Positions 1-64,000 of a stretch of DNA of 64,000 nt are shown in pieces (position 1 is the stretch's first letter; each line of letters opens with the position of its first letter). Both the position numbers and the translations under genes were made by a program. The notes beneath the pieces are model-generated. The model was not told the DNA's origin, made no database searches, and was given only the letters and a program-made list of their open reading frames with translations. This DNA comes from Thermodesulfovibrio sp. 3907-1M (GTDB lineage Bacteria; Nitrospirota; Thermodesulfovibrionia; Thermodesulfovibrionales; Thermodesulfovibrionaceae), in contig NZ_CP144373.1 of the NCBI RefSeq assembly GCF_040450955.1, positions 748,001 through 812,000 on the forward strand. Reading direction: 5' to 3'.

Positions 1-478
1 TTATGAACACCCTTTTCAGGTTTCCACAAAAAAAACGAATTTTTTATGCCTGTTTTTTCATCATTTAAAACCCTTTCATATTTATTGCTTTTAGGCTTAA
101 ACTGAAATGTTACAATTTGATTATCTTCAGGGATATCAGGGTCAATGGCAATTACTGCTCCATCCACAGGATAGACTATGCGAGGTTTTTCTGAAAAATC
201 TTCTACAACTATGGAAGAGTCCATCTCTGTCCCTTTAACAAACCACTCTGTTCTGTCAGGTTCAATTCTGTCTTTAAATATAACTTTTGCCCACACACCA
301 GTTATCTCTCATATCTTTACTCGTGCCTGTTTTGACTGCTGTCCAGAATCTCGTTGAAAGAGGGTTTTCAAGCCCGAAAGTTTCACTTCTTGCCTCTCTG
401 TCTGAAATTATACTGGAAACAATAAAAGCTGATTCTTCCTTCATAACTTGCCTGTATCTTTTTATTCTTTGTTCAGGG
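1..478 (-). pseudogene. pbpC: Penicillin-binding protein 1C remnant
   Basis: Two disconnected blocks of PBP1C are readable on the minus strand. The upstream block (about 465 down to 285) is the end of the transpeptidase domain with its KTGTS motif followed by KDMRDNWCVG, then a stop. The second block, in another frame from about 292 down to the window edge, contains RIVYPVDGAVIAIDPDIP, the start of the biPBP_C C-terminal domain. Compared with the family, roughly 50 residues between the blocks are deleted. The glycosyltransferase half and most of the transpeptidase are missing where an IS256 remnant begins. PBP1C normally builds and crosslinks peptidoglycan and is often encoded just downstream of a bacterial alpha-2-macroglobulin, whose remnant lies on the other side of the element. 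The gene is certainly broken here; its 3' end lies outside the window. Confidence 0.85.
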
Positions 479-840
479 ACAAGGAAGTTAAAATAATCTT
501 GTGTCTGTGTATAAAATATATGGTTTTGAAAATAAAATAACCTGAATGAGGAAAAGGGACATGGAAAACCACAAGGAACTCTATGAAGCAGCAAAGGAAG
601 AAATATTCAGGCAGGCAGTTGAGAAGGTGTTTGGAGATACTTTAATGGGTAAGCATCCAGGTATAAAAAGGCTTCTTGAGGAAACGATTAACCAGATAAT
701 GAAATCCGAAAGGCAGATATTTCTAAAAAATAACCCTGGGAACAAGGCCAATGGCTATTACCCTCGTCAGCTCTCTGAAGGCTCCTTCTGCCTTGACCTT
801 AAGTCCAAACAGGAATCCCTGACGTCAGGGGCTCTTTGTT

Positions 841-927
841 TGTCATTCCGAGCCTGCCCATAATTTGTCATTCCGAGCCTGCCCATACTTTGTCATTCCG
901 AGCCTGCCCATAATTTGTCATTCCGAG
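841..927. repeat. Tandem 25-bp repeat, three copies plus a partial fourth
   Basis: Three head-to-tail 25-base units begin with TGTCATTCCGAGCCTGCCCA at 841, 866 and 891, differing at one base. A fourth partial unit (12 bases, TGTCATTCCGAG) at 916-927 is also the left arm of the adjoining palindrome. The units therefore seem to have been amplified from the arm of the palindromic element. Confidence 0.85.
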
Positions 928-1009
928 CGAAGCGAGGAATCTCCTTTGTTTTTTTTGGCATTGAAAGACTCAGAGATTCCTCGGGTGGGATGCCACCCTC
1001 GGAATGACA
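916..1009. repeat. Palindromic MITE-like element
   Basis: A 94-base imperfect palindrome. The outer arms TGTCATTCCGAG (916-927) and CTCGGAATGACA (998-1009) are perfectly complementary, as are the inner arms GAGGAATCTC (934-943) and GAGATTCCTC (973-982). A small hairpin, GGGTGG/CCACCC, lies at 983-998. It has no coding capacity. Dispersed repeats with this core (cattccgag, then gaggaatct) are known from many genomes and behave like small non-autonomous elements. A single-arm copy is also present at 41382-41409. Confidence 0.8.
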
Positions 1010-1639
1010 ACCCTAAGGTCCAAACAGGAATCCCTGAAGTAAGGGGCTAAGACCAAGGTAAATCTCAACCATAATGAATGGGGATAGACCTTCAGGGGCA
1101 GAAGGATATCTATGGATTTTATGAGTTTTTTGGCTCAGAGAGTAAGGAAGGCTGAGAGCATCAGTTGTGTTTTGTGCATTTAAAGAGAAACATAAGGAGG
1201 AATATGGGAAAGGAGGCATCCAAGGAGTTTCTCAAAAAGCTTCATCAGATAAAACAATTCAGTGCAGGTCTTGAGGAGGCTGTAGAGAGGTTTAAAGCCC
1301 TCTGCGATAGATACCAGAGAAGTTATCCTTATTTTATGAAAGAACTTAAGGAGAAGGCAGAGAAGTATTTTAATTTCCTTAGATATCCTGAAAATATAAG
1401 AAGACACATATACACAACCAATGCAGTAGAGAACTTTAACCGGAGGATAGAGGAGATAAGGCTCAGGCTTGGAGGATACTTTCAATCAGTTGAAATACTT
1501 GAGATGAATCTGTTTTTGCAGAGGGAGCGATTATTACAGGGCAGATGGAAAAAACCCGTCCCTATACTCAAGGCTAATGCCTATGAACTCAGACAGATTT
1601 TTAACAGAAAATTCTATGGCCAGACACAAAACTCTTGAC

Positions 1640-1853
1640 AAGTGCCAAAGACGCAGTTATTGCAGGTCCTCCTGTTGAAAAGAAAAACTTTTGACTGCCT
1701 GTTATTGGTTTACCAGAAAGAGTTTTAAGTTCAGGCTTTACTGTAAACTCGCACTTTATGCCTGCTGCCAGATCCTTACCAAAATCGTATACCCAGGCTT
1801 GAACTTGAAAAGAGAAATAGAAGGATAAAAGTTAAAAAAATTTTTTTCAACAT
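1640..1853 (-). pseudogene. Bacterial alpha-2-macroglobulin, 5' remnant
   Basis: The minus strand starts with ATG at 1853 behind aaaggatt and encodes a signal peptide, MLKKIFLTFILLFLFSSSS. It then shifts frame, and homology continues as AWVYDFGKDLAAGIKCEFTV and later FFFSTGGPAITASLALV. This pattern is typical of the N-terminal macroglobulin domain of the large periplasmic alpha-2-macroglobulins (protease traps of about 1,500-1,900 residues). The stretch between signal peptide and domain is deleted, and the rest of the gene is lost at the edge of the IS256 element. The usual partner, pbpC, survives as a remnant beyond the element. Confidence 0.75.
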
Positions 1854-1982
1854 AATTAATCCTTTGATAGAATTCTATCATTAAAAAAACAATTTTTCAA
1901 CTATTCAGATTTGCCTGAACTTGTTTCAAAATATTTAGTTTCAGGCAAAGATGGTTCTAAGCACTAATCCATAAATTTATTC

Positions 1983-2618
1983 TCAAGTTCTAACAAGAGT
2001 TTTAAAATAGGAAACGAAATCCTTAACAAATTTTAATGCTTCTTCCTCTGTTAATATAGACCACCATGTATCAACGCTTAGCTGAAGATCATTTTCTAAG
2101 TCAATATCAAGATGATGAAACTTTCCATTCTGGTCATAAACTAATTTATGATTAAAAGGAATTTCCTTGTCCTGTTTAACTTTGAAGTTTATTAAGTCAT
2201 AATTTTTAAACCTTCTAAAGTCTCCTTTAAAGAGACTTATGCTGACATTTTTGGTAATATTAACTCCGTATTTGTCGTACTTTGTTGGTTCCTGGTAATA
2301 ATAACAAATATATTGAGTAAAAGTTGAAGCAGGGACTCTTTTAAATTCAGCTTTAATAAATTTTTTACCTGAAATATCTTCTATCTTTTCCTTCGGGAAT
2401 ATCTCGCATGGATTTAAAGACCCCTTAAATACAGATTGATAATCTATTTTCTGGAATGGTTGCTCAACAGATTTTTCTTTAGCTTCAGTAGGTGCATAGG
2501 TTTCTTTAATTGTCTCTTGTTTGCTGATGGTGCCTTTCTCTTTCAGCAAGAAAATACCCATAAAGACTATTACTAAAACTACAGCGATTATTATCAAGTA
2601 AATTTTAAAATTTTTCAT
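1983..2618 (-). CDS. Membrane-anchored protein of unknown function
   Basis: I do not recognise this 211-residue protein. It has a short cytoplasmic start (MKNFK), one membrane segment (about residues 6-26) and a long external part. The external part opens with a charged linker and holds a folded-looking region from about residue 60, with two cysteines (NPCEIF and QYICYYY) that could form a disulfide. The ATG at 2618 is chosen because GGAGG lies just upstream; an earlier in-frame start lacks such a site. The gene is divergent from the exported protein at 2794, so the 175-base gap probably carries promoters for both. It has no recognisable catalytic motif, and the rather low-complexity, lysine-rich composition resembles lineage-specific envelope proteins. 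Confidence 0.6.
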   Translation of the reverse strand: MKNFKIYLIIIAVVLVIVFMGIFLLKEKGTISKQETIKETYAPTEAKEKSVEQPFQKIDYQSVFKGSLNPCEIFPKEKIEDISGKKFIKAEFKRVPASTFTQYICYYYQEPTKYDKYGVNITKNVSISLFKGDFRRFKNYDLINFKVKQDKEIPFNHKLVYDQNGKFHHLDIDLENDLQLSVDTWWSILTEEEALKFVKDFVSYFKTLVRT

Positions 2619-2793
2619 AAAAATACCCTCCTGCTTTAAATTTCCAGCAACAATAAAAAATACCATTTAATAGTTTTTGTTTCAATAGTGTTTATGAATT
2701 TATAAAAAATTTTTATAATCGTTAATCTTGCAGTTTGAATTTAAAAATTATACAGTTGGAATAAGAATAAAATATAAAACAGGAGGAAGCAGA

Positions 2794-3279
2794 ATGGATA
2801 AGAAAGTATTATTAGTATTTTTAGCAATTGCTTTTCTTGTCTTGTTTGCATCACAAACTCAGGCTCTTGTTCCTCTACGCTGTGGCAATGTATTGCTTGG
2901 CGGATTTCCTGAGGCTCAATCTCCTGATGGTTTTATTCTTGGAATGGGAGGTGTATATGGTCGCGCAAAAAATGTAAAAGTAGGAGATGTGATATGTGTG
3001 AGATTTAATTTAATGCACAATTCAAACAAAGTTATTAAGTTTGACTCAAATGGAGTGTTTGTAGGGGCAAGATTGAATTCAACCAACGACGCCAATAACA
3101 GAGATTTTGGGCATCAATACAGAAACTACTCATGGTCACTGAATCAAAAATTTATTAATTTTGAAGCAACAAAAATTGTTGACCGTCCTGGTGTATGGAG
3201 GTTCTGGCCTGCCTATCATATTAACGGACATTATGGACCATTCAGATGGCATGAAGTGGTCGTTAATGTAGGGAATTAA
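2794..3279 (+). CDS. Small exported protein of unknown function
   Basis: This 161-residue protein has a clear signal peptide (about residues 1-24, MDKKVLLVFLAIAFLVLFAS, cut after TQA). The mature part of about 137 residues is rich in aromatic residues and asparagine near its end (RFWPAYHINGHYGPFRWH). Two cysteines (RCGN and VICVRF) could pair. The pattern of short beta-strand-like stretches suggests a secreted beta-sandwich, but I cannot name a family. AGGAGG six bases before the ATG at 2794 fixes the start. A strong palindromic terminator follows the stop. It is probably a single-gene transcript, divergent from the membrane-anchored protein at 1983-2618. Confidence 0.65.
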   Translation: MDKKVLLVFLAIAFLVLFASQTQALVPLRCGNVLLGGFPEAQSPDGFILGMGGVYGRAKNVKVGDVICVRFNLMHNSNKVIKFDSNGVFVGARLNSTNDANNRDFGHQYRNYSWSLNQKFINFEATKIVDRPGVWRFWPAYHINGHYGPFRWHEVVVNVGN

Positions 3280-3286
3280 AAAATAT

Positions 3287-3316
3287 AAGCCTCATAGGCA
3301 ATTGCCTATGAGGCTT
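3287..3316. terminator. Perfect 30-base palindromic terminator
   Basis: A perfect palindrome built from AAGCCTCATAGGCAA and its complement lies eight bases after the stop of the exported protein and about 65 bases after the stop of the convergent zinc-ribbon gene. In RNA it forms a 13-bp hairpin with T runs on the outside, so it can serve as a terminator in both directions. Confidence 0.8.
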
Positions 3317-3380
3317 CTTTCATGTAATCTAAACTATCAGCAGCCTCTACATTTTAGAATAACTTCTTTCTTTGAAGGAT

Positions 3381-3896
3381 TTATTGAGGCATAACTTGCC
3401 TCCCGCATTTTACGCAAAACTTTGCTCCCGGGGGAATGACAGCTCCGCACTCACAATGTTGGGCTGTTGAAGGCTTTTTTTCTGTTTGAGCTTCCTCTTC
3501 TTTTATCTCAACTTTCTTCCCACACTTAACACAAAATTTAGAACCTTCAGGAATTATAGCTCCACATTCACATAAATTTGTAGCTTTTGATTCTGCCTTC
3601 AATCCTTCAATTTCCTGCTGCGTTTTTGCTTGAATCTCAAGGATTTCCTGTTCTTTTTCTTTAATCTGCCTCTCAAATTCTTTAATTGCTTCTGCTTTTT
3701 CTTTAAGCTTATCTATATCAATAGTCTCAGAATTAATCATTTCATAAACAATACTACCCAATTCTTCAAAGGCTTTTCTTTTTTGTTCCTGAATTTTACT
3801 TATCTGTCCTTTTATTTTTGTTATTTCAAGTGTTTCTTTTGCTTTGATGCTTACCTTATCTATGCCTTCCTTGAGTTTGTCAAAAAACTCTACCAT
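3381..3896 (-). CDS. Coiled-coil protein with two zinc ribbons
   Basis: In this 171-residue protein the first 100 residues are strongly charged and heptad-like (KIKGQISKIQEQKRKAFEEL onward), predicting a long coiled coil. Two tandem zinc-ribbon modules follow, CECGAIIPEGSKFCVKCG and CECGAVIPPGAKFCVKCG, each with four cysteines, joined by an acidic linker. There is no signal peptide or membrane segment, so it should be cytoplasmic. The next gene upstream, at 3908, also ends in a zinc ribbon and lies only 11 bases away, so the two are probably cotranscribed from the consensus promoter at 4564-4592. The function is unknown. Proteins of this layout are usually annotated only as zinc-ribbon domain proteins, and a scaffold or envelope-stress role would be guesswork. 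Confidence 0.7.
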   Translation of the reverse strand: MVEFFDKLKEGIDKVSIKAKETLEITKIKGQISKIQEQKRKAFEELGSIVYEMINSETIDIDKLKEKAEAIKEFERQIKEKEQEILEIQAKTQQEIEGLKAESKATNLCECGAIIPEGSKFCVKCGKKVEIKEEEAQTEKKPSTAQHCECGAVIPPGAKFCVKCGRQVMPQ

Positions 3897-3907
3897 GCTT
3901 AATCTCC

Positions 3908-4534
3908 TTATTCAGGAAATTTTGTCCCGCATTCTTTACAAAAGACATTGCCTGCTTCATTTTTTGCTCCACACTCAGGGCAGAATTTAAATGCTGATTC
4001 CGGTGGTTTCTTAACAGAGGTAGTTACAGAAGCTTCACTCTGTGTAAGAGAGTAAACATTTACAGCAACTGCAGCAAGCAAAAGAAGCAAGGTAAGATAA
4101 AAACCAAGTAAAAAATCAAGCTGAATAAGTCCCTGTGATTTCTGCACCAACTCATTTTCAAGTTTAAATTTTTGAAGTATTACAAATATAAAACCTGCTA
4201 CTGCTGATATGCTTGTAGTAAGTGAGCCTATTCTGCCTTTTACAAAACTTAAAACAAGACCCGTAATAACACAAACAAGTGCAAGGATAACATATAGTTG
4301 AGGGTCAATTTTTCCCTCCTTTGGTGATTTAGAAGGAACATTTTGCATTCCATATTGCCCCATTCCAAACTGGCTTTTAAACATCTGGGGTTCTTCAAGA
4401 GTTTTTCCTGTGACAAATTGAATTCCACTTATACTTGCAATTTTGTAGTTCTGACATGATACATTTACCCAGGGAAGAAAAAAACATATAACAATAAGAC
4501 CATATAATGCTGGTGAAATTACTCTTCGGAACAT
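3908..4534 (-). CDS. Membrane protein with C-terminal zinc ribbon
   Basis: This 208-residue protein has about four hydrophobic segments: residues 8-24, roughly 79-98, 104-122 and 140-162. A cytoplasmic tail ends in one zinc ribbon, FCPECGAKNEAGNVFCKECG. Between the first two membrane segments is a glycine- and methionine-rich external loop (FGMGQYGMQN). The ATG at 4534 has GGAGG at a good distance. It is the first gene of a pair with the coiled-coil zinc-ribbon protein, and both share the CxxCG ribbon type, so they may act in one complex at the membrane. I do not recognise a named family beyond the generic zinc-ribbon domain. Confidence 0.7.
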   Translation of the reverse strand: MFRRVISPALYGLIVICFFLPWVNVSCQNYKIASISGIQFVTGKTLEEPQMFKSQFGMGQYGMQNVPSKSPKEGKIDPQLYVILALVCVITGLVLSFVKGRIGSLTTSISAVAGFIFVILQKFKLENELVQKSQGLIQLDFLLGFYLTLLLLLAAVAVNVYSLTQSEASVTTSVKKPPESAFKFCPECGAKNEAGNVFCKECGTKFPE

Positions 4535-4563
4535 AATTTACCTCCATAGATATTTTTAGGTAA

Positions 4564-4592
4564 ATTATATATTTTTGAAAGATAAGTGTCAA
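4564..4592 (-). promoter_or_regulatory. Consensus sigma-70 promoter
   Basis: On the minus strand TTGACA (4592-4587) and TATAAT (4569-4564) are both exact consensus hexamers with an ideal 17-base spacer. Transcription would start near 4557, giving a leader of about 23 bases to the ATG at 4534. It should drive the two zinc-ribbon genes constitutively and strongly. Confidence 0.85.
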
Positions 4593-4619
4593 CTGGTATA
4601 ATTAAAAGAAGCTTTAAGA

Positions 4620-5159
4620 TTAATTTGGGGTGTTTTTACTATATCCCAAAACTTCAATTTTTTCATAATAAGTATATGTTCCGCTTTCATCTCCGCGGAC
4701 TGTATAACCTTTAATTTTTATCCGCATTCCTTTTTTTAAGAAATACCTGTTTTTGTGATTGACTTTTACAAGTATAAATGGAGGCTCTCTTTTTTCATTA
4801 TTATTCAAAGTATCCCATTTTATGTATCTTGTTATTTTCAAAGCATCTTCAGAACTGATACCTTCGTAATCTGTTAATTTTAAGATATAGTGTGGAGGCA
4901 TAATCCGGTCTTTTCCTGCTGAACCAGACATCCCTGAAATTCCTTTTATAAACTTTTTCGGATACCATTCTATTTCAGAGATTGTCCCTGTTATATCATA
5001 TTTATCAACTGATGGAAGAGGAACAGAATAGGCATTATTCAAAAGTATGCCGAATGTAAAAATAAAAACTGATGCTTTCTTCCAATCAAAAAGTATGCAA
5101 AAAAGTAGCAAAGGTGAAAGCCCGCAGCAACCCTCCAATCTCAGATGATTTTTCTTCAA
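4620..5159 (-). CDS. Exported or membrane-anchored protein, OB-like
   Basis: The function of this roughly 179-residue protein is not recognised. The N-terminus holds one or two hydrophobic stretches (SPLLLFCILF and ASVFIFTFGILL) ending in NNAYS, consistent with a signal peptide or anchor. The rest is beta-rich: YDITGTISEIEW near the front and FLKKGMRIKIKGYTV near the end resemble strands of a small OB-like barrel. The start is uncertain. The TTG at 5159 lies eight bases after AGGAGG; a GTG six bases earlier is too close to that site. The gene lies between the zinc-ribbon pair and the autotransporter, on the same strand, with 173 bases upstream in which I see no convincing promoter. Confidence 0.55.
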   Translation of the reverse strand: MKKNHLRLEGCCGLSPLLLFCILFDWKKASVFIFTFGILLNNAYSVPLPSVDKYDITGTISEIEWYPKKFIKGISGMSGSAGKDRIMPPHYILKLTDYEGISSEDALKITRYIKWDTLNNNEKREPPFILVKVNHKNRYFLKKGMRIKIKGYTVRGDESGTYTYYEKIEVLGYSKNTPN

Positions 5160-5332
5160 GAACACTTCCTCCTAAAAGCGATAAAAACCCCAGAAAGTAG
5201 CACAATATTCCATTCTTAACCTTTCTTATGTTTTGGATTAAGAGTTAGTTTGTCTTAATTCTCCACTTTCTCTGTTTAAATCTCTATTGGTATCAAATCT
5301 GCTTTCTGCATCACGCAAACAAAACTCATTTA

Positions 5333-7957
5333 TTAAAATTTATACTTTAACTGAGCTCTACCACTGTAAGCTTTGTAATCAGAGTTAAAATCTGCCTTTA
5401 TTCCAAGATTTAAATCCAGACTATCAGAAATAGTTATTTTTGTCCCTGTATCAAAAGATAGTGTTGTATCTGCAATATCTTTTTGAAGTTTGTAACTTGT
5501 CGTATCTCCTTTTATCCAGTTTGCAACGCTTATATCGTTGTCTGTTATTGCTTGTTCAAGCCTTATTAAACCATAAGCCTCTACCGCCTTGCTTAATTTA
5601 GCAAAAGCTCCCATTGAAACAATAGCTTTCCATATATCTAAGCTATCAGGATCATAATACCTTTCAAATGATGGGTTATCTTTGACTTCTGTCCAAAAAC
5701 TATCGCTTTCGTAGTGACTATAACTGAAACCTATTTCAGGAATAAGTCTGATGTTATCCTTCACAAAGACTTTTCCTGCAAGTATTTCACCATATACTCC
5801 CCAGCTGTCATAATCAGCAGTTTCTTTTAAATCATAGTTTAACCCTGTCCAGCCATTGTATCTGTTGCTTGATTTATGAACTTCTCCATTAAGCCTAAGA
5901 TGGTATTTATCAGGTAAACGATACATTAAAGCAAACCCGCCTATGAGTGTTTTTATTTCTCCACTGTCAGCTCCATCAACTTTATAATAAAGATTGCTTT
6001 TTACATATCCTGCATAGGCATCTACGCTTAATTTATCTGTAATATATCCACCAATACCCAATGCAGTTCCATACAGATCAGCATTAAAGCCTATTCCACC
6101 ATCTTCAACTCTTGTATAAACTGGCATTAACCATATACCATAATTGGGCGTATTTTTTGAGTTTTTTAAGCCATAATCAACATCAGTTGCCAGTGAAGCA
6201 AGCATAACAGGCATATCATTAGTTTTATTTGTTAGCAGTATGTAAGGTGATGTATATGGCATCTGTTGTGCAAGGACCTGATGAAACTGCCCTGTTAAAA
6301 GTAATCCAGAAAAAAATCCGTTTACGGATGGCATAATTGCGCTGTTTTTATCTCCGGCAGGATTGTATTTAAAAATTACCGCTGAATTCTCTCCAAGCGT
6401 CAGAGGATCTACCCAGCTTACCTCAATATTAGGATTGACATAACCTCTTTCAAGACCTCCCCACTGCCCTGTAACTGTTCCACCATCATTTTCTATAAGA
6501 AAATATGGAGTGTTAAGTTTTAAGTTTCTAATGTCTGCTCTTGCTATCAATACTGTTCCATTTAAGTCTAAGGTTGATCCACTTGCTACATATATAGGTC
6601 TTTTATCAGGTGTAACTCCAGGTGTGCCAAAGGTAATTGCAAATTTATCTTGTAGTTTTACATCTGCGTTGTTTTCCATATAAAGAGTTCTTAAATCTCC
6701 ACCACTAATATTGCTTTCTACCCAAGCATTGCCATAGTTAGACAAGACCACATTTGAGTTGTTTACATAAAATACATAACCCTTTAAGTTTGATGTGTCT
6801 GCACCATCTGGCAGATTAACAGAAAGTTTTATATTCCCATTGTTTACAATATTTGCATTAAAAAAGCCATCTTCTTTAGTTAATGCTAAACCGTAAATCT
6901 CGTGGGAAGAATTTTTAGAACTTGATTGTGCTTTAATCAATATGTTTTTATTGTTTGTAAAGTCTAAATTTGTATCTTCAAGCACTAAATAATTTAAACC
7001 GTAAGCAGTTGTATTGCCTCCTGATATTGCTGTAACATTAATATCTCCATTGTTGATAAAATTGATATTTGCAGGAGATTCATACAAGCCTACTATCCAT
7101 GTATTTATACCATAAGCTTCTGCATTACTGTCAGGGTTAGTTGCTATTGCTTTGACTGTAATCTCACCATAGTTTATATTTTCCGAAGGAGGTTCTCTAA
7201 ATAAATTATCAATTCCATAAACAACTGAATTATCACCAGATTCTGCATTTATGATAAACTTTCCGTAGTTATAGAAATTACTTAAACCATGGTCTCCTCT
7301 TTCAAATCCTGCAGCCTTTGCATCTGTTATACCCTTTGCATTTATCAAAAAGTTTCCATAATTTCTTAATGTGCCAAAACTTGAATGTATGCCTGAAAAA
7401 CCATAAGCGCTAACAATTGCGCCTTCTGCATTTATATTAAAAACGCCCCTATTTTCAAAACTTTCAAGTTTATTACTAATATAAAAGCCATAAGTACTAT
7501 CTATCCCCTGCGTGTTAATTAATATATTTCCATAATTGACAAAAGAGGTTTTTATATCACCATAAAATCCATAAATAGAGTAATAATTATTCTGGTCTGT
7601 TGTTGCGTTTAAAATTAAATTTTTAGACGGTTTTATTTCTAAGTTATTTATGTCCCTATCTTTAAAATATATTAAAAAAGCAGATCCACTATCGTTAACA
7701 TTATTAACACTAACATTTACATCTGCGTTTATTGTCAGATTGTCCAATAAAGTAGACGAGTTGTTGAGATAAATCCCATAGACAGGTCCGCCAGCATTGT
7801 CAGATACATTAATGTTGTTGTTAACTGTTACAGATGTTTCAGATGAGTCAATTACCAGCCCTTTGACCTCTGCGGAGTAAACAGATGCAGAGAAAAAAAC
7901 TTGAAACAGAAAAACTGGCAACAAAAAAAAGGCTTTCGTTTTAACTTTGTTTCCCAT
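5333..7957 (-). CDS. Autotransporter (type V secretion) outer-membrane protein
   Basis: This 874-residue protein has a signal peptide (residues 1-28, ending SVYSA). The passenger, to about residue 590, consists of degenerate repeats of about 35-45 residues of the form NYG or NNG, beta strand, then AYG or VYG, as expected for a beta-helix. The last 275 residues form an autotransporter barrel, beginning near YGIWLMPVYTRVEDGGIG, with alternating aromatic strands and a final KYKF ending in phenylalanine as required for BAM-dependent insertion. The start at 7957 is preceded by AAGGAGAG. The passenger has almost no cysteine and no visible catalytic triad, so it is more likely an adhesin or surface-layer component than an enzyme. 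It stands alone, with divergence-free flanks and no dedicated chaperone. Confidence 0.85.
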   Translation of the reverse strand: MGNKVKTKAFFLLPVFLFQVFFSASVYSAEVKGLVIDSSETSVTVNNNINVSDNAGGPVYGIYLNNSSTLLDNLTINADVNVSVNNVNDSGSAFLIYFKDRDINNLEIKPSKNLILNATTDQNNYYSIYGFYGDIKTSFVNYGNILINTQGIDSTYGFYISNKLESFENRGVFNINAEGAIVSAYGFSGIHSSFGTLRNYGNFLINAKGITDAKAAGFERGDHGLSNFYNYGKFIINAESGDNSVVYGIDNLFREPPSENINYGEITVKAIATNPDSNAEAYGINTWIVGLYESPANINFINNGDINVTAISGGNTTAYGLNYLVLEDTNLDFTNNKNILIKAQSSSKNSSHEIYGLALTKEDGFFNANIVNNGNIKLSVNLPDGADTSNLKGYVFYVNNSNVVLSNYGNAWVESNISGGDLRTLYMENNADVKLQDKFAITFGTPGVTPDKRPIYVASGSTLDLNGTVLIARADIRNLKLNTPYFLIENDGGTVTGQWGGLERGYVNPNIEVSWVDPLTLGENSAVIFKYNPAGDKNSAIMPSVNGFFSGLLLTGQFHQVLAQQMPYTSPYILLTNKTNDMPVMLASLATDVDYGLKNSKNTPNYGIWLMPVYTRVEDGGIGFNADLYGTALGIGGYITDKLSVDAYAGYVKSNLYYKVDGADSGEIKTLIGGFALMYRLPDKYHLRLNGEVHKSSNRYNGWTGLNYDLKETADYDSWGVYGEILAGKVFVKDNIRLIPEIGFSYSHYESDSFWTEVKDNPSFERYYDPDSLDIWKAIVSMGAFAKLSKAVEAYGLIRLEQAITDNDISVANWIKGDTTSYKLQKDIADTTLSFDTGTKITISDSLDLNLGIKADFNSDYKAYSGRAQLKYKF

Positions 7958-8079
7958 CGCAACTCTCCTTTTGTTTTGTTTAGAATTTATCAAAATTTTA
8001 AAAAAAGTCGCTCCTTAATTCAAATATTTTTTTGGACAATCCCTTCTTTCTATGAGAGATTTTTACAAACTTTTTAAAC

Positions 8080-8907
8080 CTAAAACTTAAAAGGCGCTGG
8101 GGTAAATGTCAAAATAAAAATTACAAAAGATAATGCTCCTGTTATTCTTCTGGTTAATGGTAGTTCGGTTTCCCAGACCAGTATAGGAGGGTGATCTAAA
8201 CCTAAAAAGAGAAGAAGCATTGCCCATACAAGCCATCCATACCAGTAAAAAATTCCTAACACGGCAACTATAAATAGCATAATTCGTGAGATATAAAAAT
8301 GCCATCTTCCAAACAATGCATAGGCAATATGGCCTCCATCAAGCTGTCCAACAGGCAAAAGATTCATGGAAGTTACAAAAAGTCCTATCCATCCAGCAAA
8401 GGCAACAGAGTGTAAAAGAACATCATGACCCTGAGGAACACTTCCCAGTGTAAGCTTCACGAGCAGTGAAAAAAGAATTGAGTCTCCAAGCATAAAAAAA
8501 TCTTCTCCTGCCGTTAAAGTAACAATCTTTGACATTTTTAGCCCAACTATGCAAGCAACAAGGGATAAAACAAAGCCAACCAGCGGACCTGTTGCGCCTA
8601 TGTCTATGAGTGCCCTTCTTGTAAGAATGGAGGATTTCATCTTTATAAAAGCTCCGAATGTGCCGATTATTGAAGGTGCAGGAATGAAATATGGCAGTGT
8701 TGCCTTTGTTCTGTGAGCCTTTGATGCAAAGTAATGTCCCATCTCATGTCCAAGTAAGATTGTCATTATGCTTAATGAAAAAGGATATCCTTCCCATAGC
8801 CTCAGTGGTTCTTTAAATAAATTTATCCCCTGTTGAACTGCTCCTGCAAAAAGAGTTGTAAAAACTGTGGCAATAAAAAGAATTAAAGGTATGAGATTCC
8901 TTTTCAC
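8080..8907 (-). CDS. Site-2 protease-type M50 membrane metalloprotease
   Basis: This 275-residue polytopic membrane protein has the two hallmark motifs of the M50 family. HEMGH lies at residues 54-58 (zinc-binding histidines and catalytic glutamate), and NLLPVGQLDGGH lies near 182-193 (third ligand aspartate). About six or seven hydrophobic segments surround them. It lacks a PDZ domain, unlike RseP, so it belongs to the smaller, plant and cyanobacterial-like branch of intramembrane proteases. The substrate is unknown. Its ATG overlaps the stop of rimO by four bases, so it is the last gene of a lon-thiL-rimO unit. Co-translation with a protein-quality gene may hint at membrane protein turnover, but that is inference. 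Confidence 0.85.
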   Translation of the reverse strand: MKRNLIPLILFIATVFTTLFAGAVQQGINLFKEPLRLWEGYPFSLSIMTILLGHEMGHYFASKAHRTKATLPYFIPAPSIIGTFGAFIKMKSSILTRRALIDIGATGPLVGFVLSLVACIVGLKMSKIVTLTAGEDFFMLGDSILFSLLVKLTLGSVPQGHDVLLHSVAFAGWIGLFVTSMNLLPVGQLDGGHIAYALFGRWHFYISRIMLFIVAVLGIFYWYGWLVWAMLLLFLGLDHPPILVWETELPLTRRITGALSFVIFILTFTPAPFKF

Positions 8908-10184
8908 GAAACAATAACTCCTTTAAGATCATATTCATAGGCTTCAGTTATGAGCAGTTTTAGTTTTTCTCCTGCTTTTAAGTTTGATACATTTTCCAGT
9001 ATTACCACGCCATCAATCTCTGGTGCATGACAGTAAAGTCTTGCCATTGCCATATCAGCATCAACATAATCTATTAGGGCATCAAAATTTTTGCCAACGA
9101 GTGCTCTATTTTTTTCAAGGGATATTAAAGCCTGTCTTTTCATTATCTCATCAAATCTTCTATTTTTAACACTTTCAGGAATCTGCCCTTTTAGACTGTA
9201 AGCTTTTGTGCCTTCTTCTCTTGAGTATTTAAAAACTCCAAGTCTGTCAAACTGAAGCTCTTCAATAAAATCAACGAGTCTCTGAAACTCATCTTCTGTT
9301 TCAGTAGGAAAGCCAACAATAAAGGTGCTTCTCAATGTTACTCCCGGTATTGCTTCTCTGATTTGCCTTATCTTTTTAAGATAATCCTTCCGTGTTCCCC
9401 TTCTTCCCATGAGCCTCAGTATCCTTTCTTCACTGTGTTGCATTGGTATGTCAAGATATTTAACAATTTTATCATTTTCTGCCACTGTTTGAATAATAGC
9501 CTCATCAATCTCAGTTGGATAAAGATAAAGAAGTCTCACCCAGAAATCACCACTTATGGAGCATAAATCTTTAAGAAGCTCTGGCAGTCCATATCCCTTT
9601 AAATCTTTTCCATACTGGGTGATATCCTGAGCAACGAGAATTAATTCCTTTATTCCTGAGGAAATAAATTTTTCAGCTTCTTTAAGTATTTTTTCAGGCT
9701 CTATGCTTCTAAAAGGACCTCTTACCTCTGGAATTATGCAGAAACTGCATCTTCTGCTACATCCTTCAGCTATTTTTATATATCTGTAAGTTGGTGGCTC
9801 TGCTGTATATTGAAACTCTTGAAGTTTTTTGCCTGAGTATTCTTTGAACTGTTTCATGTAATTTAATATTTTACCTGTTTCATCAACACCAAAAAGGGCA
9901 TCAATTTCAGGTATCTCTTTTTTCAATTCATCTCCATATCTTTTCGAAAGACAGCCAAAAACAATGAGCAATCTGTCAGTTTTAAACTTTGCTGCTGTAA
10001 GAATCTCATCAATGGATTCTTCCTTTGCATCATTTATAAAACAGCACGTGTTGATAAAGACAAAATCTGCTTTTTTGAACTCCTCCACATATAAAAATCC
10101 CTCTGCTGTGAGTTCATTTATCAAATGCCTTGAATCAACAGTGTTTTTTGGGCATCCCAGTGTAATTACTGTAAAATTTTTCAT
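8904..10184 (-). CDS. rimO: Ribosomal protein S12 methylthiotransferase
   Basis: This 426-residue radical-SAM enzyme attaches a methylthio group to a conserved aspartate of ribosomal protein S12. The N-terminal MTTase domain carries its three cysteines (LGCPKN, NTCCFI and FGCLSKR). The radical-SAM core has CSRRCSFC near residue 145, and the C-terminus is a TRAM domain. The LGCPKNxVDS signature separates RimO from the related tRNA enzyme MiaB. Length is usual. It sits two bases after thiL and overlaps the M50 protease, so it is translated within that unit. Confidence 0.93.
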   Translation of the reverse strand: MKNFTVITLGCPKNTVDSRHLINELTAEGFLYVEEFKKADFVFINTCCFINDAKEESIDEILTAAKFKTDRLLIVFGCLSKRYGDELKKEIPEIDALFGVDETGKILNYMKQFKEYSGKKLQEFQYTAEPPTYRYIKIAEGCSRRCSFCIIPEVRGPFRSIEPEKILKEAEKFISSGIKELILVAQDITQYGKDLKGYGLPELLKDLCSISGDFWVRLLYLYPTEIDEAIIQTVAENDKIVKYLDIPMQHSEERILRLMGRRGTRKDYLKKIRQIREAIPGVTLRSTFIVGFPTETEDEFQRLVDFIEELQFDRLGVFKYSREEGTKAYSLKGQIPESVKNRRFDEIMKRQALISLEKNRALVGKNFDALIDYVDADMAMARLYCHAPEIDGVVILENVSNLKAGEKLKLLITEAYEYDLKGVIVS

Positions 10185-10185
10185 T

Positions 10186-11163
10186 TCAGAAATGCTGCCA
10201 GCCTTCTGGTTTTACGGGGATTTTACCTTTATCAGGGTGTACGAGATAAATGCCTTTTTCTTCAACTATTCTTCCTACTGCAGTTAAACCAAACTCCTGA
10301 GCATTTCTCTCAGAGATAACCAAAAGTTCATAGTCCTCACCACCAGATAAAATGAACTTCATTGCATCTATATTTAAATACTCTGCAACCTCTATTACAG
10401 CTGGATGCTTTGGAATGTCTTCAAGATATATCTCAGCTCCTACATTGTTTTCTTCGCAGAGTCTGTGTAAGTCAATGAGCAAGCCATCACTTATGTCCAT
10501 CATTGCCTTTGCAATATGTTTGAATCTTTCAGGATTTCTTGCAACAGGCATTAAATGTCTCTGTAAAAGCTCATTTATGCCATCAATTTCAATAATGGGA
10601 GGATATTTTTTGAAGTCTTTAATTGATTTTATAACTTTCCTTTTATCATCAGGAAGGCTTTTTAAAAGATTTAAACCTGCCGATGAAAGCCCAAGAAAGG
10701 ATGTGATTAAAATCAGATCCCCTGGCTCAGCACCTTTTCTTAAGACAGGCTCTGAAGCCTCTCCCACTGCAAAGCCTGAAAGAACAACCTTTTCACTCTT
10801 TGAGAGATCACCACCGATTAAAAAACCCCTGTAATGCTTTAATGCATTCTCTATTCCATCAAATAGCTCTTTAAAATCCTCTTCAGATACAGTTTCTGGA
10901 ATTCCTGCAGAAAATAAAAAAGCCTTAAAATCTCCACCCATCGCATAAATGTCACTCACATTAACAGAGACTATTTTAAATCCAAGATGATAAAAGGAAG
11001 TATAACTCAGGTCAAAATGAACATCCTCAATCATTAAATCCGTTGTAAGCAATACAGGCTGTTTAAAATTCAAAACCGCAGCATCATCACCAATTCCAAC
11101 TCCTTCAGAAAATGAAAACCTATCCCTTATCTGTCTTACGAGTGTAAGTTCATCTTTTTTCAT
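10186..11163 (-). CDS. thiL: Thiamine-monophosphate kinase
   Basis: This 325-residue ATP-dependent kinase turns thiamine phosphate into thiamine diphosphate, the last step of cofactor synthesis. The N-terminal GIGDDAAV and [13 protein letters not shown], the central LIGGDLS and the late MDISDGL and LSGGEDYEL are the classic metal- and ATP-binding segments of the ThiL/PurM fold. The start codon overlaps the lon stop by four bases (ATGA), indicating translational coupling. No other thiamine genes and no TPP riboswitch are nearby, so regulation by thiamine here is unlikely. Confidence 0.93.
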
Positions 11164-13580
11164 TTAGCTTTAGCTGCTAATTTCTGAGTTTTAGCCTTTG
11201 GTCTAACCTTTGAAAAAACATGTTTTAAAACTTCATCCATTGATTCAGCAAGAATGAACTTCATGCCTTCTTTCACATATTTTGGCAGTTCTTCAAGGTC
11301 TTTTTTGTTTCTCTTTGGTATGATAACTGTTTTTATACCCATTCTCTTTGCTGCAAGCACCTTTTCCTTAAGTCCACCAATTGGAAGAACCCTACCCCTT
11401 AAGGTAATTTCACCTGTCATTGCAACATCCTTCCTTAAAGGTTTTCCGGTAAAAACTGAGGCAATTGCTGAAGCCATTGTAATTCCTGCTGAAGGACCAT
11501 CCTTTGGGATAGCACCTGCTGGAACATGTATATGTAAATCCATTGTGCTGAAAAGCTTTTCATCTATATTTAATTCCTTTGCCTTTGATTTAACATAGCT
11601 CAATGCAGCCTGTGCAGACTCTTTCATCACATCTCCAAGCTGTCCTGTAAGAATAAGATTACCCTTTCCTTTCATAATTGTTGCCTCAACATAAATGACA
11701 TCTCCACCTGCTTCTGTCCATGCAAGACCTGTTGCAACTCCAACTTCTTCTTTTTTGAGTTCCTCCTCAGGAAGATACTTGGGTGCACCAAGAAACTTTG
11801 ATACCTTCTGAGGTGTTATGTAAAACTTCTTCTTTTTACCTTCTGCAATAAATTTAGCCACTTTTCTACAAAGATTTGCTATTTCTCTTTCAAGATTTCT
11901 TACTCCGGCTTCTCTTGTATAGTGAGTAATAATGTATCTTACAGCTTTATCGCTGATTTTAAAAATTGAAGAGTTAAGTCCATGTTCTTCAAGCTGTTTT
12001 GGAATGAGATATTTTTTAGCAATCTGAAGTTTTTCTTCCTCAGTGTATCCTGAAAGATATATTATCTCCATTCTGTCTCTTAATGCAGAGGGAATAGTAT
12101 CAGCTATATTGCCTGTGCAGATAAACATAACATTGCTTAAATCAAAGGGAACAGCAAGATAGTGGTCAACAAAGCTGTTATTTTGTTCAGGATCAAGGAC
12201 TTCCAGAAGTGCTGAGGAAGGATCTCCTCTGAAGTCCATTCCCAGTTTGTCTATCTCATCAAGCATAAAAACAGGATTATTTGTTCCTGCCTGCCTTATA
12301 CCCTGGATTATTCTACCAGGAAGTGCACCTACATAGGTTCTTCTATGTCCTCTTATTTCCGCCTCATCTCTTACTCCACCAAGAGAAATTCTTACAAACT
12401 CTCTGCCAAGAGCTCTTGCAATGGAACGGCCTAAAGAAGTTTTGCCAACTCCAGGAGGACCAATGAAGCAGAGGATTGGTCCCTTCATTTTTTCTTTTAG
12501 TTTTCTTACGCTTAAATATTCAAGAATTCTTTCTTTGACCTTTTCAAGATCATAGTGGTCTTTATCAAGAACTTCCTTTGCAGCTTTTATATCAAGCCTG
12601 TCTTCTGTTGAACGAGACCATGGCAATTCTGTAAGCCATTCAAGATATGTGCGCACCACTGCTGATTCAGCAGCTTCAGGATGCATTCTTTCAAGTCTTT
12701 TAAGCTGTTTTTCAGCCTCTTCTTTAACTTTTTCAGGCATTTTTGCTTCTTCAATCTTTTTTCTAAATTCATTTATCTCCTCTGCCTTGTCATCAATATC
12801 TCCAAGCTCTTTCTGAATTGCCTTTAGTTGTTCTCTTAAAAAATACTCTCTCTGAGTTTTGTCTATTTCATCCCTTGCTTCTTTTTTGATTTTTTGCTGA
12901 ATTGTAAGCAACTGAATCTCTCTGTTAAGGATTTCTCTTATCTTATTCAATCTTTCAAAAGGATCGGTAATTTCAAGTATTTGCTGCGCTTCAGAGCTTT
13001 TTAATCCTAAATTTGAAGCAATAAGGTCAGCAAGCCTTCCGGGTTCATCAATGTTTTCAATTATTACCATTGCATCAGGTGGTATGTTTTTACCAAGTGA
13101 GATAGCTTTTTCAAGCTGTTCTTTTACTGTTCTTACCAGTGCTTCATGTTCCAGTGTAAACTCTCTTAGCTGGATATCCTCAATCTTTTCTATTTTTGCA
13201 AGATAAAAACCTTCAAACTGTGAAAACTCTATTGCCTTTGCCTTTGAAAGTCCCTGAACAAGAATCTTAAGTCTTCCATCTGGCAATCTCAGCATTCTCA
13301 TAATCATGCACACTGTTCCAATATCATAAAGGTCTGAAGGTTCCGGGATTTCAACATTGAAGTCTTTCTGAGTGAGTAAAAGAATAAGTCTGTTGGTATT
13401 CAACGCATGCTCTACAGCTTTTACAGAAATATCTCTTCCAACAAAAAGGGGAATTATCATATATGGGAAAATTACTATATCTCTTACAGCCAGAATCGGA
13501 AGTTGTTCAGGAATTTCTATCTCTTTATTTTCCTGCTTTTCACTGTTTTGCTCTTTGTTTTCTTTCTTTATTTCATCCAT
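11160..13580 (-). CDS. lon: ATP-dependent protease Lon
   Basis: This 806-residue cytoplasmic AAA+ serine protease degrades misfolded and regulatory proteins. The domains are the N-terminal LON substrate domain (about 25-220), a coiled coil, the AAA+ module with GPPGVGKT and MLDEIDK, and the protease domain. PKDGPSAG gives the catalytic serine (about 697) and GGLKEK the catalytic lysine (about 740). The start follows GGAGG. The C-terminus ends in an unusual lysine- and alanine-rich tail. It heads the unit lon-thiL-rimO-M50. The 97-base gap from galU is very AT-rich, and I found no clear heat-shock operator in it. Confidence 0.95.
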
Positions 13581-13677
13581 TTTTTGCCTCCTGAGAAAAA
13601 AATTTTAAAGTCTTTATTTTAATTTTAACAGTTTTTGAGAGATTTTTGATATTTTTTAAAAAAATTTTTTCAATAAC

Positions 13678-14538
13678 CTAAAAAGTTGAAAGTTTTTCTT
13701 TTAGAAACGCTATAAATTGAGAAGAAATTTCAGGATCTTTTAAAGCAAACTCCACTATTGTTTTTAAATATCCAAGTTTTTCTCCTGCATCATATCTTTT
13801 GCCTTTAATTATAAAACCATATATTTCCGTTTCTTCTAAAAGTGTTTTTAAAGCATCAGTTAACTGGATTTCTCCGCTTTTACCGGGCTTTACACTCTCA
13901 AGATGTTTGAATATTTTAGGAGTAAGAATATATCTGCCAATTATTGCAAGATTGGAAGGAGCATCCTCTGGCTCAGGTTTTTCAACCAGATCATCAATAA
14001 CATAAAATCCGTCAATTTCTTTACCTGAAACTATACCATATCTTGAAATCTCGCTCACAGGAACTTCTTCAAGAGCTATTACCGGAGCTTTTTTTTCTTC
14101 GTAAATCTGAAGCATTTCCTTTAAAACAGGATATTCAGGATCAATCAGATCATCGCTGAGAATTACAACAAATGGCTCATCTTTCACAAATGATTTGGCA
14201 CACAAAATTGCATCTCCAAGACCCTTGGGTTCTTTCTGTCTTATAAAGACAAAATTATGATTTTCAAAACAGTTGATTTTTTCAAGAAGCTCATATTTAC
14301 CTGCAGACTTAAGCCTTTCTTCTAACTCATAAGCTTTATCAAAGTGGTCTTCAATAGCTCTTTTGTGCTTCCCGGTGATGAATAAAAATTCTTCAATTCC
14401 TGCTTTTATTGCTTCTTCCACAGCATATTGAATAAGAGGTTTATCTATTATGGGGAGCATTTCTTTTGGTGAAGCCTTTGTCGCTGGAAGAAATCTCGTT
14501 CCCAGTCCTGCTACAGGAAGGACAGCTTTTTTAACCAT
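13678..14538 (-). CDS. galU: UTP-glucose-1-phosphate uridylyltransferase
   Basis: This 286-residue enzyme makes UDP-glucose from UTP and glucose-1-phosphate for envelope polysaccharides and LPS. The nucleotide-binding signature GLGTRFLPATKASPKEMLPI is at the N-terminus, with the later LSDDLI metal-binding segment and VEKPEPEDAPSNLAIIGRY. The ATG at 14538 is preferred because GGAGG lies five bases upstream; a TTG four codons earlier would overlap that site. It follows a tRNA-Leu gene by 23 bases on the same strand, and ilvD precedes the tRNA. Confidence 0.93.
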   Translation of the reverse strand: MVKKAVLPVAGLGTRFLPATKASPKEMLPIIDKPLIQYAVEEAIKAGIEEFLFITGKHKRAIEDHFDKAYELEERLKSAGKYELLEKINCFENHNFVFIRQKEPKGLGDAILCAKSFVKDEPFVVILSDDLIDPEYPVLKEMLQIYEEKKAPVIALEEVPVSEISRYGIVSGKEIDGFYVIDDLVEKPEPEDAPSNLAIIGRYILTPKIFKHLESVKPGKSGEIQLTDALKTLLEETEIYGFIIKGKRYDAGEKLGYLKTIVEFALKDPEISSQFIAFLKEKLSTF

Positions 14539-14561
14539 TATGTCCTCCAAAATAAAAATAA

Positions 14562-14647
14562 TGCCGGAGACGAGACTCGAACTCGTACGGAGGTCGCCCT
14601 CCGAGGGATTTTAAGTCCCTTGCGTCTACCAGTTCCGCCACTCCGGC
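14562..14647 (-). tRNA. tRNA-Leu (anticodon TAA)
   Basis: An 86-base class II tRNA on the minus strand. The acceptor arms are GCCGGAG and CTCCGGC with discriminator A, and the anticodon loop is CTTAAAA between AGGGA and TCCCT. There is a long variable arm (GGAGGGCGACCTCC) and a T-loop GTTCGAGTC. The anticodon TAA reads UUA and UUG leucine codons. No CCA is encoded. It is embedded between ilvD and galU on their strand, so it is probably processed from a longer transcript. Confidence 0.95.
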
Positions 14648-14689
14648 TATATTTAAAATACAAAAAAATTTAAACTTTATTCAAGTGTC

Positions 14690-16342
14690 TTATCCCATTA
14701 TGGCACCCTTATCAGCTGAACTTACCATACGGGCATATCTTGAAAGATATCCTTTTTGTATTTTTGGCTTCGGAGGCTTCCACTCTTTAAGCCTCTTTTT
14801 AAGTTCTCTTTCTGAAACCTTAACTTCAAGCTTTCTCTTCGGAATATCAATCAAAATTCTATCACCATCTCTAACTAAGGCAATGGGTCCTCCCTGAGCT
14901 GCTTCAGGAGATACATGTCCAATGCATGGTCCACGAGTGCCACCTGAGAATCTTCCATCGGTAATCAATGCAACAGACTCATTAAGCCCCATTCCAGTGA
15001 TTGCACTTGTTGGAGAAAGCATCTCCCTCATTCCAGGACCACCAGATGGTCCTTCATATCTTATTACAATTACATCTCCTTCTTTGATTTTTCCATCAAG
15101 AATTGCTCTCATTGCCTCTTCTTCAGAATCAAAACAACGAGCAGTGCCTTCAAATTTAAGCATCTTTGGAGAAACAGCAGTTTGCTTAATCACCGCACCA
15201 TCAGGTGCAAGATTTCCTTTAAGAATCGCAACTCCTCCTTCTTTATGATAGGCTTTTTTAATTGGACGAATTACTTCCTCATCATAAATCTGAGCTTTCT
15301 CTGCAATCTCTTTTATGTTAGAACCTGAAACCGTAGGATTTGGAAAGATTTTATCTTTAAGTCTCTGAAGAACAGCGGGAATCCCTCCAGCTCTGTAAAG
15401 GTCTTCCATGTAATGCTCCCCTGAAGGAATTATATTTACAATGTGTGGAGTTTTTCTACTTATCTCATCAAAGACTTCAAGAGGAAGTTCAACTCCTGCT
15501 TCATTAGCAATGGCTTTTATATGTAATACTGTATTTGTAGAACCTCCAAGTGCCATATCAACTGTGATGGCATTGTAAAATGCCTCTTTTGTGAGTATTT
15601 TTCTTGCGTTAACCTTCTTTCTAACAAGCTCTACAATTTTTACACCTGTTTCAAAGGCAAGTCTTCGCTTTTCAGACATGACAGCAGGAGTTGCTGCAAC
15701 TCCCGGGAGACTCATTCCAAGTGCCTCTGTCACACAAGCCATAGTATTTGCTGTATACATTCCCTGACAGGAACCTGCAGTGGGACATGCACAGAGTTCT
15801 AAAGCTTGAAGGTCTTCCTCTGTTAAAATTCCTTTTTTAAACTTTCCAACAGCTTCAAAGGTATCAGAGGTAAGATTTCTCCTCTGACCTTTGTAATATC
15901 CTGCAAGCATTGGTCCTGCTGTAAGCAGTATTGCTGGAATATCAAGCCTTGCAGCTGCCATAAGCATTCCCGGTGTAATTTTATCACAGTTTGTAAGAAG
16001 CACTATTCCATCAAACTGATGCGCTTCAACTATGCATTCAATTATGTCTGCGATTAACTCTCTGGACGGTAAAGAATACTTCATTCCTTTATGTCCCATT
16101 GCTATTCCATCACATATACCAGGAATGCCAAAGAAAAATGGATAGCCCCCTGCAGTATGAATACCTTTTTCTATAAATCTTTCCAATTCATTCATTGATA
16201 TATGTCCGGGTATTATGTCGGTAAAGCTTGTTGCAACGCCAATAAATGGTTTATTCATCTCAGACTTTGGAATCCCGGTTGCATAAAGAAGCGCTCTGTG
16301 AGGAGTTCTTTCAAGACCTTTTTTAATGCTGTCACTTCTCAC
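14690..16342 (-). CDS. ilvD: Dihydroxy-acid dehydratase
   Basis: This 550-residue iron-sulfur enzyme of branched-chain amino acid synthesis converts dihydroxy-isovalerate and dihydroxy-methylvalerate to the 2-oxo acids. NCDKITPGM and [16 protein letters not shown] carry cluster cysteines, and the C-terminal [10 protein letters not shown] is the family signature. Length is usual. Its ATG overlaps the stop of the small DUF465 gene by four bases. No other ilv genes are present; leuC lies 3 kb away on the other strand. I saw no leader peptide or T-box upstream. Confidence 0.95.
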
Positions 16343-16578
16343 TGAGTTGCCTCCTTTGCTACTCTGGCTTTGTATTGCCTTATCATCTCAGCCATTTTAT
16401 CTTTCTTGTAAAGTTTTTCCTTCTGCATCCTTTTTTTCTCAACCTCTTCTTCAGGAGTTAAATAAGGTTTTTTGTTCATCTCATCAAGAATGCTATCAAG
16501 GTGTCTGTGTTCCTCATAGAGTTTGCGAAACTCTTCGTTTTCTCTTTTGAGAACTTCAATGATCTCTTCTTCTCTCAT
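16339..16578 (-). CDS. DUF465/YdcH-family small coiled-coil protein
   Basis: This 79-residue, highly charged, helical protein has the DUF465 pattern: [19 protein letters not shown], then a second helix, [20 protein letters not shown]. The function of the family is not established. The ATG at 16578 is chosen because AGGAGG lies directly upstream; a longer reading with a hydrophobic start would ignore this site. It is translationally coupled to ilvD by a four-base overlap and is divergent from the porin gene. Confidence 0.8.
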
Positions 16579-16632
16579 GGAACACCTCCTAAGGAATGTT
16601 TTTTTAAATTTTACAACAAATAATAAAAAATA

Positions 16633-16641
16633 TGTTATAAT
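16633..16641 (+). promoter_or_regulatory. Extended -10 promoter of the porin operon
   Basis: TGTTATAAT (TG, one base, exact TATAAT) lies 33 bases before the porin ATG, predicting a start near 16648. Upstream TTTACA at 16610-16615 is too far for a standard -35 (20 bases), so the extended -10 probably carries recognition. Confidence 0.55.
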
Positions 16642-16673
16642 TTTTTTCATTTTTTAAAATCTTGGAGGTGGAT

Positions 16674-18062
16674 ATGAAGCAGCTTTTGAGGTTTTTATTA
16701 TGTTTTGCTTTTCTCCTTAATTTCTTTTCTCTGTCTTTTGCCATTGAAAATGAGCCTGGTGCATCTGTGAGATTAAGACAGGAAATCTGGGACAATGTTG
16801 TTGACCTTGGAACAACACCTGCAGCACAGCCTGATAGAAACTTTTTTAGGCTAAGAATTCAGCTCTGGGATAAGGTTAATTTTAATGAAAATCTGAGTGG
16901 ATACATAAGAATTGCAACAGAGCCAAAATACTACTCAGGTCCTTACAGACTAACCCTTGACAATCAAACAAACAGAAAAAGATTTGATCAGGATGAGGTT
17001 GTAGTTGACAATCTCTACATTGACATTAAAAAACCCTTTGACTTACCTTTAAGCTTCCGCATAGGCAGACAGGATTTCTTAGGACCTGATATGTATGGAG
17101 AAGGATTTTTAATTCTTGACGGAACTCCAGGGGATGGTTCAAGAACATTTTACTTTAATGCAATCAAAGCAAAAATAGAAATTGACCAGGGACATTCAGT
17201 GGATTTAGTTTATGTATCAGACCCCAAAACAGATCAATATCTTCCGAGCCTGCATCCTGCTTACTATGACAGAGCTTCTGGTGGTGCATATATTGATCAC
17301 AAAAAAAGACTTAATGGTTCAAATGAACAGGGATTCTGGATTTATGGTAGACACAAAATAGTTGATTGGCTAAATATAGAGCCATACTATGTTTACAAAA
17401 AAGAAGACTCCTATGATGTTATAAAAGAAAGTCATATCAATACCTTTGGAATGAGAGCAGTTTTTAAAATAAGTGATTTCTCATTAAGAGGTGAGCTTGC
17501 AAAGCAGTATGGAAAATATCAGGATGGAACAAAAAGAAGTGGTCTTGGTGGATATGCCTTTGCAGGATATGAGTTTAAAAACTGTCCAGTAAAACCATAT
17601 TTAGAAGCTGGATATGTTTATCTGTCTGGAGACAAAAAAGATACTTCAAAAGATGAAGGCTTTGATCCTTTGTTTTCAAGAGCTCCCCAGTGGAATGAGC
17701 TTTTAATTTACACTTTAATCCCTGAAACAGCAACTAAAGGCGGACCAATTCCCGGTTACTGGACAAATATAAAAGCCCTGGTCACAAAACTTAAATTAAA
17801 TCCCATAAAGGACCTTGCAATAACCCTTTCTTATCAACATTTCTGGGCAGATGAAAAAACAAATATAACCTCTGGCACTTACAAGAACATGTTTTCCAAT
17901 GATGGTAAAAATAGAGGTGATCTCTGGGCGATTATTGGAAACTACAAATTTAACAAAAATCTTGATGGAATGCTTCAGATTGAGTATTTTGAGCCTGGAG
18001 ACTTTTACAAAAATGCAAGAAATGCCACATTCATAAGGTGGCAACTTCAGTATAAACTATAG
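16674..18062 (+). CDS. Outer-membrane porin, alginate-export (AlgE-like) type
   Basis: This 462-residue protein has a signal peptide (residues 1-23, ending SLSFA). The mature part has alternating beta strands throughout and ends in RWQLQYKL. VRLRQEIWDNV near the N-terminus and FRIGRQDFLGPDMYGEGFLILDG are typical of the alginate_exp porin family, whose members form 18-stranded barrels for anionic sugars or other solutes. The substrate cannot be read from sequence. The ATG at 16674 follows GGAGG. It is 12 bases from the S1/P1-type nuclease gene and likely cotranscribed with it, so uptake of breakdown products such as nucleotides or phosphate is possible but unproven. Confidence 0.82.
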   Translation: MKQLLRFLLCFAFLLNFFSLSFAIENEPGASVRLRQEIWDNVVDLGTTPAAQPDRNFFRLRIQLWDKVNFNENLSGYIRIATEPKYYSGPYRLTLDNQTNRKRFDQDEVVVDNLYIDIKKPFDLPLSFRIGRQDFLGPDMYGEGFLILDGTPGDGSRTFYFNAIKAKIEIDQGHSVDLVYVSDPKTDQYLPSLHPAYYDRASGGAYIDHKKRLNGSNEQGFWIYGRHKIVDWLNIEPYYVYKKEDSYDVIKESHINTFGMRAVFKISDFSLRGELAKQYGKYQDGTKRSGLGGYAFAGYEFKNCPVKPYLEAGYVYLSGDKKDTSKDEGFDPLFSRAPQWNELLIYTLIPETATKGGPIPGYWTNIKALVTKLKLNPIKDLAITLSYQHFWADEKTNITSGTYKNMFSNDGKNRGDLWAIIGNYKFNKNLDGMLQIEYFEPGDFYKNARNATFIRWQLQYKL

Positions 18063-18074
18063 TTAGAAGGAGAA

Positions 18075-18863
18075 ATGAGGATGAGAGTAATAAAATTCAA
18101 AATATTTTCAATGCTTCTCATCCTCATTTTCTTTTCACACTCCTATGCATGGGACTGCAAAACCCATGCATACATTGCTAAAAAAGCGGGGATAAAAATT
18201 CCAGAAGCTGCATGTATGCCTGATATAATCCGTGATGAAAACTATGAACTCCTTGCTCCTATGCATTATCATAACGCTGCTCCTGACACAGTGGTTACAC
18301 CAGAATACATTGATAAATACTCTGTCAAAGAAGTGATAGTGAATGCCGATGGAAGAGCTGTTAAAATTTTACTACCCCATCAGTCAGGAGTGCTTTACTG
18401 GAAAATTGTGAATCTTTACGAAAAGATGAAATCTCTTGATAAAACCAAGCCTGACAATCTCCTTGCCTACGAATACTATCTTGTTACAACTGCCCATTAC
18501 ATAGGAGACCTCTCTCAACCTTTGCATAACTTTCCTTACGGAGAATCTGTTGCAAGCGATGGAAAAATATATATTGACGAAGGAAACTTTAACAGGGAAT
18601 TTCACATAAAGTTTGACGAAGCCTTTGATTCATACATAGGAAAACCTGAAACAGAAGAAAAGATCAATAAGGCATTAAAGACAATAAATATCACAAATAC
18701 TGAGGATTTAAAAAATGAAATCTCAAGAATTGCAAACTCGGCGATAAAAATTGCCAATCATTGTTATAAAGAAGACAAAAGAATGCCAAAAGAGGAAGAA
18801 CTAATTGAGCAGATTTCGTGGTCAATCTCTCTTTTAAAGGCTTTAATTAAATCAACCTATTAA
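18075..18863 (+). CDS. Secreted S1/P1-type zinc nuclease or phospholipase C-like hydrolase
   Basis: This 262-residue protein has a signal peptide that leaves tryptophan 26 as the mature N-terminus, exactly as in P1 nuclease, where the amino group of Trp1 binds zinc. WDCKTH gives His6. HYIGDLSQPLH gives the His-Asp-His set at spacing 0, 4 and 10. HIKFD gives the last His and Asp, and an aspartate near CMPD and a histidine in MHYHN fill the remaining positions, so the three-zinc site looks complete. Substrate could be single-stranded nucleic acids or phospholipids, since both activities share this fold. A second ATG two codons downstream is possible. The 3' end overlaps the convergent DUF2400 gene by 17 bases. 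Confidence 0.78.
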   Translation: MRMRVIKFKIFSMLLILIFFSHSYAWDCKTHAYIAKKAGIKIPEAACMPDIIRDENYELLAPMHYHNAAPDTVVTPEYIDKYSVKEVIVNADGRAVKILLPHQSGVLYWKIVNLYEKMKSLDKTKPDNLLAYEYYLVTTAHYIGDLSQPLHNFPYGESVASDGKIYIDEGNFNREFHIKFDEAFDSYIGKPETEEKINKALKTINITNTEDLKNEISRIANSAIKIANHCYKEDKRMPKEEELIEQISWSISLLKALIKSTY

Positions 18864-19620
18864 TATCTCCATGGCAGAGGACAAAATCGTATTTCAACGG
18901 GTCTGATGGATTGATTTTTCTTAATTTTTCTGTAATTTCCAGAGCAGTTTTCATACTCTGAGAGCTTTTTTTAGTTAATCCTATTCTTTTTGAAACTCTC
19001 AATACATGAACATCAAGAGGAATAATTAGTTCTGAAGGTTTTATGGTTTTCCACAATCCAAAATCAATGTCATGGTTTCTAATCATCCATCGGAGAAAAA
19101 GATTGATTCTTTTACAGGGACTGCCTTTGAGAGGATCTGGTAAAAGATGAATTAAACCCTTAGTTTTAGTATTTTTTCCATAAACAGAAGTTAAATTAAC
19201 TTTGAATGCCCATTGAACAAAATTTGAAATTTTTAGAATGGTGTTTTCTCCATGAAAATAGTATTCCAAAGAGTTTGACGGAGACTGCTGGATTAACTTT
19301 TGAATAATAAATAGATAAGCAACTATATCATCCACATTACTGAATCTATACTTAATTGACAGTTTTTTAAGGAGATAAGATGGTTTAAAATTAAGTATGA
19401 ATTCTGAGGGATGTGATCCCATAATATTAAAGAGTCCTTCAAGAAAACTGCAAAAACATTTTATGCTTCCGTAGGCAAAGGAAGATGAAATAATCCCTGC
19501 TGTTTCTATGTCTAATGGTTCTCTGTATCTTTTTGGGAATCTTATAGGGTCTTTCTGTATAGCAGTTTCAAAATTAAAGGTGTGGTATAATCGTTCAAGA
19601 GTATCTCTTATTTTGTCCAT
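18847..19620 (-). CDS. TIGR02757/DUF2400 family protein
   Basis: This 257-residue protein of unknown function has the family start QKDPIRFPKRYREPLDIETA, then SSFAYG, and a helix-hairpin-helix-like stretch PLDVHVLRVSKRIGL in the second half. The ending DPLKYDFVLCHGDINRL is also typical. Relatives resemble DNA glycosylase folds at the HhH region, which suggests DNA binding, but no activity is known to me. It stands alone: divergent from leuC with a 77-base shared upstream region, and convergent with the nuclease gene. Confidence 0.8.
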   Translation of the reverse strand: MDKIRDTLERLYHTFNFETAIQKDPIRFPKRYREPLDIETAGIISSSFAYGSIKCFCSFLEGLFNIMGSHPSEFILNFKPSYLLKKLSIKYRFSNVDDIVAYLFIIQKLIQQSPSNSLEYYFHGENTILKISNFVQWAFKVNLTSVYGKNTKTKGLIHLLPDPLKGSPCKRINLFLRWMIRNHDIDFGLWKTIKPSELIIPLDVHVLRVSKRIGLTKKSSQSMKTALEITEKLRKINPSDPLKYDFVLCHGDINRLI

Positions 19621-19697
19621 TTCATATTTTTGATTATTTTGAAGCCTTTATGCAATAATAAATTTTAACTTAACCTTATTTGATAAGGAGGTTTTCC

Positions 19698-20963
19698 ATG
19701 GGAATGACAATTTCAGAAAAAATTCTTGCTGAGCATGCAGGAAAAAAAGAGGTCTCTGCAGGTGAGATAATTAATGCAAAGGTTGACCTTGTCCTTGCCA
19801 ATGATATCACAGCGCCAATTGCCATAAAAGAGTTTGAAAAACTTGGTGTAAAAGATGTATTTGATAGAGAAAAAATTGCTCTGGTGCCAGATCATTTTAC
19901 TCCGCAGAAAGACATAAAGGCTGCAGAGCAGTGCAAAATGTTAAGAGATTTTGCATATAAATACAGAATAAAACATTACTTTGAAATTGGAAGAGTTGGA
20001 ATTGAGCACGCCCTTTTACCTGAAGAAGGAATCGTGCTTCCTGGAGACCTTGTAATTGGAGCAGACAGCCACACCTGCACATATGGAGCTCTGGGTGCTT
20101 TTGCAACAGGTGTTGGCTCCACAGATGCAGCCATAGCTATGGCAACAGGTGAATGCTGGTTTAAAGTGCCAGAAACAATAAAATTCATATACTATGGAAA
20201 TCTACAAAGATGGGTAGGTGGAAAAGATTTAATTCTTTATACAATTGGAGACATTGGAGTTGATGGAGCATCTTACATGGCAATGGAATTCACTGGAGAA
20301 GTAATTGATAGACTGCCAATGGCTGGAAGATTTACAATGTGCAATATGGCAATTGAAGCAGGTGCAAAGGCTGGAATTATCGTGCCTGATAGAATTACAG
20401 AAGAATATGTAAAAGAGAGAGCAAAAAGATCTTATAAATTTTACACTTCAGACCCAGATGCTATGTATGCAGACATAAAAGAGTATGATTGCTCAAAGAT
20501 TCCACCAATGGTTGCCTGCCCTCATCTTCCATCAAATGTAAAACCAGCACAGGAACTAACCCACATAAAAATTGATCAGGTTGTAATTGGCTCCTGCACC
20601 AATGGACGGCTTGAAGACTTAAGGGAAGCTGCAACTGTACTCAGAGGAAGAAAACTGCATCCTGAAGTAAGAATGATAATAATACCAGCAACTCAAAGGA
20701 TCTATATGGAAGCCCTGAAGGAGGGATTAATAGAAATATTCATAGAAGCTCAGGCTGTTGTTTCTCCTCCCACATGTGGACCCTGTCTTGGAGGGCACAT
20801 GGGAATTCTTGCAAAGGGAGAAAGAGCAATAGCTACCACGAACAGAAACTTTGTGGGAAGAATGGGACATCCAGAAAGTGAGGTTTATTTAAGCTCTCCA
20901 GCAGTGGCTGCGGCAAGTGGTGTGCTTGGAAGAATTGGAACACCAGAAGAGTTAGGATTGTAG
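19698..20963 (+). CDS. leuC: 3-isopropylmalate dehydratase large subunit
   Basis: This 421-residue aconitase-family subunit of leucine synthesis isomerises 2- to 3-isopropylmalate with Leu[21 protein letters not shown] carries one cluster cysteine, and IGSCTNGR and CGPCLGGH the others. The length and absence of the bacterial insert match the shorter archaeal and thermophile type, whose members can also act as homoaconitase or methylthioalkylmalate isomerase. The ATG at 19698 follows AAGGAGG. No leuD or leuB is nearby. The 3' end overlaps ybeY by 12 bases. Confidence 0.9.
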
Positions 20964-21431
20964 ATATATTAAAATTTTTTCTTCAAGTTTACGCATTCTT
21001 CTTGCTTCATAGGCTGAGCGTTCATGGTCATAGCCTATGAGATGAAGGATGCCATGAACCAAAATTCTCTCAAGTTCCTGTGAAAATTTAACACTGTATT
21101 GTTTTGCCTGAGATGAAACTTTTTCAGGATCAACTATGATTTCTCCGAGGAATAGACTGTCTGAAGGCTCTTTGACTAAATAAGGGAAAGAAAGAACATC
21201 AGTGGTAGAATTTTTACCCCTGTATTTAAAATTAAGCTCCTTCATTTTTCTGTTTCCAACAACTACTATTGAAACTGTAAGAGAAGCTGAATTTTTTCCT
21301 ACTATTTTTAGCAGGTTTTTATTTTTATTTTCATATAGAAATTTAAGAACTTTTTGAGTGCTCTGCTTCAGCTTTTTCGTTGAAACTCTAAATTTTCTTT
21401 GCCTGTTAATAACTTCAACAATAACTCTCAT
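20952..21431 (-). CDS. ybeY: Endoribonuclease YbeY (rRNA maturation)
   Basis: This 159-residue zinc-dependent RNase is needed for 16S rRNA 3' processing and 70S quality control. [12 protein letters not shown] is the HxxxHxxxxxH zinc motif, and TDVLSFPY is the second conserved block. It is the last gene of the long ileS operon and overlaps the HD gene by four bases. The PhoH-HD-YbeY order is conserved in many bacteria. Its 3' end overlaps leuC tail to tail. Confidence 0.92.
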
Positions 21432-22936
21432 ACATTCTTTGCTCTCAGAGGTTCTGGATAGGAAATTCTTCTGTGGAATATTCCTGTAAGGATGTATTCA
21501 AACTTCTTTTTTATCTCACTTAAGTCTTTTAAAGTGATTTCACATTCATCAAGCTGCCCATCAAGAAATATGTTTTTTATGATTTTATCTACAAGTCCTG
21601 AAATTCTCGCCGGAGTTGGATCATCAAGAGTTCTTGAAGCTGCCTCAACTGCATCTGCAAGCATTACTAAAGCTGCCAGTTTTGTTTGTGGTTTTGGTCC
21701 TGGATATCTATAATCCTGTTCTTGGGGAGGATTTTCCATCTCTTTTAAAGCTTTTTGATAAAAATAAGTAACAAGAGCAGTTCCATGATGTTGCTGGATT
21801 ACATCTTTTATAATTTCAGGTAGATTATACTCTTCTGCAAGCTCAACTCCGTCCTTTACATGGGAAATTATGATCATGCTACTTAAATGAGGATTGAGTT
21901 TTTCATGTTTGCTTATACATCCTGTCTGATTCTCCACAAAATACTCTGGCATTCTTATTTTGCCTATATCATGGTAATAAGAAGCAACTTTTGCCAGCAG
22001 AGGATTAACTCCCACAACTTCACTTGCAGCCTCTGCAAGAGAACCAACTATCATACTGTGATGATAAGTTCCAGGTGCTTCAACTGAAAGTTGTTTCATC
22101 AATGGATGGTCAATATCAAGCAACTCAATAAGACTTAAAGGAGTGGTTACATTAAAAAATCTTTCTATAACAGGCAGGCAGAGAAAACACAGCGCTGATA
22201 CAGTTAATCCATTAATAACTGAAAAAACTGAGGAAAAATAAACTGAAGGAAAACTAAAATCTCCCATTATAAGAAGAACAGCAATTGAACTAACTATATT
22301 AGCCATTGCTATGTATATTCCTGCATTTATTATGTCAGTTCTTTTTTTACATCTAAGAAGGCTGAATGCTCCAATAAGACAACCAATAAAAACATAAAGA
22401 GGTATTAAAGAAGTTTTCAACCATATTCCAGACATAAGGCTAAGAATCAAAGAAAAAGTTATAGCAGTATGAAAGTCAAATATTAAAACTACCAGTGCAG
22501 GTCCTATTGCAAAGGGTATCCCGAAGGTGTGAATAACCATACCATCAACTCCCAGCCCTCTGGAAAATACTGAAAATATATGGTCAAATATTCTTGCAGA
22601 AATTAATGTAAAAATCATAAGACTTACAAGCAAAGCTTTCATCTTCTTTTTCTTAAGATAAGCAGGTTTGTACCTGAGAAGGTCTCTATAGAAAAAAACA
22701 ATGAGAAGGAAAATAACAATAAAACTTCCAAAAAGAGTAGTTCCTGATTGAAAATCATGAAGTAAAAAGGCATTTAAAGCTGACAGAACAATAAGGAAAG
22801 GCAATAAATCTTTTTCAATAAATTTTTTTCTCTCTTTCCCATTCTGGGAAGTTTTAAATTTTTCAATAAATTTTCTCAAGTAAGACCTATCTGGAGTAAC
22901 AGGCTTAAGCTGAGGAGTGTCTTTCATGTTTTTCAT
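21428..22936 (-). CDS. Membrane HD-domain phosphohydrolase (PgpH/7TM-HD type)
   Basis: This 502-residue protein has seven or so membrane segments between about 45 and 265, then a cytoplasmic HD domain with HHSMIVGSLAEAA, YYHDIGKI and QQHHGT. The family (PgpH in Listeria) hydrolyses the second messenger cyclic di-AMP. Here the large external 7TMR-HDED domain that normally precedes the membrane part (about 250 residues) is absent, so the protein is clearly shorter than usual. Its start overlaps phoH by 32 bases. The context phoH-HD-ybeY is the standard one for the family. Confidence 0.85.
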   Translation of the reverse strand: MKNMKDTPQLKPVTPDRSYLRKFIEKFKTSQNGKERKKFIEKDLLPFLIVLSALNAFLLHDFQSGTTLFGSFIVIFLLIVFFYRDLLRYKPAYLKKKKMKALLVSLMIFTLISARIFDHIFSVFSRGLGVDGMVIHTFGIPFAIGPALVVLIFDFHTAITFSLILSLMSGIWLKTSLIPLYVFIGCLIGAFSLLRCKKRTDIINAGIYIAMANIVSSIAVLLIMGDFSFPSVYFSSVFSVINGLTVSALCFLCLPVIERFFNVTTPLSLIELLDIDHPLMKQLSVEAPGTYHHSMIVGSLAEAASEVVGVNPLLAKVASYYHDIGKIRMPEYFVENQTGCISKHEKLNPHLSSMIIISHVKDGVELAEEYNLPEIIKDVIQQHHGTALVTYFYQKALKEMENPPQEQDYRYPGPKPQTKLAALVMLADAVEAASRTLDDPTPARISGLVDKIIKNIFLDGQLDECEITLKDLSEIKKKFEYILTGIFHRRISYPEPLRAKNV

Positions 22937-23867
22937 AGGCTTTTATGATTTCCTGAACAAGTTTATGTCTTACCACATCTTTTTCAGTGAAATATATAAT
23001 CTTAATTCCTTCTATGTCTTTCAGAATCTTTAATGCTTCTACCAATCCTGATACTTTCTGAGGTGGAAGGTCTATCTGGGTAATATCTCCTGTTATCACG
23101 GTTTTTGAACCAAAGCCAAGTCTTGTAAGATACATCTTCATCTGCTCTGTTGTTGTATTCTGAGCTTCGTCAAGAATAATAAAAGAATCATTAAGAGTTC
23201 TTCCTCTCATAAAAGCAAGAGGTGCTATTTCAATAGCACCTTTTTCAATGAGTTTTGATGCTCTGTCAAGATCAAGCATGTCATAAAGAGCATCATACAA
23301 GGGTCTTAGATAAGGGCTTACCTTTTCCTCAATTGCTCCTGGTAGAAATCCCAGTTTTTCTCCTGCTTCAACAGCTGGTCTTACAAGCACTATTCTTGAT
23401 ACTTGCCTTGTAAGCAAAAAATGAATTGCCATTGCCATGGCAAGATAGGTTTTTCCTGTTCCAGCAGGTCCTATTCCAAAGACAATATCATACTTTAGCA
23501 TTGCTTCCATATATTCTTTTTGAGTTGGTGTTTTTGGAATAATAACTCTTTTTTTGGAGGGAACAGGAATTCCGCCTTTGAAAAGACTTACTATAGAGAC
23601 AGGCTTACCTTCTTTAAGCCCCTGAAGAGAATGCATGATGTCTTCTGGTTTAATTATATAACCTTCTCTATTAACAGCTCTTATATCGTCTATTATTTTT
23701 TCAGCTCTTTCAATATCCCCTTCATTCTCACCCTGAATAATAAGTTTATTTCCTCTGATGCTTAAAGTAACGTTCAATGCCTCTTCTATAAGTGTGAATA
23801 TTTTATCCAGACCTCCATGAATGAAGGGATATTCTCTTTCTTCATCAAGCTCTAATATGCGTGCTAT
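22905..23867 (-). CDS. phoH: PhoH-family ATPase, probable AUA start
   Basis: This roughly 320-residue PhoH-like protein has an N-terminal KH-like region and an ATPase with GPAGTGKT and ILDEAQN; it is thought to act on RNA together with YbeY. With ordinary start codons the first choice is a TTG at 23777 (290 residues), but homology continues upstream. The codons before it read PFIHGGLDKIFTLIEEAL followed by NVTLSIRGNKL, the conserved start of the family. No ATG, GTG or TTG exists in that extension. An ATA at 23867-23865 lies six bases after AAAGGAGG (23881-23874) and overlaps the stop of the SPOR gene, giving the normal family length. I therefore place the start there; ATT or CTG further in are alternatives. 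Confidence 0.8.
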   Translation of the reverse strand: MARILELDEEREYPFIHGGLDKIFTLIEEALNVTLSIRGNKLIIQGENEGDIERAEKIIDDIRAVNREGYIIKPEDIMHSLQGLKEGKPVSIVSLFKGGIPVPSKKRVIIPKTPTQKEYMEAMLKYDIVFGIGPAGTGKTYLAMAMAIHFLLTRQVSRIVLVRPAVEAGEKLGFLPGAIEEKVSPYLRPLYDALYDMLDLDRASKLIEKGAIEIAPLAFMRGRTLNDSFIILDEAQNTTTEQMKMYLTRLGFGSKTVITGDITQIDLPPQKVSGLVEALKILKDIEGIKIIYFTEKDVVRHKLVQEIIKAYEKHERHSSA

Positions 23868-24541
23868 GGTTTGCCTCCTTTATAACCTATTTTAAGTATA
23901 AAATTTTCAAATCCTTTGGAATGCAATTCCTGTGAAACCTTTTTAGCCTGAGAAAATTTTTTGTATTTACCTATTCTCAATTTATACAAATCCTCTTTTA
24001 CAAGAAAGCTATCATAACCTGCTTCTTTAAGTCTTTTCTGTAAAGTTTGAACATTTACCATATCTGAGAAAGCGCCAAGCTGAATTGTATAAAAAATCTG
24101 TTTATGAGTTTTATATTTAATTGGCTTTACAGGTTTTTCAAAATCCTGCTTTTTAAGCTTTTGTTCTGAAGCTTGCGTTTGAGTCTTTGTCTCAGCCTGT
24201 TTAGTCTGCACTGTATTTTGCACTTTATTCTTCACTGTATTTTGTGCTATTTCAATCTCTGGTTCAACTTTATTTTTTTCATCACTTTGCTGAGCTTGTT
24301 CTTGCTTAATTTCAGGTTTTGGGGTAGAAGATTCTTGTTTTTTTGCAAAAGCTGTTCCTACAGTTGTTGATAACACAGTTTTTTCAGAATCTTCAGTTCT
24401 GCTAACATATACCTCCTTTACAGGAGTTGTAATATATCCAATGGTATAACCCACTGCAATTCCTGCCAGAGCAATTCCGAATAATATCAAGAAAAAGATT
24501 TTTTTGTTTATCACTAAAAGCTCCTCACCTTTTTGTTTCAT
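23864..24541 (-). CDS. SPOR-domain membrane protein
   Basis: This 225-residue protein has a short cytoplasmic start and one membrane segment (about 13-34). A long glutamine- and lysine-rich linker (about 60-145) leads to a C-terminal SPOR domain (FYTIQLGAFSDMVNVQTLQK to the end). SPOR domains bind glycan strands stripped of peptides at division sites, so it likely works in septal peptidoglycan remodelling. It overlaps queA by four bases and its stop overlaps the proposed phoH start. The nearby SpoIID-type gene, a family with glycan-cleaving members, fits the same theme. Confidence 0.85.
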   Translation of the reverse strand: MKQKGEELLVINKKIFFLILFGIALAGIAVGYTIGYITTPVKEVYVSRTEDSEKTVLSTTVGTAFAKKQESSTPKPEIKQEQAQQSDEKNKVEPEIEIAQNTVKNKVQNTVQTKQAETKTQTQASEQKLKKQDFEKPVKPIKYKTHKQIFYTIQLGAFSDMVNVQTLQKRLKEAGYDSFLVKEDLYKLRIGKYKKFSQAKKVSQELHSKGFENFILKIGYKGGKP

Positions 24542-25572
24542 ATGATTAACATAGCATCACCATATGAAAAAAATCTATACCCTTTTTCTATGGCTTCCAT
24601 GTATGCTTTTTTAACCATCTCAAGACCGCAAAAAGCACAAACCAATGCAAGAGGAGTTGACTTTGGTAAATGAAAGTTTGTAATTAGTGCATCCACAATC
24701 TTAAAACTATATCCCGGATAAATAAAAATATCAGTCCTGCCTCTTACTTTTTGCTCATCAGAACCCATATCTTCATACCTCTCTGAAGCATAACCTTCCA
24801 GTGCTCTCGTTGTTGTGGTGCCAACGGAAAAGATTTTTTTCCCTTTTTTTTTAACTTCATATATTTCTTCTAATAAAGCTCTTTCTATTTCAAAATATTC
24901 AGACTCCATCGTATGTTCCTTTAAATTTTCCACTTTAATCGGTTTAAAAGTTCCCACACCCACATGAAGAGTTATCTCCCTTAATTTAACTCCTTTTTTT
25001 GCTATATTTTCAAGAAGTTCCTCTGTAAAGTGAAGCCCTGCAGTAGGTGCAGCTATAGAACCATTCGCCTTTGCATAGACTGTTTGATAATGTTTTCTGT
25101 CAGACTCCTCAGGTTTTCTTTTAATGTATGGTGGTAAAGGCATAAAACCTTTTTCATCTATAAGTTTTTTTACCTCCTGAGGAGTCATCCTGAAAATAAT
25201 CTGTTTTCCATCACAATTAGTTCTGATTTCGGCTTTAATTTCATCAATGAAAACTTCTCCTTCATATCTTCCCTTTGTCATTACTTCCCATACAACATTC
25301 TTAGATGAGGCTTCCTTTTGTCTGATGAGAAGGATTTCAATCTTTCCTCCTGTTGTTTTTTTACCGATAAGTCTTGCTGGAATAACCTTTGTATTGTTAA
25401 CAATCAGCATATCACCTTCATAAAAATAATCTACGATTTCAGAAAAAATTTTATGCTCTATCTGTCCTGTTTGTTTATTGAGGACAAGCATGCGAGCTCT
25501 GTCTCTTTCTGATAGAGGTTTCTGAGCAATTAAATCTTGGGGCAATGGATAGTCAAGCTCAGTTATTTTCAT
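24538..25572 (-). CDS. queA: S-adenosylmethionine:tRNA ribosyltransferase-isomerase
   Basis: This 344-residue enzyme of queuosine synthesis transfers the ribosyl part of SAM to preQ1 in tRNA, giving epoxyqueuosine. The family start DYPLPQDLIAQKPLSERDRARML is complete. GSIAAPTAGLHFTEELL and LHVGVGTFKPI are the central signatures, and TNFHLPKSTPLALVCAF is the late one. It overlaps the SpoIID gene by 14 bases. QueH, the next enzyme of the pathway, is encoded three genes upstream in the same run. Confidence 0.94.
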   Translation of the reverse strand: MKITELDYPLPQDLIAQKPLSERDRARMLVLNKQTGQIEHKIFSEIVDYFYEGDMLIVNNTKVIPARLIGKKTTGGKIEILLIRQKEASSKNVVWEVMTKGRYEGEVFIDEIKAEIRTNCDGKQIIFRMTPQEVKKLIDEKGFMPLPPYIKRKPEESDRKHYQTVYAKANGSIAAPTAGLHFTEELLENIAKKGVKLREITLHVGVGTFKPIKVENLKEHTMESEYFEIERALLEEIYEVKKKGKKIFSVGTTTTRALEGYASERYEDMGSDEQKVRGRTDIFIYPGYSFKIVDALITNFHLPKSTPLALVCAFCGLEMVKKAYMEAIEKGYRFFSYGDAMLII

Positions 25573-26554
25573 TAATTTTGGTTATCTCTGTTCCAGGATA
25601 GAAATACTGAAGTATTTCTTTATAATTTTTTCCTTCCTGTGCCATCTGAAAAGCACACCACTGACACATCCCAACTCCATGACCGTATCCGCTTCCTTCA
25701 AAAATCACCCCGTCCTCCTGAACTCTTATAGATTTAATCATTGTGCTCGGAAGTGCTGTCCAGTGAAGAAGTCGTCTTAACTCAGTTGCTTTTATTGTTT
25801 TTTTATTTTTTCCATCACTGAACTCAAGTTCCTTTACCCTTCCAGTAATAGTGTAACTCAATATTTTAACGTCTGATATTTTCTCCATTGATAAGGCTTT
25901 TTTTAGAACATCAAAAGAAATCTCTTTTTCCCATATAGTATAGGGTGATGGTGTTGATGGAACTTCTACAGAGGCTAAATATGGATATTTTTTCCCAAAA
26001 ACTTCTTCTGGCTCTTCAGTGCGTCCTACACTACAGGCATGATAAAATGCCATTATAGGTTCGCCCTGATAGGTAAGTATCTGTCCCCTTGTCTCATTAA
26101 CAGCTTTTTCCACTTTTTCTTTTCTTTCATCTTCTCTGTAAACCTGATGAAACACTGAAGATGTAACATCGTAAAAATTTCTCGTTCTGTTTCTAATAAT
26201 GTGTGCCACAGCATAGGTTCTTGCCAGAACAGCCTGAGCTTTAAGAGCCTCCTCTGGCCAGTCAATCCCCACTTCTGATGAAACAACTCCCTTTACATAA
26301 TCTTCAAGCTGAACAACATTTATCAGAAAATATCCTTCCGAGCCCTTCCATATCTCAATTTCTCCAGAATAAGTTGAACCATCTATAATTGTTTTTGCGG
26401 CAACCTTTTTTATTTTTTTTAAATCATTCGAAGTAGGTCTTCTATCTCCTATAAGCACTCTTATAAAGGAATTGTCATTTTTGTCCATTCCATAGACCTG
26501 CACACTAATAAGCAAAGTAATCAGAATTGATAAAATTACTCTCCTCATGCTCAT
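25559..26554 (-). CDS. SpoIID/LytB-domain protein
   Basis: This 331-residue exported protein has a signal peptide (residues 1-22, ending QVYG) and a SpoIID domain. SpoIID-family proteins include lytic transglycosylases acting on glycan strands without stem peptides, and LytB-type amidase enhancers. Conserved parts include YLINVVQLEDYVKGVVSSEV, ALKAQAVLARTYA and the C-terminal GSGYGHGVGMCQWCA. The organism need not sporulate, since the domain is common in Gram-negatives. Its neighbour encodes a SPOR protein, which binds such denuded glycans. It overlaps DUF2905 by four bases. Confidence 0.85.
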   Translation of the reverse strand: MSMRRVILSILITLLISVQVYGMDKNDNSFIRVLIGDRRPTSNDLKKIKKVAAKTIIDGSTYSGEIEIWKGSEGYFLINVVQLEDYVKGVVSSEVGIDWPEEALKAQAVLARTYAVAHIIRNRTRNFYDVTSSVFHQVYREDERKEKVEKAVNETRGQILTYQGEPIMAFYHACSVGRTEEPEEVFGKKYPYLASVEVPSTPSPYTIWEKEISFDVLKKALSMEKISDVKILSYTITGRVKELEFSDGKNKKTIKATELRRLLHWTALPSTMIKSIRVQEDGVIFEGSGYGHGVGMCQWCAFQMAQEGKNYKEILQYFYPGTEITKINENN

Positions 26555-26766
26555 CTTTTACTTAAAAGGTAAAATATCAGACTTAGGATGATGCTTAAAA
26601 GTATTGATGTACCTAAAGGAAAATAAAATACAAAGTTTCTTTTCTCAATTACAATATCACCAGGAAGTCTACCAATAAAAGGAATTTTCCCAGCCAGCAT
26701 CAGAATTAAACCTATTACAGCTGTTATTATTCCAACAAGAATTAAAAACTTTCCAATTTCATTCAT
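26551..26766 (-). CDS. DUF2905 small membrane protein
   Basis: This 71-residue protein has two membrane helices (about 6-27 and 48-68) joined by the family signature GKIPFIGRLPGDIVIEKRNF. Its function is unknown. It overlaps both neighbours slightly, between queH and the SpoIID gene; DUF2905 genes commonly sit beside queA and ruvB in bacteria, and that holds here. Confidence 0.85.
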   Translation of the reverse strand: MNEIGKFLILVGIITAVIGLILMLAGKIPFIGRLPGDIVIEKRNFVFYFPLGTSILLSIILSLIFYLLSKR

Positions 26767-27304
26767 AATCTATCCTTTTTAAATATCTTTCAGCCTCGGA
26801 ATATATGCATCCACAATATTTTTGCCTGTAAAGTTCAAGAGCTACTGCAGTTTTCATTGCCTTTTTAAATCCTTCTCTAAAGTCCTCAGAAATAAAATTA
26901 ACGCCGAGTTTCTTACCTATTTCATCTCCAACTTTTATTATTTTATCAAATTTTTGATAAGGACTTACCAGCAAAGTGGTTGTAAATTTATCAATTCCTG
27001 TCTCCCTGGCTTTTTGAGCAGCTCTTTCAAGCCTCATTCTGTAACATATTTCGCATCTTTCTTTTTCTTTTCCTACCACAGCCCTTAAGAACTTGTAAAA
27101 TTCTTTGTAACTGTCATCATAAATTACTTTAAGATTCCAGAGTTGTTCAAGTTTTTTTAAAGAATCCATTCTTGCTCTGTATTCAGTGTATGGATGAATA
27201 TTGGGATTATACCAGAATAGAGTTATATCAAATCCCTTGTTTGTAAGAACTTCTACTGGATAAATAGCACAATTGCTACAGCATGTATGAAGTAATATTT
27301 TCAT
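26759..27304 (-). CDS. queH: Epoxyqueuosine reductase QueH
   Basis: This 181-residue metalloenzyme (former DUF208) catalyses the last step of queuosine synthesis in tRNA and replaces the unrelated QueG. Cysteines 8 and 9 (LLHTCCSNC), CEICYRMRLERAA and the late YCGCIYSE give the conserved cysteine set for an iron-sulfur cluster and second metal. FWYNPNIHPYTEYRAR is the other signature. The ATG shares one base with the ruvB stop. With queA downstream, this operon holds the last two steps of the pathway. Confidence 0.92.
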   Translation of the reverse strand: MKILLHTCCSNCAIYPVEVLTNKGFDITLFWYNPNIHPYTEYRARMDSLKKLEQLWNLKVIYDDSYKEFYKFLRAVVGKEKERCEICYRMRLERAAQKARETGIDKFTTTLLVSPYQKFDKIIKVGDEIGKKLGVNFISEDFREGFKKAMKTAVALELYRQKYCGCIYSEAERYLKRIDYE

Positions 27305-28281
27305 TAAAACAACCTCTCAGGAGGGTTTTTTTGCAAAACCTCATAGGCAAGGCGAGTAGCCACTCTACCTCTTGCTGTTCTCTCAATAAAGCCTTCCTGC
27401 ATTAAATAGGGCTCATAAACATCTTCAATTGTATCCTTGTCTTCTCTGAGGGAAGCTGCGATTGATTCAATACCAGCAGGACCACCATTGAATTTTTCAA
27501 TTATTGTTAACAGAATCTTTCTATCCATCTCGTCAAGTCCGTAATTATCAACATCCATTGCCGTAAGAGCCTCTTTTGCTATATTTAAATCTATTATTTC
27601 TTTATCCTGAACCTGTGCAAAATCTCTTATTCTTTTAAGTAGTCTGTTCGCCACTCTCGGAGTTCCACGAGACCTTCTTGCAATCTCCATTGCAGCATCT
27701 TCATTTATGGAAATTCCCAGAATTCTTGCTGATCTTTTTACAATCTCTTTAAGCTCCTCAGGAGTATAAAACTCAAGTCTGAATACAACACCAAATCTGT
27801 CTCTCAAAGGAGATGTAATCAAGCCTGTCCTTGTCGTAGCTCCAATAAGTGTGAATCTTGGAAGATTTATCTTTATTGAACGAGCAGAAGGCCCCTGACC
27901 AACAATTATATCAAGGGTGAAGTCTTCCATTGCAGGATACAGTATTTCCTCAACAACTCTTGGAAGTCTGTGAATCTCGTCAATAAATAAAATGTCTCTG
28001 TCAGAGAGATTTGTAAGAATTGCCGCAACATCCCCTGCTCTTTCAAGAACAGGACCGGATGTGCTTTTAATGTTAACACCCAGTTCATTTGCTATCACTG
28101 TTGCAAGAGTTGTTTTTCCAAGTCCTGGAGGACCGCAGAAAAGAACATGATCAAGAGGTTCCTGCCTTATAAGAGCTGCTTTAATAAAAACTTCAATATT
28201 GTCTTTGATTTTTTTCTGACCTATGAATTCTTTTAATGTTCTTGGTCTGAGTGTTATATCTAAAATTTCATTATTTTCCAT
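27304..28281 (-). CDS. ruvB: Holliday junction helicase RuvB
   Basis: This 325-residue AAA+ motor drives branch migration of Holliday junctions together with Ruv[13 protein letters not shown] at the N-terminus, Walker A GPPGLGKT, Walker B FIDEIHR and the sensor GATTRTG are all present, with the C-terminal winged helix ([20 protein letters not shown]). Length is usual. It overlaps ruvA by 11 bases. The order ruvC-ruvA-ruvB is intact. Confidence 0.96.
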
Positions 28282-28843
28282 CTTTTCCTGCTAAGATGCT
28301 CAAGGACTCTCTGATTATTGTTGCTTCGTCTTTTTCACTATCATAAATTTTATCAAGAACTTCCTTTGCCTGTAGCCTCCTGTATCCAAGATTTACCAGA
28401 GCTGATAAAACATCTTCATATTTCTGATCTTTTTCATATTTTAAAGAAGGCAAGACTCCTTTCAATTCAAGAAAAATTCGCTGAGCGGTTTTTTTACCAA
28501 CTCCTGGAATCTTGCTCAGTGATTTTATGTCTTCCTGCTCAATGGTTTTATAGAGAGTTTCTTTATCATAAGTTGAAAGAATGTTTATTGCCATTTTTGG
28601 ACCAATACCAGAAATTTTTATCAATTCTTCAAAGAGATCCCTTTCAGAGCTATCTAAAAATCCGTAAACCTCTATAAGCTCTTCCTTTAAAATCAAAGAA
28701 GTGTAAATCTGAATTTCCTCGCCTGTGTTGATGTATCTGGCAATTCTAACCGGTATTTTTACTGAATAACCAAGACCGCCTGTTTGAATAACAACTCTGT
28801 CAGGTTTAACAGTAACGGCTTTACCTTTTATAAAGTCAAGCAT
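28271..28843 (-). CDS. ruvA: Holliday junction DNA-binding protein RuvA
   Basis: This 190-residue protein binds four-way junctions and loads RuvB. The N-terminal OB fold starts [10 protein letters not shown]. The two helix-hairpin-helix motifs appear as [16 protein letters not shown] and [19 protein letters not shown]. The C-terminal RuvB-contacting domain ([16 protein letters not shown]) is complete. It lies four bases after ruvC. Confidence 0.95.
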
Positions 28844-28847
28844 TTAT

Positions 28848-29375
28848 TTATTTTAACACTTTTAAAAGCTTTCTTGAGTGAATATGGCATATTGCTACAG
28901 CCAGAGCATCAGCACAGTCATAGGAAATTTTTTTATCAATATTTAATAAATTATAAACCATGCTTTTAACCTGGATTTTATGAGCCCTTCCATATCCGGT
29001 AAGAGCTTTTTTTATTTCTGTAGAGCCGTATTCATAAACAGATATATTTTTTTGCGCTGCCACTAAAAAAGCTATTGCCCTTGTATATCCGAGAATAAAG
29101 GAAGAAGGAATTTTTTTCCCTGCAAATATTTTCTCTACAGCCATCTCATAGGGACTGTATTTTTCAATCACCTGTAATAAGGATTCATAGATAAACTTAA
29201 GCCTGTCTGGTAGGCTTAAATTGTGAGAAATATTTATGGTGTCAGCATGAATTAATCTTATCTGACTAAACTTTGAACTTTGAACTTTGAACTTTGAATC
29301 ACCGAAGGTGGTTGAAGTATCCACTATTCCATAGCCAAAATGTCTGCTACCAGGGTCAATACCTATAACTACCAT
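28848..29375 (-). CDS. ruvC: Holliday junction resolvase RuvC
   Basis: This 175-residue metal-dependent nuclease cuts Holliday junctions. The first catalytic aspartate is in [16 protein letters not shown], and the acidic residues of VEKIFAGK and [12 protein letters not shown] complete the site. An odd insertion after residue 24 ([13 protein letters not shown]) is encoded by four tandem copies of a 7-base unit (29271-29298). Such a repeat is not a multiple of three, so a change in copy number would shift the frame. The start overlaps the gmhA stop by one base. Confidence 0.92.
29271..29298. repeat. Four tandem copies of the heptamer CTTTGAA inside ruvC
   Basis: Four uninterrupted copies of CTTTGAA (TTCAAAG on the coding strand) lie near the 5' end of ruvC. 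They encode the lysine- and serine-rich insertion that other RuvC proteins lack. Gain or loss of one unit would destroy the reading frame. Confidence 0.9.
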
Positions 29376-29977
29376 TATTTCATCTTTTTTTTAGTTGCTG
29401 GAAGCTCAAATAGTATATCTTCTACAAGTTCGCACAGAATGTGACCAAGTGTGATATGGGTTTCCTGAATTCTTGGAGTATCCTCTGACGGAACAGCAAA
29501 AGCGTAATCAACTTTTGAAATCAGTTTTTCACCTCTTATGCTTGTAAAGGCAATCGTCTTAAGCCCTCTTTTTTTAGCTATCTCAACTGCTTTAATAACA
29601 TTCCTTGATGAGCCAGATGTGCTTATTCCGATTGCTATATCCCCGGAGTTTCCCAATGCTTTAATCTGCTTTGCAAAAATCTCAGAGTAATCATAATCAT
29701 TAGCTATTGCTGTAATTACAGCCATGTCTGTGTTTAAAGCAATTGCTGGAAGTCCTGGCCTTTCTCTTTTAAATCTGTTAACAAACTCTGCAGCAATGTG
29801 GGAGGCATCTGTAGCACTTCCACCATTGCCAAAGATTAAAATTTTACTGCCTTCATTAAGAGTTTTTGCGATAATTTCAGCAACTTCTTTAATCAGATTT
29901 ATATTTTCTCTGAAAAACTGCTCCTTAACCCTGATTGAATCTTCATAGGCTTTTCTGATTTTGTCTTCTATCTGCAT
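29375..29977 (-). CDS. gmhA: Sedoheptulose-7-phosphate isomerase (SIS domain)
   Basis: This 200-residue enzyme converts sedoheptulose-7-phosphate to D-glycero-manno-heptose-7-phosphate, the first step to the heptose of LPS inner core. [20 protein letters not shown] is the signature of the SIS sugar-isomerase fold, with [16 protein letters not shown] and [13 protein letters not shown] further on. DnaA-binding DiaA proteins share the fold, but the sequence fits GmhA better. Together with lpxC and galU it supports an LPS-bearing outer membrane. Confidence 0.88.
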
Positions 29978-30463
29978 TTATTCTTCCTCCTTAAAACATG
30001 GATAGAGTTTGTCATAGGTTACGAGGATATGCTCTGGAACGACCCGCACATCCTCAAGTATAGTCATAAATCCCACATCTCCTGCCCATCTGGGAACGAT
30101 GTGCCAGTGAAGATGCTCATCAATGCTTGCAGAGGCAACAACTCCTATATTGAGTCCTATATTAAATCCATCAGGATGCATTACCTTTTTAAGACATTTC
30201 AAACACTTAACTGTAAGAATCATGCACTCTGTGAGTTCCTCTGTGTTCAGTTCTTCAAGACTGTGCACATGTCTGTACGGAACAACCATAAGATGTCCTG
30301 AGCTGTAGGGGTATTTATTCATAATAATAAAAGAAAGCTTGCCTCTGTAAAGAATCAGGTTATCTCTGTCTCTGTCTTCTTTTGGTTTGTCACAGAATAT
30401 GCATCCCTTTTCTTTCTGTCCAAGTATGTATTCAATTCTCCATGGTGCCCATAAAACTTTCAT
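29978..30463 (-). CDS. HIT-family nucleotide hydrolase or transferase
   Basis: This 161-residue protein starts WAPWRIEYILGQKEKGCIFC. The histidine triad is EHLHWHIVPRW near residue 112, and a zinc-binding CIFC and a histidine (PYRHVH) precede it. This WAPWR clade includes AP4A phosphorylase-like and diadenosine polyphosphate hydrolase-like enzymes. The exact substrate cannot be fixed. It lies one base from gmhA and overlaps the udg stop by four bases. Confidence 0.85.
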   Translation of the reverse strand: MKVLWAPWRIEYILGQKEKGCIFCDKPKEDRDRDNLILYRGKLSFIIMNKYPYSSGHLMVVPYRHVHSLEELNTEELTECMILTVKCLKCLKKVMHPDGFNIGLNIGVVASASIDEHLHWHIVPRWAGDVGFMTILEDVRVVPEHILVTYDKLYPCFKEEE

Positions 30464-31173
30464 CTAATCCTCCTTAGAGCTTCCTGTGCATCCTGCCATG
30501 TTAGCCATTTATCTTTTCTGTTTCTAAGTAAATAAGCTGGATGAAATGTAGGTATAACAGGAATTTGATTATAAAAGAAAACTCTCCCTCTTATTCTGGA
30601 TATATGCAAATCCTTTAGTTTCCCATGCATCCCCATTAATGTATAGGTTGCTACTCTGCCAAGACACATAATTACTTGAGGAGAAACTATCTCTATCTCT
30701 CTTCTTAAATAATCAAAACACTCGAAAACTTCACTTTCTAAAGGATCTCTATTCATTGGAGGATGACATTTTACAGTATTGGTTATATAAACATCTTTTC
30801 TGTTAAATCCCATTTTTTCTATAAGGCTTGTTAAAACTTTACCTGCCTCACCAACAAAAGGACTGCCCTGCAAATCCTCCTCCACACCTGGTGCTTCACC
30901 AACAAACATTAGTTTTGCATTAATACTACCTTCCCCACATACAGGATTTTTTCTTGAATTGCTCAAAGGACATTTTTTACATTGTCTTATTTCTTCATTC
31001 AATTTCTCGATGGATAACTGCGCATATTCTGAAGATTCATCATAGTTTGCGGGAAATGCTCCTTCAGAAAACTGCTCCAGCAACGATTGAACAAACTGCC
31101 CTGGCAGATCTTTAAAACCAAGACTTTTACAAAAATTCAGGATATCAACTATATTGTCTATCTTTCGCCCCAT
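30460..31173 (-). CDS. udg: Type 4 (family 4) uracil-DNA glycosylase
   Basis: This 237-residue iron-sulfur enzyme removes uracil arising by cytosine deamination, a common need in thermophiles. The motifs are CKKCPLSNSRKNPVCGEG (cluster cysteines), VGEAPGVEEDLQGSPFVG (active site) and the late PTFHPAYLLRN. An extra 60-residue N-terminal region (FCKSLGFKDLPGQFVQSLLE) precedes the core and is not part of the catalytic domain. It overlaps nadK by 16 bases. Confidence 0.92.
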   Translation of the reverse strand: MGRKIDNIVDILNFCKSLGFKDLPGQFVQSLLEQFSEGAFPANYDESSEYAQLSIEKLNEEIRQCKKCPLSNSRKNPVCGEGSINAKLMFVGEAPGVEEDLQGSPFVGEAGKVLTSLIEKMGFNRKDVYITNTVKCHPPMNRDPLESEVFECFDYLRREIEIVSPQVIMCLGRVATYTLMGMHGKLKDLHISRIRGRVFFYNQIPVIPTFHPAYLLRNRKDKWLTWQDAQEALRRIR

Positions 31174-32009
31174 CTCAGCTTCTCTCTTAAAACTCTGAAG
31201 TAATCTCTACCAGAAGGTGCAATAAGATAGGTTTTTTCATCAGCTATCCTGCATCTAACTTTATCATTTTTCTGCAAAGGAAAACCAATCTGTCCATCCA
31301 CTGTTAAAAATATGTCTCTCGCGTGCGAAGAAATCACCACATCAATTACAAAATCATCTGGCAGAACAATAGGTCTAACAGTCAGTGTATGGGGACATAT
31401 TGTGGTGAATACTAAACCTTTTAATGTGGGATACAGAATAGGACCTCCTGCTGAGAGATTATAGGCTGTTGAACCTGTTGGTGTAGAAATTATTATTCCA
31501 TCAGCCTTTATTGTGGAAACATATACATTGTTTATAATTAAATCAAAGTCTGAAATCTTTGCCATTATACCTTTACCAATGACAATGTCATTAAGTCCAA
31601 GATACTCATTAACTATCTTTTCATCTCTCAGAACCTGAGCATTTATCATGCTTCTTTCTTCTATCTCATAATCTCCTGAAAATATCTGCTCCAGGCAATT
31701 AAATAAATCAGCTCTTGGAATCTCTGTTATAAATCCAAGCTTTCCCATGTTTATTCCAATTATTGGAATTTTTTTCCCTCCAATAAGTCTGGAAGCACTG
31801 AGCATTGTTCCATCTCCACCAAGAACAACAACTGCATCAGAGCTTTGAATTGCCATTATCTCGGAATGATTAAAACTGGAAAAAAATCCAATAGAATGGA
31901 AAACTATACATTCAGCACTTCTATTTTTCAGCCAATCCTGAACTTTAATAGCTGTTTCAATGGCTGAATTATCATTTTCTTTGTAAAGAATTGAAAGCTT
32001 TTTAAACAT
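31158..32009 (-). CDS. nadK: NAD kinase
   Basis: This 283-residue cytoplasmic kinase makes NADP from NAD. VVLGGDGTMLSASRLI is the GGDGT ATP-binding motif. LGLNDIVIGKG and IISTPTGSTAYNLSAGGPI are the conserved NAD-binding segments. Length is usual. Neighbours lie head to tail, one base from tsaE. Confidence 0.95.
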   Translation of the reverse strand: MFKKLSILYKENDNSAIETAIKVQDWLKNRSAECIVFHSIGFFSSFNHSEIMAIQSSDAVVVLGGDGTMLSASRLIGGKKIPIIGINMGKLGFITEIPRADLFNCLEQIFSGDYEIEERSMINAQVLRDEKIVNEYLGLNDIVIGKGIMAKISDFDLIINNVYVSTIKADGIIISTPTGSTAYNLSAGGPILYPTLKGLVFTTICPHTLTVRPIVLPDDFVIDVVISSHARDIFLTVDGQIGFPLQKNDKVRCRIADEKTYLIAPSGRDYFRVLREKLRWGER

Positions 32010-32417
32010 TTAAATCTCCATCTCAAAAACTCTTGTTGTCTCATCAACTAAATCTATTTTAATCTTTAAAGCATTTTCAGGCAAATCACTGAGTCTCTGA
32101 GCCCACTCTATCACACAGGTGCAAACTTCAAAATACTCCCATAAATCAATATCTTCATTTTTGACATTGTCAAGCCTGTAAAGGTCAATATGACAGAAGT
32201 CTGCTTCAGGATAGTGTGACACTATTACAAAACTTGAGCTTGCTATATCTTTTTCCTCTATTCCAAATGATGAAGCAATCCCTTTTGTCAAAATAGTTTT
32301 ACCTGCTCCCATCTCTCCATAAAGAGCTATGACTTTTATTCCCTGTTTCTGCGCAAAACTTCCGAGCATTTTACCCAGGATTTTTGTTTCTTCCTCTGAG
32401 TATGTAAAAATCCTCAT
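32010..32417 (-). CDS. tsaE: tRNA threonylcarbamoyladenosine complex ATPase TsaE
   Basis: This 135-residue P-loop ATPase is required with TsaB, TsaC and TsaD for the t6A37 modification of tRNAs that read ANN codons. Walker A is ALYGEMGAGKTILTKGIA, followed by SSSFVIVSHYP and FCHIDLYRLD. Length is usual for the family. It overlaps lspA by four bases. The other tsa genes are not in the window. Confidence 0.92.
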   Translation of the reverse strand: MRIFTYSEEETKILGKMLGSFAQKQGIKVIALYGEMGAGKTILTKGIASSFGIEEKDIASSSFVIVSHYPEADFCHIDLYRLDNVKNEDIDLWEYFEVCTCVIEWAQRLSDLPENALKIKIDLVDETTRVFEMEI

Positions 32418-32857
32418 TTTTTCAGGCTCTTGTAGACAAAAAGCACAATTCCTATGCTTATAGCTGAATCCGCCACATTAAAAGCTGGCCAGTGAAGATT
32501 TTTCAGATGAAGATCTATGAAGTCTATAACATAACCATAAATAAGCCTGTCAATAATATTTCCTAAGGCGCCTGCAATTATAAGTGAATAAATCAACCAG
32601 TTCTGAGGATCCTTGAAATACATATAAATAAGAAATAATGTAGCAAATAAAGCAATTACGATAAAAAATCCTGCACCTAAAAATTTGAACATTCCAAAGG
32701 CTGTGCCTGTGTTTTCAACATAAACAAGATTAAAAAAAGGTAAAAGCTTGATTACTCCATGGGGAGCTAAAAACTCAATAGCAAGATACTTTGTAAGCTG
32801 ATCAAAGAAAACAACAAGAAAAATCAAAATCAATGATTTATGAAATTTTAAGGACAT
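32414..32857 (-). CDS. lspA: Lipoprotein signal peptidase
   Basis: This 147-residue membrane aspartic protease cuts prolipoprotein signal peptides after lipid attachment. It has four membrane helices. The active-site aspartates are in GNIIDRLIYGYVIDFIDLH and FNVADSAIS, and VENTGTAFGM is also conserved. I chose the ATG at 32857 (MSLKFHKS) because it begins the first helix properly; earlier in-frame ATGs lie within ileS. The gene overlaps ileS by 20 bases, an order common in bacteria. Confidence 0.93.
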   Translation of the reverse strand: MSLKFHKSLILIFLVVFFDQLTKYLAIEFLAPHGVIKLLPFFNLVYVENTGTAFGMFKFLGAGFFIVIALFATLFLIYMYFKDPQNWLIYSLIIAGALGNIIDRLIYGYVIDFIDLHLKNLHWPAFNVADSAISIGIVLFVYKSLKK

Positions 32858-35579
32858 GATAACATCTTGGACATACATCAGGAATTTCAAGTTTTCCAAC
32901 CATAGCAGAATAATTCCAGCAACGCTGACATTTAGCTCCTTCAGCTTTCTCTATCGTAACGGTAAATTCAGTGTCCTGAGACTCTACGAGTTGTACCTGG
33001 GAGACAATAAATAAAGCTGGTAAAAACTCATAGTAAGGTTCTAAAAAACTCTTTAATTTTTCATTAACAGATAGCACTACCTTTGCCTCAAGAGAGTTTC
33101 CTATTAATTTTTCCTGTCTTTTTATCTCCAGTGCTCTATTAACCTCATCCCTTATCTCAATCAGTTTTTCCCACTTAAATTGAAGCTCTTCATCTATGAA
33201 ATTTTCCTGAACATCAGGCATTTTTTCTAAAAATACACTTTCTGTTTTCCTGTAAGGAAGATGTTGCCATGCCTCTTCTGCTGTAAATGAAAGAATTGGA
33301 GCAATTAATTTAATTAAAGAGTCAGCAATGTTGTATAAGACCCATTGTGCAGCTCTTCTTTCCTGTGAGTCAGATTTAAATGTATAGAGCCTGTCCTTTA
33401 AAATGTCAAGATAAAAGGCGCTCATGTCAGTAACGCAGAAGTTATAAACTGCATGGAAAACCTGATGAAACTCAAAATTTTCATAAGCAGCCTTTACCTT
33501 TGTAATCAGTTTTTGAAGCCTCATCATTGCCCATCTGTCTATCTCAAGAAGACAGTCTGAATAGTCTTTACCATCGTAGTCATAGATATTTCCTAAAAGA
33601 TATCTCAATGTGTTTCTTATTTTTCTGTAAGCCTCTGTAAGTCTTGAAAGAATTTCCTGAGAAAGCTTTATGTCATCTCTATAATCTTCTGCTGAAACCC
33701 ATAATCTTACAATATCAGCTCCGTTACTCTTTATAATTTCCTGTGGAGCTATTACATTTCCCAGAGATTTGGACATCTTTCTTCCCTGTCCATCAACTGT
33801 AAATCCATGAGTAAGAACAATCTTATACGGCGCTCTTCCTTTGTTGCCCAGTGAAGCAATTAACGAGCTCTGAAACCATCCCCTGTGTTGATCACTTCCT
33901 TCAAGATACATGTCAGCAGGCCAGCTTAGCCTCGGGTCTCTCTCAAGCACTGCTGCATGACTTACTCCGGAGTCAAACCATACATCAAGAATGTCTTTTT
34001 CTTTTTGAAAATCCTTTGAGCCACATTCTGGACAGCTATACCCGGGAATTAAATCTTCAAGATTGAGCTTAAACCACACATCAGAGCCTTCTGCTTCAAC
34101 AAGACTACAGATTTTATTAAATAAATTTTCATCATTTACTATATATCCGCATTTTTTACAGACAAATAATGTAATCGGAACACCCCATGTTCTCTGGCGA
34201 GAAAGACACCAGTCTGGTCTTCTCTCAATCATTGAAAATATTCTATCTCTTCCCCATGAAGGAATCCATCTTACTTTGTCTACCTCAGCAAGAGCCCGCT
34301 TACGAAGCTCTCCATGACTCATTGAAATAAACCACTGAGTTGTTGCCCTGAAAATAATTGGTTTTTTACATCTCCAGCAATGGGGATAAGAATGCTTTAT
34401 ACTACCATGCCAGAGTAATGAGCCAGTTTCCTTCATGTGTTCTATTATTGCTTTATTCGCTTTAAAAACATTCTCCCCAGCAAAGTAAGGCACATCCTCT
34501 GTGAATCTTCCTCTATCATCAACAGGAGCATAAATTTCAAGCCCATATTTTAAGCCAACTTCATAGTCCTCTTCACCATGTCCTGGTGCAATGTGAACCA
34601 CTCCTGTGCCTTCTGCTGTTTCAACAAAATCAGCAACCACAACCTTTGAGACTCTATCTATAAAGGGATGTTTTGCTTTTATTCCTTCAAGCTCTTTACC
34701 CTTAATCTCAAACAGAGGTGTTTCATCTATTTCAATTTTGTCTTTTAAATTCCTGATTGCTTCTTTAACAATTATAAGCACACCTTTTGAGCTTTTTACT
34801 CCCACATAATCAAAATCTGGATGAACTGCCAGAGCAAAATTTGCAGGAAGGGTCCAAGGAGTTGTTGTCCATATAACAATGTATATTGGCAAATCTTTAA
34901 CTGGTAATTTCTCTTTATCAATCACTTCAAAGATTACAAACACTGAAGGAGACTCTTTCTCAGCATACTCAACTTCTGCATCAGCCAGTGCAGTGATACA
35001 GGAAGGACACCAGTAAACAGGCTTTTTACCCCTGTAAACATAGCCATTTTTAACAAAAGTGAGAAACTCTCTTACAATTGTAGCTTCATAGTCATTTGAC
35101 ATAGTTATGTAAGGTGTTTCCCAGTAACCAAAAACTCCAAGACGAATAAACTCATCCCTTTGAATGTTTATAAATTTCTCAGCATATTCTCTACAGAGCT
35201 GACGTTTTTTAAAAATATCAATATTTTCCTTTGCTTTTCCCAGTGATTTATCTACCTGTAGCTCAATTGGCAGTCCATGACAATCCCATCCTGGAACAAA
35301 GGGACAGTATTGTCCAAGCATGGAATGATATTTAACAATTATGTCTTTAAGAATTTTGTTCAAAGCATGCCCGATGTGAATATGACCGTTGGCATAAGGA
35401 GGACCATCATGAAGAATGAAACATCTTACTCCAGAAGCTCTGTTTTTGTCCTGAAGTTTCTCGTATATCCTATTTTCTTTCCAGAATTTTAAAATTTCAG
35501 GCTCTCTTTCAGCAAGATTCGCCTTCATAGGGAATCCTGTCTGCGGTAAATTAAGAGTGTTTTTGTAATCCTGCGACAT
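32838..35579 (-). CDS. ileS: Isoleucyl-tRNA synthetase
   Basis: This 913-residue class I synthetase has HIGH at residues 68-71 (NGHIHIGHALN) and KMSKS in DGQGRKMSKSLGN. An editing domain lies in the middle (TTTPWTLPANFA), and the C-terminal zinc site is CQRCWNYSAMVG and CPRCY. It is the bacterial form with the N-terminal LNLPQTGFPMKANLAEREPE. The ATG at 35579 has no Shine-Dalgarno sequence and lies seven bases after a -10 element, so the mRNA may be leaderless. It heads the 18-gene operon. Confidence 0.95.
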   Translation of the reverse strand: MSQDYKNTLNLPQTGFPMKANLAEREPEILKFWKENRIYEKLQDKNRASGVRCFILHDGPPYANGHIHIGHALNKILKDIIVKYHSMLGQYCPFVPGWDCHGLPIELQVDKSLGKAKENIDIFKKRQLCREYAEKFINIQRDEFIRLGVFGYWETPYITMSNDYEATIVREFLTFVKNGYVYRGKKPVYWCPSCITALADAEVEYAEKESPSVFVIFEVIDKEKLPVKDLPIYIVIWTTTPWTLPANFALAVHPDFDYVGVKSSKGVLIIVKEAIRNLKDKIEIDETPLFEIKGKELEGIKAKHPFIDRVSKVVVADFVETAEGTGVVHIAPGHGEEDYEVGLKYGLEIYAPVDDRGRFTEDVPYFAGENVFKANKAIIEHMKETGSLLWHGSIKHSYPHCWRCKKPIIFRATTQWFISMSHGELRKRALAEVDKVRWIPSWGRDRIFSMIERRPDWCLSRQRTWGVPITLFVCKKCGYIVNDENLFNKICSLVEAEGSDVWFKLNLEDLIPGYSCPECGSKDFQKEKDILDVWFDSGVSHAAVLERDPRLSWPADMYLEGSDQHRGWFQSSLIASLGNKGRAPYKIVLTHGFTVDGQGRKMSKSLGNVIAPQEIIKSNGADIVRLWVSAEDYRDDIKLSQEILSRLTEAYRKIRNTLRYLLGNIYDYDGKDYSDCLLEIDRWAMMRLQKLITKVKAAYENFEFHQVFHAVYNFCVTDMSAFYLDILKDRLYTFKSDSQERRAAQWVLYNIADSLIKLIAPILSFTAEEAWQHLPYRKTESVFLEKMPDVQENFIDEELQFKWEKLIEIRDEVNRALEIKRQEKLIGNSLEAKVVLSVNEKLKSFLEPYYEFLPALFIVSQVQLVESQDTEFTVTIEKAEGAKCQRCWNYSAMVGKLEIPDVCPRCYHVLKIS

Positions 35580-35586
35580 AAATTAA

Positions 35587-35616
35587 AGAATACCACAATA
35601 TTTTATGAAAATTCAA
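35587..35616 (-). promoter_or_regulatory. Promoter of the ileS operon
   Basis: On the minus strand TTGAAT (35616-35611), an 18-base spacer and TATTCT (35592-35587) preceded by TG as an extended -10. The -10 ends seven bases before the ileS ATG, so transcription would begin at or next to the start codon. No other good promoter is visible in the 85-base divergent gap. Confidence 0.6.
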
Positions 35617-35625
35617 ACCTTCATG

Positions 35626-35634
35626 TGATATTAT
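35626..35634 (+). promoter_or_regulatory. Extended -10 promoter of tldD
   Basis: TGATATTAT (TG, one base, TATTAT) lies 30 bases before the tldD ATG, predicting a start near 35641. No consensus -35 is visible. It lies in the short divergent gap with ileS. Confidence 0.4.
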
Positions 35635-35664
35635 AAAAAATAAACAAACTCTATGGAGGCATTG

Positions 35665-37020
35665 ATGGATTTAGTAAGTGACATATTAAGGAAATTAAAA
35701 GGAGAGTATGTTGATATTTTCCTTGAGGAAAAAATAACAAATCAGCTTCAGATAGAAGAAAATAAAGTTCAAAAATGCTCTTCAGTTTTTGATAAAGGAC
35801 TGGGAGTAAGAGTAATCAAAGAAGGAAAAACCTTTTATGCCTACACAAATGATTTAACAAAAAAAGGGATTGAAGAGTTAATCTCCTCTTTAAAAAGCAA
35901 GGACAATGGTAAGCATCTCAATCTGAAAAAGATCGAGCCTGCAAAGCAATTTTTTATAAAAAACAATCCAGAAGATGTTGAAATATCACATAAAATAAAT
36001 TTTATAAAAAGAGCCAATGAAGTGGCATGGAAAGAAAGTCCAAAAATCAAACAAGTAAAAGTTCTATACGCTGATTCTGTTCAGAAAGTTAAAATAGCTA
36101 ATTCACAAGGAAATTTTACGGAAGAAAAAAGAATTCACACGCTTTTTCTGATTCATGTTGTAGCCCATGAAGATGGAGTTATTCAAACAGGATATGAAGC
36201 AGTAGGAGGATTTAAAGGAATTGAGCTTTTTGAGGAATTTCTGCCTGAAGAGATTTCACTTAAAACGACAAAGAGAGCTTTAATGATGCTCAAGGCAAGA
36301 CGGATTCAGGGAGGAAGAATGCCTGTTGTGATTTCCTCTGAAGCCGGTGGAACAATGATACATGAAGCAGTGGGACACGGACTTGAAGCAGACCTCGTTC
36401 AGGAAGGACTTTCAGTTTACAGTGGAAAAATTGGACAAAAAATAGCTTCAGAATTAATCACTGTAATTGACGATCCAACTCTCCCTAATATGAGAGGATC
36501 CTACGTTTTTGATGACGAAGGGACGCCTTCACAGAGGACAGTTTTAGTTGAAAAAGGGATTCTCGTTAATTATCTTTATGATAAATACACAGCAATAAAA
36601 GAAGGGAAAAAATCAACAGGAAATGGAAGAAGGCAGTCTTATGAGCATTATCCAATTCCAAGAATGAGTAATACTTTTATTGCACCTGGAGAACACTCTC
36701 CAGAAGAAATAGTTCGCTCAGTTGATAAAGGACTCTTTGTTAAAAAAATGGGTGGTGGGCAAGTTAACACTGTTACTGGAGAGTTTGTTTTTGAAGTTCA
36801 AGAGGGTTATCTTATAGAAAAAGGTATGATTGGAGAGCCTGTAAGGGGCGCGTTGCTGATTGGCACAGGACAGGAAATTTTAAGAAACATTGATATGGTT
36901 GGCAATGATCTGGGATTTTCCATCGGCACATGTGGAAAAAACTCTCAGGGAGTTCCTGTTACAGATGGAATGCCAACGGTAAGAATTCCTGAGATAGTTG
37001 TTGGAGGACAAGCAAACTAA
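35665..37020 (+). CDS. tldD: Metalloprotease TldD
   Basis: This 451-residue subunit of the TldD/TldE(PmbA) protease degrades peptides and matures some modified peptides. MIHEAVGHGLEADL contains the HExxxH zinc motif, and the C-terminal half has VNTVTGEFVFEVQEGYLIEKG typical of the family. The ATG at 35665 follows GGAGG by five bases; an ATG four codons earlier overlaps that site and is less likely. The partner PmbA is not in the window, and no peptide substrate gene is obvious nearby. Confidence 0.92.
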   Translation: MDLVSDILRKLKGEYVDIFLEEKITNQLQIEENKVQKCSSVFDKGLGVRVIKEGKTFYAYTNDLTKKGIEELISSLKSKDNGKHLNLKKIEPAKQFFIKNNPEDVEISHKINFIKRANEVAWKESPKIKQVKVLYADSVQKVKIANSQGNFTEEKRIHTLFLIHVVAHEDGVIQTGYEAVGGFKGIELFEEFLPEEISLKTTKRALMMLKARRIQGGRMPVVISSEAGGTMIHEAVGHGLEADLVQEGLSVYSGKIGQKIASELITVIDDPTLPNMRGSYVFDDEGTPSQRTVLVEKGILVNYLYDKYTAIKEGKKSTGNGRRQSYEHYPIPRMSNTFIAPGEHSPEEIVRSVDKGLFVKKMGGGQVNTVTGEFVFEVQEGYLIEKGMIGEPVRGALLIGTGQEILRNIDMVGNDLGFSIGTCGKNSQGVPVTDGMPTVRIPEIVVGGQAN

Positions 37021-37128
37021 ATGTTTTATTTTTTCCATGAATGTATCATTTTTACCACATTAATATCCTGGATGAACTAATAATTTCAGCAATTCTGTTC
37101 TGGCATTCTTTTTGTATATCACTTCTTG

Positions 37129-38007
37129 ATGCCTTTTCAGAAAACTATAAGATCAGAAATTGCACTGTCCGGTGTGGGAATACACACAGGTAAAAGAATT
37201 AATATAAGACTTATTCCTGCCCAGAGGGATACGGGTATAATCTTTTATAGAACAGATAAAGGATTGTCAATTAAGGCAAAACTTCCTTTTGTTATTGATA
37301 CATCTCTTGCAACAACAATAGGGATTGATGGAATAAAAGTTAGAACAGTTGAACATCTTCTTGCTACTTTGCATGTTTTTGGAATAACAAATGTCATTAT
37401 TGAAATAGACGGTTCAGAAATCCCTGTGATGGATGGAAGTGCTATTGATTTTGCAAAAATTATTATGAAAACAGGAACTTCAAAACAGGGTAAAACAATA
37501 CCTATATTAAAAATAACAAAGCCATGTATTTACGAAGAATCACGTTCACGAATTGTTGCCAAACCACACAAAGGCTTTAGGATAACCTATAAAATTTTTT
37601 ATGAACATCCCTTAATTTTAGAACAATCTCTATCAATTGAAATCAATGAACAAAACTTTCTTAAAGAAATCGCACCTGCGAGGACTTTCGGATTTTTAAA
37701 GGACATACAGTATCTTCTTCAAAACGGTTTTGCTCGTGGAGGTTCATTGGAAAATGCTCTTGTTCTTGACGAAAAAGGAGTTGTAGGAGGAAAACTCAGA
37801 TTCAAAGATGAATTTGTAAGACATAAAATCCTTGATGCAATCGGTGATTTATCTTTATTGGGTTTCCCTCTGCAGGGACACTTTATAATTGAAAAGGGCG
37901 GGCATACTGCTCATATAAACTTCTTAAAACATCTTATTGAATCAGGCTGTTACGAATTAGAAGAAGAACCTTACTTTAATTTTCAACTATCAGCACAGGC
38001 TGTTTAA
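37129..38007 (+). CDS. lpxC: UDP-3-O-acyl-N-acetylglucosamine deacetylase
   Basis: This 292-residue zinc enzyme catalyses the committed step of lipid A synthesis. The start QKTIRSEIALSGVGIHTGK is diagnostic. VEHLLATLHVFG carries the first zinc histidine, and FVRHKILDAIGDLSLLG the second histidine and aspartate. Length is normal. There is no Shine-Dalgarno sequence before the ATG at 37129, which lies 108 bases after tldD. Its presence shows that the organism makes lipid A. The stop overlaps the convergent dipeptide-type permease gene. Confidence 0.94.
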   Translation: MPFQKTIRSEIALSGVGIHTGKRINIRLIPAQRDTGIIFYRTDKGLSIKAKLPFVIDTSLATTIGIDGIKVRTVEHLLATLHVFGITNVIIEIDGSEIPVMDGSAIDFAKIIMKTGTSKQGKTIPILKITKPCIYEESRSRIVAKPHKGFRITYKIFYEHPLILEQSLSIEINEQNFLKEIAPARTFGFLKDIQYLLQNGFARGGSLENALVLDEKGVVGGKLRFKDEFVRHKILDAIGDLSLLGFPLQGHFIIEKGGHTAHINFLKHLIESGCYELEEEPYFNFQLSAQAV

Positions 38008-38843
38008 TCCTCAGTCCAGTGCTTCGGATCAAGAGCATCTCTTAATGCTTCACCAAGAAGATTAAAGGACAACACTGTTAAAAATATGGCTAAACCAGGA
38101 AATAGACTCATCCACCATGCAACAGTAATGTAGTCTTTACCAACGCTTAAAATTCCTCCCCAGCTTGGCTCAGGCGGCTGGATTCCAAGTCCAAGAAAGC
38201 TTAATCCACTCTCAATTAATATAGCTCCGCCAACAGAAAACGTTGCGGCAACTATAACAGGATAAATTGCATTAGGAAGAATATGCTTAAAAATGATTCT
38301 ACCAGAACTTGCACCAATTGCTCTTGCAGCAAGAACAAACTCTCTTTCCTTCAATGATAAAACCTCTGCTCTCACAAGTCTTGCCACATCCATCCATCCT
38401 GTAAGCCCTATTACTAACATAATTATGTAAATGCTTGGCTCAAGCACAGCAACAACAGCCAGAATTAAAAACAATGTTGGAAAAGCAAGCATCACATCAA
38501 CAACTCTCATTATCAACGAATCAATCCATCCTCCGTAATATCCTGCAATTGCACCGAGTATTGTTCCAGTAAAAACAGCAATTCCCATTGCAAGAAATCC
38601 TACTCTAAGAGACACCCTTGCACCGTAAATTATTCTTGAGAAAACATCCCGTCCAAGCTCATCAGTGCCAAAGGGATGCTGCTTTGATGGTGGTTCAAGA
38701 ACATGATAAACATTAATTTTGTATGGATCATATGGAGCAAAATAAGAAGCAAAAATTGCAATAAAAAATACAAAAAGAATAAATACCAAACCTACAACTG
38801 CCAGTTTATTTCTTAAAACTCTTTTCAGTATAAGCTTAAACAT
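38004..38843 (-). CDS. ABC transporter permease, DppC/OppC type
   Basis: This 279-residue inner-membrane protein has six membrane segments. The N-terminal [21 protein letters not shown] and [19 protein letters not shown] are the OppC signature. The EAA loop [20 protein letters not shown] contacts the ATPase. It is a partner of the DppB-type gene, whose stop overlaps its start by eight bases. No substrate-binding protein or ATPase genes are adjacent, so the transporter must borrow these from elsewhere or they lie outside. Peptides or nickel are typical substrates. Confidence 0.9.
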
Positions 38844-39816
38844 CCCGTTTTACCCTTATTCTTGGGTCAACAACAAAATATGCAATGTCTGCGAGAAGAT
38901 TGCCAATCAATGTCAATAATGCACCGAACAGCAATATTCCCATTATTGTTGGATAATCCCTTGCCATGGCAGAAGAATAAAAAAGCTGTCCCATTCCTGG
39001 AATGGAAAAAATACTTTCAAATATCACGCTTCCACCGATAAGTCCTGGAATTGCAAGTCCTAAAAGCGTTACAACTGGCAGCAAAGCATTCCTTAAGGCA
39101 TGTCTGACAATAACAACTCTTTCAGGCAATCCCTTTGCTCTTGCTGTCCTTATAAAATCCTGTCTCAGAACCTCAAGCATACTTGAACGGGTATATCTGG
39201 ACATTCCAGCAAGTCCTGCAAAGGACATAATTGTAACTGGCAAAATAAGATGTTTTATCCAGTCAACTACTCTTTCATGAAAAGGCATTGTTTCAGCTCC
39301 AATACTCTGAATTCCGGAAATGGGAAGCCATCCAAGATTTACGCCAAAAACAATCATGGCAAGCAAAGCAATCCAGAAAGTTGGAACAGAAAAGCCTGTA
39401 AAAACAAAAACTGTAAGAACTCTGTCAAAGACACTTCCTGGTTTCAAAGCTGAAAAAACTCCAATTGGAATAGAGACAACAAGAATAAGAAGAAGGGAAA
39501 GCAGATTAAGAGTCACAGTGATTGGAAGTCTCTCTTTTATTTTTTCTTTAACAGGCCTTCCATCAACAAAACTCTTTCCCAAATCCAGTGTAATAACCAT
39601 CCTCAGCCAGTTTAAATATCTTTCGTGAAGGGGTTTGTCAAGTCCGTAAAGCTTTTTTAAAGACTCCATTGCTTCAGGAGATGCCTTTGGTGAGAGCTCT
39701 TCAGTAAAGCTTGCAGGTGAACCCGGTGCAAGATTTATCACAATAAAACATATAAGAGTGATACCAAAAAGAATTGGAATCATCAGAAAAAATCGCTTGA
39801 GTATGTAAGAAAGCAT
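38836..39816 (-). CDS. ABC transporter permease, DppB/OppB type
   Basis: This 326-residue inner-membrane protein has six membrane segments. [19 protein letters not shown] at the N-terminus, the EAA loop [21 protein letters not shown] and the late [20 protein letters not shown] are family hallmarks. It precedes the DppC-type gene with an eight-base overlap. The family imports peptides, nickel or similar solutes; nothing in the sequence decides which. No Shine-Dalgarno sequence is seen before its ATG, 26 bases after the ferredoxin gene. Confidence 0.9.
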
Positions 39817-39842
39817 AGACTAAATTTTACAATAAAAAACAG

Positions 39843-40505
39843 TTATTTGGAAATCCTTAAAACCCCATCTATGTCCACTATTTTCTCTTCCATTGGAACT
39901 TCTACCTGAGCCCTTTTCATTGCCTCCTTTACAATCCAGCTTAATCCTCCACAACATGGAACTATCATTCTTAAAACAGTTAAGGATTTAATATCATTGA
40001 GCCTGAAAACCTCTGCAAGTTTTTCAATATATAAACTGGCATCATCAAGCTTGGGACATGCAATAAGCAACTTTCTGTTTTTCAATAAATTTTCGTGAAA
40101 TCCACTGTATGAAAAAGCCGTGCAGTCTGCAGCAATGACAAGATCAGCTCCCTTTAAAAAAGGAGCATTCACAGAGACAAGCTTCAATTGAATGGGCCAG
40201 TTGTTCAATTTATGATTTTTAGCAAATGTCAAGCACTCGCAAACAGGTGCTTCAACTTTCCTTAGCAATTCAAGATGCTTTTTGGTTGCCTCTTCATCAA
40301 AAGGCTTTGCCTCTCTCTGCACAATTGTTATAGCACCCTTTGGACAACTTCCAATGCAAGCACCTAATCCATCACAGTAAATTTCATTAACTAACTTTGC
40401 CTTTCCATTAACAATCTGAATAGCACCTTCTTCACAGGCATTAACACAAACTCCGCATCCATCGCATTTATCCTCATCAATTTGAACAATTTGCCTCTTA
40501 ATCAT
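39843..40505 (-). CDS. Ferredoxin-like iron-sulfur protein, cysteine-rich
   Basis: In this 220-residue cytoplasmic protein the first cluster motif is complete (CDGCGVCVNACEEGAI). The second reads CDGLGACIGSCPKGAI, where leucine replaces the second cysteine, so the second cluster has only three standard ligands. Further cysteines occur in CECLTF, DCTAF, ACPKLDD and PCCGG. Proteins of this layout occur beside hybrid-cluster protein in anaerobes and serve as electron donors; that role here is inference. GGAGG precedes the ATG. A palindromic FNR-like site lies about 42 bases before the expected transcription start. Confidence 0.75.
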   Translation of the reverse strand: MIKRQIVQIDEDKCDGCGVCVNACEEGAIQIVNGKAKLVNEIYCDGLGACIGSCPKGAITIVQREAKPFDEEATKKHLELLRKVEAPVCECLTFAKNHKLNNWPIQLKLVSVNAPFLKGADLVIAADCTAFSYSGFHENLLKNRKLLIACPKLDDASLYIEKLAEVFRLNDIKSLTVLRMIVPCCGGLSWIVKEAMKRAQVEVPMEEKIVDIDGVLRISK

Positions 40506-40546
40506 TTTTTCCTCCTATTTTCAACATTTTTTAATTTATGTGATTA

Positions 40547-40591
40547 ATTCTATAGCATAAAATCAGGCAGGATCTATGATGTAAATCATAG
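40547..40591 (-). promoter_or_regulatory. FNR-like operator with class II promoter spacing
   Basis: A perfect inverted repeat, CTATGAT, four bases, ATCATAG (40574-40591), matches the FNR core TGAT-N4-ATCA. On the minus strand a -10 (TATAGA or TAGAAT, 40554-40547) follows and predicts a start near 40541. This puts the centre of the repeat at about -41.5, the classic class II activator position. The site overlaps the last codons of the upstream methyltransferase gene. Confidence 0.6.
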
Positions 40592-41287
40592 TTTGTATAT
40601 TAACTCCATCTCCTCTGTATACTTTCCATCTTCTCTGTAAATAAAAAGTGGAGGCTCTACTTTAAGAGCCACCTTACCTCCTTTGACTGCCTCTATGAGA
40701 ACCATTTTTGCCTCTGCCTTTATTTTTGAATGAACAAAACGAAGCCTTTTTACCTCAAGAGAGTAATTCCCCATTATTTTAATAATTTCAGTCAGTCTTT
40801 CGGGCAGATGAATCATATAAAGCCTACCTCTATGTTTTAATACTCTCTGACTTAGTTGGGAGATGTCTTTAACCGTAAGACTCAATTCATGCCTTGCCAT
40901 AGCCCTTTTTTCCATAGGACTCATCTTACCTGTTCCCGGTCTTCTGAATGGGGGATTGGAAATTACGAGATCATAACCGGAGTCATGAAATTCTTTTGCA
41001 TCAGAACATAGTATTCTGACTCTATCTTCAACATTGTTTAATTTAGAACTTATACGAGCAAGCACTGCAAGCTCTTCCTGAATTTCTATCATTGTAACAT
41101 AAGCTTCTGGATATCTTTTTGCTAGAATAATTCCAATGATTCCGGTTCCTGCACCAACGTCTGCAATTTTGTATACTCTTTTTAAATTAACAAAATGAGC
41201 AAGAATCAGAGCGTCTACGCTGAAACGATAACCTTCCTCAGGCTGGCAGATTTTTATACTTCCTATAGAGTCAATTGTGTATTGCAT
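40586..41287 (-). CDS. TrmN6-like tRNA adenine-N6 methyltransferase
   Basis: This 233-residue SAM-dependent methyltransferase carries ADVGAGTGIIGIILA (SAM motif) and LVISNPPFRR, the NPPF motif of N6-adenine methylation. It matches the family that modifies A37 in tRNA-Val1 (TrmN6/YfiC). Substrate specificity across the family varies, so the target is inferred. Its last codons overlap the FNR-like operator of the ferredoxin gene. Confidence 0.82.
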   Translation of the reverse strand: MQYTIDSIGSIKICQPEEGYRFSVDALILAHFVNLKRVYKIADVGAGTGIIGIILAKRYPEAYVTMIEIQEELAVLARISSKLNNVEDRVRILCSDAKEFHDSGYDLVISNPPFRRPGTGKMSPMEKRAMARHELSLTVKDISQLSQRVLKHRGRLYMIHLPERLTEIIKIMGNYSLEVKRLRFVHSKIKAEAKMVLIEAVKGGKVALKVEPPLFIYREDGKYTEEMELIYKL

Positions 41288-41325
41288 AGAAAAAATTATA
41301 ACATACAGACAAAATCAGAAAAATT

Positions 41326-41334
41326 TGATATACT
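41326..41334 (+). promoter_or_regulatory. Extended -10 promoter of the DUF2934-amrS unit
   Basis: TGATATACT (TG, one base, TATACT) lies in the 233-base gap between trmN6 and the DUF2934 gene, predicting a start near 41341 and a leader of about 180 bases. That leader contains one arm of the dispersed palindromic element and a TTGAAAAT/ATTTTCAA inverted repeat. Nothing else is seen in the gap. Confidence 0.4.
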
Positions 41335-41381
41335 TTAAAAAAGATTATTAATTTTTTAGCTGTCATGAGGAGCCAATTTTC

Positions 41382-41409
41382 TGTTATTCCGAGAGTTAGC
41401 GAGGAATCT
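41382..41409. repeat. Solo arm of the dispersed palindromic element
   Basis: TGTTATTCCGAG followed by an AGCGAGGAATCT block matches the left half of the palindrome at 916-943 with a few changes, but its right half is missing. It lies in the untranslated region before the DUF2934 gene. Confidence 0.75.
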
Positions 41410-41520
41410 ACTTATTAGTGTGGAGGTAATTGAAAATTAAAAATGTTTGTAATTTTCTGATTTTCAAGAGCTTGTAAATTTTTGAACAGCCTCAATAATT
41501 AAAAAAATGGAGGTGTAAAA

Positions 41521-41787
41521 ATGATTGACAGGGAAAAACTTGAGGAGGAAATAAGACAGGTTGCCTATGAGCTTTATGTTAAAAGCGGATGCATTCCTGG
41601 AAGAGACCTTGATAACTGGCTTGAGGCTGAAAGAATTGTTATGGTTAAATACGGATTTACAAGACAAGAAAAAGAGCCTCAGACTGCTGAAGCAGAAAAG
41701 GAGGATAAACCTAAAAAAAGAGGCAGAAGAGTTTGTAAGAAAGGCTCTGCAACAAAAAAATCAAAAGGCAGAGGCAAAAAATCATGA
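41521..41787 (+). CDS. DUF2934 small basic protein
   Basis: In this 88-residue protein the first 45 residues match DUF2934 (IRQVAYELYVKSGCIPGRDLDNWLEAE). The last 25 residues are a lysine-, arginine- and glycine-rich tail (RGRRVCKKGSATKKSKGRGK) like nucleic-acid-binding tails. Its function is unknown. GGAGGTG precedes the ATG. It overlaps amrS by four bases, so the two are translated together, an association I cannot explain. Confidence 0.8.
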   Translation: MIDREKLEEEIRQVAYELYVKSGCIPGRDLDNWLEAERIVMVKYGFTRQEKEPQTAEAEKEDKPKKRGRRVCKKGSATKKSKGRGKKS

Positions 41788-42794
41788 AGGAAGCTTTATT
41801 TTATGAAAAGCTTGAGGACAGAAAGGTAAAATGTGGACTCTGTAATCACCACTGTGTAATTTCTCATGATGCAAGAGGTATCTGCGGAGTTAGGGAAAAC
41901 AGAGAAGGAGTGCTTTACAGCCTTGTCTATGGAAAAATAATTGCTTACCACATTGATCCGATTGAAAAAAAGCCACTTTTTCACTTTTATCCCGGTTCTG
42001 TATCCTACTCAATTGCTACAGTTGGATGCAACTTCCGCTGTCTTCATTGTCAGAACTATACAATCTCACAGTATCCAAAGCTTTACAAAGATATTCCGGG
42101 TGAGGATTTTACTCCTGAAGATGTGGTAAATGAGGCAAGAGCAAGCGGCTGTAAGAGTATTTCCTACACCTATACTGAACCAACGATTTTTCTCGAGTTT
42201 GCCTATGACTGCATGGTTTTAGCTCATAGGGAAGGAATTAAAAATGTATGGGTAAGCAATGGTTACATGTCAGAGGAAGCTCTGAGATTTGTTGCACCAT
42301 ATCTTGATGCAATAAATGTTGACCTTAAAGGAGATGATGATTTTTACAAAAAAATCTGCGGAGCAAGGCTTGAACCTGTAATGAAAAATATAAGACTTCT
42401 TAAAGAACTGAGAGTATGGGTTGAGGTAACAACCTTGATTATTCCTGATTTAAATGATTCAGAAGAATTTTTAAGAAGTGTAGCCCGTTTTCTCGCCTCC
42501 ATTGATCCTTCCATTCCATGGCATGTAACACAGTTTTATCCAACCTATCAACTTACAGATAAATCAAGAACTCCTGTTGAGACATTAAGAAAAGCGAGGA
42601 ATATTGGTTTTGAAGAAGGGCTCAGGTTTGTCTATGTCGGTAATATTCCTGGTGAAGGAGGAGAAAACACATACTGCCCTAATTGTAAAAAGCTTCTCAT
42701 TGAGCGATTTGGATTTTTTATCAATAAAATAAACATAAAACAGTCCCGATGCACAAACTGCGGGACTGCTGTTGAAGGAGTTGGATTGCCATGA
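41784..42794 (+). CDS. amrS: AmmeMemoRadiSam-system radical SAM enzyme AmrS
   Basis: This 336-residue radical-SAM protein carries CNFRCLHC at residues 82-89, the cluster motif. A zinc-like N-terminal CGLCNHHC precedes it and a C-terminal ribbon (YCPNCKKL and RCTNCGT) follows. It belongs to the set that co-occurs with AMMECR1 and Memo domain proteins, and relatives act as glycyl-radical activase-like enzymes. The reaction is not known. The Memo and AMMECR1 partners are not in this window; the upstream neighbour is the DUF2934 gene. Confidence 0.9.
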   Translation: MKEALFYEKLEDRKVKCGLCNHHCVISHDARGICGVRENREGVLYSLVYGKIIAYHIDPIEKKPLFHFYPGSVSYSIATVGCNFRCLHCQNYTISQYPKLYKDIPGEDFTPEDVVNEARASGCKSISYTYTEPTIFLEFAYDCMVLAHREGIKNVWVSNGYMSEEALRFVAPYLDAINVDLKGDDDFYKKICGARLEPVMKNIRLLKELRVWVEVTTLIIPDLNDSEEFLRSVARFLASIDPSIPWHVTQFYPTYQLTDKSRTPVETLRKARNIGFEEGLRFVYVGNIPGEGGENTYCPNCKKLLIERFGFFINKINIKQSRCTNCGTAVEGVGLP

Positions 42795-42809
42795 ATCTGA
42801 GATTATTTA

Positions 42810-43292
42810 TTAAATTTTATACTTAATTTTTCTCAAAAAATCTTTTCTGTGCTGACGGTCTTTTTCGTTTTCAACTCCCTTAGGTGAAAAACCATCAATT
42901 ACACCAAGAATGCCTCTTCCAAGCTCTGTTTCTGCAACCACTACCTCAAGAGGATTTGCTGTGGCACAGTAAATACCGCATACTTCCTGACACATCTTTA
43001 TTGCATTTAAAACACTGATAGGGAAAGCATCTTTCATGAGAATGCAGAATACATGACCTGCGCCTATGTTTTGCAGGTTTTTAATGCATACATCTCTTAA
43101 TTCTTCATCATTTCCTTCAGAGCGAATAAGACATGGACCTGATGCTTCTGTAAAGGCAACTGCAAACTTTGCATGGGGAATATGGGTTGCAAGTATCTCA
43201 TAAAGGTCTTCAGCGGTTTTTATGAAATGAGTCTGCCCAAGTATTATGTTACATCCTTCAGGAATCTCAACTTTTATTGATTTAAGTTCCAT
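42810..43292 (-). CDS. Adenosine-specific kinase (DUF355)
   Basis: This 160-residue protein matches the family by VEIPEGCNIILGQTHFIKTAEDL near the start and ANPLEVVVAETELGRGILGVID near the end. The family is found in archaea and thermophilic bacteria and is named after binding or phosphorylating adenosine; a catalytic role here is unproven. It stands alone, convergent with amrS, with AGGTGG before the ATG. Confidence 0.82.
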   Translation of the reverse strand: MELKSIKVEIPEGCNIILGQTHFIKTAEDLYEILATHIPHAKFAVAFTEASGPCLIRSEGNDEELRDVCIKNLQNIGAGHVFCILMKDAFPISVLNAIKMCQEVCGIYCATANPLEVVVAETELGRGILGVIDGFSPKGVENEKDRQHRKDFLRKIKYKI

Positions 43293-43326
43293 ATGCCACC
43301 TCCATTTTTTTCAAATTATATCACAT

Positions 43327-46300
43327 TTATCTTTTCCTGCCAAGCCATCTCTGAAGTCTATCCATGTAAAGATAAAACACAGGAGTAACAAAAAGTGTAA
43401 GCATCTGGGAGAAAAGCAAGCCTCCTACCACAGCAAGTCCAAGTGGCTGACGAACCTCACCACCTGCGCCAACTCCAAGAGCAATTGGTAAAGCTCCAAA
43501 GAGTGCTGCAGCAGTTGTCATCATTATTGGACGAAACCTTATAAGACAGGCACTGTAGATTGCTTCCTCAGGTTTCATACCTTCATTTCTCTGAGCATGA
43601 AGGGCAAAGTCTATCATCATTATTCCATTTTTCTTTACAAGTCCTATGAGCATTATTATTCCCACGAAAGCATAAATATTTAATTCAACTCCAAAGACAA
43701 GCAGAGTAACAAGAGCTCCAAATCCAGCAAAGGGAAGTGCTGAAAGGATTGTTAATGGATGAATAAAGCTTTCATAAAGAATTCCAAGAACTAAATAGAC
43801 AACAAATACTGCCACAATAAGCAAAAACCACAGTCCCTTGAAGGACTCTTTAAATGCCTGAGCTGCACCCTGAAAGCTTGTCATTATTGTATCTGGTAAA
43901 GTTGCCTTCGCAACCTTTTGAATCTCAGTTACTGCTTCACCAAGCGAGACACCTGGCTTAAGATTGAATGATATTGTCACTGAAGGAAGCTGACCTGTAT
44001 GATTGACTGTCAAAGGACCAATGCTCTGGGATACAGTGGCAACAGAATTAAGGGGTACGAGCTCACCTTTTGAAGAGCGAATATAAAGCATTGAAAGTGC
44101 TGAAGGGTCTTTCTGATACTCAGGCTTTAACTCAACAATAACCTGATACTGATTATTTGGAGCATAAATTGTTGAAATCCACTTGCTTCCAAAGGCATCC
44201 CATAGTGCATTCTCTATCTGGTCTGCTGTAACACCGAGAGACTCTGCTTTAGAGCGATCAATTTCTATGTTTAACTGAGGTGTTTTTATCTGAAGATTTG
44301 ATGAAACATCCTGAATAATTGGAATCTGCTTCATCTTTTCTTCTAAAATCTGAGCATGATGATAAAGCTCCTGAAGATCACTTCCTGAAAGGGTAAATTG
44401 ATAGAGGGCTTTTGTTAGAGTGCCTCCTATACGGATTGTTGGAGGATTTTGAGGATATACCTTAAGTCCGGGAATTGAGTTAAGCTTTGGTCTGAGTTGC
44501 TCAATCAGTTTATCCACATGAGGTCTTTCTGAAAGAGGTTTCAAATGCATAAACATTCTCCCATTATTTGGAGCAGGAGAGGCAGGACCAGGTCCCACAG
44601 CTGTCATAAAATCCTGAACTGCTGGCTCCTTTAAAACAATCTGAGCTAACTGAAGCTGATGCCTCACCATCTCATCAAAGGATATGTCTTCTGAGGCTTC
44701 TGTAATTACGAAAATCTGGCTTTTATCTTCACTTGGAAGAAAACCTGTAGGAATTTTTATAAAAATATAGATTGTAAGACACAAAATCAAAGCAGAACCA
44801 ATCATTATTAATTTATGATTTCTCAAAGACCAGCTCAAGCTCACTTTATAAAGATTAACCATCCACTCAAAGCCTTTTTCTAAGGCATTATAAAGTCTAC
44901 TATGTCTTTGATTTTCTACTTTAATGAATCTGCTACACATCATTGGTGTAAGTGTTAATGAGACCAAGCCTGAAATCAAAATTGCAACTGAGATGGTTAC
45001 GGCAAACTCCTTAAAAAGCCTTCCCACAATTCCACCCATAAAAAGCACAGGAATAAAAACTGCAACAAGTGAAAGAGTCATTGAGAGAATTGTAAACCAT
45101 ATCTCCCTTGAGCCGTTTAAAGCTGCCTCAAAGGATTTTTCTCCTTTTTCCACATGTCTGACAATGTTTTCAAGCATAACAATAGCATCGTCAACGAGAA
45201 ATCCAATGGAAAGAGTAAGTGCCATAAGGGAGAGATTATCAAGGCTGTATCCAAGAAGATACATAACAGCAAATGTTCCAATTATTGAGATTGGCAGGGC
45301 AACTGAGGGTATCACAGTAGCTGAAAGTCTTCTTAAGAAGACAAATATTACCATAACCACTAAAAACACGGTAAAAAGCAGAGTAAACTGAACATCTCTT
45401 ACAGACTCTTTTATTGACTGAGAGCGATCATAAAGAAGATGGAGGGAAACGCTTTGTGGCATCTGTTTCCTCAGCTCTTCCACTTTCCTCTTTACATCAT
45501 CAGCTACCTTAACAGTATTTGTTCCGGGCTGTCTGTAAATGGCAAGAACCATTGCTCTTTGAAGCTTTCCCTCACTTCCATACCATGCAGCAAGTTTATC
45601 GTTTTCAACACTGTCAATAGCCTCTCCAATATCTTTAATTCTTACAGGAGAGCCTTCTTTACTTTTTACTATCAGCTCATTGTAGTGGGAAGCATTGAAA
45701 AGCTGGCCTGTTGCCTCAATGGTAAATGCCTGATAATTACCATAAAGCGTGCCTGTGGGAAGTTCCACATTCCCCTTTTTTATTGCCTGTTCAACCTCAT
45801 CAATTCCAATTCCCTTGCTTGCTATAAGTCTCGGGTCTATTCTTACTCTTACAGCATATTTTTGAGCTCCAAATATCTGAACCTGTGCCACTCCATTTAC
45901 CATTGAGATATTCTGAGCTAAAAGTGTATCAGCATACTCATGGAGCCTGTAGAGCGGCATAGTGGGAGAAGTAATTGCAAAATAAAGAATTGGCATATCA
46001 GCTGGGTTAACTTTATTATAAGTTGGAGGATTTGGCATGTTTGTGGGAAGTTGGCGGCTTGCTCTTGCAATTGCTGTCTGCACATCCTGTGCTGCTGCAT
46101 CTATGTCTCTGTTTAAATCAAACTCAAGGGTTATCTGAGTTTGCCCCTTCGCATTAACAGAATTCATTGACTTCAATCCTGAAATTGTTGAAAACTCTCG
46201 TTCCAGTGGAGTGGCAACAGCAGATGCCATTGTTTCAGGAGAAGCACCTGGAAGTGAAGCAGAAACGAGTATGGTTGGAAAATCAACATTAGGCAGTTCA

Positions 46301-46404
46301 GCGATTGGAAGATAACGATATCCCACCAATCCAAAAACAACAATAGCAACCATTAAAAGAGTTGTCATTACGGGACGCTGGATGAAAATCTGGGAGAAAT
46401 TCAT
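43327..46404 (-). CDS. RND efflux permease, HAE1 family
   Basis: This 1025-residue inner-membrane proton antiporter has 12 membrane helices and two large periplasmic loops. The N-terminus FIQRPVMTTLLMVAIVVFG is typical, and the helix-4 segment GFLVDDAIVMLENIVRHVE carries the proton-relay aspartates. The sequence is closest in style to MdtB/MdtC and multidrug pumps, not to metal pumps. Its ATG shares one base with the stop of the adaptor gene. The outer-membrane TolC partner is not encoded here. Confidence 0.92.
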   Translation of the reverse strand: MNFSQIFIQRPVMTTLLMVAIVVFGLVGYRYLPIAELPNVDFPTILVSASLPGASPETMASAVATPLEREFSTISGLKSMNSVNAKGQTQITLEFDLNRDIDAAAQDVQTAIARASRQLPTNMPNPPTYNKVNPADMPILYFAITSPTMPLYRLHEYADTLLAQNISMVNGVAQVQIFGAQKYAVRVRIDPRLIASKGIGIDEVEQAIKKGNVELPTGTLYGNYQAFTIEATGQLFNASHYNELIVKSKEGSPVRIKDIGEAIDSVENDKLAAWYGSEGKLQRAMVLAIYRQPGTNTVKVADDVKRKVEELRKQMPQSVSLHLLYDRSQSIKESVRDVQFTLLFTVFLVVMVIFVFLRRLSATVIPSVALPISIIGTFAVMYLLGYSLDNLSLMALTLSIGFLVDDAIVMLENIVRHVEKGEKSFEAALNGSREIWFTILSMTLSLVAVFIPVLFMGGIVGRLFKEFAVTISVAILISGLVSLTLTPMMCSRFIKVENQRHSRLYNALEKGFEWMVNLYKVSLSWSLRNHKLIMIGSALILCLTIYIFIKIPTGFLPSEDKSQIFVITEASEDISFDEMVRHQLQLAQIVLKEPAVQDFMTAVGPGPASPAPNNGRMFMHLKPLSERPHVDKLIEQLRPKLNSIPGLKVYPQNPPTIRIGGTLTKALYQFTLSGSDLQELYHHAQILEEKMKQIPIIQDVSSNLQIKTPQLNIEIDRSKAESLGVTADQIENALWDAFGSKWISTIYAPNNQYQVIVELKPEYQKDPSALSMLYIRSSKGELVPLNSVATVSQSIGPLTVNHTGQLPSVTISFNLKPGVSLGEAVTEIQKVAKATLPDTIMTSFQGAAQAFKESFKGLWFLLIVAVFVVYLVLGILYESFIHPLTILSALPFAGFGALVTLLVFGVELNIYAFVGIIMLIGLVKKNGIMMIDFALHAQRNEGMKPEEAIYSACLIRFRPIMMTTAAALFGALPIALGVGAGGEVRQPLGLAVVGGLLFSQMLTLFVTPVFYLYMDRLQRWLGRKR

Positions 46405-47492
46405 TACTTTTTAATCTCCACCTTTACTCCTGGTGTAAGTCTCAACTGTCCATCAACAACAACAGCTTCCCCTACATTCAATCCCTTTTGTATTGTTACA
46501 TAATCGCCTATTCTAAGCCCTGGTATAACTTCTCTCATCTCAGCAGTTTTATCATCTTTAACAACCCATACATACTGAGCATTTTGTCCTGTCTGAAGAG
46601 CCCTATATGGAATAACCACGGCATTTTTCTTAATTCCTAAGGTTAAAACAACATTAACAAACTGACCGGGCCAAAGCATTTTGTCTTTATTAGGGAACTC
46701 TGCTTTAAGCTTTACTGTTCCTGTTGCTACATCAACAGCATTGTCAATAAATACAACCCTGCCCTGTGCAGCATAGTTTGCATCAACACCTTTGACAATT
46801 GCTTCAGTTTTAAGCATTCCCTCTGACATTGCTTTTTTAATTCTAAAGAGTTCCTGCTCTGGCACTGAAAAGCGAACAAATATAGGTATTATCTGATTAA
46901 TGGTTGCAATCTGAGTATCATTTGCCTTTATCATATTTCCCGGATGAACAAGCAATGCTCCTATTTTGCCATCAATGGGTGAGTAGATATAGCAGTAACT
47001 AAGTTGCAGTCTTGCATTTTCTAAAATTGCCTGATCTGCCTTTACAGTTGCCTTAAGAGATTCATAGTTTGTGCGAATCTTCTCATACTGCTGTCTTGAT
47101 ACAAGCTCTTCCTTTAGGAGTTCGTCATACCTTTCAAGGTCTGCCCTTGCAAAATCAAGCTGTGCTTTGTCTCTGAGAAGATTTGCCTCAGCCTGCCTTA
47201 CTGCTTCTTCAAACGGTCTTGGGTCAATCACAAAGAGAAGCTGTCCTTTCTTGACCTCATCACCTTCTTTGAAGTTTGCCTTGATAAGCTGTCCTTCAAC
47301 TCTTGATTTTATTGTTACTGAAGAATAGGCTTCCACATTTCCTACTGCTGTAATCTGAACTGGCACATCTTTCATAACTGCCTGGGCAACAATAACAGGA
47401 ACAGCAGGTGCCTGCTTTTTGGGCGTAGATTTTGAACAGGAAAAAAGAATAAAAAAGCAACCAATTAATGAGATTATTTTAAATATGTTCAT
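46404..47492 (-). CDS. RND periplasmic adaptor lipoprotein
   Basis: In this 362-residue protein the signal peptide ends in the lipobox LFSC, so the mature protein starts at a lipidated cysteine (about residue 19). A biotinyl-lipoyl-like domain, a coiled-coil hairpin (about 95-170) and a beta-barrel domain follow, with GNVEAYSSVTIKSRVEGQL and YSPIDGKIGALLVHPGNMI typical. It links the permease to an outer-membrane channel. It is the first gene of the pair; no TetR or MarR regulator is adjacent. Confidence 0.9.
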   Translation of the reverse strand: MNIFKIISLIGCFFILFSCSKSTPKKQAPAVPVIVAQAVMKDVPVQITAVGNVEAYSSVTIKSRVEGQLIKANFKEGDEVKKGQLLFVIDPRPFEEAVRQAEANLLRDKAQLDFARADLERYDELLKEELVSRQQYEKIRTNYESLKATVKADQAILENARLQLSYCYIYSPIDGKIGALLVHPGNMIKANDTQIATINQIIPIFVRFSVPEQELFRIKKAMSEGMLKTEAIVKGVDANYAAQGRVVFIDNAVDVATGTVKLKAEFPNKDKMLWPGQFVNVVLTLGIKKNAVVIPYRALQTGQNAQYVWVVKDDKTAEMREVIPGLRIGDYVTIQKGLNVGEAVVVDGQLRLTPGVKVEIKK

Positions 47493-47584
47493 TTTGTCCC
47501 CTCAGAATATCAGCATGTAAGCACTTACTAAGATAAAAGAAAAACAAGGATTTTGTCAATGATTTAAAATTTTATACAAACATC

Positions 47585-47612
47585 TTGTTTTAAGTTTAAT
47601 GGTATTTATAAA
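47585..47612 (+). promoter_or_regulatory. Promoter of the histidine kinase operon
   Basis: TTGTTT (47585-47590), 16-base spacer, TATAAA (47607-47612). The -10 ends nine bases before the ATG and there is no Shine-Dalgarno sequence, so the message may be nearly leaderless. Confidence 0.4.
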
Positions 47613-47621
47613 ATAAAACAG

Positions 47622-49202
47622 ATGCAATTTACTATTAAAAAGAAAATTTTTATTGGATTGGGAATTAGCGTTTCAATTGTAATAATTTTAAGTATTTTTG
47701 AATTTTTAAATTTTTCCAGAATAATACAAGAAATTCAACAATTGGAAGTATCTGATGTAATAAAAAGTAAATCTTTGCAGATAAGAAGACATGAAAAAAA
47801 CTTTTTTCTTTTCGGTTATAGAGAAGCTGATAAAGAAGTGAAAATACTATACAACTATCTTGATGAACTGGACGATATCGTAAACAAGAATCTTCCATAC
47901 GACAACTCAGGATATTTACATAATCTTAAAAATTTAATTGCTCATTACAGGCAAAAGTTCAATGAATTATTAATTTTGATCAACCAGATTAAAAAAGAAC
48001 TTGACAACAATAAGATATTTAAAAATAAAGAATTAATCCTTATAAACTCTGCACTGGTAGAAAATCCAAGTGCAGTAATAGATTTTCTAAAGCAATCCAG
48101 CACAGAAGACAATAAAAGGCTGATTGTTTTATTAAAAAAACTTGATAACAATATCCAGGAGCTCAGAAAAACGGGAGAAGAAATTGTAAATATATCAAGG
48201 AAAATTGATCAAAGTTCAAGGGACAATATTGAGACAGTAATGAAGCGATCATATGGAATGTTTTTTCTATTCCTTACATTATTTTTTTTAGGTGGTAATG
48301 GAATTTTCTGGATAGTGGGAAAAAATATCATAAAAAGATTAAATTTAGTAACTTCTGTGGTGGAAAAGGTTGGTGAGGGTAAATTTATTCAGATTTCTAA
48401 TGGTTCTAACAAAGATGAAATTGATTTACTTATCAGAAAAATCAATGAAATGGAAAACAAGCTTATACAAAGAAAAATAGAACTTGAAGAGAAAAACAAA
48501 CAACTTTTTCAATCAAAAAAACTTGCTGCAATTGGCACGCTTGCTACAGGAGTGGCTCATGAATTAAACAATCCTTTGAACAATATTTATATTTCAGTAC
48601 AAATTTTGCAAAAAGAGTTAAAAGAACCTTCTCCATTTATTAATGAGATTTTAAATGATATATCCCATGAAACCGCACGAGTAAAAAGAATTATAGAAGA
48701 TTTACTTGAATTTGCAAGAGGTAAAGAGCCAGTTTTTAAAAAGGTAAAAATAAAAGATGTTATTTCAAAAGCCTCTAATTCAATAATCAAACAGAGAAAC
48801 TTTAAAAATATAGATTTAAAAGAGATTCCAGAAGAAATTGTAATCAATGCTGACCCGGATCAGCTGGAAAGGGTATTTTTTAATCTTTTTGATAATGCAA
48901 TAGATGCAATGCATGAGGACGGACAGATAAAATTAAAATTTTTAGAGAAAAACGACTTTGTGGAAATCTCTGTATCAGATACAGGAATCGGAATTCCTGC
49001 CGATAAACTGGAAAAGATATTTGAACCTTTTTTTACTACAAAGAATAGAGGAACAGGGCTCGGTCTTGCAATAGTTTATAACATTATTCAAAAGCACAAT
49101 GGTAAAATATTTGTAGAAAGTACAGAAGGCAAAGGAACAACCTTTAGAATTTTATTGCCGGGAACATCTTATGAATTTCAAAATTCTTGTAGCAGAAGAT
49201 GA
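47622..49202 (+). CDS. Membrane sensor histidine kinase
   Basis: This 526-residue protein has a first membrane helix (about 9-29), then a helical external domain with [19 protein letters not shown] like those of ligand-binding four-helix sensors. A second membrane helix lies near 208-228, followed by HAMP, then HisKA with His313 in [12 protein letters not shown], and HATPase_c with DTGIGIP and GTGLGLAI. The sensor ligand is unknown. It overlaps the next gene, an NtrC-type regulator, by 32 bases and is its cognate partner by position. Confidence 0.93.
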
Positions 49203-50508
49203 AGAAATCACATTAAAACATCTTGTATACGCTCTTAAGGCAGAAGGATATGAAGTAGAAGGAGTTACCAACGGACTTGAAGCTCTCAGAATGCTTGAAA
49301 AAGACAAATTTGATGTTCTCATAACAGATATTAAAATGCCTGAGATTGACGGGATTCAACTTCTTGAAATAGCCAAGAAAAAAGAGCCAGATATTGAAAT
49401 TGTTATAATTACAGGTTTTGGAAGCATTGCCTCAGCAGTTGAAGCCATGAAAAAAGGAGCATATGATTATATTACAAAACCCTTTGATCTGGATGAATTA
49501 ATTCTCAAAATTTCCAAGATTAAGGAAAAAAAAATTCTTGAAAGACAAAATGTAGCATTAAAAACATTTCTTGAAATAAACAAAAAAACCTCTTTCATTG
49601 GTAAAAGCGAAAGCATGAAAAATATTCTAAATATTATTGAACAGATAAAAAACTCAGATTGCAATGTTCTTCTCACAGGAGAAAGTGGAGTCGGTAAAAG
49701 TTTCATAGCAAAACTTATTCACTATACAAGTAAAAGAAAAGATATGCCTTTTTTATCCATCAACTGTGCTACTTTAACAGAAGAGTTACTCAGCAGCGAG
49801 CTTTTTGGTCATGAGAAAGGAGCATTCACAGGAGCAATAAAACAGAAACAGGGATTAATAGAGGTAGCTGACGGAGGCAGTCTTTTTCTGGATGAGATTG
49901 CTGAAATGAGCCCCAATCTCCAGGCAAAGCTTCTTAGAGTTATAGAAGAAGGAGAATTTTTCAGAGTTGGAGGCACAAAACCCATAAAGGTTAATGTAAG
50001 ATTTATCGCAGCAACGAATCAGGATGTAAAAAAAGCCATACAGGAGAAAAGATTCCGTGAAGACCTTTATTATCGTCTTAATGTGATGGAAATCTATATA
50101 CCACCTTTAAGAGAAAGAAAAGAAGACATTGAGCCGTTAAGCAAATTCTTTTTACAAAAACATCTACCAAAATACAACAAAAAAATCAAAGGATTTACAA
50201 AAGAAGCAATGGATATTCTGATACATTACAGTTTTCCAGGCAATGTAAGAGAACTTGAAAACATAATTGAAAGAGCCATAATACTTGAAAAAACTCAATA
50301 CATTACCGTAGAAAGTCTCCCTCCTACTCTTTCACTGTTTAAAATAGAAACAATACAGCATGGTAATATAAAGACTATAGATGAATTAAATAAAGAATAT
50401 GCAGAAAAAATTTTAGAAATTACAGGAGGAAATAAAACTAAAACTGCAGAACTTCTTGGCATCTCACGAACAAGTTTGTGGAGAATACTGAAATCGGATA
50501 ATAAATAA
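49171..50508 (+). CDS. Sigma-54-dependent response regulator, NtrC type
   Basis: In this 445-residue protein the receiver domain has Asp53 in ITDIKMPEIDG. The AAA+ domain has Walker A GESGVGKS (from residue 170), GAFTGA (217-222, the contact with sigma-54) and FLDEIAEM. The C-terminal Fis-type helix-turn-helix reads NKTKTAELLGISRTSLWRIL. It activates sigma-54 promoters after phosphorylation. A sigma-54 promoter lies just after its stop and drives the next operon, so a local circuit is likely. The start overlaps the kinase gene. Confidence 0.94.
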   Translation: MNFKILVAEDEEITLKHLVYALKAEGYEVEGVTNGLEALRMLEKDKFDVLITDIKMPEIDGIQLLEIAKKKEPDIEIVIITGFGSIASAVEAMKKGAYDYITKPFDLDELILKISKIKEKKILERQNVALKTFLEINKKTSFIGKSESMKNILNIIEQIKNSDCNVLLTGESGVGKSFIAKLIHYTSKRKDMPFLSINCATLTEELLSSELFGHEKGAFTGAIKQKQGLIEVADGGSLFLDEIAEMSPNLQAKLLRVIEEGEFFRVGGTKPIKVNVRFIAATNQDVKKAIQEKRFREDLYYRLNVMEIYIPPLRERKEDIEPLSKFFLQKHLPKYNKKIKGFTKEAMDILIHYSFPGNVRELENIIERAIILEKTQYITVESLPPTLSLFKIETIQHGNIKTIDELNKEYAEKILEITGGNKTKTAELLGISRTSLWRILKSDNK

Positions 50509-50520
50509 ATTGTTCATCAT

Positions 50521-50537
50521 TGTTTCAAAATAAAACA
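50521..50537. promoter_or_regulatory. Candidate upstream activator site for the NtrC-type regulator
   Basis: An inverted repeat, TGTTT, seven bases, AAACA, lies about 65-80 bases before the sigma-54 promoter, a usual place for an enhancer-binding site. It could bind the regulator encoded just upstream, but the arms are short and AT-rich. Confidence 0.35.
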
Positions 50538-50589
50538 GTATCTATAACTCCCTTCTTTTAAAAATTAAATAATATCAAAAAAATCCAAG

Positions 50590-50605
50590 TGGCACAATTT
50601 TTGTT
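50590..50605 (+). promoter_or_regulatory. Sigma-54 promoter of the stress and permease operon
   Basis: TGGCAC, five bases, TTGTT matches the -24/-12 consensus (TGGCAC-N5-TTGCA) except for one base in the second element. The predicted start is near 50614, only about 15 bases before the first ATG of the operon, which has no obvious Shine-Dalgarno sequence. The regulator gene just upstream encodes the required activator type. Confidence 0.75.
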
Positions 50606-50628
50606 TTTCTAAATATCCAGAAAATAAA

Positions 50629-51093
50629 ATGAACAAAAAACATCTTTTGCTAACAGCATTGTGGGGAGAAAGACTGGATGAAATCTTTCAGTACACTAAA
50701 GAACTGGCAAAAATTATGAATAAGGACATAACTATGCTGTTAATCCATCCTAAAAAAAGAAAATTTGAAGATTTAATGACTGCAGTTACATTTGCAGAAG
50801 CGAGTGAATCAAATACTGCAGTGGAGTTGCTGCAAACGAACCAGAATGAAATAATTCAAAAGAATCTCAAAGACTTAAAAGAAAAATACAACCAGTCAGG
50901 AATTAAGGTTGATATAGTTTACACAGAAAATACAGTCTACAACGCAATTGATAACTTTTTAAGAAAAAACGAGCATATTGAAATGGTACTGCTGAGTCCA
51001 GAAATTACTGTAAATAGCGAACTATCAGCAAGAAAATTGAAAAATCTTATAAAACATGCTTGTTGTCCGATTGTAACAATGACAAAGAAATAA
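50629..51093 (+). CDS. UspA-like protein without ATP motif
   Basis: This 154-residue protein has a universal stress protein fold: a beta-alpha start MNKKHLLLTALWG, a helix-rich middle and a final strand, CCPIVTMTKK. The usual GxxG-N9-GS ATP-binding motif is missing; the position reads LSPEITVNSELSARK. It is therefore probably a non-ATP-binding USP. It is the first gene of the sigma-54 operon, and the next gene's SD lies directly after its stop. Confidence 0.7.
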   Translation: MNKKHLLLTALWGERLDEIFQYTKELAKIMNKDITMLLIHPKKRKFEDLMTAVTFAEASESNTAVELLQTNQNEIIQKNLKDLKEKYNQSGIKVDIVYTENTVYNAIDNFLRKNEHIEMVLLSPEITVNSELSARKLKNLIKHACCPIVTMTKK

Positions 51094-51107
51094 AAAGAGG
51101 AGGAGAT

Positions 51108-52022
51108 ATGTATATTTACTTACCTGTAGCATTAACGAGTATTAATGTATTTTTGCCTGTATGTCTCGGATTGGCTGTTGGATTACTTTCAGGATTGTTT
51201 GGTGTAGGAGGAGGCTGGCTTATGACACCTCTTTTGATGATGTTAGGAATTCAACCTGCCGTAGCAGCAGCAACTGACGCAGCTCAAATTGTAGGAGCAT
51301 CCACTTCAGGAACATATGCTCACTGGAGGCTGGGGAATGTTGATTTTAAAATGGGATTTCATCTATTAATTGGAGGATTCCTTGGTGGATTAACAGGTGT
51401 AGAAATAATTAAAATTCTTAGGGTAATCGGAAATGTAAACTTTTTAATTAAGATTACTTATGTAATAATGCTTGGTGTAATAGGGACTTTCATGTTTATA
51501 GAAAGCCTTAGTAAACTCAAAAATAAAACCGTTGAAAAAAAAGATAAGAAAGAGTCAGGTATTACAAAATTTTTCAAATCTCTTCCCTTTCAAATTCATT
51601 ATAAGAAATCAGGTGTTACCCATTCCATATTAGTAACCGCTACAGTTGGGTATATTGTGGGAATTCTTGCAGCAATAATGGGCGTTGGAGGAGGATTTTT
51701 AATGGTACCAGTGATGTTTTATCTCCTTAAAATGCCCATGAACATTGTTATAGGAACGAGTCTTTTTCAGATTTTTTTTACATGCGTTGAGGTAACATTT
51801 CTTCAAGCATACATAAATCATACAGTGGATATTTTACTTGCCATACTCCTTTTGATTGGTTCAAGCTTTGGAGCCCAGATCGGTGCAATTATAGGAAAGA
51901 AAATAAAGGGTGAACAATTAAGAATTCTGATGGCGATCCTTGTATTAATGGTTACAGTAAAAATAATTATTGAATTAATTACAGCACCATCAATTTTATT
52001 ATCACCTGCAGGAGGGCATTAA
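51108..52022 (+). CDS. TauE/SafE family permease
   Basis: This 304-residue inner-membrane protein has about eight helices in two homologous halves. Each half contains the glycine-rich motif GVGGGWLMTPLLMMLGIQP or GVGGGFLMVPVMFYLLKMP, the hallmark of TauE/SafE. The family exports small anions such as sulfite, sulfoacetate or organic acids. GGAGGAG precedes the ATG at 51108. The next gene, of the TIGR02186 family, commonly accompanies this permease, so the two may form one transporter. Confidence 0.88.
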   Translation: MYIYLPVALTSINVFLPVCLGLAVGLLSGLFGVGGGWLMTPLLMMLGIQPAVAAATDAAQIVGASTSGTYAHWRLGNVDFKMGFHLLIGGFLGGLTGVEIIKILRVIGNVNFLIKITYVIMLGVIGTFMFIESLSKLKNKTVEKKDKKESGITKFFKSLPFQIHYKKSGVTHSILVTATVGYIVGILAAIMGVGGGFLMVPVMFYLLKMPMNIVIGTSLFQIFFTCVEVTFLQAYINHTVDILLAILLLIGSSFGAQIGAIIGKKIKGEQLRILMAILVLMVTVKIIIELITAPSILLSPAGGH

Positions 52023-52023
52023 A

Positions 52024-52788
52024 ATGAAAAAATTAATGATTTTTTTTGCCTTAATTTTTTTAATTGTAATATCAAACAATGCATGGGCTAAAATTTCAGT
52101 GATTGCAAATCACGATCATATTACTATTGATTTGTTTTATCATGGTTCTACAGTAAGTGTGAAAGGGCAAGCTCAACCTGGCTCAGATATTGTTGTTAAA
52201 ATAACATCTCCTGATGGATCGCAGGTGTTAAGAAAAAAAGGGAAAGTTCTTGATCTTGTATGGATGAGCGTGGAAAATCTTCAATTTGACAATGTTCCAA
52301 ATCTTTATATATTAAGAAGCACGAAAGAATTAAAAGACATCTTGAAAGAACAGGAAGCAGTTAAAAATAAAATAGGTTACTCAGCACTTAAAAACTTTGC
52401 ACAGATTACTCCAGTTTCAAATGAAAATGAAAAAGAAGAATTGTGGAATGAATTTATTAAATTCAAAGAAAAGTCAAAGTTATATAATGTGAAAGCGGAT
52501 ATTGCAAAAAGCGAGGAAAACGGACAGACTCATTATTATACTTTGATTCAGTGGCCCTATCAGGCTCCGCCTGGCATATACAATGTTACTGCTTATGAAA
52601 TAAAAGATGGAAAAGTTATTGATACTGCTCAAACCCAGATTAATGTAGAAAAAGTTGGAATATTAAAAATGCTTTCAAATATGGCAAAAAATAACTCGCT
52701 GTTTTATGGAATTGTTTGTATATTAATTGCAATACTGGCTGGTTTTTCAGTAGGTGTACTGTTTAAGAAAGCTGGAAAAGCTCATTAA
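52024..52788 (+). CDS. TIGR02186-family membrane-anchored periplasmic protein
   Basis: This 254-residue protein has a signal peptide (ending NAWA), then a periplasmic domain starting with ISVIANHDHITIDLFYHGST, which resembles the family. A membrane helix lies near the C-terminus (about 229-248) with a short cytoplasmic tail. It lies one base after the permease gene. The family is of unknown function and typically sits beside TauE/SafE genes. The external domain would be placed to bind the exported or imported anion. Confidence 0.75.
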   Translation: MKKLMIFFALIFLIVISNNAWAKISVIANHDHITIDLFYHGSTVSVKGQAQPGSDIVVKITSPDGSQVLRKKGKVLDLVWMSVENLQFDNVPNLYILRSTKELKDILKEQEAVKNKIGYSALKNFAQITPVSNENEKEELWNEFIKFKEKSKLYNVKADIAKSEENGQTHYYTLIQWPYQAPPGIYNVTAYEIKDGKVIDTAQTQINVEKVGILKMLSNMAKNNSLFYGIVCILIAILAGFSVGVLFKKAGKAH

Positions 52789-52805
52789 TTTAAGGAGGCA
52801 AATTA

Positions 52806-53663
52806 ATGTATAGCAATATTTTAGTAGCCTTTGATGGTTCAGATTTCAGCAAAGCTGCTTTGTTTGAAGCTATCAGATGGGTAAAAAATCATGGTGGTCA
52901 CATAATAATGGTTCATGCAGTATATTTTGACGAAGAAGAATTCATTATAAGTCCTGAACAGAGGGAACAAAGATTAATGCTGGGTAAACAGGTTTGTTAT
53001 CAGATGACACAGGAAGTTTCAGAGAAGTATAACATACAAGCAGAACTTATAATATGTGAAGGAGATGCTCCTGATGTAATTTTACAAGTAGCAGAAGACA
53101 AAAAAGCAGATTTAATAATTATGGGAACTTATGGTAAAAAAGGACTCAAGAAGCTTATCTTAGGTAGCACTACCTATAAAGTTATTGTTGAGTCCCCTGT
53201 AGATGTAATGGCGGTAAAAAAGACTTCTACATCTGATGAATTGAGTTATAGATCAATTCTTGTTGCCTTTGACGAATCTGAATACAGTAAAAAGGCTCTT
53301 CAAAGGGCGTGTGAACTTGCAAAAATAGAGAATGCTACAATTTCTGTAATTTATGTAATTCCAAAATACCAGGAAATGGTTGAGTTTTTCAGTACCGAAT
53401 CTATAAAACATGCTTTAATGGATGAGGCAAAAAAAATTCTTTCAGAAGCTGAGCAAATTGCTTCAAAATTTAATGTTCCTGTAAAAAAGATTGTTCATGA
53501 AGGTTCTATATCGGAAAAAATCGTTCAAATAGCTAATTTAATGCTTTGCGATTTAATCATTATGGGAACATATGGATGGAAAGGTGTTGACAAGGCAATC
53601 ATGGGTAGCAATGTAGAAAGAGTTATTATTAATTCATCTGTACCTGTAATAATTGTAAAATGA
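52806..53663 (+). CDS. Tandem universal stress protein, two ATP-binding domains
   Basis: This 285-residue protein has two USP domains in tandem (about 1-140 and 147-285). Both keep the ATP motif: GTYGKKGLKKLILGS in the first and GTYGWKGVDKAIMGSN in the second. Such proteins form nucleotide-binding dimers within one chain. GGAGG precedes the ATG. It overlaps the following single-domain USP by four bases. Confidence 0.9.
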   Translation: MYSNILVAFDGSDFSKAALFEAIRWVKNHGGHIIMVHAVYFDEEEFIISPEQREQRLMLGKQVCYQMTQEVSEKYNIQAELIICEGDAPDVILQVAEDKKADLIIMGTYGKKGLKKLILGSTTYKVIVESPVDVMAVKKTSTSDELSYRSILVAFDESEYSKKALQRACELAKIENATISVIYVIPKYQEMVEFFSTESIKHALMDEAKKILSEAEQIASKFNVPVKKIVHEGSISEKIVQIANLMLCDLIIMGTYGWKGVDKAIMGSNVERVIINSSVPVIIVK

Positions 53664-54076
53664 AAGGTTACAGAAAACTATTAATTGCAGTAAATGGTTC
53701 AAATGATGTTTTAAAATACGGAATAAAACTGGCAAAAGACGAAGGATGCTGGGTAACTATTTTAAAAATAATTCCACCATATGATGGAGATTTACATCTA
53801 ACGGGAATTAAAAATGTTTCCGATGTAATAAACAGCAATGTAAAGATTTTTTTTAATGAAGTAAAAGATGTTGCTGAATCTGAAAGAGCTTTAGTGAAAA
53901 TAAAAGTGCAAGAAGGTGATATTGAGGAAAAGATTCTGGAAGCTGCAGTTGAGGAAAATGTTGATTTAATAATTCTACAAGCAGAAAAAACCAATCCAAT
54001 TAAAAAGTTTTTTGGTAAAGACCTGATAAGTAAAATTATAAATCAAGCACCCTGTCCTGTTCTTGTTGTGAGGTAA
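53660..54076 (+). CDS. UspA-like protein without ATP motif
   Basis: This 138-residue single USP domain (YRKLLIAVNGSNDVLKYGIK at the start, CPVLVVR at the end) is the last gene of the operon. The nucleotide-binding glycines are missing; the region reads QAEKTNPIKKFFGKDLISK. It is probably a non-ATP-binding partner of the tandem protein. Its stop lies nine bases from the end of nuoN on the opposite strand, and no hairpin terminator is visible between them. Confidence 0.75.
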   Translation: MKGYRKLLIAVNGSNDVLKYGIKLAKDEGCWVTILKIIPPYDGDLHLTGIKNVSDVINSNVKIFFNEVKDVAESERALVKIKVQEGDIEEKILEAAVEENVDLIILQAEKTNPIKKFFGKDLISKIINQAPCPVLVVR

Positions 54077-54084
54077 TTTTCATT

Positions 54085-55461
54085 TTATATTAGAAACACT
54101 GGCAAAATTCCAAATAATATTATACCTGTTGCACAGATAACAATGGCTATCTCAAGGTCTTTTGAATAAATTGGCACAGGCGATTTCACAGGCTCTTTCA
54201 TATACATATACATCACAATTCTCAGATAGTAATAAGCTGAAACAACTGTAAAAAGCACAGCAATCACTACAAGCCATGTAAATCCTCCTCTTACAGCCTG
54301 AAGAAGTATGTTGAATTTAACTATAAATCCAGCTGTTGGAGGCACTCCTGTAAGTGAAAACATAAAAATTAGCATTGCCAGGGCAAGGGCAGGATGAAAT
54401 CTGTGAAGTCCTTTGTAGCTTTCAATATCCTCCTCGTTAAAAGCAATGACCATTGCAAAAGCTCCAATGTTCATGAAAGTATAAATCAATAGATAAACTA
54501 CAACAGCATTAAATCCTGTCTGTGTTCCTACAATCAATCCAATTATAATGTATCCTGCATGAGCAATGCTGGAGTAAGCAAGCATTCTTTTTATGTTTCT
54601 CTGAACAAGGGCAAAAAGATTCCCCATTACCATTGTGGCGATAGAAAGGACTATAAGAAAACTGCTCCAGTCAATGTAGTAGTCTTTAAAAATTTCAATT
54701 AAAATTCTACCGAAAGCACCCAGTACAGCTACTTTTGGTAGAGTGGATATAAAAGCAGTTACTGGAGTTGGTGCACCCTCGTATACATCCGGTGCCCACA
54801 TATGAAATGGAACAAGAGCTATTTTAAAACAAAGCCCGATTATGAAAAGTCCAAGACCTGTATAAGCCAGAACAACATGATTTGAAAGCGCTTTTATCAA
54901 AACTGAAAAATCTGTGGTATTTGTAGCACCATAAAGAGAAGCTATTCCAAAAAGCATAATTGCTGAAGATACTCCACCAAGCATGAAGTATTTAACTGCT
55001 GCTTCATTGGATCTCTTATCGTATCTTCTTATCCCTACTAAAACATATATACTCAGTGACATTAACTCAAAAGAAACAAAAAAGCTTATCAACTCTCTTG
55101 CAGATACAAGAAGCATCATACCAAGAGCAGAAAAGAGAATAAGGGCTATGCTTTCATTAAGCAGAATTAATTTTTCTTTTAAATAGGAATTAAAAACAAG
55201 AAGGGAGAGAACTGTTCCGATAATTATTATTAACTTTAAATAAACTGCCAGAAAATCATTCAAAAACATCTCCCCAAATGCCTTACCTTCAAAGCCCGGG
55301 ACAATCAAAACAAGAATAAGTAAAAATATTACAGAGCTCCACACTAAAATTTCATTTCTAATCTTTAACAAACCAGTAAGTAAAATCACCGATGCAAAAG
55401 CTGTAAGAACTATTTCAGGTAGCAGAGCAGTAAAATTCAAAGAAATCTGCGGTATATTCAT
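54085..55461 (-). CDS. nuoN: Complex I subunit N
   Basis: This 458-residue antiporter-like membrane subunit of NADH-quinone-type complex I has about 14 helices. PFHMWAPDVYEGAPTPVTAFI carries the conserved lysine-pathway region of the Nqo14 family, and LAYSSIAHAGYIIIG is the conserved helix-8 stretch. It pumps protons in the membrane arm. It is the last gene of the nuo operon and overlaps nuoM by four bases. Confidence 0.95.
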   Translation of the reverse strand: MNIPQISLNFTALLPEIVLTAFASVILLTGLLKIRNEILVWSSVIFLLILVLIVPGFEGKAFGEMFLNDFLAVYLKLIIIIGTVLSLLVFNSYLKEKLILLNESIALILFSALGMMLLVSARELISFFVSFELMSLSIYVLVGIRRYDKRSNEAAVKYFMLGGVSSAIMLFGIASLYGATNTTDFSVLIKALSNHVVLAYTGLGLFIIGLCFKIALVPFHMWAPDVYEGAPTPVTAFISTLPKVAVLGAFGRILIEIFKDYYIDWSSFLIVLSIATMVMGNLFALVQRNIKRMLAYSSIAHAGYIIIGLIVGTQTGFNAVVVYLLIYTFMNIGAFAMVIAFNEEDIESYKGLHRFHPALALAMLIFMFSLTGVPPTAGFIVKFNILLQAVRGGFTWLVVIAVLFTVVSAYYYLRIVMYMYMKEPVKSPVPIYSKDLEIAIVICATGIILFGILPVFLI

Positions 55462-57071
55462 CTCATAGCCCCCTGAGTCATCACATGATTAATTAGCTCT
55501 TTAACTGATTGATCTATAAAACTTAAAAAAGCATTTGGATAAAATCCTATCCAGAGCACTGCTACCAGAAGTGGAAAAAGAGTGAACATCTCTCTTGCGT
55601 TTAAATCTCCATAACCCTGTATGTGATGAAGAAACTCTGGATTGGTTTTTTCAAAAAAAACTCTTTGATACAGCCACAACATATAGGCTGCACCTATGAT
55701 TAATGCAGTAGCTGCAAGAACGCACATTAATTTCCATGCTTTGAATGCTCCAAGAAGTATTAGAAACTCACCAATAAATCCATTTGTTCCAGGAAGTCCA
55801 ATAGATGCGAGGGTAAAAGCCATAAAAAATGCCGAATAAGCAGGCATCACAGTGGCAACCCCTCCATAGTAAGCTATCTGACGGGTATGGGTTCTCTGAT
55901 AGACAATTCCAACACATAAAAACAAAGCTCCTGTAACAATTCCGTGATTGATCATCTGAAGAATTCCTCCCTGAATACCCTGCTGATTAAGGGTAAAAAT
56001 TCCAAGTGTTACAAATCCCATATGACTTACAGAACTATAGGCAATAAGACGCTTAAGGTCTTTCTGGACGAGACATATCAGTGCACCATAAATAATTGCA
56101 ATAACTGAAAGAATCATCATAAAAGGCTTCATCGCCAATGTAGCTTCTGGAAAGATTGGAAGATTAAATCTCAAGAATCCGTATGCTCCCATTTTGATCA
56201 GGATTCCTGCAAGAATAACGCTTCCTGCAGTTGGTGCCTCAGTATGAGCATCAGGAAGCCATGTGTGCACAGGCCACATGGGAACTTTGACTGCAAAGGC
56301 AGCAAAGAATGCCCAGAATAACCAGAGTTGCATTTTGTAAGGATAGGATGTTTTCATAAGCGTAAGAATATCTGATGTTCCTGTATGCAAATAAAGAACC
56401 ATAATTCCAACGAGCATGAGAACACTGCCAACAAAGGTATACAAAAAAAACTTTATGGCTGAGTAAATTCTTCTTGGTCCACCCCATACTCCAATGATTA
56501 AATACATGGGAATGAGCATTGCTTCCCAGAAGATGTAAAAAAGAAAAATGTCAAGGCTCATGAAAACACCAATCATAGCAGAGTGAGTAAGTAACACTGC
56601 AGAATAAAACTCCTTTATTTTTTTATCAATCTCTCTCCAAGAAACTGTTACACAGAGGATTGTAAGGAGACTGCTGAGTAAAATAAACAACACACTTATT
56701 CCATCTACGCCAAGAGAAAACTTAATTCCCCACTGCGGAATCCATAAATATTCTTCCCTAAACTGCATCTCATAAGTGGCTTTGTTAAAGGAAATGTATA
56801 AAGGAATGCTGAGGACAAACTCAATAATTGATATAGCAAGAGCCGAAAATTTGATTAATTCCTCTTTTTGTCTTGGAAGCACTGCTATAAAGGCAGCACC
56901 AGTAATTGGGAAGAAAATAAGAGTTGAAAGAACTGGAAAATGTAAATTATTTACTGCAGCTCCAAACATTAAAATAGCTCCACCAAAAAGTCCAATAAGC
57001 AAAAGTGAAATTAAGAGATGTTTTCTGAGCTCTGTGTTAATATCATTTTTAATTACTGCGTCTTCATGCAT
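55458..57071 (-). CDS. nuoM: Complex I subunit M
   Basis: This 537-residue antiporter-like proton-pumping subunit of the membrane arm has the diagnostic MWPVHTWLPDAHTEAPTAGS and RLIAYSSVSHMGFVTLGI. A hydrophilic N-terminal extension of about 18 residues (HEDAVIKNDINTELRKH) precedes the first helix. It overlaps nuoN by four bases, with nuoL 13 bases upstream. Confidence 0.95.
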   Translation of the reverse strand: MHEDAVIKNDINTELRKHLLISLLLIGLFGGAILMFGAAVNNLHFPVLSTLIFFPITGAAFIAVLPRQKEELIKFSALAISIIEFVLSIPLYISFNKATYEMQFREEYLWIPQWGIKFSLGVDGISVLFILLSSLLTILCVTVSWREIDKKIKEFYSAVLLTHSAMIGVFMSLDIFLFYIFWEAMLIPMYLIIGVWGGPRRIYSAIKFFLYTFVGSVLMLVGIMVLYLHTGTSDILTLMKTSYPYKMQLWLFWAFFAAFAVKVPMWPVHTWLPDAHTEAPTAGSVILAGILIKMGAYGFLRFNLPIFPEATLAMKPFMMILSVIAIIYGALICLVQKDLKRLIAYSSVSHMGFVTLGIFTLNQQGIQGGILQMINHGIVTGALFLCVGIVYQRTHTRQIAYYGGVATVMPAYSAFFMAFTLASIGLPGTNGFIGEFLILLGAFKAWKLMCVLAATALIIGAAYMLWLYQRVFFEKTNPEFLHHIQGYGDLNAREMFTLFPLLVAVLWIGFYPNAFLSFIDQSVKELINHVMTQGAMR

Positions 57072-57084
57072 ATTTCAACTCCCT

Positions 57085-58986
57085 TCAAAATTTTCCAAAA
57101 CAGAAAACTATCAGAGCAAAAACAATTAATCCTGCAATCATAAATATGGCATACTGTTGAAGTTGTCCTGTTTGAATAGGTCTTATGTAAGAGCCAGCTT
57201 TATAAATTAAATTGGGAAGACTATTTACAATTCCTTCTATTATCTTTATGTCTGTAAATTTTTCAATTATTTTATCAGCAATCCATAAAGTTGGTCTTAC
57301 AAAAATGAAGTTATAAATTTCATCAACATAGTATTTATTCCACAGAATTCTATATACTCCTTTGAAAGACTCTGTCAGCTTTTCCGGGACATCAGGCTTT
57401 AAAATATACATGTACCAGGCGATGAATATTCCCGATAAACCTGCAATAATTGAGACTGCCATTACAAATTTTTCATATCCATGAGGCACTGCAATCCCTG
57501 GCTCGCTAACCAGAGGTTCAAGAAAGTGAGGAACTGAAAAGTATCCAACAAAAATTGAACCAACTGCAAGAACTACCAGAGGAACAGTCATTATTGGAGG
57601 TGATTCATGGACATGCCTGAATTCATCATCAGAACCCCTGAACTTCCCATGAAAGGCAACAAAAACAATTCTGAATGTATAAAATGAAGTCAATGCAGCA
57701 GTGATTGTTAAAAGAATCCAGACAAATTTTCCATACGGCTTAGCATAGGCAAAGGCATACCACAGAATCTCATCTTTACTAAAAAATCCAGAAAGTCCCG
57801 GAATTCCTGAAATAGTTAAAGCTGCTATTAAAAATGTAATGTATGTAATTGGCATCTTATTTCTTAATCCGCCCATCTTATATATGTCAAGTTCACCAGC
57901 CATTGCATGCATTACACTTCCTGCACCAAGAAACAGCAGAGCTTTAAAAAAAGCATGGGTATAAAGATGAAATATACCAGCACCATACGCAGCAACTCCA
58001 CAGGCAGCAAACATGTATCCAATCTGGCTAATTGTTGAATAAGCAATGATTCGCTTCATATCCCTCTGAACAACTCCTATTGTGGCTGAAAAAAATGCTG
58101 TTACAGCACCTGTGATTGCTACAACTGTCAGGGCAGTCTCTGAAAGACTGTATAGAGGACTTAGCCTTGTTACCATAAATACTCCAGCAGTAACCATTGT
58201 GGCAGCATGAATAAGAGCACTTACTGGTGTTGGACCTTCCATGGCATCGGGAAGCCATACATACAGTGGAATCTGAGCTGATTTTCCAACAGCACCGCAG
58301 AAAAGAAGAAGGGCAATTAAAGTTATAAGGTCAACATTCCAGCCAAGCAGGTTTACAGTCTGTCCCTGAAGCCCCGGGATTTTAGGAAATATATCTGTGT
58401 AATTTAAAGCATGTACATTAATAAAAAGAAGAAATATACCGAGAGCAAAACCAAAATCCCCAACTCTGTTTACAATAAATGCTTTTTTGCCTGCATCAGA
58501 GGCGGATTTTTTCTGATACCAGAAACCGATTAAAAAGTATGAACATAGTCCAACAGCTTCCCATCCAAAATAAAGCATAACAAGATTGTTTCCCATTACA
58601 AGCATAAGCATTGAAAACACAAAGAGATTGAGATAGGCAAAATATCTTGCGTATCCCGGATCTCCGTGCATGTATCCAACAGAATAAATGTGAATTAGCC
58701 AGCCAACAAAGCATACTACAAAAAGCATTACAGCAGTAAGCTGGTCTATCAGATATCCAAAACTTATTTTTAAATCATCAGATAAAATCCATGTATAAAC
58801 ATTGTATTCAATTGCTTTCCCCTGATAAACCTCTGCTATTGCAAAAAGTGAAACAATTAAAGAGCCAAGTATGCAGAGAGTTCCTACCCAGCTTACCCAT
58901 CTGGTACTGACAAATCTTCCAAAAAGAATGTTAAAAAGAAAGCCTGAGAGAGGAAGTAAAAGAATCAAAATATAGTATTCTTTCAT
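57085..58986 (-). CDS. nuoL: Complex I subunit L
   Basis: This 633-residue largest antiporter-like subunit has 16 or so helices and the long lateral helix at the C-terminal end. PLYVWLPDAMEGPTPVSALI and RIIAYSTISQIGYMFAACG are the signatures. It lies one base after nuoK and 13 before nuoM. The length is normal, so the lateral helix HL is retained. Confidence 0.95.
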   Translation of the reverse strand: MKEYYILILLLPLSGFLFNILFGRFVSTRWVSWVGTLCILGSLIVSLFAIAEVYQGKAIEYNVYTWILSDDLKISFGYLIDQLTAVMLFVVCFVGWLIHIYSVGYMHGDPGYARYFAYLNLFVFSMLMLVMGNNLVMLYFGWEAVGLCSYFLIGFWYQKKSASDAGKKAFIVNRVGDFGFALGIFLLFINVHALNYTDIFPKIPGLQGQTVNLLGWNVDLITLIALLLFCGAVGKSAQIPLYVWLPDAMEGPTPVSALIHAATMVTAGVFMVTRLSPLYSLSETALTVVAITGAVTAFFSATIGVVQRDMKRIIAYSTISQIGYMFAACGVAAYGAGIFHLYTHAFFKALLFLGAGSVMHAMAGELDIYKMGGLRNKMPITYITFLIAALTISGIPGLSGFFSKDEILWYAFAYAKPYGKFVWILLTITAALTSFYTFRIVFVAFHGKFRGSDDEFRHVHESPPIMTVPLVVLAVGSIFVGYFSVPHFLEPLVSEPGIAVPHGYEKFVMAVSIIAGLSGIFIAWYMYILKPDVPEKLTESFKGVYRILWNKYYVDEIYNFIFVRPTLWIADKIIEKFTDIKIIEGIVNSLPNLIYKAGSYIRPIQTGQLQQYAIFMIAGLIVFALIVFCFGKF

Positions 58987-58987
58987 C

Positions 58988-59290
58988 TTAGTCCCTCAAT
59001 TTATTAATCTCATCAGAGTGATTTATTCCTGTATTTCTGACAAGAGCAAGAACAATGGCAAGACCAACAACAGCTTCACATGCAGCAATAGCTATTGAAA
59101 ATAAAACAAAAATCTGACCCTGGAGATTAGCATTGTAAAAGCTAAAAGAAGCAAAAGCAATATTTACGGCATTAAACATAATTTCAAGACACATGAGCAT
59201 TACAATCAGGTCTCTCCTTATGATAAAACCTATTAAACCTATACTGAAAACTGTAGCACTCAGGATTAAATACCAGCTAAGAGGCGTCAT
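58988..59290 (-). CDS. nuoK: Complex I subunit K
   Basis: This 100-residue membrane subunit has three helices and the conserved glutamates in MLMCLEIMFNAVNIAFASF and AACEAVVGLAIVLAL. It is part of the E-channel region linking quinone reduction with proton pumping. It overlaps nuoJ by four bases. Confidence 0.95.
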   Translation of the reverse strand: MTPLSWYLILSATVFSIGLIGFIIRRDLIVMLMCLEIMFNAVNIAFASFSFYNANLQGQIFVLFSIAIAACEAVVGLAIVLALVRNTGINHSDEINKLRD

Positions 59291-59799
59291 CTGCCCTCCC
59301 TGTCAACAGGAGTCTTTTTGGCAATAATAATTCCACCTATAAGTGCAACGAGTAAAACTAAAGAAAGTATCTCAAATGGCAAAAGATAATAAGAAAATAG
59401 AAGCTTACCAAGTGAAGTCGTATCAGACTTAATTAAAACATTTTCCCCGGATTTTACATGGTTTAGAAAAATATAAAGACTCACAAAAAATATGATACCT
59501 GTAGCCAGTCCAGCAGTAGAAAATTTTACAAATCTTTTATGTCTCAGCTCTTCCTTGATATTCATTACCATTATAGCAAAAACAAACAAAGCCAGAACTC
59601 CTCCTACGTAAACAATAATCTGAATAACCATTAAAAACTCAGCATTTAAGAAAAGAAATACTGCTGCCACATGAAGAAGAAAAATCAATAAATAAAAAGC
59701 ACCGTGAATGATATTTCTGGAGGCAATTACAGCGACACTTAAAATACAAAGGCTTACAAAAAAATATATGAAAAAAGCATGCTCAACTGCTGGATTCAT
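59287..59799 (-). CDS. nuoJ: Complex I subunit J
   Basis: This 170-residue membrane subunit has five helices. IQIIVYVGGVLALFVFAIMV is the signature helix 3 that undergoes the pi-bulge transition in complex I. It overlaps nuoI by 17 bases and nuoK by four. Confidence 0.93.
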   Translation of the reverse strand: MNPAVEHAFFIYFFVSLCILSVAVIASRNIIHGAFYLLIFLLHVAAVFLFLNAEFLMVIQIIVYVGGVLALFVFAIMVMNIKEELRHKRFVKFSTAGLATGIIFFVSLYIFLNHVKSGENVLIKSDTTSLGKLLFSYYLLPFEILSLVLLVALIGGIIIAKKTPVDREGR

Positions 59800-60385
59800 C
59801 CGATTCCTCCTTTTTTATCTCAACAAACCTTTTAATTGGAATAGGTTTTTGTTCTCTCTTTGTCTTGGGCCACCTTGATGGGTCTATTCCTGGAGGTTGC
59901 CAAAACTTATTGAAATAAACATCATAGGGCCACTTACTTGCAAATTCATCCCAGTTTTTAAGGAGCTGTTCTTTGTTAAAAATCAGATTTTTTCTCATAT
60001 AGTCAGAATATTCAAAATCCTCTGTCAGCACCAAAGCACATACTGGACAGGCTTCCACGCAATAGGCACAGAATATACATCTTGAGGCATCAATAACATA
60101 GTCTGTTACAATCATTTTATTTTCTGTTTTTTCTCTTTTAATGTAAATACATCTTGACGGACATACACTGGTACATCTCATGCATCCAATACATTTTTCA
60201 TTTCCTGTAAAAGGGTCTCTTACAAGAGCGTGTCTGCCTCTAAATCCGGGATAAATTTTTCTTCTTTGAAGAGGATACTGAATTGTTACAGGTTTACTGA
60301 AAAGCATCCTCAATGTAAGAAAAAGTCCTTTAAATATTTCAATCAGAAAAATCTTATTTATAATTTCTCTCAGTTTCATAGGCAT
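59783..60385 (-). CDS. nuoI: Complex I subunit I, two 4Fe-4S clusters
   Basis: This 200-residue connecting-arm subunit has two complete 4Fe-4S motifs, CIGCMRCTSVCPSRC and CIFCAYCVEACPVCA, which pass electrons to NuoB. The N-terminal TIQYPLQRRKIYPGFRGRHAL is conserved. A basic and proline-rich C-terminal extension (about 40 residues) makes it longer than many homologs. With no nuoEFG, it is the likely docking region for a ferredoxin donor. Confidence 0.94.
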   Translation of the reverse strand: MPMKLREIINKIFLIEIFKGLFLTLRMLFSKPVTIQYPLQRRKIYPGFRGRHALVRDPFTGNEKCIGCMRCTSVCPSRCIYIKREKTENKMIVTDYVIDASRCIFCAYCVEACPVCALVLTEDFEYSDYMRKNLIFNKEQLLKNWDEFASKWPYDVYFNKFWQPPGIDPSRWPKTKREQKPIPIKRFVEIKKEESDESSS

Positions 60386-60386
60386 C

Positions 60387-61388
60387 TCACAAATAATACT
60401 TGAAAATTGAAGTCACCAAAATGTTAAATAAAGCCAGGGGAATTAAAACCTTCCATCCAATTGCCATTAGCTGGTCATATCTGTATCTTGGCAAAGTACC
60501 TCTCAGCCAGAAAAACAGAAATATGTGAAAGTAAACCTTCAAAAGAAACCACACAATGCCTGGAATCAATCCAAGAGCTGGTAAAGCTTTTAATAAAACT
60601 GGTGGTATTGTCCATCCTCCCCAGAAGCATATTGTGGCAAGAGCAGACATACAAAACATTGCAAGGTATTCAGCAAGATAAAACAGGGAAAATCTTATTC
60701 CAGAGTATTCAACAAAATATCCTGCGACAAGTTCTGTTTCTGCTTCTGGTAGATCAAAGGGAAGTCTATTAGTTTCTGCAAGCATAGCAACAACAAAAAC
60801 AAAGTATCCAATAATCTGCGGAAATAAAAACATCCCATACCAGTATTCACCTTGTTTATTAACTATTTCAGTTAAATTAAAGGACTCTGCCATTAAAATA
60901 ACACCAACAAGACTTAAACCAAGAGCAACTTCATAGCTTATCATCTGCGCTGCTGAACGAAGACTGCCTAAGAAAGCATACTTTGAGTTTGATGACCATC
61001 CTGAAAAAATTATTCCATAAGTTCCAATTCCTGCAATACCAATCACATAGAGTAAACCCACATTTATATCTGAAATAACCCAGTTTTTATTCACAGGAAT
61101 TACAGCAAAGGTGCTCAAAGCTGCAGTGAGACTTATGAGAGGCGCTATTCTGAAAATCGCTTTATCTACTTTTGTCGGAATGATATCTTCCTTAAATATA
61201 AGCTTAACAACATCTGCAATTGGCTGGAGTAATCCATGGGGACCAACAAGCATGGGACCAAGCCTCAGTTGAATATGTCCTATCACCTTTCTTTCAGCAT
61301 ATGTAGCATATGCAACATGAAGCATAAGAATTCCAAAATAAATTAATGTCTTGAAAGTCGTTATTAAAATAATATAAACGGTTTCCAT
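60387..61388 (-). CDS. nuoH: Complex I subunit H
   Basis: This 333-residue membrane subunit at the heel of complex I forms the quinone chamber. LGPMLVGPHGLLQPIADVVK and RLPFDLPEAETELVAGYFVE are diagnostic. It has eight helices and normal length. It shares one base with nuoD. Confidence 0.95.
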   Translation of the reverse strand: METVYIILITTFKTLIYFGILMLHVAYATYAERKVIGHIQLRLGPMLVGPHGLLQPIADVVKLIFKEDIIPTKVDKAIFRIAPLISLTAALSTFAVIPVNKNWVISDINVGLLYVIGIAGIGTYGIIFSGWSSNSKYAFLGSLRSAAQMISYEVALGLSLVGVILMAESFNLTEIVNKQGEYWYGMFLFPQIIGYFVFVVAMLAETNRLPFDLPEAETELVAGYFVEYSGIRFSLFYLAEYLAMFCMSALATICFWGGWTIPPVLLKALPALGLIPGIVWFLLKVYFHIFLFFWLRGTLPRYRYDQLMAIGWKVLIPLALFNILVTSIFKYYL

Positions 61389-62581
61389 TATCTATCACAC
61401 TCTCCCAAAACTATGTCTATTGAGCCTATGTTCGCTATAACATCTGCTACTAAAGAGCCTTCACATAATTTTGGCAACACTCCTGCATGAACAAAAGAAG
61501 GTGCACGAACTCTCATTCTGTAAGGCTTTGAAGAGCTATCACAAACAATGTAAAATCCAAGCTCTCCACGGGGAGCCTCTACTGAGGCATAAACTTCTGT
61601 AAATTTTTGAATAAACTCCTGAATTTGTTTATCTTCAGTGTATATCTCAAAAATAATATCTTTTTTATCAATCTTAAGAGGAGATTCAGGCATCCTTATT
61701 CTTAAAGCATTCTCAGCAAGAATAGGACCTTCTGGAAGTTTTTCAATGCACTGTTTTATGATCTTTGCTGATTGTCTGAACTCAAGCATTCTACAACGAT
61801 ACCTGTCATAGATATCACCATTTTTACCAACTGGAACTTCAAACTCCACTTTATCATAAGCATCGTATGGGAAAAATTTTCTCACATCATAGTAAACACC
61901 AGAACCTCTCAGTGTGGGACCTGTAAGTCCCCAGTTTATAGCTTCTTCTGCAGTAATTACTCCAACTCCCTTTGTTCTTTTTAACCACACTCTATTACGG
62001 TCAATTAATGTCTCATACTCTTCAACTTTTCCTGGAAATTCCTCTGTAAATTTGTAAAGTTTATCAAGAAATTCATTATCCACATCACATCTGACACCGC
62101 CAACTCTTGGATAACTTACAGTTAGTCTTGCACCTGTTACCATTTCAAATAGTTCAAGAAGTGATTCTCTGTCTCGCATTGCATATAAAAATACTGTCAT
62201 TGCTCCAATGTCAAGTGCATGTGTTGCAATCCAGACAAGGTGGCTGCATATTCTTGCCATCTCAGACATCATTGTTCTTATAAACTTTGCTCTTTCTGGA
62301 ACATTAATACCAACAAGTTTTTCAACGGCAATACAAAAACCCACATTGTTTACCATACTTGAAAGATAATCCAGCCTATCAGTAAGTGGAAGAGACTGAA
62401 CATATGTTAAATCCTCAGAGAGTTTTTCAACTCCTCTATGTAAGTAACCAATATAGGGAGTACATTTTCTAATCACCTCTCCTTCAAGTTCAAGAATAAG
62501 CCGCAAAACTCCATGAGTTGCTGGGTGCTGAGGTCCCATATTTACCACAAGTTCTTTTACTGTTTTAACTCTGTTCTGCAT
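61388..62581 (-). CDS. nuoD: Complex I subunit D, 49-kDa type
   Basis: This 397-residue subunit forms the quinone site with NuoB and Nuo[20 protein letters not shown] is the N-terminal signature, with the quinone-contacting His near its end, and DPxxC-like metal ligands of hydrogenases are absent, as expected for a Nuo protein. Nuo C and D are separate genes here, not fused. It overlaps nuoC by 17 bases. Confidence 0.95.
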
Positions 62582-63104
62582 TTTCCTTCCAAGCCTTTGC
62601 AGCTTCTTTTAATTCTTTATATGCTTCCCATTCTTTATCTCCCAAGTCACTTCTTACAGGATAATCCTTTCTTAAAGGAAATCCATTCCAGTCCTCAGGC
62701 ATAAGAATTCTCCTGAGGTCTGGATGTCCTATAAATTGTATACCAAACATATCAAAACATTCTCTTTCAAACCAGTTTGCAGTTGCCCAGATATCAGTAA
62801 CAGAATCTATACAACATCCTTGCTCTGGCACCTGTGCCTTTATTCTTATTCTATGTCTGTGTTTAATTGACTGTAGATGATAAACCACATCAAAACGAGG
62901 CTCTCTAAAACCAAGATAATCAACTGCTGTAATGTCTATAAGATAGTCAAAATCCAATCCAGGAGTATTTTTTAAATAACCAAGAATTTCTTTTATTTTT
63001 TCTTTTTTTACTGTAATTGAACATTCATCTCTAAAACATACAAACCACAAAATTTCTTCAGGAAATCGTTCTTTAATCTTTTTTACTATCTCTGCATGAT
63101 TCAT
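62565..63104 (-). CDS. nuoC: Complex I subunit C, 30-kDa type
   Basis: This 179-residue peripheral-arm subunit has [20 protein letters not shown] and [20 protein letters not shown], the latter being the conserved family motif. The ATG at 63104 has AGAAGG seven bases upstream; a longer reading would begin inside nuoB without such a site. It overlaps nuoB by 32 bases and nuoD by 17. Confidence 0.93.
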
Positions 63105-63672
63105 AACTGCACCTTCTCTGGGATTTATCAATTAAACAAACTCCTGAAATGCAACCTCTTTTTTTATGGGGTTCATTTTTTATTTTTTCCTGTAATTTTA
63201 ATAATCCATCAATTAATGCCTCTGGTCTTGGTGGACAGCCTGGAATATAAACATCAACTGGTAGAATTTCATCAACCCCCTGAACAGTGCTGTAGGTATT
63301 GAAAATTCCACCGCTACAGGCACAGCTTCCCATTGCAATAACATATCTTGGCTCCGGCATCTGATGATATAGATTAACTATTACAGGTGCCATCTTTTTA
63401 GTAACTGTTCCTGCTACAATCATAACATCAGCCTGCCTCGGAGTAGCCCTGAAAATTACACCAAACCTATCAAGGTCATAATGGGAAGCACCCGTAGCCA
63501 TCATTTCAATTGCACAACAGGCAAGTCCGAATGTAAGAGGCCATAGAGAAGAACGCCTTCCCCAGCTTGCTATTTTATCAAGGGTCGTGATGATTGTATT
63601 AGCTGCTGGAATAACTTTAATGCCTTCCTCTACCTCTACAGGCTCTGTTGTTGTGTCAATAACATGAATCAT
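63073..63672 (-). CDS. nuoB: Complex I subunit B with extra cysteine tail
   Basis: This 199-residue subunit carries the terminal cluster N2. Cysteines 52 and 53 ([11 protein letters not shown]), GSCACSGG and IPGCPPRPE are its ligands. The last 35 residues are unusual: GCISGVC and RRCSYESC give four additional cysteines in two CxxxxC pairs. The 3' end encoding this tail overlaps nuoC, so part of the composition may result from double coding. Confidence 0.94.
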
Positions 63673-64000
63673 TCTTTACTCCAGTTAAAAACTCTTTTGC
63701 CAATTGCATAAAAATAACCGATTAAAAGAATAAAAATAAAAAGATACATCTCTATTAAAGCGTAAAAACCAATCTTTTTATAAACTACTGCCCAGGGATA
63801 AAGAAAAACAGCTTCTACATCAAAAATAACAAAAATCAGCGCAACAATGTAAAATTTAACATTAAATCTTTCCCATGTATCTTCCATGGAAGGAATTCCG
63901 CATTCATAGGGAGTAAGTTTCAGGGTATAAGCTCTTTTTGGACGAAGTAAACTGCTAATTAAAAGCATGGAAAGTCCAATAACAATTGAAATAATTATCA
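63669..64000 (-). CDS. nuoA: Complex I subunit A, 5' end beyond the window
   Basis: This is a membrane subunit with three helices. [21 protein letters not shown] is the conserved loop, followed by [16 protein letters not shown]. The frame stays open to the window edge ([11 protein letters not shown] and on), so the first helix continues outside. The ATG at 63968 is internal to the family alignment and probably not the start. It overlaps nuoB by four bases and would be the first gene of the operon. Confidence 0.92.

Follow-up and report, generated by a model that had tools for sequence, protein, structure and literature searches.

The window, a 64,000-nucleotide stretch of DNA from the sulfate-reducer-type bacterium Thermodesulfovibrio sp. 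3907-1M, probably contains an inducible anion-stress operon under its own two-component sigma-54 switch, a variant of the kind represented by DVU0539-0545 and DVU3298-3305 of Desulfovibrio vulgaris. Genes for a sensor histidine kinase (HK) and an NtrC-type response regulator (RR, EBP) are followed by a promoter and the operon usp1-TauE-TIGR02186-uspT-usp3 (Table 1). Few of the widespread universal stress proteins (USPs) and TSUP carriers have an assigned role. An operon this compact, whose promoter is conserved and whose regulator covaries with a predicted operator, offers a testable route to both the signal and the substrate. The interpretation given in the initial annotation can be divided in two. 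Its regulatory half is well supported at the sequence level by gene order, promoter, a palindrome of fixed spacing that covaries with the regulator's HTH, and presence or absence in the genus as one block. By contrast, export of sulfite or an organic anion by the TSUP permease, and redox sensing by the kinase, are suggested by analogy only.

Table 1. Features of the locus (window coordinates).
Feature	Position	Strand	Remarks
Sensor histidine kinase (HK)	47622..49202	+	HisKA, HATPase, weak HAMP, periplasmic helical sensor
NtrC-type response regulator (RR, EBP)	49171..50508	+	Response_reg, Sigma54_activat, HTH_8; GAFTGA in translation
Distal UAS palindrome copy CTGTTTAAAATAGAAACAA	50335..50353	+	17.6 bits; within 3' end of RR gene
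Proximal UAS palindrome CTGTTTTATTTTGAAACAA	50520..50538	-	11.0 bits; promoter 17-mer 50 nt further on
Sigma-54 -24/-12 promoter TGGCAC-AATTT-TTGTT	50590..50605	+	Pattern match and conservation
usp1, first gene of operon	50629..51093	+	USP fold, without ATP motif
FAEAGE hairpin segment of usp1, residues 44-71	50758..50841	+	
TSUP (TauE/SafE) permease	51108..52022	+	PF01925
PF09608 / TIGR02186-like protein	52024..52788	+	PF09608
uspT, tandem USP	52806..53663	+	PF00582; two ATP-binding-type motifs
usp3, USP without ATP motif	53660..54076	+	PF00582

The kinase, the GAFTGA-bearing regulator, the promoter, and the five tightly packed genes described initially were all found in place. Spacing among the five genes ranges from -34 to +17 nt; the value of -34 assumes that TauE begins at the TTG at 51060, and the ATG at 51108, which is preceded by GAGGAG, is the likely start. 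With a receiver, an AAA+ domain containing GAFTGA, a Fis-type HTH, and a genomic rpoN (one copy), the regulator has the features of an NtrC-type sigma-54 activator; its HTH is R-type (SRTSLWR). The periplasmic helical sensor of the kinase carries a conserved LQLRRHEKN motif. Matches of this domain to 4HB_MCP_1 were found in 6 of 20 kinases and were too weak (best E 0.011) for that name to be kept.

Within the 64 kb, the promoter is the single exact match to TGGCACN5TTGYW, and genome-wide TGGCAYN5TTGYW is enriched (25 matches vs 2 for the reversed control). A -24/-12 site is present in 72% of 57 usp1 upstream regions vs 0.7% of shuffles, and this conservation stands against three controls, namely shuffles, reverse complement, and the upstream regions of other genes. 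Both the TGGCAC-N5-TTGTT promoter proposed initially and its conservation among relatives are borne out, with the qualification that the -12 element at usp1 is TTGT and not TTGC, a form common among the genome's sigma-54-like sites.

A palindrome, CYGTTCAWATTYKAAACRC, was found by PWM scan in 52 of the 57 usp1 upstream regions, the proximal copy of this putative UAS usually lying 46-51 nt ahead of the promoter; a PWM was required, as counting perfect palindromes overlooked most copies. The spacing of UAS and promoter is fixed across the phylum, whereas the flanking gap varies from ~90 to 760 nt. Where a usp3-like gene fronts the operon (L121 and L126), UAS and promoter precede that gene. One residue in the HTH of the adjacent RR covaries with the UAS half-site: all 13 R-type regulators are paired with GAAAC and all 16 K-type regulators with another half-site (Fisher p 1.5e-8, phylogeny not removed), and five changes of each are inferred on the TauE+PF09608 tree. 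The locus thus has a conserved predicted UAS matched to a cognate HTH, as in an NtrC-type circuit, although the proximal copy in the window is degenerate (0 bits on the + strand, 11 bits on the - strand). The palindrome occurs at none of the genome's 24 other sigma-54-like sites, and therefore the term 'self-contained', which had been applied to the circuit, fits this genome.

How widely is the module distributed? A gene order centred on PF09608 is conserved in 81 loci, in 76 of which TauE is called directly upstream. The order, whose conservation had been proposed as a check, is shared by genomes throughout Nitrospirota and by a single Desulfobacterota-type genome, and the complete seven-gene set is present in a genome of the Desulfobacterota-type sample (L320). 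In a broad search of Desulfobacterota-type genomes, true usp1 relatives were few (G401, G402, and G545). Within the genus, the module is missing from most congeners, and two of them (G166 and G194) have a clean empty site, the seven genes being missing as one block. The combination of usp1, UAS, and promoter is also found ahead of other carriers, SulP in L219 and CitMHS in L231; thus, what the carrier transports and what induces the operon need not be the same. By hand tally, dsrA is above cut-off in ~83 of 91 PF09608 carriers vs ~90 of 305 non-carriers; this pattern follows class-level phylogeny and was therefore set aside as evidence for sulfite.

The TauE protein scores 166 bits against PF01925 (gathering cut-off 32.6), and the product of the gene that follows TauE, previously called a TIGR02186 periplasmic protein, scores 172.5 bits against PF09608 (Alph_Pro_TM; gathering cut-off 24.5). 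Membership of PF09608 is clear, but the protein falls below the curated cut-off of the TIGR02186 equivalog in NCBIfam (111.2 bits, cut-off 255.25). It has a signal-like N-terminus, an Ig-like sandwich with a helical insertion, and a C-terminal TM helix. Its predicted fold gave no Foldseek match at E<0.001 (best VIA Z 7.6); a function derived from a fold match was rejected, and none is assigned from structure, because the match is only to a common Ig-like arrangement. A PDB sequence search with TauE, usp1, and the PF09608 protein returned nothing usable.

The first gene had been described as USP-like. Its product matches no Pfam family at E 0.001, PF00582 included, and no NCBIfam family, and it lacks the G2xG9xG(S/T) ATP motif, of which uspT has two; PF00582 is matched by uspT and usp3. 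Nevertheless, usp1 is a USP by predicted fold: the AlphaFold2 model (pLDDT 78.5) matches UspA structures, and its top Foldseek matches are USPs (E 3.5e-6, TM about 0.5-0.6). The protein also carries a TPR-like hairpin of ~28 residues ("FAEAGE"), common to small proteins, response regulators, USPs, and membrane and PEP-synthase-like proteins of such clusters; no mention of FAEAGE strings was found in the literature searched. It is possible, though doubtful, that the hairpin is a transplantable docking element, which would let the products of anion-carrier clusters (USPs, CheY-like regulators, PEP-synthase-like enzymes, and small and membrane proteins) assemble physically as a single signalling complex. 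Such an element would explain the links of USPs to transporters and response regulators.

The D. vulgaris clusters DVU0539-0545 and DVU3298-3305 pair an HK and an EBP with sigma-54, USPs, and anion carriers (PMC3333781, PMC4641369, PMC10102598). In the window locus, too, an HK and EBP adjoin a sigma-54 operon that encodes USPs and an anion carrier, the arrangement that defines the kind (PMC3333781, PMC10102598). By published description, the DVU0539-DVU0545 operon contains two USPs, an anion exporter, and a small membrane protein, and activation of pDVU0542 by DVU0539 has been shown in E. coli (PMC3333781). Unlike the window locus, it has a PSE-family carrier (TC 2.A.98) and not a TSUP, a divergent arrangement, and further EBP targets, and TIGR02186 is not described there. 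In DVU3298-DVU3305, an HK and EBP control a sigma-54 operon that encodes UspA proteins as well as a putative anion transporter, but a Lon-protease response regulator is present that the window locus does not have. A second cluster of DVU3298-3305 architecture, with a Lon-domain response regulator, lies at 889-901 kb in the same genome, and an orthologue of the DVU3298-3305 EBP has been reported in Thermodesulfovibrio yellowstonii (PMC3333781). DVU0540/DVU0542 are needed in the case of molybdate, and DVU3299, the transporter of DVU3298-3305, in that of chlorate (PMC10102598). A Nitrospirota-wide module is thereby linked to Desulfovibrio chlorate and molybdate phenotypes. The initial annotation was aware of no earlier account of precisely this combination. 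In the literature searched, no paper was found on TIGR02186 or PF09608, nor one that combines TauE with universal stress protein and Nitrospir*; that literature does not describe the exact TauE-TIGR02186 version, whereas the kind is already known from D. vulgaris.

In the proposed mechanism, the membrane kinase would sense a periplasmic or membrane signal and phosphorylate the adjacent regulator. The regulator would bind the palindrome ~50 nt upstream of the -24/-12 element, a step that the covariation supports, and activate the RpoN promoter, whose position ahead of usp1-TauE-TIGR02186-uspT-usp3 is shown by conservation. Together with the membrane-anchored Ig-like protein that nearly always accompanies it, the TSUP permease may transport an oxyanion or another small anion, outward being the likeliest direction, and the USPs (one ATP-binding tandem, two non-ATP) may serve either the carrier or the stress response as regulatory or chaperone partners.

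Could the -24/-12 match be fortuitous, with the operon transcribed by read-through from the RR gene or from a sigma-70-type promoter? The gap between RR and usp1 in the window is short (120 nt) and the -12 box is TTGT, but the joint conservation of promoter and UAS, at fixed spacing within a gap of variable length, makes this very improbable. It is less far-fetched, if still somewhat unlikely, that the operon is a USP-led general stress operon that senses no specific anion and whose carrier is an accessory exchangeable for several others. The SulP and CitMHS loci point in this direction, as does the response of DVU3298-3305 to high pH, heat, and stationary phase (PMC3333781); however, no neighbour of PF09608 is as constant as TauE, and the carriers found in its place all belong to anion-carrier families.

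The direction of transport might also be reversed: under the same circuit, TSUP-TIGR02186 would import an anion (sulfite, thiosulfate, sulfate, or carboxylate) and the USPs would couple this import to energy state. Sulfate reducers have many TSUP proteins, with roles unassigned (PMC5840216), an Archaeoglobus tauE homologue has been proposed as a sulfite importer (PMC3949148), lactate genes are among the targets of DVU0539 (PMC3333781), and PEP-synthase-like genes adjoin several relatives' loci. Uptake is nonetheless unlikely, since the fitness data for similar modules concern the toxic oxyanions chlorate and molybdate, and the TauE/SafE members so far characterised are described as exporters (PMC10413263).

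The preferred reading, an anion-stress operon with outward transport, can be set beside two other TauE contexts. Cupriavidus necator TauE, a sulfite exporter as cited in PMC10413263, is called to the same family as the window permease (TauE/SafE, PF01925), but no such regulatory or USP context is described for it. A bare TauE-TIGR02186 pair occurs on alphaproteobacterial plasmids, in one case adjoining a sulfatase; the order is that of the window, with the genes touching or overlapping, but no HK/EBP or USP is nearby in the four regions examined. In one of these four regions, a gene for an ATP-binding protein lies downstream of the pair.

The 1.94 Mb genome is a single contig with one rpoN and 13 strong matches to sigma-54 activators. 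Gene calls place all seven module genes at 47622-54076, as the initial annotation proposed: a kinase (HK) and an NtrC-type regulator (RR), then usp1, the permease gene TauE, the PF09608 gene, the tandem uspT and usp3, in turn. The usp1 gene starts 120 nt past the RR end. All module genes but usp1 have Pfam support; the reading of usp1 as USP-like is upheld by its predicted USP fold, though not by Pfam. The protein named as TIGR02186 passes the Pfam PF09608 cut-off but falls below the TIGR02186 equivalog cut-off.

Features of the module and of other loci in the same genome (plain coordinates are window positions)
Feature	Coordinates	Locus	Remark
HK	47622-49202		Pfam-supported
RR	49171-50508		overlaps HK by 32 nt; Pfam-supported
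Distal palindrome copy	50335-50353		
Proximal palindrome copy	50520-50538		weaker than distal; 50 nt from promoter
FAEAGE hairpin in usp1	50758-50841		
Other FAEAGE hairpin loci (window's genome and relatives)		L353, L310, L315, L308, L317, L064, L082	
Second sigma-54/HK/EBP/USP/TSUP cluster	G000:C1:886000-905000	L353	
dsrA	G000:C1:1668102-1670344	L358-L361	three pieces
agcatgtaagcacttacta	47500-47540		ahead of RND membrane-fusion gene

Is the sigma-54 promoter proposed ahead of usp1 conserved? It is: at a score of at least 11.5 of 14.5, 72% of the 57 regions upstream of usp1 have a -24/-12 match. The rate is 0.7% in shuffles, 0% on the reverse strand and 1-9% ahead of other genes (usp3: 1/7). 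The consensus among relatives is YTGGCAY-N5-WTGCT, and a -12 box TTGT is frequent among sigma-54-like sites of the window's genome. A palindrome, CYGTTCAWATTYKAAACRC, is present in 52 of the 57 regions at 17.6-30 bits (best shuffle 12.6), a purely descriptive count because the PWM was trained on those same regions. Independent support for this predicted operator comes from spacing and covariation. Proximal copies lie 46-51 nt ahead of the promoter and many loci have a second copy farther upstream; where a usp3-like gene comes first in the operon (L121, L126), palindrome and promoter precede that gene. No palindrome above 9 bits occurs within 260 nt of any of the 24 other sigma-54-like sites of the window's genome.

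In the Fis-type HTH of usp1-adjacent regulators, SRTSLW is followed by R or K. All 13 scored R-type loci have a GAAAC half-site and a promoter spacing of 49-51, and in the 16 K-type loci the half-site is always YAAAC or TGAAC and the spacing 46-48; residue type and half-site type each change five times on the transporter tree. This covariation could arise from block replacement of HK, RR and promoter together, which would still tie regulator to operator. The window's RR is R-type and the proximal site there, read on the minus strand, is TGAAAC at a spacing of 50, although this site scores too low to enter the covariation table. From genome comparison, the predicted circuit of HK-RR, palindrome, sigma-54 promoter and operon is strongly supported.

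PF09608 is present in 91 of 396 Nitrospirota genomes, and in just 2 of 11 listed genomes of the window's genus. In two congeners (G166, G194) the RND membrane-fusion gene directly adjoins nuoN; therefore, exactly the seven-gene block is absent there. The comparison covered 80 neighbourhoods. Among 81 PF09608 loci, the window included, TauE was called directly upstream of PF09608 in 76; 59 have uspT on the downstream side and 57 have usp1 on the upstream side. The complete seven-gene order recurs in 22 of the 81, many contigs being cut (59/81 have room). Families are intermixed in the TauE and PF09608 tree, where the window sits on a long branch, a topology compatible with gain as well as with loss of the module. 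A named collection yields chiefly Nitrospirota MAGs; its other records are labelled Syntrophaceae, Deltaproteobacteria and Actinomycetes, the last of which may be binning errors. L320, from a genome of the same phylum as the Syntrophaceae record, has the complete order. The TauE-TIGR02186 pair alone is found in Ruegeria, Sinorhizobium, Sphingomonas and Salipiger plasmids, with a sulfatase and tripartite carriers nearby in Salipiger. Other carriers, SulP (L219) and CitMHS (L231), are preceded by the same usp1, palindrome and promoter, and in a sister type usp1 is accompanied by an 85-aa protein, a second TSUP and a USP (L224, L225, L230; L233 is cut).

The usp1 protein carries FEDLMTAVTFAEASESNTAVELL, a FAEAGE hairpin of ~28 residues without a fitting model in Pfam or NCBIfam (TPR_4 comes closest, below threshold). 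HMM matches include 50-80-aa proteins, C-termini of CheY-like regulators, USP N-termini or interiors and ~115-aa membrane proteins; in PEP-synthase-like proteins the element is an insertion that their relatives lack. The element occurs in 127 of 396 Nitrospirota genomes. Genome-wide, 16 genomes gave just 50 matches: by hand tally, 45 lie in loci that also have a TSUP or CitMHS carrier and HK/RR genes, three (genome G456) in an HK/EBP locus where no carrier was recognised, and two outside the loci read. The hairpin may act in docking. PEP-synthase-like (PPDK_N) genes recurrently adjoin the module in relatives (L064, L082, L086, L072, L188), some with the insertion and others without.

The second cluster of the window's genome (889-901 kb and just beyond) encodes a FAEAGE-USP, two TSUPs, USPs, an RR-Lon protein, an HK, an EBP and a CitMHS carrier. 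It fits the description of D. vulgaris DVU3298-3305, whose EBP has a reported orthologue in T. yellowstonii (PMC3333781). In D. vulgaris, nine sigma-54 operons include TSUP or PSE transporters that lack an assigned substrate (PMC4641369); DVU0539-0545 (HK, EBP, two USPs, PSE carrier, membrane protein) has molybdate phenotypes, and DVU3299 is required in chlorate (PMC10102598). The general kind of module is already described in D. vulgaris, and the window's version is a variant of it. By analogy, its putative function is oxyanion or small-anion transport under stress. Desulfolithobacter has two USPs and a response regulator, their locus tags close together (GF1_10730, GF1_10760, GF1_10800), that rank among the top proteins detected solely in thiosulfate disproportionation (PMC9751629), which may hint at the physiology of related modules.

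Elsewhere in the window's genome, the dsrA match is split between different frames and followed by a match with two internal TAA codons, unlike the intact dsrA of congeners; this reflects either sequencing errors or a decaying gene. agcatgtaagcacttacta is kept in congeners (L240, L247) and may be a site where a repressor of the efflux operon binds.
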